22,876 nucleotides of DNA from a virus: the IMG/VR virus record IMGVR_UViG_3300048772_000511, positions 1 through 22,876 of that record. One strand, given 5' to 3'. The notes below the pieces were generated by a model that was given only the letters and a program-made list of their open reading frames with translations, was not told the DNA's origin and searched no databases. Position numbers and translations under genes: made by a program. Position 1 is the first letter of the stretch, and each line of letters starts with the position of its first letter. Shown here piece after piece: positions 1 through 22,876 of the stretch.

Positions 1-164
1 TCGCCCAGTCCGCCAGTGGCCAGATAATTCGTTCCGGTCGGCAGACACAAAATTGAGGAGTTCCCACCGCCATTGTGGTGGTAAAAGTAAATAAGGGAGT
101 TGGTCTGTGCCAGCAGCGAGCAGGGCATCGCCAGAAGGGTCAAGAGGCTGAGAAATTTTTTCAT
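1..164 (-). CDS. Partial exported protein at the left edge (N-terminus only)
   Basis: Only the first 54 codons are visible; the gene runs off the left edge. Translation starts MKKFLSLLTLLAMPCSLLAQ, a textbook Sec signal peptide with two lysines, a leucine-rich core and a likely cleavage near LLA|Q. The mature part begins with a Tyr/His/Asn/Gly-rich stretch. Its ATG overlaps the stop of the tail tip gene by one base (TAATG), so it belongs to the same late operon. In this position a tail fibre, a fibre accessory or a lysis protein would be usual, but an N-terminal Sec signal is not typical of virion proteins. Function is unknown. The start is well supported by the junction and the signal peptide. 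Confidence 0.7.
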   Translation of the reverse strand, partial: MKKFLSLLTLLAMPCSLLAQTNSLIYFYHHNGGGNSSILCLPTGTNYLATGGLG

Positions 165-3127
165 TATATGTTGAAAGTGTTTTTCAGAATGAATGTCGTG
201 GAAGATGTGACCGTGCTACCCGTGTACACATTCACCAGGATTGTGACTTTTTCCGTGATGGCAAAGGAGTCTCCCGTAACCATTGTTCCGCCAGGTGTGT
301 ATGTGGCAGGACCACCCGTTGATGTGAGCATCTTAAAGGGGACCAGTGACCCAGACGCATAGAGCTGGCTGCCGGAACCTGAACTCAATACGCCATTTTT
401 TAAAACCGCGCCGTTGCTGGTGAATTTTATCGTCGTACCTGGTGTGGAACAAAGGATGCTCAATGGCCCATCGGGAATAAAACGGTTCGGTTGAACCGTT
501 AGAACCCCCGAGATTTTTTGCGGCACACCGCTGTAATCCACAATCTCCTCGCCGTTACAGTCGAATAACTGAGGCAATGCGCTTTTGGCGGCGGCGTTCC
601 CCGTGACAACCACGTTAATATCGCGTTCGGTGACAAGGTTCGTGGAATCGCGCGCGATGAGTTTGATGGTCCAGCTCCCCGATTGCTCCACGCTGATCGA
701 GGTCTGAAAAGCCTGGGATTCGGTCGGGGCGAAGGTGATGTCCGAAATCGGACGGTCACTGGTTTCAGAGGACAGGCGCAGTAAAACTTTTAGCTCGACC
801 AAGTTGCCGTCGGGGTCATTCCAGGTTCCGGCGAGTGGTATCACCAGTGGGTATGCGGTCGCGGCGTACGTGGGCGCATAGCTCGCCGGCGCGGTGAGCG
901 TGAGGGTCGGCGCGCTGGCCGAGGCCAGCGGGAACATGAACGGTTCGCTGGTCGCATCGGATAGCGCGAGCTGATTGACGAAGGTGAAAGGACAAATGCG
1001 AAACTGCGCCTCCCAAGGCGACCGACCGGCGATGCGGTTGGCGCGGAGCTGGTCAAATAAACTGTGCGTGAAAAAGGAAAGCAAACCCGCCGGCATCAAC
1101 CACACCTCGGTGTTGGCCTGCGTGAACGCCGAAACGAACGTATTTTTCCGCCCGCGCAGCACGTTCAGCGTGTAAATCGGCTGGGCCGGTACTGCCCACC
1201 AGGTGGGGCTGCTGGCCGGCGTATTATTTTTATTCCCGGCGGCGAGACTGACGTATTGAACGCTGTTGCTGGTCACGACCGCGCCCAGGGCATAAGTGGT
1301 CGCGGCCGAGTACGCCGCACCGGCCAGCGCCTGCGTGCTCACCGAGCAGATTTCCATGACCTGGAATCCTGCGGTTTCTTTCACCTGGCCGGCATTGGCG
1401 CTGCCAGTGGGAATGGCTTGCACTAGAAATGCCAGCATGACGTCGTTGGCGGCATCATTGGCACTGGTCTGAATCGTAAAATAATCCGCGTCCACCTGCG
1501 TGGTATCCACGGCCACTTGAAGCGCGTTGGCCGTTGTGGCCACTGCGGCGGTCAAGGTCCCCTTCGCGGCAAAATTACTCACCGTGCCCAGATTGGAGGA
1601 AAATGTTCCCGCCGGATCGGTGTCGAAGTAAAGCGTCGCGCCCACGAGCAGATTGTTCGGTCGCTGGGCCAGACAGATGATGTCCCCACGCTCGCCCGCA
1701 AGCACGGTCGGCACGTCCAGAAAACGGAAGCTTGTAATCGGAGGAATCACAGGCGCAGACGTCGTGACTGGATCGCCGGCGTTGGTCCACGGGACTGCGG
1801 CCAGCGTATTGTCGGCGAAGACTTGCAACGTGATCGGCCCGGTCGGCGGTGTCTTCTTATTCGTGACGCGGAAAAACTGGTAAAGCGAATTTGTGTTCGG
1901 TTCCAGATCAATGTCCACGAGCACATAGTCGCCGGCGCGGATCGCACGGCCGATTTCGCGGCGCACTTCAAGTTCGCCGGTCATCTGCGCATGACCGATG
2001 ACGCGCAGGGTTTCCGTGCCGTGCGTCATGGCTTGCGCCGGCCGGGCAATCCACGGCCGGTCGAGACTCTGCTCACGGACGGTGCCGAGCACAAAAAAGG
2101 CGCGTGGGTCATCCACCTGCACGCTTGTCTGCTGATAGTCGAGCTGGCGGGAATTAAAGCGGATGGTCGCCCGGCTGATGGTTTCCTGCCAGCTCTTCGT
2201 CGTGAATTTTGGAAACTTGGTGAAGCTGTCGGCGGTCAAGGTGATATAGGTGCCGGCCGTTGGAACAACGCCGTGTTGGTAAACGCCGAGTTCAATCCGT
2301 TGTGTAAAAGAATTAAAGCGGATGTAGCCGTCGAACATCTGCGTCAATTTGTCGAACAGGCTCGTCACCGTTTCCGACGAGTCAATGAGCACGCTGGCAC
2401 CGTACATGGACTGATAGGCTTGCAGGTAGTCGCCGACGGCTTGGAAGCTCGCCGTGTCCAGCATCGTCGTCGGCAAGGCCAGACAATTTTGATCAGTGAG
2501 CAGTTCCGCCGCGACCGCCGCGAGATTCGCCTGGCCATCCGTGAGCGCGGCCGCGCTGTCCACAATGATGGACTGGGCGGGTTTCCGCCGTGTGACAATT
2601 TCCAGATTCGGGCCGGACTGCACTTCCTGACCCAGCAAGAAATCCATGATGACCACGTATGCGATGCCTTCGTAGTCCGGATGTTGGTCGCCGATCAGCG
2701 CGCCGCTCACGCCGCCGTCGTTGCCGGATGCATTAAGTTTCGGGTCGGCGGTTTGCGTGGGCAGCCCCCAATAAAAGCGCAGGACGCCGTAATAGGTGTC
2801 GTCAGAAGCCGTCAGGGAAAAATCATCGTAGGCTGCGCTGCCCCGCGTGAAGGCGTATTCTGCCCAGCCTTCCAGACCAGAGCCAGGCGCGTTGGCCGAG
2901 GTGGCGACATGTTGGACTGAGCACGTCCAAGTCTGCGCGTCAAATACGTACAGCGTCCCAACCGAGCAGGTGATGCCCACTGCCCAGGCGGTGCCTTTGG
3001 GCCAGACCTCATTGCCGTCGAGAATGATGGCGACCAAGGCATCCATCGGCCCGATGGCGACCGCGCCGGCCAACGTGCCGTAGTAGTTGTACGTCTTGCT
3101 TGCGCCGCCTGACTTTCCTCCGCCCAT
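164..3127 (-). CDS. Tail tip / host-specificity protein (gpJ-like)
   Basis: This 987-residue protein probably forms the distal tail tip that contacts the host. The N-terminus has a Gly/Ser-rich start and then YNYYGTLAGAVAIGP and ILDGNEVW, matching the 'Y.Y.a..a.aicegP' pattern of siphophage tip proteins of the gpJ/GTA gp15 type. The central part (about 200-450) looks like the tip core. Residues about 605-645 (YSAATTYALGAVV ... SPTWW) resemble a CBM5/12-type chitin-binding-like module. Residues about 738-845 look like an Ig/cadherin-like beta domain, with the motif TWNDPDGN. The last about 110 residues contain CSTPGTTIKFTSNG, similar to the chitobiase/hexosaminidase C-terminal fold. These C-terminal modules suggest glycan binding. 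The gene lies one base after the 62-residue gene and downstream of the NlpC/P60 and DUF2163 genes, the standard tail-tip order. Module names come from motif recognition only. Confidence 0.85.
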   Translation of the reverse strand: MGGGKSGGASKTYNYYGTLAGAVAIGPMDALVAIILDGNEVWPKGTAWAVGITCSVGTLYVFDAQTWTCSVQHVATSANAPGSGLEGWAEYAFTRGSAAYDDFSLTASDDTYYGVLRFYWGLPTQTADPKLNASGNDGGVSGALIGDQHPDYEGIAYVVIMDFLLGQEVQSGPNLEIVTRRKPAQSIIVDSAAALTDGQANLAAVAAELLTDQNCLALPTTMLDTASFQAVGDYLQAYQSMYGASVLIDSSETVTSLFDKLTQMFDGYIRFNSFTQRIELGVYQHGVVPTAGTYITLTADSFTKFPKFTTKSWQETISRATIRFNSRQLDYQQTSVQVDDPRAFFVLGTVREQSLDRPWIARPAQAMTHGTETLRVIGHAQMTGELEVRREIGRAIRAGDYVLVDIDLEPNTNSLYQFFRVTNKKTPPTGPITLQVFADNTLAAVPWTNAGDPVTTSAPVIPPITSFRFLDVPTVLAGERGDIICLAQRPNNLLVGATLYFDTDPAGTFSSNLGTVSNFAAKGTLTAAVATTANALQVAVDTTQVDADYFTIQTSANDAANDVMLAFLVQAIPTGSANAGQVKETAGFQVMEICSVSTQALAGAAYSAATTYALGAVVTSNSVQYVSLAAGNKNNTPASSPTWWAVPAQPIYTLNVLRGRKNTFVSAFTQANTEVWLMPAGLLSFFTHSLFDQLRANRIAGRSPWEAQFRICPFTFVNQLALSDATSEPFMFPLASASAPTLTLTAPASYAPTYAATAYPLVIPLAGTWNDPDGNLVELKVLLRLSSETSDRPISDITFAPTESQAFQTSISVEQSGSWTIKLIARDSTNLVTERDINVVVTGNAAAKSALPQLFDCNGEEIVDYSGVPQKISGVLTVQPNRFIPDGPLSILCSTPGTTIKFTSNGAVLKNGVLSSGSGSQLYASGSLVPFKMLTSTGGPATYTPGGTMVTGDSFAITEKVTILVNVYTGSTVTSSTTFILKNTFNI

Positions 3128-3128
3128 A

Positions 3129-3317
3129 TTATTTCTTTCCCGAACGCGCCGGCGCGGGTTTGCTGAACAGGTTGTAAACCGGGGTGATCCATTTGATCGC
3201 CACCTTGCGCGTGCCGGCGATGTAGGCGACCGGCACGGCTTGCTGCGTGTTGCTGGTCATCTGGTCCTGCACGCCAAAAGGTTTCGTCGTCGGGGACGAT
3301 GAAGAATTTCCCATCAT
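3129..3317 (-). CDS. Small tail protein, probable detached N-terminal piece of the tip protein
   Basis: A 62-residue ORF overlapping the NlpC/P60 gene by ATGA and ending one base before the tip gene (TAA-T-ATG). The core QQAVPVAYIAGTRKVAIKW resembles the short segment that opens many siphophage tip proteins (a '.lPvpvvyG..rv.g.iiw' pattern), which there directly precedes the Tyr-rich region where the next gene begins. It may therefore be the tip N-terminus encoded as its own polypeptide, or a small stand-alone tail protein as found at this position in Mu-like siphophages. The tip gene is in the +1 frame relative to this one, so a single -1 slip would not join them. No signal peptide or membrane segment is seen. 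Confidence 0.65.
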   Translation of the reverse strand: MMGNSSSSPTTKPFGVQDQMTSNTQQAVPVAYIAGTRKVAIKWITPVYNLFSKPAPARSGKK

Positions 3318-3778
3318 AATATTGGCCTCCAGATTTTTCCGATGCGCGACAGGTAAGACGCGTCCCGCAGGGAGCTGAACACCACGCCCGACCCGCGCAG
3401 GCAGTGGATGAATTTTCCATCCGCAGCCACAACCAGGCCGCAGTGGTGAATGCAGCCACCGAGCTTGATGCCGAGCATGTCGCCGGGTAAAAAGGTCTGA
3501 AGGTTAAAGGCTAAAGTCTGAAAGCCAGGCTGCGCGTCCATAAACTCGGCGACGAGGCTGTTTTTGTGCGCGCCGCTCCAGTCCATCGGGCCTTCGGGGA
3601 TTTCAAAGTCAGCGGGAAAAACGTCGGTGGATTTGTAGATGGCCCCGACGAGCTGCTGGCAACTCACGCCCACGCCTTTGACCGCCGCATTCGGCATGAA
3701 CGGCGTGCCGAGCCATTGCGCCGCGTGGAATTGAAGCTGCGCGATTTTCTCCGGCGTGTTGAAATACGGTTCGCTCAT
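3314..3778 (-). CDS. NlpC/P60-family tail-tip cysteine peptidase
   Basis: A 154-residue protein probably acting as a cell-wall peptidase at the tail tip (lambda gpK / GTA gp14 role). The catalytic Cys is in GVSCQQLVG (C40), the His in CIHHCGLVV (H112 or H111), and a third polar residue could be H125 in FIHCLRG. The motif LPGDMLGIKL before the His is the usual 'pGDlv.f' element. It lacks the common Asp before the catalytic Cys (SC rather than DC), which is tolerated in phage members. It overlaps both neighbours by ATGA, between the DUF2163-type hub gene and the tip genes, exactly where NlpC/P60 sits in GTA-like tails. Confidence 0.85.
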   Translation of the reverse strand: MSEPYFNTPEKIAQLQFHAAQWLGTPFMPNAAVKGVGVSCQQLVGAIYKSTDVFPADFEIPEGPMDWSGAHKNSLVAEFMDAQPGFQTLAFNLQTFLPGDMLGIKLGGCIHHCGLVVAADGKFIHCLRGSGVVFSSLRDASYLSRIGKIWRPIL

Positions 3779-5808
3779 TTTTTTCCGCCTCCAGTCGGCT
3801 GGGTGATTCGCAGGACGGTCGGGTTGCCAATCGGGATGAAGGGGAATCCGCCGAACTTTTGCTGATAATTGTTGAACTTCGTTTTTGCCGTTGATGCCTG
3901 GCCGTCATAGCCGGGATACAGCGCGACGACGTCGCCGGCCGTCGGCGCGGTTGTCAGCGGCGTGGAAAGTTGCAGCGCCGTTTGGCCCGCCGCCGGCGCA
4001 GTGTTGTCGCTGATCATCCGCACCTGTTGCTTGCCGCCGGCCGCTGCCGTCACAATGAGGTAGCCGCCGGCAAACCAGTGAGCCACCAGCGTGGCCGGGT
4101 TGGTACTGGTGATGGCGTTCACTACCAGCGTGGCCGCCGTGGCGCTGTAGCTCACCACAACCGCATTCCACAGCCAGCTCGCCGGCAACAGGCCGTTGGC
4201 TGGCTCGAACAGCACCCAGTTGTCCGTGCGCTGGTACAGCCGGCGCGGGAGCTGACGATCAAAGATGTGCGACAGCATGGAACATTGCGCCGTGATGAAT
4301 GGAGGTTCAAGGTCTGCGCCGGCAACCTCACCGTAAAAGTAGCAGCGCAGGTTCGCGACCAGGCTCGTCGCCGGCGTCACGTCGCCCTCGAAAATCTGGA
4401 GCATCAAAGGCCATTCCAACGCGAGCGGAAAAAGCAGCGCGAGCGGATTGCCGGCAAAGTTGCGGGATGTGATCGTTGTCTGGTTGCGCTTCAGGTCGGC
4501 GGTCTCCTCGATGTTGTCATACTCCATCGGCGCGGACAGCCAGGTGTTGACTCCATCCGAAAGGTTCCGCTCAAAATTCGTGAAGCGATACGTTGTCGCA
4601 CCGCTCGGCGTCGTCATCGTGAAAAGAAAAAACGTCGCGGTCGGCGGCAGCGCGCCCATCGTGGTCCCGTAAGTTTCGCCGGCCACGGCATTCGTCTCCC
4701 AGGGCAACTCGCAGAATTTCAGCGTCGCCGAGGCCAGATCCGGCCGGCTAAAACTCAATTCGAGTTTCAAGTCATCGAACCGCGCCAGCACCAGGGATTC
4801 AATCCGCGTTATGTCCGCGCCAAAAGCCATGCCAGGCGCAGCGGCCAGGTTCCACACATTCCCGACGACGCTCGCCACGGCCAGCGGCACGCGGTTGGTA
4901 TTGTCATTGAGCAGCACGAACGAGTTGGTCCCCAGCGCCGCGCCATTGTCCACGGACAGCGTGGCCGCGGTGGCGGTCACGTCCGCCGTCAAACTGGTCT
5001 CGCTGATCGCCGCACCCAGCCAGAAATTGTTCATCTCCCCGCCCATGTCCTGGAAGAAACGCAGCAGGTTGAACGGATCGCTGTTTTGCAGCTTGAAGGA
5101 CTGCGTGACCTTCCGACGGCCGCGTTGGGTGTAGTACGCCGTGGCCAGTGTCCGCAGGTTGCCGATCTGACGCCGATCAATATCCACCTCCGAATCGCCG
5201 CTTACCGGCACCGTGGACCATTCCGCGTCAAAAGGAAACAGCGGCCGCACCCCGCCCGCCGCCGGCAGCCCGGCCGGCGCGGCAAACGCAACCGGCGTGA
5301 GCGGGTAATTGTCGCTGTCCGCAAAATCAAACTCCACGCTGCCCAGGGAATCCGAAAGCAGAGTGGGTTCAGGATTCGACTTTAAAAATCCAACCATGAG
5401 CGGGTAAGCCGTCGCGTCCGGCAGGCCGGAAAGAAGTGCCTGCAAAGCCGCTGCAGCGCTGATGCAGTTGAAGGACCCATCCGCATTGAAAACCGCATAC
5501 CAGTCGGCGGTCACCGGCGCGGACGCCAGCGCCGTGAACCCGGCCGGCCAGAGCGGACAGAGCACCTGGCCGGCCGCCAGCGACTGCAGGGAGTTGCGCA
5601 GGGCAACGATGGCCGCCGTGCTGGTCAGCAGACAGGTGAAGCGCGCTTCCAGCCGCAGGGTGTCCCCAGTCACCCGCCGGGTTTCCCGGCCCGTGAGGCC
5701 GCGTTCCGTCAGCGCCGTGATGCTCGCCGCCAGGGCAAAGTCGGAATCCCAGCTCGGTGCGTCATCGAGAAGATACGCCGTGGCGGCATTGAAGACGACG
5801 GGAATCAT
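3775..5808 (-). CDS. Phage BR0599/DUF2163-family tail hub protein with long N-terminal region
   Basis: A 677-residue baseplate/tail-hub protein. The C-terminal about 320 residues carry the DUF2163/BR0599 signature: TYRFTNFERNL, an EYDNIEETADLKRNQTTI segment, FYGEVAG, and DRQLPRRLYQRTDNWVLFEP (family pattern 'lgr.vpRr.yq..c.w.l'). The usual cysteines near that motif are absent. The N-terminal about 340 residues are a separate beta-rich region with DRRQIGNLRTLATAYYTQRG and FFQDMGGEMNNFWLG, which looks like a distal-tail or ring-forming domain. The classical DUF2163 protein is about 300 residues, so this resembles a fusion of the two rings that are separate genes in GTA-type tails. Mu-like siphophages such as D3112 also carry long BR0599 proteins. 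ATGA overlap with NlpC/P60 downstream; its start overlaps the 76-residue gene's stop. Confidence 0.8.
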   Translation of the reverse strand: MIPVVFNAATAYLLDDAPSWDSDFALAASITALTERGLTGRETRRVTGDTLRLEARFTCLLTSTAAIVALRNSLQSLAAGQVLCPLWPAGFTALASAPVTADWYAVFNADGSFNCISAAAALQALLSGLPDATAYPLMVGFLKSNPEPTLLSDSLGSVEFDFADSDNYPLTPVAFAAPAGLPAAGGVRPLFPFDAEWSTVPVSGDSEVDIDRRQIGNLRTLATAYYTQRGRRKVTQSFKLQNSDPFNLLRFFQDMGGEMNNFWLGAAISETSLTADVTATAATLSVDNGAALGTNSFVLLNDNTNRVPLAVASVVGNVWNLAAAPGMAFGADITRIESLVLARFDDLKLELSFSRPDLASATLKFCELPWETNAVAGETYGTTMGALPPTATFFLFTMTTPSGATTYRFTNFERNLSDGVNTWLSAPMEYDNIEETADLKRNQTTITSRNFAGNPLALLFPLALEWPLMLQIFEGDVTPATSLVANLRCYFYGEVAGADLEPPFITAQCSMLSHIFDRQLPRRLYQRTDNWVLFEPANGLLPASWLWNAVVVSYSATAATLVVNAITSTNPATLVAHWFAGGYLIVTAAAGGKQQVRMISDNTAPAAGQTALQLSTPLTTAPTAGDVVALYPGYDGQASTAKTKFNNYQQKFGGFPFIPIGNPTVLRITQPTGGGKK

Positions 5809-6035
5809 TTTTTGCGCGGGAGCCGGACCGGCTCAAGGTTGTCAAAGCGGAAATACTTTGCATTCGCCCGCCCGGCTTCGCTCGCCGAAATCGGGTGCAG
5901 TTCAAACGGTCGGAACGCCACGCAGTGCAGGTGGAACGGCGAGGGCCGCAGCGTGGCGTTCTCGGCCAGCTCGCGCACGGTGGCCAGCGCGGTGGCGGCA
6001 TCCGGGCAGCACGGAAATTGACGGGAAAATTTCAT
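5805..6035 (-). CDS. Small conserved-position tail protein (unknown)
   Basis: A 76-residue protein between the tape measure gene (stop 8 nt upstream) and the DUF2163 gene (ATGA overlap). The start at MKFSRQFPCCPDAAT is preferred over an upstream in-frame ATG at 6089, which would reach 46 bases into the tape measure gene. The protein has a Cys-Cys pair near the N-terminus, then an Ala/Glu/Leu helix, a Phe/His-rich middle and a basic tail (PVRLPRKK). I do not recognise a family. Its position and coupling argue that it is a real tail-assembly component. Confidence 0.6.
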   Translation of the reverse strand: MKFSRQFPCCPDAATALATVRELAENATLRPSPFHLHCVAFRPFELHPISASEAGRANAKYFRFDNLEPVRLPRKK

Positions 6036-6043
6036 GATAAAAA

Positions 6044-8380
6044 TCAACGGAACCGGTGGATGTTTCGGCCCATCACGTCCACGATCCACTTCTCGTGGTC
6101 ATTGTTGCGTTCCAGGTGATCGGCCATCTGCCGGGAATCCAGGAAGGTGTAAACGCTCGTCTTGTTTCCGCCGCCACCCCCGGCCGATCCGGCGGCGCCG
6201 GCCGTGGCCGTGTCGCCGCGCTTGATGGATTCCAGCGTGCCCACGCCCAGGCGCGAGACCGTGTCGGCCGGCATCACAAACTCGCCGTTGCTCAACCTCG
6301 CCAAAATCGAATCACTCGTTCCTGTTCCGGGACCAGTCACCAATCCGCCAGCGGCAAAGGCACTTAAACTCATTGTTTCCATGTCAGCAGCCGCGATCAG
6401 CCCAGGGGCCGCTATTGCCGCAGCACCAAATGTGGCCGTGGTAGCCAAGGTCGCCGGAGTTGCCCAAATCAAAGACTGCATGGCCGCCATTGGAGCCGTT
6501 GCCGCGATGGCGGAAGCCATTATGGCTCTCCCGCCGATAGCCATCAGTGCCTGCGTAAGCAGCCAGCGAACGCCCATTTGAACGATGGCTGAAATGATCT
6601 CGTTGACGATTGAATTGTAAATGTCCCGGAGCGCCTGGCCCCATGTTTTGGTGCCTTCGATAAGTCCAGTAATTCCGCTGCTGATGCTGGAAACAGCCGC
6701 GTCAAAAACATTTTTGAATGTGTTCGCTAGCGTGGTCATGGTGATCTGCGCCTGCGATTTTAAACTGGCAAAGGTCGCCGCCCAGGGATGTTGCGCCTCG
6801 GAAATCTTGTTTTCCAATTGGGACTCTTTGACCTTCAGATCGTAATATTGCTTTTCAGCTTCAAGCCGCGCCGCTGTGTCAGTTTTTGGATCGGAGCCGA
6901 TTTTTTGCAGGTCGTCCATCCGCGCCGAATTCTCCTGGCTCTGTTGCTGCCAAAGTGGAATGGACTGCTCTTGCTTTTGATTGGCGGTCAGAAAAGGACT
7001 GCCCTGAATTTGTGCCAGTTGTGCCGCCGTCTCCGCCCGTGAAATTTCCTGTTCGAGCTGGGCGGTGTGCTCCAGCTCCTTGGTGATTTCCTTGTAGCCG
7101 GCCAGATGTTCCTTCGTCGCATCGGAGACCTTCTTGTCGAAATCATCCTGGGTGATCCATTCACGGTCGAGTTCGTCCTTGGCGTTGGAATATTTTGCCG
7201 CATAGACCTGGTCCCAATAGCCCTTGGTTTTTTCGGATGTCGCGTTGGCGTAATCCTCCAGCGCGTTGTTCATCTCCTTGTCCTGCGTCTCGACCAGTTT
7301 TCGTTTTTCCGTCTCGGCCTGGGCCACGGCCTCCGTTTGTTTGCGGGCCAGCTCTTCCTGACGTTTTTGCGCCTCCGCGTCGGCCTTCTGCTGCGCGGCA
7401 TCCAGCGCCTTGATCTCGGCCAGCCGATTTTCGGCCAAAGCGGTCTGTGCGGCCTGCGACTGTTTGTCGGTCAAAGCCGTGCCGGCAATGGCAATCTGCT
7501 TCTGCATCTCGTCCCGTTGCAGCGCGAATTTTTCCCGGATGCCAGCCTTCACATTTTCCAGTCCGTCCAGCTCTTCGTCATTTGCTTTTTTTACAAGGTC
7601 GGATAGCTTGGCCACCGCCTGCACCTGCGCATCATCCAGCCCGCCCTGTCCGCCAAGCTGTTTCTCCGTCCACGCCTGCACCTCGGACGGAGTCGCCTGT
7701 GGTAAATCTTTTGTAACTTGGTGACTGCCGCTCTTCATCGGAACACTTAAACCGCCTCCACCGTAAGATCCGCTGTAATCGTCAACGGAATAACTTTCAG
7801 TCGGGGTGGCAGTCAATTGCCCATCGGATTGGCGGTAGAGCTTCCTTTTTCCGTTAAGGCCGGCGGTGTATTCCGCCGCCGCGTCCGGACCGAGCCGGCC
7901 GGCTTTCTGGAGGTTGTTTATCCGTTCCAGGATCGCGGGAATTTTCGCGAGCGATTCCTCAAGCTTTTTGCTCTCCTCGGCTGCCTTGGCTTCCGCGCCA
8001 GAATATTCGCTCCAGGCAAACATTCCGCCGGCCACAACGGCCGCCACGGCGGCCAGCGGCAAAGCCACGGTGGCCAGGGACGCGCCCGTGAGCAACGCCA
8101 CGCTTCGCATTCCGCGCAGTGCTTCCGTAACGCCCATCACGCCCATGGAGAGCGCGGGGAACCGGGTGCCCCCCAGCAGCAAGACGCCGGTTTCCAGCGT
8201 GCGAAAACCTTCATGCGTGGCCATCGCCGTCTCGCGCAGCGTCTTTAGCTCGCCATGCGCACCAGTCGCGCCAGCCGCCAGGCCTTTCAGACCGTTGCCG
8301 GTGCCGTTCACGAACGCTTCCAGCTTCGCGGCGGCCTCGGCCGTCTCGGCGGTCACGACAATTTTAATCGGGTCAGGCAT
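6044..8380 (-). CDS. Tail tape measure protein
   Basis: A 778-residue protein setting tail length and delivered into the host during DNA entry. The N-terminus (IKIVVTAETAEAAAKLEAF) is typical of lambda-like tape measures. A hydrophobic segment follows at about 95-125. A long Ala/Glu/Lys/Gln-rich coiled-coil region fills about 280-530 (for example AQKRQEELARKQTEAVAQAE). Then comes an amphipathic block with TWGQALRDIYNSIVNEI, and the family-typical Gly-rich motif GPGTGTSDSILARLSNGEFV. At the rule of thumb of about 0.15 nm per residue the tail would be near 115 nm; this is an inference. It lies directly after the chaperone frames, the canonical order. The start follows an AT-rich leader (CAATAATAT) with no Shine-Dalgarno. 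Confidence 0.92.
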   Translation of the reverse strand: MPDPIKIVVTAETAEAAAKLEAFVNGTGNGLKGLAAGATGAHGELKTLRETAMATHEGFRTLETGVLLLGGTRFPALSMGVMGVTEALRGMRSVALLTGASLATVALPLAAVAAVVAGGMFAWSEYSGAEAKAAEESKKLEESLAKIPAILERINNLQKAGRLGPDAAAEYTAGLNGKRKLYRQSDGQLTATPTESYSVDDYSGSYGGGGLSVPMKSGSHQVTKDLPQATPSEVQAWTEKQLGGQGGLDDAQVQAVAKLSDLVKKANDEELDGLENVKAGIREKFALQRDEMQKQIAIAGTALTDKQSQAAQTALAENRLAEIKALDAAQQKADAEAQKRQEELARKQTEAVAQAETEKRKLVETQDKEMNNALEDYANATSEKTKGYWDQVYAAKYSNAKDELDREWITQDDFDKKVSDATKEHLAGYKEITKELEHTAQLEQEISRAETAAQLAQIQGSPFLTANQKQEQSIPLWQQQSQENSARMDDLQKIGSDPKTDTAARLEAEKQYYDLKVKESQLENKISEAQHPWAATFASLKSQAQITMTTLANTFKNVFDAAVSSISSGITGLIEGTKTWGQALRDIYNSIVNEIISAIVQMGVRWLLTQALMAIGGRAIMASAIAATAPMAAMQSLIWATPATLATTATFGAAAIAAPGLIAAADMETMSLSAFAAGGLVTGPGTGTSDSILARLSNGEFVMPADTVSRLGVGTLESIKRGDTATAGAAGSAGGGGGNKTSVYTFLDSRQMADHLERNNDHEKWIVDVMGRNIHRFR

Positions 8381-8383
8381 ATA

Positions 8384-8536
8384 TTATTGGCGCAAGGTGC
8401 GGCGCAATTCCCCCTGCAGGCTGTCCCAGGACTTGGTGTCGCCCTGGCAGGCCACCATCATGTGCAACGTTTCCAGCGCCCGGATTTTCCGGTGCGCCAG
8501 GGCGTCGGCGTTGAGTTGTTCCAGGGAAAGTTGCAT
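8384..8536 (-). CDS. Tail assembly chaperone, C-terminal (-1) frame, gpT-like
   Basis: The ORF from the first usable ATG encodes 50 residues (MQLSLEQLNADALAHRKIRA ...), ending just before the tape measure start. The same frame stays open well upstream, into the end of the preceding chaperone gene, and reads DFGDALALLAAEAGLTRRQA immediately before this ATG, which is clearly protein-like. It is the -1 frame relative to the upstream gene. In lambda and most long-tailed phages two overlapping chaperone frames precede the tape measure and are joined by -1 frameshifting. I infer the same here, giving a fusion of about 188 residues if slippage is at 8692-8698. Independent initiation at this ATG is the alternative. 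Confidence 0.65.
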   Translation of the reverse strand: MQLSLEQLNADALAHRKIRALETLHMMVACQGDTKSWDSLQGELRRTLRQ

Positions 8537-8550
8537 GGCTTGCCGCCGGG

Positions 8551-8949
8551 TCAGCCCAGCTTCGGCGGCGAGGAGGGCAAGGGCGTCGCCGAAATCCTGG
8601 CGGCCAGCGTCGGATTGGCCAGCACCTGGGACGCCATCTCGCGGATCATGGTCTGTTCGGCCTGCGAGTTTTTGCGCCGCCGGGCAAACGTAAAAAAACC
8701 GTGCTCATTCACCTCCCAGACGGCGGCCTGCAACACTTCGTAGGATTCCGGGGAGAGGGATTTGATGGTGGCCTCATTGACGCCGGCGGCCAGCGCCACC
8801 AGGCCAAATTCGTTCTCTGTGTTCACACAGCGCAGGGCGCGATCGTAGTCCGCCAGGCGGATCTGGCTAACCTTGAGTTCCAGCGGTTGCCCGTCGTCTT
8901 TGACGAGCGCCAGGGTTTTGGGGAAAAGTGTGTGTGTCATATTTTGCAT
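8551..8949 (-). CDS. Tail assembly chaperone (gpG-like)
   Basis: A 132-residue soluble, acidic-to-neutral protein between the tube/repeat genes and the tape measure gene, the standard place of the tail assembly chaperone that loads the tape measure. It has a beta-rich N-terminus (ALVKDDGQPLELKVSQIRLA), a helical middle and a WEVNEHGFFTFARRRKN segment, reminiscent of the 'vN..ff....r' end of gpG-type chaperones. The last residues (ATPLPSSPPKLG) look like read-out past the end of the conserved domain, consistent with frameshifting before that point. The ATG at 8949 abuts the upstream TAA; a second in-frame ATG at 8940 has an AAAT-AAAAT leader like the capsid gene and may be the true start (129 residues). 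Confidence 0.7.
   Translation of the reverse strand: MQNMTHTLFPKTLALVKDDGQPLELKVSQIRLADYDRALRCVNTENEFGLVALAAGVNEATIKSLSPESYEVLQAAVWEVNEHGFFTFARRRKNSQAEQTMIREMASQVLANPTLAARISATPLPSSPPKLG
8692..8698 (-). other. Candidate -1 frameshift slippery heptamer T TTT TTT
   Basis: On the minus strand the chaperone frame reads GGT TTT TTT ACG, so the heptamer T TTT TTT fits the X XXY YYZ rule exactly in frame. A -1 slip here enters the frame that stays open to the TAA at 8384. Another homopolymeric spot, C AAA AAC at 8668-8674, is a weaker match because P-site re-pairing would mismatch. Confidence 0.5.
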
Positions 8950-9846
8950 TTAATAATAATTTGTGGTGATGATCTGTACGCGGGCGACGGTTGTGGTCAG
9001 GTAGAGTTGCTGGCCGGCTAAAGAGTTGGAATTGTAGATGGCATTGAACTGGTTCTGGTCCGTCCAGGGGACCATGGCAAAATAATTTCCCACCGTGTTC
9101 GATATGCCCGAAAAGGGGATGTCAAAGTTGATGGAATTGCCGTAAATGCCCGGTCCGGGGCCATAACCGAGATTCATCCAACCGGCCTTCCATTCGTTGG
9201 TCGTCAAGTTGAGCGTGAAGGTGTTGGTGGGGATTTCTGGTCCGGTGTTCCCACCAACAACTTGTACTAAATTTGAATTTTCAAACACGCCTTGGTAAAA
9301 ATTAAAACCTTGGGGCGCGGTCAATGTGAGCGTCCAGCCGGCATTGGTGACAATTCCAAAATAGTTAGTGATCAGGATTTGTCTGATATTCGGCGCATTC
9401 GTCGTCAGAACCATCTGGCCGGAAAGGTTCGTCCCTGAATAATTCGTGGTCATGGTCATCTGGCCGGCCAGGTTTGTCCGCGAATAATTCGTGGTCGGGG
9501 TCAGTGCCCCGGACAAATTGGTCCGTGAATAATTCGTGGTCGAAATCACCAGGCTGGAAAGATTCGTGCGCGAATAATTCGTAGTCGGGGTCAGCGCCCC
9601 GGACAAATTGGTCCGCGAATAATTCGTGGTCGAAACCACCAGGCTGGAAAGATTCGTGCGTGAATAATTCGTGGTCGAAATCACCAGGCTGGAAAGATTC
9701 GTGCGCGAATAATTCGTGGTCAATGGCGCGGGGCCGACCACATTAGCCGGCGCGTTGGTGGTGAGGTCGGCGCGGGCTGGCCCGACCGTCCACAGCAGCA
9801 CGAACAGCATGAGCAGCAGCGAAAAAAGACGTGTGATTTGTTTCAT
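8950..9846 (-). CDS. Exported repeat protein (15-residue TTNYSRTNLS repeats)
   Basis: A 298-residue protein with a clear Sec signal peptide (MKQITRLFSLLLMLFVLLW, cleavage near ARA|D at about 26). Residues 43-147 are seven tandem 15-residue units of the form TTNYSRTNLS plus five variable residues (SLVIS, SLVVS, GALTP, GQMTM types). A C-terminal domain of about 150 residues is rich in Asn, Thr, Gly and aromatics, with segments such as GWTLTLTAPQGFNFYQGVF. I know no family for it. It sits inside the tail module between the small charged gene and the chaperones, and its TAA abuts the chaperone ATG. A 12-bp hairpin lies just upstream of its start. The repeats could form a beta-solenoid or fibre; that is inference. 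Confidence 0.75.
   Translation of the reverse strand: MKQITRLFSLLLMLFVLLWTVGPARADLTTNAPANVVGPAPLTTNYSRTNLSSLVISTTNYSRTNLSSLVVSTTNYSRTNLSGALTPTTNYSRTNLSSLVISTTNYSRTNLSGALTPTTNYSRTNLAGQMTMTTNYSGTNLSGQMVLTTNAPNIRQILITNYFGIVTNAGWTLTLTAPQGFNFYQGVFENSNLVQVVGGNTGPEIPTNTFTLNLTTNEWKAGWMNLGYGPGPGIYGNSINFDIPFSGISNTVGNYFAMVPWTDQNQFNAIYNSNSLAGQQLYLTTTVARVQIITTNYY
9406..9720 (-). repeat. Seven tandem 45-bp coding repeats
   Basis: Seven in-frame copies of a 45-bp unit within the exported repeat protein. Two sequence types (SLV[I/V]S and GALTP) partly alternate, giving a 90-bp higher-order period. Several copies are nearly identical at DNA level (shared core GAATAATTCGTGGTCG on the plus strand), suggesting recent expansion or ongoing slippage/recombination. 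The last two copies (toward 9406) are the most diverged. Confidence 0.9.
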
Positions 9847-9857
9847 GGTAAAATGGA

Positions 9858-9887
9858 CGGGCAGTTGCCACGGGGGGCAACTGCCCG
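9858..9887 (-). other. Perfect 12-bp intercistronic hairpin
   Basis: The arms CGGGCAGTTGCC and GGCAACTGCCCG flank a 6-nt loop. It begins 6 nt after the stop of the 49-residue gene and ends 11 nt before the start codon of the exported repeat protein. No T-tract follows on the minus strand, so it is not a canonical intrinsic terminator. It may stabilise the upstream mRNA or hinder initiation at the next gene. Confidence 0.75.
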
Positions 9888-9893
9888 CGCCGG

Positions 9894-10043
9894 TCAGTGT
9901 TTGTTTTTTTCGGCCGGGACCGCCGGGGCCGGGGGGTTGCTTTCGGCCGGGGCGGACTGGGGGACGACGCGGTTGCGCGGCACCGCCGTCGTCGGTTTGA
10001 ATTTTTCGTGGTCCACCGCGCTGGATTTTTTTTCTTTGGTCAT
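9894..10043 (-). CDS. Small Lys/Pro/Ala-rich protein (unknown)
   Basis: A 49-residue ORF directly downstream of the tail tube candidate gene. The start at MTKEKKSSAVDHEKFKP is chosen because the longer in-frame start at 10118 would overlap the tube gene by 56 bases. The protein is charged at the start (KEKK) and then proline/alanine-rich (PAESNPPAPAVPAEKNKH), so it is probably disordered. No family is recognised. It could be a minor tail accessory protein. It is followed 6 nt later by a perfect hairpin. Confidence 0.5.
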   Translation of the reverse strand: MTKEKKSSAVDHEKFKPTTAVPRNRVVPQSAPAESNPPAPAVPAEKNKH

Positions 10044-10062
10044 GGCTTTGGGGGTTGACCGT

Positions 10063-10632
10063 TTAAGTGTTGGCCAGCAGGCCGACGGCCAGCGTGCTGT
10101 ACAGCACGTTGAATTCAAAATTCGGCGTCATGATGGCTCCCTCCTTGCTGCCCCATCCGCCGGTGATGCGGATTAGGCCGTACACGTCCAGGTTGGCGAC
10201 AAAGACGTCGTTCTGGTCATACAGTTCGGTGTGCAGCCATCCGCGCCGCGGGGCGGCCGCAGCCGGATTGAACACACCGCCCGCCGACGTCAGCTTCTGG
10301 CTCGTGCGGTAGAAGATTTCAAAGGCCAGCGCCTGAATTTCCTGCGTGGTAAATTTTTTGGTGAACTCCACGCCTTTTTCGATGGTGTTGTAATGCACCA
10401 GGTGGCCGGGAGCAGGTTTGTAAACCTTCGTGTCGCCGATGCTCTTCACATCGTCCGACCAGTCGGCGATGGCACCCAGGTCTTGGTAGAGCGGATCGGT
10501 GGGATCCGGTTTATTGGTGCGTGACGCGGCGGCGGCGGTGGAACCAGTGCCGGCGGCCGGGATGGTGATGAGATCGCCCTCGCGGAAAAAGAAGGCGTGG
10601 TGACCGAGCGAATAAGAACCGAGTACGAGCAT
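10063..10632 (-). CDS. Major tail tube protein (candidate)
   Basis: A 189-residue protein in the position of the tail tube subunit, after the tail terminator gene and before the chaperone/tape measure genes. It begins LGSYSLGHHAFFFREGD and later shows FTKKFTTQEIQALAFEIFYR and a C-terminal WGSKEGAIMTPNFEFNVLYS. The length and beta-rich pattern fit siphophage tube proteins, which are usually about 140-260 residues. I assign it mainly by synteny. The start is preceded by an A/C-rich leader rather than a Shine-Dalgarno. Confidence 0.65.
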   Translation of the reverse strand: MLVLGSYSLGHHAFFFREGDLITIPAAGTGSTAAAASRTNKPDPTDPLYQDLGAIADWSDDVKSIGDTKVYKPAPGHLVHYNTIEKGVEFTKKFTTQEIQALAFEIFYRTSQKLTSAGGVFNPAAAAPRRGWLHTELYDQNDVFVANLDVYGLIRITGGWGSKEGAIMTPNFEFNVLYSTLAVGLLANT

Positions 10633-10660
10633 ATTTTTTTATTTGGTTGTTGGTTGTTTT
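10633..10660 (-). promoter_or_regulatory. A/C-rich, Shine-Dalgarno-less translation leader of the tube gene
   Basis: The minus strand reads AACAACCAACAACCA followed by AATAAAAAAAT and the ATG. There is no AGGAGG-like element and almost no G, so the leader should be unstructured. The same AACCAACAACCA core appears before the internal start at 14574, and related leaders precede the capsid and decoration genes. Confidence 0.45.
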
Positions 10661-10694
10661 CACCGGCGACGGCCGGCAAAGTTTGGGGAAAATG

Positions 10695-11249
10695 TTAAAG
10701 TGTGGGACCGTTACCCAGCTCCGATTCCAGCCAGCCGCCCTTGCATTCCAGTTCAATGGCGACGGCGGCGCGGCCGGGCAGGTTCTGTTTGTCTGCCTTG
10801 TTTTTCACGATCAGCACGGACTCGTTGACCGGGTAACTGACCACGCCCGCCGGGTTGGGCAGCAACTGGCCGCTCACGGCCGGCACAGCCATGGCCGCGA
10901 GGGCAAAGGCCCCCAGATTATTGTCGTCACCATAGAGGGCGGCCGTGCGGTTGCCGAGCACGCGATCGGAAACGAGGATGTCCACCGGCAGCGACCGGCG
11001 GGTCAGCAATTTGCGCTGGCTGCTTTCCGTTTCCCAATGGGCATCCAGCGGCACGATCAGCGCCAGGCGCTGTTCGCTAATGAGCAGCAGTTGGAACGCC
11101 TCCAGGAGATTCTCGCTGTCGAACAGTTCCACGCGCTGGAAGAGCACGCCGCTTTTGTCCGGCATCTGCAGCGCCGTCAGTTGCGTTTTCAGCGCGGTGG
11201 CAATGGCCGTGACGCTGGCGAAATGGGCGGTGGCGGGGGTCATAATCAT
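10695..11249 (-). CDS. Tail terminator / Mu gp37-like (DUF1834-type) protein
   Basis: A 184-residue protein between the DUF1320 gene and the tube candidate, the slot of Mu gp37 and of the tail terminator in siphophages. It starts MIMTPATAHFASVTAIATAL, has an N-terminal helix and a mixed alpha/beta body with LLLISEQRLALIVPLDAHW and RRSLPVDILVSDRVLG, and ends in a beta-rich segment (GRAAVAIELECKGGWLESEL). The role would be capping the head-proximal end of the tail tube. The start at 11249 overlaps the upstream stop by ATGA; a second ATG at 11243 is possible. Family assignment rests on position and general pattern. Confidence 0.55.
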   Translation of the reverse strand: MIMTPATAHFASVTAIATALKTQLTALQMPDKSGVLFQRVELFDSENLLEAFQLLLISEQRLALIVPLDAHWETESSQRKLLTRRSLPVDILVSDRVLGNRTAALYGDDNNLGAFALAAMAVPAVSGQLLPNPAGVVSYPVNESVLIVKNKADKQNLPGRAAVAIELECKGGWLESELGNGPTL

Positions 11250-11641
11250 TCGCAGTGACTGGTCCGTCCGGGCAGACGGTGGCCACCGCCCCAGCGGCCG
11301 GCAATGGAAGCCTGGTTGGGATCCGCCACCTTGGGCAGATTGGGACGTTTGCCCTGGGCGATGTCCGTCAGTTCATTCCAGGCCGCATCGTAATTCTTCT
11401 CCACGTCCGGCGGGATCGGCCCCACCTGGCCATAGGCGCGGAACAAGGCGATGGCCCGGCCGAAATTGGTTTGGCTGGTGGCATCAATGACATACCCGGC
11501 CGTCAGGCGGGCCACATCCGCAGCCGCGCCATTGCAGATCCCCTGCAGCGCGGCATTCGCGCCCCCCGTGTCGCCGAGGGCCGTGGCCATCTGCGACAAC
11601 TTGTCGGCGGGAAGATTCAGGTCTGAAACGGAGAGTGACAT
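11246..11641 (-). CDS. Head-tail connector protein, DUF1320 / Mu gp36-like
   Basis: A 131-residue protein. The C-terminal half has the DUF1320 pattern: an inserted-loop helix (GYVIDATSQT), then VEKNYDAAWNELTDIAQGKRPNLP, matching the family's 'v..~y~~A~~~L~~ia~Gk~~L' ending. The N-terminus (LNLPADKLSQMATALGDTGG) is a short helical lead. In Mu-like phages gp36 follows gp35 and the capsid gene and precedes gp37, as here. It probably joins the portal to the tail or completes the head. ATGA overlap with the gp37-like gene. Confidence 0.7.
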   Translation of the reverse strand: MSLSVSDLNLPADKLSQMATALGDTGGANAALQGICNGAAADVARLTAGYVIDATSQTNFGRAIALFRAYGQVGPIPPDVEKNYDAAWNELTDIAQGKRPNLPKVADPNQASIAGRWGGGHRLPGRTSHCE

Positions 11642-11654
11642 GGTCGGTGGATTT

Positions 11655-11685
11655 GGCGCGGCGGCGTGATGGGCGCCGCCGCGCC
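11655..11685 (-). other. Perfect 12-bp GC-only intercistronic hairpin
   Basis: The arms GGCGCGGCGGCG and CGCCGCCGCGCC flank a 7-nt loop. On the minus strand it starts 7 nt after the stop of the gp35-like gene and is followed by AAATCC, not a T-run. It ends 13 nt before the start of the DUF1320 gene. A role in mRNA 3'-end protection or differential expression is inferred. Confidence 0.75.
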
Positions 11686-11692
11686 GGGGGAA

Positions 11693-11884
11693 CTATTTCG
11701 CCTCCTTTGCGGCTTTTTCCGGCTTCGCGGAATCTTCCTCCGAAGTTTCCACGGCCTGCTTGGTTTCGATAAGGATGAGCGCATCCTCCTCAGTGACTTT
11801 TTCAACGGAATCCTTTTTCAGGATCCGTCCTTTCCAGGCCACGTTGGCGAGGAGCTTGATTGCGATGAGTTTGGTTTTAGCCAT
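11693..11884 (-). CDS. Small Mu gp35-like protein
   Basis: A 63-residue protein: a short beta-type N-terminus (KLIAIKLLANVAWKGRILKK), then DSVEKVTEEDALILIETKQA and a Glu/Lys/Ala-rich charged tail. This matches the general layout of the small proteins found after the capsid gene in Mu-like phages ('...G.~~~~G~~~~v~e~~A~~Li~~g~A'), which often carry an acidic, low-complexity end. The likely role is in head completion, but this is not established. The start follows an A-rich leader (CAAATCAAAAAAAATC) without a Shine-Dalgarno. Confidence 0.6.
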   Translation of the reverse strand: MAKTKLIAIKLLANVAWKGRILKKDSVEKVTEEDALILIETKQAVETSEEDSAKPEKAAKEAK

Positions 11885-11917
11885 GATTTTTTTTGATTTG
11901 AGGTTCGCTTGCTGCCG

Positions 11918-12457
11918 TTATTGGACGCTCTGCGAATACTGGAGCGACCCGAAAATGTTGTTGGATGCCGTCGTGCCAGTCGAGGTCGCCTGAATTTTCC
12001 GAATGTTATTGAGCACCGCCGGCGGCAGATTGGTCCAGAACGTGTTGGTGCTCACGCCCGCGCCGGCCAGAGAGACCGTCCAGACAATCGGATATTGCCC
12101 GGTGCCCTTGGTCCACGTCGTCCCATCGCCCGTCGTGTCGAATTTCACGGTGTAATTCGTTGTGGTACTGGCGATGGAATTGGTCTGCCAGACCGTCAGG
12201 AAGAGGCCCAGCCCCTGATTCTGACGGATCGTTTTGGCCAGTGTGTTGGTGCCGCCGGCCGTGAAGGTCTGCGTCTGGCCGCTGGTGAGGGTGAAGGCGG
12301 CCGCATTCGTGTCAGGAGTGACAAAGTTCGGCTGGCCGGTTTGATACTGTTGCGCTGCCGCCGGCAGCATGAACAACGACAACAGTCCGATGATGGCAAC
12401 AACCACGAGCAGTTGCGTCAACGTGAATTTGAAGGATTTGGTTTTAGAGAATCGCAT
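11918..12457 (-). CDS. Exported protein with prepilin-like N-terminus, next to the capsid gene
   Basis: A 179-residue protein. The N-terminus is basic (MRFSKTKSFK) followed by FTLTQLLVVVAIIGLLSLFM, closely resembling type IV pseudopilin leaders. The residue before the Phe is Lys instead of Gly, and position 5 is Gln instead of Glu, the two residues prepilin peptidase and pilus assembly usually need. After the hydrophobic helix comes LPAAAQQ, a plausible signal-peptidase I site, so it may have become a normal signal peptide. The rest is Thr/Asn/Gln-rich with a beta character (FTLTSGQTQTFTAGGTNTLA) and ends SLQYSQSVQ. It lies between the capsid gene (with a hairpin) and the gp35-like gene. Function unknown; a host-derived surface or decoration protein is possible. 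Confidence 0.7.
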   Translation of the reverse strand: MRFSKTKSFKFTLTQLLVVVAIIGLLSLFMLPAAAQQYQTGQPNFVTPDTNAAAFTLTSGQTQTFTAGGTNTLAKTIRQNQGLGLFLTVWQTNSIASTTTNYTVKFDTTGDGTTWTKGTGQYPIVWTVSLAGAGVSTNTFWTNLPPAVLNNIRKIQATSTGTTASNNIFGSLQYSQSVQ

Positions 12458-12485
12458 AGGTTATTTTTATTTTGTGGGTGAATAT

Positions 12486-12512
12486 GCGGCGGAGCCGGTC
12501 CGGCTCCGCCGC
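12486..12512 (-). other. Perfect inverted repeat downstream of the major capsid gene
   Basis: The 13-nt arms GCGGCGGAGCCGG and CCGGCTCCGCCGC are separated by one base, so the RNA would form about an 11-bp stem. It begins 7 nt after the capsid stop codon and is followed by ATATTCACC, with no T-tract. A stabiliser of abundant capsid mRNA or a partial transcription attenuator is plausible. Confidence 0.75.
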
Positions 12513-12519
12513 AGTAGGT

Positions 12520-13500
12520 TTAGCCGAGGCAGCCCTGCAGCACATAGCCGCAACCGGGAGCCACGATTTTTTCTGCGACGTAATGTTCGCCGCGATGGAC
12601 ATCGCTCTTCACCGTCTCGTCACGGTAGGTGAAGATGGACTGTCCGGCCGGTCCGCCGCCGGTGCCGGTCGCCGGGGCGGCGCCGCTGTCCAGCGTGGTG
12701 ATCTCGCTGGCAAATGCCGTCCAGTAGAACGTGCGCAGGAAGCACGGCACCTCCAGGTCGGCCGCCTCCACGTCCACGGTGAACGAGGCCTGATTACCCC
12801 AGATGTCCGAGGCCGTGTAGGTCTGGCCCTCGTCATTGGTTGCTTGCACGTTATAGGCCACCACCACCCGGCGCACGCCAAAGTAGGCGGCGAGTTTTTC
12901 CTCGTTCAAAATGCCGGGACTTACGTACTTGAACAGATCCACCAGCTTGGGATGCGTCTGCAGGACGAGAAACGTTGGTTCGTTGATCGTCATGGTAATG
13001 CTGCCCTTGCGCGTGCCGGACTGCTGACGGATGGCCGTGCAGGCCGCGTCCACGTCGCCTTTGGGATTGCTGGACGGATCATTCCACGGCACGGCAATGT
13101 TCGCGGTCTGCGCGGTCTGCACCAGGGCCACCACGCGCAAATCACGGTTGATGCGGATGGTGTCCACAATGCGCGAGACTTTCACCCGGTCGAGGTCGAA
13201 GTAATTCAAATATTTCTTGCGCTCTTCATCGGGGGCCGGGGCTTCCAGACCGTAGTTTTCGCAAGCATAACTGTCGCTGCTGACTTTCGTCTGGATGCGC
13301 TGGTACGGGGAACCCGGAGCGCGCGGTTTGAGGTTCGGCACGTTGGCAATATCCGCGGCGGCGAACTTGTAATAGGTCCCGCTTTGCAGCGGAGCCGGGA
13401 AGCGCGGACAAATGATGTCCGCGATGAACCCCTTCGGATCGCGCATGAACTGATTGGCGACGACCGTGAGGATCGGGTTGAGTGTTGCGGTTGTTTCCAT
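12520..13500 (-). CDS. Major capsid protein (Mu gpT-like / HK97-fold group)
   Basis: A 326-residue protein downstream of the protease/scaffold and decoration genes. Recognisable elements are an N-terminal arm (LNPILTVVANQFMRDPKGFI, then ADIICPRFPAPLQSGTYYKF), a long central region with DLDRVKVSRIVDTIRINRDL (E-loop/spine-like), the P-domain region TFLVLQTHPKLVDLFKYVSP, and FFGV/YNVQATNDEGQ followed by IWGNQ near the A-domain. The pattern 'np.l.~va~~y....~iad.~~P.v.v....~y~~f' is common to capsid proteins of this group. The size fits the smaller HK97-like capsids. The start follows an AAATAAAAT leader with no Shine-Dalgarno. A hairpin 7 nt after the stop may protect this abundant message. Confidence 0.88.
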   Translation of the reverse strand: METTATLNPILTVVANQFMRDPKGFIADIICPRFPAPLQSGTYYKFAAADIANVPNLKPRAPGSPYQRIQTKVSSDSYACENYGLEAPAPDEERKKYLNYFDLDRVKVSRIVDTIRINRDLRVVALVQTAQTANIAVPWNDPSSNPKGDVDAACTAIRQQSGTRKGSITMTINEPTFLVLQTHPKLVDLFKYVSPGILNEEKLAAYFGVRRVVVAYNVQATNDEGQTYTASDIWGNQASFTVDVEAADLEVPCFLRTFYWTAFASEITTLDSGAAPATGTGGGPAGQSIFTYRDETVKSDVHRGEHYVAEKIVAPGCGYVLQGCLG

Positions 13501-13534
13501 ATTTTATTTGATCGGTGTTTTAGTTTCGGTTTGT

Positions 13535-13927
13535 TTAGGGCATCACGGTGTCGAATTGCGTGAACGAGACGATGCTGTTGGCGGCGGCGGCCGTGGACAT
13601 GAGCAGCCCGCAGACCTTGTCGCCACTGACGGCGGGCACCAGACCGGCGGCGGTCATCTTGACGTAGATCGGGCCGTTGGCGACGTTCATCGCCTGGGCC
13701 GCGACGGCTTTTCGGATCGGGCCGCGCGTGTGCACCAGCCACGCGCCGGAACCTTCCAGCCGCTCGAACAGCACGCCGACGTAAATGCCGGCGTTCAGGA
13801 GCTGGATGGTCGTTGCGCTTTGGCCGATGGCGACGATTTCAACGGGGAATCCTTCCTTGCCAATCAGGTTGGCCGGTACGGCCGCTTGAAAAGAGTCCTT
13901 GGGGAACTCGGTGATAGTGGAGAGCAT
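13535..13927 (-). CDS. Capsid decoration / cement protein (candidate)
   Basis: A 130-residue beta-rich protein immediately upstream of the capsid gene, the usual place of a capsid cement or stabilisation protein. It contains GIYVGVLFERLEGSGAWLVH and GPIYVKMTAAGLVPAVSGDK, and ends in a region rich in small residues (MSTAAAANSIVSFTQFDTVM). Many phage decoration proteins of the DUF2190/gpD kind have this size and a Gly/Ala/Val-rich beta-barrel pattern. The assignment is by position and composition. It is one of the few genes in the window with a recognisable Shine-Dalgarno. Confidence 0.65.
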   Translation of the reverse strand: MLSTITEFPKDSFQAAVPANLIGKEGFPVEIVAIGQSATTIQLLNAGIYVGVLFERLEGSGAWLVHTRGPIRKAVAAQAMNVANGPIYVKMTAAGLVPAVSGDKVCGLLMSTAAAANSIVSFTQFDTVMP

Positions 13928-13936
13928 ATTGTTTTA

Positions 13937-13941
13937 TCCTT
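13937..13941 (-). promoter_or_regulatory. Shine-Dalgarno AAGGA of the decoration gene
   Basis: The minus strand reads CCAAGGATAAAACAAT before the ATG at 13927, placing AAGGA 9 nt upstream. It stands out because most neighbouring genes that are not translationally coupled lack such a motif. Confidence 0.6.
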
Positions 13942-13959
13942 GGTTTTGGTTTCAGTGGG

Positions 13960-14574
13960 TTAGCGGGCAGCCGTCAAGTCTTTGCGGTTGCTGCTGCGTT
14001 CGGCCAGGATGTCGGCATAAGCCGCATTGCCTTCCGGGGTGTGCAGCCAGGCTTCCAACGCCTGCGCATCGGTGGCCAGGGCTTTGTTTTGTTCGCGGAG
14101 TTTCCGTGCGCCGGCGATGGCCCGGTTTTCCGGCTCGCTGAATTCGGTGACGGTGCCGGTGCTGGTGCCTCCGTTGCCGGCGCCCACAATGACGCGGCCG
14201 AGGTTTTTGCCGGGGAGCTTCTTCAGCGCCGCTTCCGCATCCGAGGCGTTGGCGAGGTATTGCTCCTCGTAATAATCCGTGAGGAGCTTGCCGCTCGGCA
14301 GCTTTTCCTCCGGCGCGATCGCGCCGCGGTCAATATGCGTCTTGACGGCAGCCTTGGCCTGCGCTTTGCGGGTTTCCAGCGCGGCGGTTTCCATGCCGGT
14401 GATTTTTTGCGTGAACGGTTCCATCGCCTTGGCAATGGCCTTGGTCAACGCCGGTTCATCGGTTTGAGCGCTCTTGCCCTGGGCGGTTTCGAGCGCGGCG
14501 ATTTTGGTCTCAATCGGTTTGAGACCGGCAGCAATGCCATTCGTGATGGCATCCTGAATTTCTGTTTCAGTCAT
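13960..14574 (-). CDS. Nested in-frame scaffold protein (Mu gpZ / lambda Nu3-like)
   Basis: An internal ATG at codon 228 of the protease gene would give a 204-residue scaffold (MTETEIQDAITNGIAAGLKP ...), made mainly of charged alpha-helix, without the protease. In Mu (I/Z) and lambda (C/Nu3) an in-frame internal start produces scaffold in excess over protease. The sequence before this ATG is AAACCAACAACCAGAAACAAAC, almost the same leader as in front of the tail tube gene (AACCAACAACCA core), although here it lies inside a coding region. That shared leader is the main evidence for the start. Confidence 0.5.
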   Translation of the reverse strand: MTETEIQDAITNGIAAGLKPIETKIAALETAQGKSAQTDEPALTKAIAKAMEPFTQKITGMETAALETRKAQAKAAVKTHIDRGAIAPEEKLPSGKLLTDYYEEQYLANASDAEAALKKLPGKNLGRVIVGAGNGGTSTGTVTEFSEPENRAIAGARKLREQNKALATDAQALEAWLHTPEGNAAYADILAERSSNRKDLTAAR

Positions 14575-15255
14575 GTTTGTTTCTGGTTGTTGGTTTGCCG
14601 CGCCGGCTTTGACCGACGCGATTGTTTTGAATGCGGCCCGGTTCACCAGGCCGCCCAAATTGACTCCGATGGCCATCGGCTCATCGTGATCGTCGAAATA
14701 CCACTCGGGCGAAAAGCGCGTGAACTCCGGCGCCTCGCCGGACACCGCCGCTTTTCCCTTGGCCGTCCATTTTCCCTTCAGCCGGATGCCGCCGGTCTTG
14801 GGATCATCGCCGCCCCAGTAAAACTGGGTGGGCCGGCCACTGGCACCGCTGTCGTCGTGGTTGAAATCAATGAAGGGCAGATCCCCCTTGCCATCGGCCG
14901 CCAGGGCGCGCAGGCGCTGCAGCATGGTGTCGAATGCCTGGGCTTGCTGTTCGTTCACCGAGAATTTCAGCTCACGCGGCGCGGCGGAAACAAAGGCCAC
15001 CGGCGCCTGCCGGCCCGGCGGCATCCATTGGATGTCGAACTCGTCACCACTGGTGCCCGGCGGTAGCTGCACCGGCTCGCCTTGGGCGAACCGGCCGCGC
15101 GCACAGTGACTGTCATCGAGCGCTTCCATCGCCTGGGCGCTGGTCAGCGGAATATCAGAGCCGCACACCGGGCAGGCCGCCTTGCCCAGGGCGAACGCCT
15201 CCATGGTGGGGTTGAAGCCGCGGGAACATTTCGGACAATTTATTTTTTTGCTCAT
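13960..15255 (-). CDS. Prohead protease-scaffold (Mu gpI-like) with N-terminal zinc ribbon
   Basis: A 431-residue protein. Residues 1-35 form a CxxC...CxxC zinc ribbon (C7, C10, C28, C31; INCPKCSRGF and ACPVCGSD). Residues about 60-215 match Mu-type protease I: LPFIDFNHDD (H133), YWGGDDPKTGGIRLKGKWT (the 'aGwi..l......Gl.g.veWT' element) and EFTRFSPEW (Ser182), giving probable catalytic His and Ser. From residue 228 the protein is a Glu/Lys/Ala-rich helical scaffold (KIAALETAQ, KITGMETAALETRKAQAKAA) with a C-terminal capsid-binding-like end. It would cleave scaffold and itself during head maturation. ATGA overlap with the gpG-like gene; the decoration and capsid genes follow. The zinc ribbon is an unusual addition. 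Confidence 0.82.
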   Translation of the reverse strand: MSKKINCPKCSRGFNPTMEAFALGKAACPVCGSDIPLTSAQAMEALDDSHCARGRFAQGEPVQLPPGTSGDEFDIQWMPPGRQAPVAFVSAAPRELKFSVNEQQAQAFDTMLQRLRALAADGKGDLPFIDFNHDDSGASGRPTQFYWGGDDPKTGGIRLKGKWTAKGKAAVSGEAPEFTRFSPEWYFDDHDEPMAIGVNLGGLVNRAAFKTIASVKAGAANQQPETNMTETEIQDAITNGIAAGLKPIETKIAALETAQGKSAQTDEPALTKAIAKAMEPFTQKITGMETAALETRKAQAKAAVKTHIDRGAIAPEEKLPSGKLLTDYYEEQYLANASDAEAALKKLPGKNLGRVIVGAGNGGTSTGTVTEFSEPENRAIAGARKLREQNKALATDAQALEAWLHTPEGNAAYADILAERSSNRKDLTAAR

Positions 15256-15869
15256 GATTCAGTGTCGGGATTTTCTTTGGCGATCTGCCGGTCAAGGATT
15301 CGCTGGCTGCGCGCCAGGATGGCTTGCTCCAGCGCCGTCTTATCCGGCAGCGCATCCGGGTCCGCGGATTGTGTGACCGATTTGGTGAGGAGATATTCCA
15401 CCGTGAATCCACGGCCGTCGGGATCCTTTACCGCCAGCAGCGCGTTTTGAAATGCGCCTTTGCCGCTGCGGATCAAAAAGAGCTTCAACCCGGTCTCACG
15501 TTCAAAAGTGGACGTCGTCCGGCCGTAGGCTTTTTCCTCCACCGGAATGGTGAGCGCCCCGGCCGCTTTGGCGGTGATCGTGCCACCAAAGAGTTTTTGG
15601 GCGAAACGCGGATCCGAAATGCTGACACTGATCGTGGTGGGCGATTCCTGCACGGGCGCTTGCACGCTCCACGCCGTGCGCAGCCAGAAATGACTCCGAC
15701 GTTCGCTGAGTCGGTTCGGCTCGCTCCGGTCCTTTTCCCGGAAATGCCGCTTAAGCTGGGCGCCCACCGTTCGGCCGGCGCCGAGCAAAATGGCGCGCGG
15801 ATTTTTAGTGGCGGAAATTATCCGGCCGAACTCCACCTGGAACTTGGTGTCATCAAACGTGAGCGTCAT
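15252..15869 (-). CDS. Virion morphogenesis protein, Mu gpG-like
   Basis: A 205-residue protein between portal and protease/scaffold, the position of gpG in Mu-like phages. It has an early basic helical segment (GRTVGAQLKRHFREKDRSEP), then RSHFWLRTAWSVQAP, VSISDPRFAQKLFGGTITAK and a KAYGRTTSTFE loop. This matches the 'l..hF......~p.~~......~~~~~~~~i~i.~~~a~~h~~GG~I~P' layout of the virion morphogenesis family (PF05069 type), with LFGGTI in place of the usual h-GG-I. The role is probably in head completion or the head-tail interface. ATGA overlaps on both sides indicate translational coupling. Confidence 0.7.
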   Translation of the reverse strand: MTLTFDDTKFQVEFGRIISATKNPRAILLGAGRTVGAQLKRHFREKDRSEPNRLSERRSHFWLRTAWSVQAPVQESPTTISVSISDPRFAQKLFGGTITAKAAGALTIPVEEKAYGRTTSTFERETGLKLFLIRSGKGAFQNALLAVKDPDGRGFTVEYLLTKSVTQSADPDALPDKTALEQAILARSQRILDRQIAKENPDTES

Positions 15870-17758
15870 CGGGCACCTCCCGATTTGGTGGCTGTCCTCA
15901 CGTGTCTTTCCATCGCGCCACGAACCGCGCCATTGACCACCGCCGCGCCCAGCGTGCCTTCAATGACTCGCTCCAGGGCTTTGTGGTCCATCCTGCCGAA
16001 TACGTCCGGCAGCTTCGCCTGGGCTTTCATGACAGCGGATATGAAATCTGCGTCGTTCACCGAACCGTCTTTGGCCTTGGCCACCAGCTCCTCAAAAATG
16101 GGACGGACGGCGCCCAACCAGCGCGGCGCGATGCCGGTGGCATCCGCCAGGGCATTATCCACCAGGCGCGAATCATCCGGCGGAACATCCTGCCCACGCG
16201 CGCGGGCCAGGTGCGTCATTTCAGCCCGGCCGCGCCCTTGCGCATTATCCAGGGCATCCGCCGCGCCGGCATTGTCATTGCCGCCGAACGGCAAAGTGTT
16301 GGGCTTGGCCGCGGGCGTTGCTGATAGCGTTTCGTCATCCTCATCCGGGACAATCAAATCATTGTCCTCGTAGTATTGCTGCTTGCTCACCTTGACGCCG
16401 GGCGTGTTAAGAATCACCTGATAGCGGTCTGCCACCGCCTTGGCGTCTTTGCCCGACTTGTCCGCCGGTAGCAGGTAGGGGCACTCCGAATCATCGCCAA
16501 AGTTCACCCGGCAAAGCGCCGGCAGCATTTGGACATTGATGATTTTCGCAGTGCGCCGTGCGCAACCCATGATCTTTTCCTTGCGCACATCGCCCTGCAG
16601 GTCGGCGGCATGACCGCTGCCCACACCGCCACCCTCCCGGATCTGGGTGGAACTGGTCTGGCCCAGGATGAGGACGTCGCAGATCGTGTCGGCAGCGTCA
16701 ATCAGCACCTTGTGCGGGACATTGCGGGCATCGGTCGCCGCTGTCTTCAAATCAAGATTGGTGCCTTGCGGGAAAGCGCCATAGGCCAGTTGCCCCATCT
16801 GCGCGAGCATGTCCATAATCCCGTCAATGGTTTGCTGCTGAATCCCTGGAGCATAGGTGGCCCAGCGGATCGGCATGCCAAAGAGCTGCGCGAAATTCAG
16901 GAACCAGTCCCAGGTGAACGTCTGCGCCGCCCACCAGAATCCCAAAATGCTCAGCAGCGAGCCGCCGAGGGGATGCCCCGACTTCTGCTTAAAAATCGAA
17001 ACAATGAACTGGTCGCGTGGAATCTCCCCCCAGATGCCGTTCGTCGCGGCGATATTGGCCGCCGGATCGTTCTGCAAAATCTCGCGCACATTCAGCATCA
17101 TGTGATCGCCGCCATTGCCCAGGCCATCGGACGGATAACCGTAATAGCGCGGGTGAACCCATTGCGTCGCACGTGGGCACCAAAGCGCCTGCATCTGGAC
17201 CGTCTTGGCCTGCGTGCTTACATTGACCGCCCGCTGTTCGTAATCCACCTGCACCAGGGAAATGCCCTTGCCGACGGCATCCATCACATCGCGCAGGGTG
17301 TCCTCGAAATCATTCTCATCGGCGGCCAGATTCGGCCGTATGGTCCAGATCATCTGCTCAATGATGCGTTTGCGGCGCTGGGCCTCCGGCGTCGGCTTGT
17401 CCCCCTTCAGGGCGAAGGGCTGCAGGTTCCAACCCAGATTGGCCACGGCGGTTTTCAGCTCGTTCAGATTCTTGGACAAACGCGGCCAGGTGCGCTCCAT
17501 CAGGTCGAACATCAGCCAGAGGGACATCAGGTTGCCCGACATGGCGCCCCGGATCGTATTTTCGATCATCGTGGGCGTGTACATCGAAAGCTGCCCCGTC
17601 ATCCAGCGATCGCGCACGGACGAATGGATGATGGGCAGCAGCTTGTTGGTCGGCGAACCGGTCGGCTTGCTGGTCGCCGGCAAAATGGCCGGGGCTTTGA
17701 CCGGAGGCTTGCTGGCGGGATCAACGATGGATGTGCCGGCGATGAAATTTGTACTCAT
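15866..17758 (-). CDS. Portal protein, DUF935 / Mu gp29-like
   Basis: A 630-residue portal that would form the dodecameric DNA gate and packaging-motor dock. Characteristic parts are an early helical region with GAMSGNLMSLWLMFDLMERT and LKTAVANLGWNLQP, then DVMDAVGKGISLVQVDYEQR, a GYPSDGLG loop, PRDQFIVSIFKQKSGHPLGG, WDWFLNFAQLFGMPIRWATY and ILGQTSSTQIREGGGVGSGH. The last matches the DUF935 'lG.tlt.......g..a...' core. The C-terminal 100 residues (PIFEELVAKAKDGSVNDADF, later VFGRMDHKALERVI) fit the family's end. It is longer than typical gp29 (about 500 residues). No separate gpF-type minor head protein follows, unlike Mu. ATGA overlaps link it to the 283-codon ORF upstream and the gpG-like gene downstream. 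Confidence 0.87.
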   Translation of the reverse strand: MSTNFIAGTSIVDPASKPPVKAPAILPATSKPTGSPTNKLLPIIHSSVRDRWMTGQLSMYTPTMIENTIRGAMSGNLMSLWLMFDLMERTWPRLSKNLNELKTAVANLGWNLQPFALKGDKPTPEAQRRKRIIEQMIWTIRPNLAADENDFEDTLRDVMDAVGKGISLVQVDYEQRAVNVSTQAKTVQMQALWCPRATQWVHPRYYGYPSDGLGNGGDHMMLNVREILQNDPAANIAATNGIWGEIPRDQFIVSIFKQKSGHPLGGSLLSILGFWWAAQTFTWDWFLNFAQLFGMPIRWATYAPGIQQQTIDGIMDMLAQMGQLAYGAFPQGTNLDLKTAATDARNVPHKVLIDAADTICDVLILGQTSSTQIREGGGVGSGHAADLQGDVRKEKIMGCARRTAKIINVQMLPALCRVNFGDDSECPYLLPADKSGKDAKAVADRYQVILNTPGVKVSKQQYYEDNDLIVPDEDDETLSATPAAKPNTLPFGGNDNAGAADALDNAQGRGRAEMTHLARARGQDVPPDDSRLVDNALADATGIAPRWLGAVRPIFEELVAKAKDGSVNDADFISAVMKAQAKLPDVFGRMDHKALERVIEGTLGAAVVNGAVRGAMERHVRTATKSGGAR

Positions 17759-18606
17759 AACGCTGACTCAAAAAGGGTTGATGCGGCCAGCGCCACTTCT
17801 GGCTGGAGTTTGGAACCGATGGAATATTGCCAACCCCCGCTGCAATGCCTGCAATGCAACGGAGACGAAGAAAAAAGAGCCGGATGTCCGTTCTTACCAA
17901 ACGCGACATCCGGCTTGCTAAAACGAATTTTAGACGCTTTTACCGATTTTGTTCCCGTTGAGCCAGCCAAACCCTTTTGGCAAAACGAAACGAACAATTG
18001 AGAATATCCATCAACTGCAAACATTCCCCGATGTTGACGGCCAAGGTTGGCTGCGGAGTCACACGAGGCGTTTTGTAATAGGGATGCTTGGCAGGTTTTT
18101 GAATTTTTTCGCCAAGCACCCTCGTGCTCAGGGGTGATCGAGTCATTTTGGTCATTTCCATAGCTTAGTTCCCACCAAAACCATTCCGGAGCGTGACCAC
18201 ATGCCTCATTTGAAAAGCCCAAATCTCCAATAACTCCGCAGATTTGGCAATTTGGTTCGTAGTCATATGCCTGATCTCTTCCCGGACTCCTGGATCCAAT
18301 CCTAAATAATCCACCCGCAGAGTTCTCGGTGCGATACCGGGCTTTAGTTTCATCCGATCCATTACTGTTTTTTTCATGTTCAATAAACAAGAAGCCCGCC
18401 ATCGGAAGGGTGGAACCTTGTTGAGCCACAGCATCACCTGTGTTCTCTATCCAATGACGGGCCTCAGTGTTTTGTTTAACGGCTTCCAGTTGATGACCGG
18501 AATTAAACAGTGCCGATTCGCGTTCCACCGCGAACGCAATGAATAGAGCAAGAATAGCAGAGTGGGTCAACACCCTTTTAAAAGTCGTTTTGGCGTGTTC
18601 AGTCAT
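17755..18606 (-). CDS. Low-GC 283-codon ORF between terminase and portal (unknown, possible moron)
   Basis: The frame is open for 283 codons and its ends are striking: its ATG overlaps the terminase stop by ATGA, and its TGA overlaps the portal ATG by ATGA. The product starts MTEHAKTTFKRVLTHSAILA with a hydrophobic stretch (AILALFIAFAV), so it may be membrane-anchored. It contains scattered Cys pairs (NCQICG, HCRHC) and a Trp-rich patch (PEWFWWEL). No family is recognised. By hand count the interval 17761-18600 is about 48% GC, against about 58% in a sampled line of the portal gene. Codon use is unbiased at third positions. A competing minus frame holds two consecutive ORFs (18165-18437 and 17940-18161) that also look partly protein-like, so the real coding frame is uncertain, or the insert may act as RNA. 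Confidence 0.45.
   Translation of the reverse strand: MTEHAKTTFKRVLTHSAILALFIAFAVERESALFNSGHQLEAVKQNTEARHWIENTGDAVAQQGSTLPMAGFLFIEHEKNSNGSDETKARYRTENSAGGLFRIGSRSPGRDQAYDYEPNCQICGVIGDLGFSNEACGHAPEWFWWELSYGNDQNDSITPEHEGAWRKNSKTCQASLLQNASCDSAANLGRQHRGMFAVDGYSQLFVSFCQKGLAGSTGTKSVKASKIRFSKPDVAFGKNGHPALFSSSPLHCRHCSGGWQYSIGSKLQPEVALAASTLFESAL
17878..17915 (-). terminator. Intrinsic terminator-like hairpin inside the low-GC insert
   Basis: The 11-nt perfect arms AGCCGGATGTC and GACATCCGGCT flank a 16-nt loop. On the minus strand the stem is followed directly by CTTTTTTCTTCG, the pattern of a Rho-independent terminator. It lies 120 nt before the portal start, so it would attenuate transcription into the head and tail genes unless antiterminated. 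The loop is long for a strong terminator. Confidence 0.5.
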
Positions 18607-20246
18607 ACAAGGATTCGTGGACGAAAGATTCCCAGCCGGCCGGTGGCCGGTGCGCCGATGCGGATTTGTTTCAGCGTCTCGGCTGTGAGGGCGCCAGTTG
18701 AAAAATCCAGCGCATGGAGGGCCAGCTTCCCGCCGTCGAAGGTGTCGCCGTGTTTGCCATCGGCTTGCGGCTCGCAGACGTATGTGCCGGCCGATTTCAC
18801 CACCAGGCGATGATCTTCCTTCAGGTAGTCATCCGACGGCAGCGTCATCCGGTTGTCATTGATCGCTGCGGAATAGAGATCACCCAGAAAGGTCTTAAAG
18901 TTAGGCACACGGGCATAACCCACCGGGGCGGGGTCAACCGTGTTGCTGGCATTCACCAGGTCAAAGGGGATCATGCTCCCCAGCTCCTGCGCCGTCTCAC
19001 GGGCGAAATACTGCTCATTGGTCGCATCAATGCAGAACCGCTGCGCGCCGCCTGCAGGACTGAGTTGGACGGCCTGGATAATCCGCGCCAGGCGTTCCCG
19101 TGCGACTTTCGGTTCGCGCTCTTTCCAAATGATCACCGCCACCTCGACATATTCCATGCCGCGTTTTTGCATCACGGTCACGCAGGTCGGATTGCTGGTG
19201 TCGTTGGTCGTGGTGGCCACGTCGCAGCCGATACCGGTTTTATCCTTCGTGCAATTCTGTACGATCCACCGCAGGGCCACCTGAAACTCCAGCTCGTTTT
19301 CAACAAAGAAAAATCCGCACTGACCGATACCACGGCGCTGTGCAGTTGTGAGCGCAAATAAATCAATCGCCGCTGCGCCGCCGAACTTGTGAATTAGCCG
19401 GTAGCTCTCGTCCAGGCCAAGCCGGTTGGCCGGGTCAGCGCAAAATTGATCGTAGGTCAACGGCTTGCCTTCACGTGTGTCGTAAAGAACGTGCCCGGCC
19501 GCGTAGGCGTCGCACAACGCAACACGATGAATCAGAATCCCGTTCTGCCCGCGATAGAAATGGCCATTGGCGTCCGGTGGGAATTCCATGCCGGGTTCCG
19601 GCAGAGTCATTTCAAAAAACGGATGCCGGTCATCCCTGGGCAGGTTCGACGCGTAAATCAGCTTGAACGTCCGGTCGGTATCCATGATCGGCTTGACGGC
19701 AATCTGCAGGTCGCGTTCGAGATTCGGATGCGTGAACCCGGCCTCGTCGCGGACCACCGTGCCCGTCCAGCCGCGGGCCGTCGCCGGATTCGGGGCGATC
19801 ACGCGCAGCCGCGAATAATCCGTGCGGTTGTGGTACAGCCGCATTTCCAACCGGGATGAGCGATACAGGTCCGTGAAATCCTCCGTGCTCAAATTTGTGT
19901 AGAGTTTGCCCGTGTCGGAATTGGCGCACTTCAACGGCATGGCGTTGGCCTGCGAAGATTCGTTCATCGTCATCTGCAGCGCGGCCGCCTCGCGGGTGAC
20001 CAGGGACGCCTGCTCGGCCGAACTCAATGTCTTGCTCACCAGTTCCGAGCCGGTCAGCAGCGACGCGCTGGCGGCAATGACATTGCGGCCCGACTCGCGG
20101 GACATCTCATCAAACGCGATGTCGCCCAGTGTGGTGGACTTCCGGCACTGCCGCGCCCAGAACAGCACCATGCAGCGGACCTTGCGGACCGCGACCAGCG
20201 CGACTTTTTGGTAAAGCCGGCGAGTCCAATGTTTGGTGGCGTTCAT
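18603..20246 (-). CDS. terL: Terminase large subunit (Mu gp28-like)
   Basis: A 547-residue DNA-packaging ATPase-nuclease. A P-loop-like motif lies at residues 31-38 (ARQCRKST, compare the terminase '[SA]RQvGKS'); the usual glycine before the lysine is Arg here. Walker B with catalytic carboxylate is TVVRDEAG (163-170), and a coupling-motif candidate follows at LIYASNLP. The RuvC-like nuclease half contains GIGCDVATTTN (D342), FCIDATN (D407) and DTFDGGK (D504), which fit the metal-binding acidic residues. The start abuts the small terminase stop (GAATAAATGA), the same junction used between the gp26-like and gp27-like genes. It ends in ATGA with the low-GC ORF. The length is normal for this family. 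Confidence 0.9.
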   Translation of the reverse strand: MNATKHWTRRLYQKVALVAVRKVRCMVLFWARQCRKSTTLGDIAFDEMSRESGRNVIAASASLLTGSELVSKTLSSAEQASLVTREAAALQMTMNESSQANAMPLKCANSDTGKLYTNLSTEDFTDLYRSSRLEMRLYHNRTDYSRLRVIAPNPATARGWTGTVVRDEAGFTHPNLERDLQIAVKPIMDTDRTFKLIYASNLPRDDRHPFFEMTLPEPGMEFPPDANGHFYRGQNGILIHRVALCDAYAAGHVLYDTREGKPLTYDQFCADPANRLGLDESYRLIHKFGGAAAIDLFALTTAQRRGIGQCGFFFVENELEFQVALRWIVQNCTKDKTGIGCDVATTTNDTSNPTCVTVMQKRGMEYVEVAVIIWKEREPKVARERLARIIQAVQLSPAGGAQRFCIDATNEQYFARETAQELGSMIPFDLVNASNTVDPAPVGYARVPNFKTFLGDLYSAAINDNRMTLPSDDYLKEDHRLVVKSAGTYVCEPQADGKHGDTFDGGKLALHALDFSTGALTAETLKQIRIGAPATGRLGIFRPRILV

Positions 20247-20801
20247 TTATTCGGGCAATTTCACCGCACCGGATTTTTCCAATTCGTCCACGTCGGCGAA
20301 GTGATGCTTGCGCAGCATTCGGATTTTTTCCTCGTTGGGGATGTTCAACTCCACGATGCGGTTGGTCTCCTTGTCGTGGACCGCCTTCAAAATTTTCTCG
20401 CAGGTCTGATACTCGAATTCCTCGCGAGCCAGCTTGAGCGCCTCGCTCTTCGTGTGCGCATCCTTGATGCGCTTCCACGTGAGCGAATCTTTCTCCTGGA
20501 TGGCCAGCGCGGAAAAGAAGAGCTGGCCGGCCACGTCGAGTTCCTGTTGCGACAGCGCGGGATTGCTGCTCTTCAAATCCTCCAGCACCTGGGCCACGGT
20601 GGATTCATTCCGGGCCAACTGTTGCCGCAGCGAATACCAGGACAAGAAACCCGACAGCGCGCCGATCGAAGTCTGCACGCTGTCTGCGCGCAGCCATTTC
20701 AGCGTCTCGTCGAGCGAATGGTCGCGCGCGTAGAACGCAATGGACGCCTGCCGCTCTTCCGGCAGCGTCTTCAATTTTGCGTCTGAACGGGGCTTGCTCA
20801 T
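20247..20801 (-). CDS. Terminase small subunit / DUF3486 (Mu gp27-like)
   Basis: A 184-residue, mostly helical protein immediately upstream of the large terminase. It opens with a basic N-terminus (MSKPRSDAKLKTLPEERQAS), then AFYARDHSLDETLKWLRADS and SIGALSGFLSWYSLRQQL. This matches the DUF3486 pattern in which an HTH-like unit ('Lp...r..l......s..e....l......s.sal.ry...') recognises DNA. The remaining part is coiled-coil or helical (LTWKRIKDAHTKSEALKLAR), as expected for oligomerisation. In Mu, gp27 is the small terminase partner of gp28. The junctions with both neighbours are TAA directly followed by ATG. Confidence 0.78.
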   Translation of the reverse strand: MSKPRSDAKLKTLPEERQASIAFYARDHSLDETLKWLRADSVQTSIGALSGFLSWYSLRQQLARNESTVAQVLEDLKSSNPALSQQELDVAGQLFFSALAIQEKDSLTWKRIKDAHTKSEALKLAREEFEYQTCEKILKAVHDKETNRIVELNIPNEEKIRMLRKHHFADVDELEKSGAVKLPE

Positions 20802-21083
20802 TTATTCGCCAGTGATATTCGCCAGAAAATCCCGGCCATCGGCCGTGATGCGCCAGGCGCGGTTTTCCGGACTGATTTTTTTGTCCACCGGTGCGATGAA
20901 ATTCTTATCCGCCAGGTAGTCGAGTTCGGCGGCGACCGTCTCGGCGTCGAGCTGGCTGCGCCCCTCGCTGCGGGCCATCTGCCGCAACAATGCAGCCGAC
21001 AGACCAAATCGAGTCTGGTTCGCTTCCAGAAAGCCCAGCAGACTCAAACGAAGTTGTTCGCGTTGTTCGGATGAAAGTTTCAT
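20802..21083 (-). CDS. Winged-helix protein, Mu gp26-like
   Basis: A 93-residue protein with a clear winged-helix layout: helix QREQLRLSLLGFLEANQ, helix AALLRQMARSEG, recognition helix DAETVAAELDYLADKNFIAP, and a wing ending RAWRITADGRDFLANITGE. The 'W.iT..GrdfL' ending is the common end of phage and archaeal wHTH proteins and is seen in Mu gp26-type proteins. The gene order gp25-gp26-gp27-gp28 is preserved here, which strengthens the call. It may take part in DNA recognition for packaging, or in regulation. TAATG overlap with the gp25-like gene. Confidence 0.65.
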   Translation of the reverse strand: MKLSSEQREQLRLSLLGFLEANQTRFGLSAALLRQMARSEGRSQLDAETVAAELDYLADKNFIAPVDKKISPENRAWRITADGRDFLANITGE

Positions 21084-21400
21084 TAGCGAAGATTTCCCGT
21101 GTTGCGAAGCAAGGTCACAATTTGCATGGGCAGGTCGCGCAGCGTGGCATCCATCTCCTTGCGCCCTTCCGTGATCCGCTTGTGCAAAATGCCTTCCTGT
21201 TTTTTGCGTTCATATTCTTCCTCTTTCAGTTCGGCCTTGGTGGCCAACTTCTCGACCATTTCAACCGGCATCGGGTTGGGCGTGACTTTGACTTCGGTTT
21301 TTCTCGAGACGGCAACGATTGAAATGATGAGCGCCCCGATGATTCCGAGGGCGGACGAGATATTGGAAATCAGATTCCAGTCGGCGGTGGCGAGCATCAT
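21083..21400 (-). CDS. DUF2730 / Mu gp25-like membrane-anchored coiled coil
   Basis: A 105-residue protein with one N-terminal hydrophobic segment (ISNISSALGIIGALIISIVA, about residues 12-31). A charged coiled-coil-like stretch follows (VEKLATKAELKEEEYERKKQ), then a region including RKEMDATLRDLPMQIVTLLR. This is the DUF2730 layout of Mu gp25, located just before gp26, gp27 and gp28, as here. Function in Mu is unknown; a spanin-like or membrane-associated role has been a common guess for small TM plus coiled-coil phage proteins. ATGA overlap with the upstream 94-residue gene. Confidence 0.65.
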   Translation of the reverse strand: MMLATADWNLISNISSALGIIGALIISIVAVSRKTEVKVTPNPMPVEMVEKLATKAELKEEEYERKKQEGILHKRITEGRKEMDATLRDLPMQIVTLLRNTGNLR

Positions 21401-21681
21401 TTGGTATTGGGGGTTGTGTTGGCTGTCGGCCGGGTGCCCTCACCCGGCGTTTTAAAATCGTTCACGGCGGCCGGATTCCAAACCAGCTTGGCCAAAATCA
21501 TTCCGATGCCGCCGTGTTGAATCACAAACTCGGCCGCGTTGAATAGCCAGGCATTGAGGTTGCGAATCTCGCGCCCCAGCCAGGCCGCACCAATCGCAAT
21601 GGCCGGCAGCCATGGCGTGAGCTGGGCCTTGGCCTCTGCGGCCACGGCGGCAACCTGTTGGACTTGGTTGGTGTCAAGCAT
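21397..21681 (-). CDS. Small membrane-associated protein, holin-like candidate
   Basis: A 94-residue protein with two moderately hydrophobic segments, about 22-35 (LTPWLPAIAIGAAWLG) and about 49-65 (AEFVIQHGGIGMILAKLVW). An N-terminal helix of Ala/Gln/Val and a hydrophilic, Thr/Pro-rich C-terminus flank them. Two membrane spans, small size and position before the packaging genes fit a holin, but no endolysin is visible in the window to support a lysis module. It overlaps the DUF1353 gene by 8 bases and the gp25-like gene by ATGA. Confidence 0.5.
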   Translation of the reverse strand: MLDTNQVQQVAAVAAEAKAQLTPWLPAIAIGAAWLGREIRNLNAWLFNAAEFVIQHGGIGMILAKLVWNPAAVNDFKTPGEGTRPTANTTPNTK

Positions 21682-22198
21682 GGGAAAATTTCTTTCCGTC
21701 CTGATACCAGGCCAGCCAGCCGAAAACTGTCACGTTGAAATAAATCAGCAGCGATTTGGCCAGGCCGCAGCCATTGGCCAGCATGGCCGTGAACAAAATC
21801 CAGTCCCAATAAAACTTCATCGTCCATGGTTCGCCGCCGAACACACGTCGGTAGCCGTGGTCATGAATTGTCGCCGGCGCGTCGAGCTGGTCATCACCGT
21901 TCAGATCGTCCGCCAGCCAGGCGATGAGAAATCCAAGCCCGAAAATCACGATTGAAAATTCCGCGCGCCACAGCGATGGGAAAAAACTATTGAGCAAAAA
22001 CGCCAGCGCCATCACGATCGCACCGAGCCGGGACAGCGACGGGATGGAAGCGAAGTCCGTTACGAATCCTTTATCAACACGATGATAAAAGCCGGTCGGA
22101 TCGCGGAACAACAAAGAATCGTCGAGCCGCCAATTTTTGCCATCCGGTAGCGGCGTGACTTCCAGCGAACTCAAAAATTTTGCAGGGCCGGTATTCAT
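21674..22198 (-). CDS. DUF1353-family protein with two inserted membrane segments
   Basis: A 174-residue protein. The family marks are GFVTDFASIPSL ('fvtDfaSiP') and DAPATIHDHGYRR ('a...HD.ly'), separated here by about 60 residues. That spacer carries two hydrophobic stretches (AIVMALAFLLNSFF, about 60-73; SIVIFGLGFLIAWLA, about 82-95), and another hydrophobic segment follows near the C-terminus (LLIYFNVTVFGWLAWY). Typical DUF1353 proteins are about 100-130 residues and lack the spacer. They often lie near lysis or structural genes in phages; their function is not settled. It ends in an 8-base overlap with the holin-like gene and starts one base after the 63-residue gene. Confidence 0.65.
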   Translation of the reverse strand: MNTGPAKFLSSLEVTPLPDGKNWRLDDSLLFRDPTGFYHRVDKGFVTDFASIPSLSRLGAIVMALAFLLNSFFPSLWRAEFSIVIFGLGFLIAWLADDLNGDDQLDAPATIHDHGYRRVFGGEPWTMKFYWDWILFTAMLANGCGLAKSLLIYFNVTVFGWLAWYQDGKKFSHA

Positions 22199-22199
22199 G

Positions 22200-22391
22200 T
22201 CAGGGCATGGGCAACGGTTCCGTGGTAAGCCGCGCCGGCTTTATCGGCTGCGGCGCCGCCGTGGTCAGCCGCGCCTGGGCGTGGGCACGCTGCAGGGCGA
22301 TGTTGACACGGCCGATGTCCAGCGACCGGGCTTCGCCAGTGATCTTGATCACCTCGCCCCGCCGGCCTTTCCAGTGCATCGGTTTTTTCAT
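22200..22391 (-). CDS. Small basic protein (unknown)
   Basis: A 63-residue protein starting MKKPMHWKGRRGEVIKITGE, very basic at the N-terminus, with a helical centre (SLDIGRVNIALQRAHAQARL) and a Pro/Thr/Leu-rich end. No family is recognised. It ends one base before the DUF1353 start and begins two bases after a TAA that closes a short upstream frame, consistent with an operon gene. The DNA-binding look of its N-terminus is only an impression. Confidence 0.5.
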   Translation of the reverse strand: MKKPMHWKGRRGEVIKITGEARSLDIGRVNIALQRAHAQARLTTAAPQPIKPARLTTEPLPMP

Positions 22392-22393
22392 GG

Positions 22394-22468
22394 TTAAAAC
22401 GTGTCGGATTTCACTGACAGAACTTTGACTGCCTTCTGTTCGGGAATTTTGGCCGTCCGGCGCGGCAC
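22394..22468 (-). CDS. Possible 24-residue micro-ORF with GTG start
   Basis: A short frame beginning GTG CCG CGC and encoding MPRRTAKIPEQKAVKVLSVK plus four residues, ending TAA two bases before the next gene's ATG. The GTG is preceded by ATAACCAAACCAAAAAGCCAG, resembling the A/C-rich leaders of other genes here. The frame is also open further upstream to the TAG at 22562, so the peptide may instead be the end of a longer or read-through product. The rest of the gap (22469-22561) holds a small inverted repeat (GCCGA-CGTA-TCGGC at 22507-22520) and a T6 tract on the minus strand, too far apart for a confident terminator. Confidence 0.25.
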   Translation of the reverse strand: MPRRTAKIPEQKAVKVLSVKSDTF

Positions 22469-22561
22469 CTGGCTTTTTGGTTTGGTTATATAAAAAACGT
22501 GCTGGCTGCCGACGTATCGGCTGGGGACAATCGCCGGCCAGTGCGGCGAATCTTTAAGTCG

Positions 22562-22876
22562 CTATTTCGTCACCGCGTTGGTCAGGGCACTCGCCGCGCT
22601 GGCCGCCGTGCTGGCGGTGGCTCCGACCGCCCCGGAACCGGTCGCTGCCGAGGCAGCCGCGCCGACCACATTGCCAACCGCCGTGCCCGCCGCGCCGATG
22701 GCCGCCACGTCGTTGCTGGTGACCGTGGAACTGATCATGCCAATACTCACCATGCGGCTGCCGCCTAACGCCGTCTGGTTTGTATGCGTAAACATGAGTT
22801 CCTGCGCCGACGGATCGGTGAATAGGAACGTTCCGCCGCCAGCACTGCGGTCCCACCAGGTTTCCTCAAACGCGGT
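22562..22876 (-). CDS. Partial protein at right edge (C-terminal 104 residues)
   Basis: The frame is open from the right edge to the TAG at 22562; the N-terminus lies outside the window. The visible part begins TAFEETWWDRSAGGGTFLFT and continues TDPSAQELMFTHTNQTALGG, then a low-complexity Ala/Gly/Thr/Val-rich tail (AAGTAVGNVVGAAASAATGS). An internal ATG at 22795 would give 77 residues, but the in-frame upstream codons are clearly protein-like, so the gene is longer. The Ala/Gly-rich end could be membrane-associated (a glycine-zipper-like pattern). No family is recognised. Confidence 0.6.
   Translation of the reverse strand, partial: TAFEETWWDRSAGGGTFLFTDPSAQELMFTHTNQTALGGSRMVSIGMISSTVTSNDVAAIGAAGTAVGNVVGAAASAATGSGAVGATASTAASAASALTNAVTK

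Follow-up and report, generated by a model that had tools for sequence, protein, structure and literature searches.

Prepilin peptidase needs Gly, or rarely Ala or Ser, at position -1 of its substrates. The particles of tailed phages are assembled in the cytoplasm, and no exported decoration protein that attaches to completed particles is known to us. Small phage proteins that are exported include the superinfection-exclusion lipoproteins Llp of T5 and Cor of phi80. The Mu-like siphophage JBD30, for which type IV pili serve in infection, encodes the decoration protein gp39 after its major capsid protein (MCP) gene (PMC11445458). Phages of P. gingivalis carry genes with signal peptidase I (SPase I) leaders that expose Gln, and their capsid proteins have signal-like N-termini thought to be cut by a prohead protease (PMC10367356).

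The whole stretch of DNA analysed here (the window) is a 22.9-kb IMG/VR virus record of 22,876 nt whose minus strand carries packaging, head and tail genes, probably those of a Mu-like phage. The assignment to Mu-like phages is based on the MCP, which has relatives in RcapMu, RR1-B and other phages; the early region lies outside the window. The gene of interest encodes a protein whose leader has F1, hydrophobic residues at positions 2-21 and P22 in common with type II/IV pseudopilins of PVC bacteria (N_methyl, PF07963). Unlike these, the protein lacks Gly(-1) and Glu5, has a predicted SPase I site at the end of the leader and continues into a beta-sandwich rather than a pilin domain. Like T5 Llp and phi80 Cor it is small and predicted to be exported, but it has no lipobox and occupies a late position in the capsid operon. 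It shares its neighbourhood, between the MCP and a gp36-like adaptor, with JBD30 gp39 and RcapMu43, which have neither an export leader nor sequence likeness to it. Sec/SPase I leaders, several with Gln at +1, also occur in the P. gingivalis phages (Nixviridae), but these have other hosts, and the part of their description used here mentions no pilin-derived leader and no link to slots beside MCP, tail or J genes (PMC10367356).

We propose that the product of this gene is an accessory protein, made late and exported, in a clade of Mu-like phages whose hosts are Verrucomicrobia. The leader would descend from the N-terminal helix of a host pseudopilin; with Gly(-1) lost in the phage lineage, prepilin peptidase should not cut it, and a predicted SPase I site sits just after pilin Pro22. 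Judged from sequence, the precursor probably enters the Sec pathway, is cut at AAA↓Q (the arrow marks the predicted cleavage point) and releases a soluble beta-sandwich of 144 aa into the periplasm. Made beside the capsid protein and held in the periplasm, this product could then meet particles at lysis and serve as a virion-surface adhesin or decoration loaded outside the cytoplasm, a role that we put forward tentatively. To the whole of this explanation, an exported accessory protein with a pilin leader and a virion-surface role, we give a probability of roughly 0.4.

Gene neighbourhood, relatives and hosts

The main features of the locus are as follows.

11918..12457, minus strand: gene for the 179-aa precursor, directly 3' of the MCP gene
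12353..12457, minus strand: leader, residues 1-35, MRFSKTKSFKFTLTQLLVVVAIIGLLSLFMLPAAA, most likely pilin-derived, ending in the predicted SPase I site AAA↓Q
11918..12352, minus strand: mature domain, residues 36-179 (11921-12352), and stop codon; predicted all-beta sandwich, family unassigned
12520..13500, minus strand: MCP, 326 aa (phrog_1005, E 1e-51)
12485..12513, minus strand: perfect GC-rich hairpin in the gap between the MCP and leader genes (-28.8 kcal/mol, no T-run)
11693..11884, minus strand: 63-aa gene whose family resembles the start of RcapMu43 (weak, by alignment)
11246..11641, minus strand: probable head-tail adaptor resembling Mu gp36, 131 aa (weak PF07030 match, E 0.027, and gene order)
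10063..10632, minus strand: probable major tail protein, 189 aa (gene order only)
164..3127, minus strand: J-like tail tip protein, 987 aa (from its place in the gene order and its resemblance to the genes of relatives)

An open reading frame is present at exactly 11918-12457, on the minus strand, which the earlier note had left unstated; a plus-strand reading was rejected as its translation is meaningless. The frame has a codon log-likelihood score of 66 despite an overlapping antisense frame, and profile and protein searches placed homologues at the equivalent position in ten further phages (L001, L003, L005-L008, L010 and L054-L056), which together indicate a real gene. The search for the same gene in other phages, suggested earlier as a check, shows a homologue as the first gene 3' of the MCP in each of the 11 phages examined. 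A conserved slot adjoining the MCP (11/11) is what would be expected of a capsid decoration protein. Equivalence to JBD30 gp39 was considered and dropped, since RcapMu43, which directly follows the RcapMu MCP, is nearer to the downstream 63-aa gene. That 63-aa gene may already fill the decoration slot; JBD30 gp39 itself gave no useful alignment.

The MCP and leader genes are separated by 62 bases. Hairpins of differing sequence occupy this gap in the window, L001, L005, L006 and L007 (-26 to -44 kcal/mol) and are absent from five other phages tested. As they have no T-run, they perhaps act in mRNA processing or stability.

The hosts are very likely Verrucomicrobiota, given that L008 is a contig of a metagenome-assembled genome named Verrucomicrobia subdivision 3 and that PVC-type genes stand on the contig of L010. 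The latter is located towards the edge of a contig of 107 kb (G109:C108), whose interior piece (40-60 kb) encodes what we take, by eye, to be PVC-type DUF1501 and DUF1549/1553 proteins; a presumed MuB-like ATPase, likewise recognised by eye, is found at ~81 kb. Only 2 of 293 genomes of the same order carry the gene. A match in human faecal sequence MT838545 was rejected as a fragment with true pilins and ribosomal-protein-like genes.

Pilin likeness and predicted processing of the leader

The N-terminus of the window protein reads MRFSKTKSFKFTLTQLLVVVAIIGLLSLFMLPAAAQ, and the motif on which the earlier note had based its comparison with pseudopilins corresponds to residues 11-30. With its cleavage point the leader is KFTLTQLLVVVAIIGLLSLFMLPAAA↓Q. 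It keeps F1, the hydrophobic stretch 2-21 and P22 of the pilin profile, with Gly(-1) replaced by Lys and Glu5 by Gln. To measure this likeness we used a leader HMM built from eight host pseudopilin leaders, with 500 shuffles of each leader as controls. The window leader scored 25.5 bits against a shuffle maximum of 9.3, which bears out the closeness to the pseudopilin consensus that had been claimed for it, and ten ordinary signal peptides of the same phages reached at most 3.0 bits. Pilin-like leaders were found in 8 of the 11 members, the relatives scoring 37.8 (L055), 24.5 (L007), 24.1 (L006), 23.5 (L010), 21.9 (L005), 18.7 (L054) and 15.0 bits (L001); in each case the shuffles never attained the score of the leader itself.

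Further comparisons gave the same picture. The L055 leader, alone among the 11, passes the Pfam N_methyl model (PF07963; 23.1 bits, cut-off 21.2), NCBIfam pilin models match the N-terminal part only (E 0.0036), and a PDB search with the family profile ranks geopilin first, again through the leader only (E 0.0028). A pseudopilin leader in host genome G006 is 61% identical to the window leader over 23 residues. The phage 'pilin' families phrog_27437 and phrog_3433 also match the leader, and we rejected a functional meaning for phrog_27437, which says little about function, as its matches are driven by the pilin leader and take in host pseudopilins in 368 of 384 host-class genomes.

Both losses described earlier are seen: position -1 is occupied by K, N or S in all eight pilin-like members, and Glu5 is absent from the window copy, although it is kept in three relatives (L010, L054 and L055). 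The remaining three members (L003, L008 and L056) have different leaders, in which a hydrophobic stretch at the N-terminus is followed by a basic loop and then by another hydrophobic stretch that leads into the mature domain. L010 has a second stretch of this kind behind a first one that is pilin-like, and is 61% identical to L003 over a region that includes both, which indicates that this long form is a real gene product. The non-pilin leaders of three members, and the rapid divergence of leaders generally, would fit convergence of hydrophobic signal peptides rather than descent from pilins. We regard convergence as highly improbable, because the position-specific scores lie far above those of shuffles and control signal peptides, the spacing of F1, L3 and P22 is kept, Glu5 persists in three members and one member passes N_methyl. 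The survival of Glu5, the N_methyl match of L055 and the disappearance of Gly(-1) likewise support the earlier suggestion that a host pilin leader was captured and changed. Most likely, the leader derives from a host pilin and has been rewired from prepilin-peptidase to Sec/SPase I processing.

The AAAQ sequence had been named as a likely SPase I site, and the PAAA↓Q context agrees with this. A basic n-region, a hydrophobic core and small residues at -3 and -1 are all present in the window leader. The site is conserved in kind throughout the family, with small residues at -3 (A/V/C) and -1 (A/S/G) in 11 of 11 members and Gln at +1 in nine. Since an SPase I-compatible site is also found in the three leaders that do not resemble pilins, predicted Sec/SPase I export, rather than pilin likeness, is the conserved property. 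These signal-peptide calls come from sequence rules and a home-made predictor, a crude one that also flagged two JBD30 proteins and a few clade proteins, probably falsely. On such features, predicted export of the window protein is well supported, and the absence of Cys at the cleavage site means that it has no lipobox.

Pilin Pro22 stands at -4 of the cleavage site in most members with a single leader, and a host pseudopilin has PALA↓RAK at the equivalent site. With A-x-A already present there, a new SPase I site would have needed little change, and the A-x-A pattern may be partly inherited from pilins. The probable conversion of a pilin leader into a secretion signal can be followed through intermediates: some members retain Glu5, none retains Gly(-1), and a predicted SPase I site lies beyond Pro22. 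No report of pilin-derived Sec leaders in phages was found in the literature searched, which took in a minority of subscription papers.

A leader left uncut by SPase I could instead act as a membrane anchor, or as an abnormal subunit that jams the host type IV pilus or pseudopilus. The conserved pilin helix and the Glu5 of three relatives would suit such a function, and JBD30, a Mu-like siphophage, adsorbs to type IV pili (PMC11445458). We nevertheless consider an uncut leader quite unlikely: Gly(-1) is lost in all, an AxA-type site, mostly with Gln at +1, occurs even in members without pilin likeness, and there is no pilin-like C-terminal domain.

A Q-rule has been given as a trait of Bacteroidetes (PMC5837995). 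The same rule was considered for the hosts and dropped, as Gln stands at +1 in only 5 of 40 host SPase I candidates (rough counts from 295 host-class genes). Among the exported phage proteins, compared with these candidates, Gln at +1 is common.

Signal-peptide genes in three slots

Codon-based gene calling combined with a strict signal-peptide rule located signal-peptide genes in three slots of the clade: one follows the MCP (slot A), one separates the major tail protein from the tail assembly chaperone (slot B), and one surrounds the J-like tip gene (slot C). The earlier note had not recognised that its gene occupies one of three such slots. In addition to the gene beside the capsid gene, the window contains two of these.

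8950..9846, minus strand: second signal-peptide gene, slot B, MKQITRLFSLLLMLFVLLWTVGPARA↓D followed by TTNYSRTNLS repeats; similar to pentapeptide-repeat phage proteins
1..164, minus strand: third signal-peptide gene, slot C, MKKFLSLLTLLAMPCSLLA↓Q..., cut by the window edge

Most clade members have genes in the fibre locus that carry Sec-type signal peptides (window 1-164, minus strand; G001 40295-41935; G609 35262-40529; G611 26794-29817; oriented-contig coordinates). The gene directly after J has a signal-like leader in the window (where it is edge-cut) and in G001, G004, G005, G006 and G609. In G002 the gene after J is without a signal and the next but one has it; in G610 the gene after J is again without one and two signal-peptide genes precede J; G611 has one such gene near the end of the tail module. 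A tail-module protein of G609 (30389-30919) carries a signal peptide ahead of a domain that begins at Met in its homologues in G002 (29575-30003, 37% identity) and G611 (21531-21971, 27%; oriented-contig coordinates). A signal-peptide protein of G001 contains DAATKKYVD, which we take, by eye, to be a fibre-like motif. Slot B of L001 encodes a melibiase-like protein (weak Pfam match), and the exported proteins in slots B and C include some that are, in our judgement by eye, SGNH-, LamG- and alpha/beta-hydrolase-like.

In RcapMu, the annotated spike and fibre genes after J are without signal peptides, and none was found in the structural genes of RR1-B that were examined. Verrucophage P8625 is reported without signal peptides (PMC4642752), and the trait is therefore not shared by all phages of this phylum.

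These slots bear on the idea that the window protein belongs to the ordinary head proteins and has its hydrophobic N-terminus taken off by a phage prohead protease. Its head-operon position would agree with this, and such cutting has been proposed for capsid proteins of P. gingivalis phages (PMC10367356). Against it are classical three-part export leaders of unrelated sequence, which occur both in this gene and, at a distance from the head genes, in slots B and C; the strong pilin likeness also speaks against it, and we judge it very unlikely. The earlier note would have abandoned its view had relatives shown an ordinary head segment at the N-terminus; they carry export leaders, three of them not pilin-like.

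The motif (T)TN(Y/F)SRTN(L/I) recurs in signal-peptide proteins after the major tail protein, also in L001 (10569-11243) and L007 (11694-12410), and is repeated in the window and L001 copies. N-x-S/T motifs are mildly enriched in slot B proteins.

The mature domain and its possible roles

AlphaFold2 run on the 11 mature sequences returned an all-beta sandwich (pLDDT 74, pTM 0.72). Foldseek matches to it are weak (TM at most 0.44) and include birnavirus VP2, TNF-like lectins and phage tail proteins; no sequence match to known decoration proteins was found, the likeness in fold being confined to weak beta-sandwich matches. Full-length models of moderate confidence have a helix at residues 13-28, then a linker and the beta-sandwich, with no pilin head domain. 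As modelled, the mature part is an uncharacterised beta-sandwich and not a pilin domain. It has too few conserved stretches for a mature-only profile scan of viral contigs. A glycosylation signal was considered and rejected, as N-x-S/T motifs are not enriched (1 against 3.1 expected).

The leader gene and the MCP gene have not evolved together in all members. The MCPs of L005, L006 and L007 are 85-87% identical to one another (L005/L006, 87%), whereas the mature part of L006 is only 51-53% identical to those of L005 and L007 (53% to L005), which are themselves 84% identical. This discordance between sequences indicates that the leader gene is swapped independently of the MCP. Contact with the host surface would explain such swapping no less well than a virion role.

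The protein could indeed be exported yet act on the envelope of the cell that produces it, as a lectin-like protein, either periplasmic or released, by which receptors or glycans are masked, so that superinfection is limited or fewer progeny are lost to cell debris. The Sec/SPase I leader, the replacement of alleles independently of the MCP, the weak TNF-like lectin matches and the slot B and C neighbours (the melibiase-like protein by its weak Pfam match and the presumed SGNH-, LamG- and alpha/beta-hydrolase-like proteins) would all suit this function. Exported genes of P. gingivalis phages are also thought to alter host envelopes (PMC10367356). We hold envelope masking to be rather doubtful: the late capsid-operon position speaks against it, it leaves unexplained why such genes are paired with MCP, tail and J genes, and the protein has no lipobox or outer-membrane anchor.

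We lean towards loading onto virions rather than masking because of this same pairing and because some proteins of slots B and C have fibre-like sequences. Signal-peptide genes are found again behind the major tail protein and about the J-like gene, the places in which relatives have their fibre genes. That the gene is swapped independently, and that precedent is lacking, count against virion loading. The clade-wide occurrence of Sec signals directly after capsid, tail-tube and tip genes raises the question of why they are there. If parts of the particle are exported, the completion of virions in the periplasm or after lysis, along with folding or modification in the periplasm, would be a new step for a phage. 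A broader reading, in our view fairly unlikely, is that a clade of Mu-like phages of Verrucomicrobia exports its capsid-, tail-tube- and tip-linked surface proteins through Sec, with leaders derived partly from host pilins, and finishes its virions outside the cytoplasm.

Two minor features of the relatives were also seen. MCPs with an N-terminal extension ahead of the usual TATLNPI start occur in L010 (76-1161) and G002 (19575-20633; oriented-contig coordinates), of which the L010 protein was called signal-like under a loose rule but was rejected under the strict rule. Small cold-shock-domain-like genes (VKWF...KG[FY]GFI) lie inside the head/tail operon of several relatives (L006 11034-11264; L010 2435-2695; G609 25221-25448; L055 9817-10023; L056 10062-10280).
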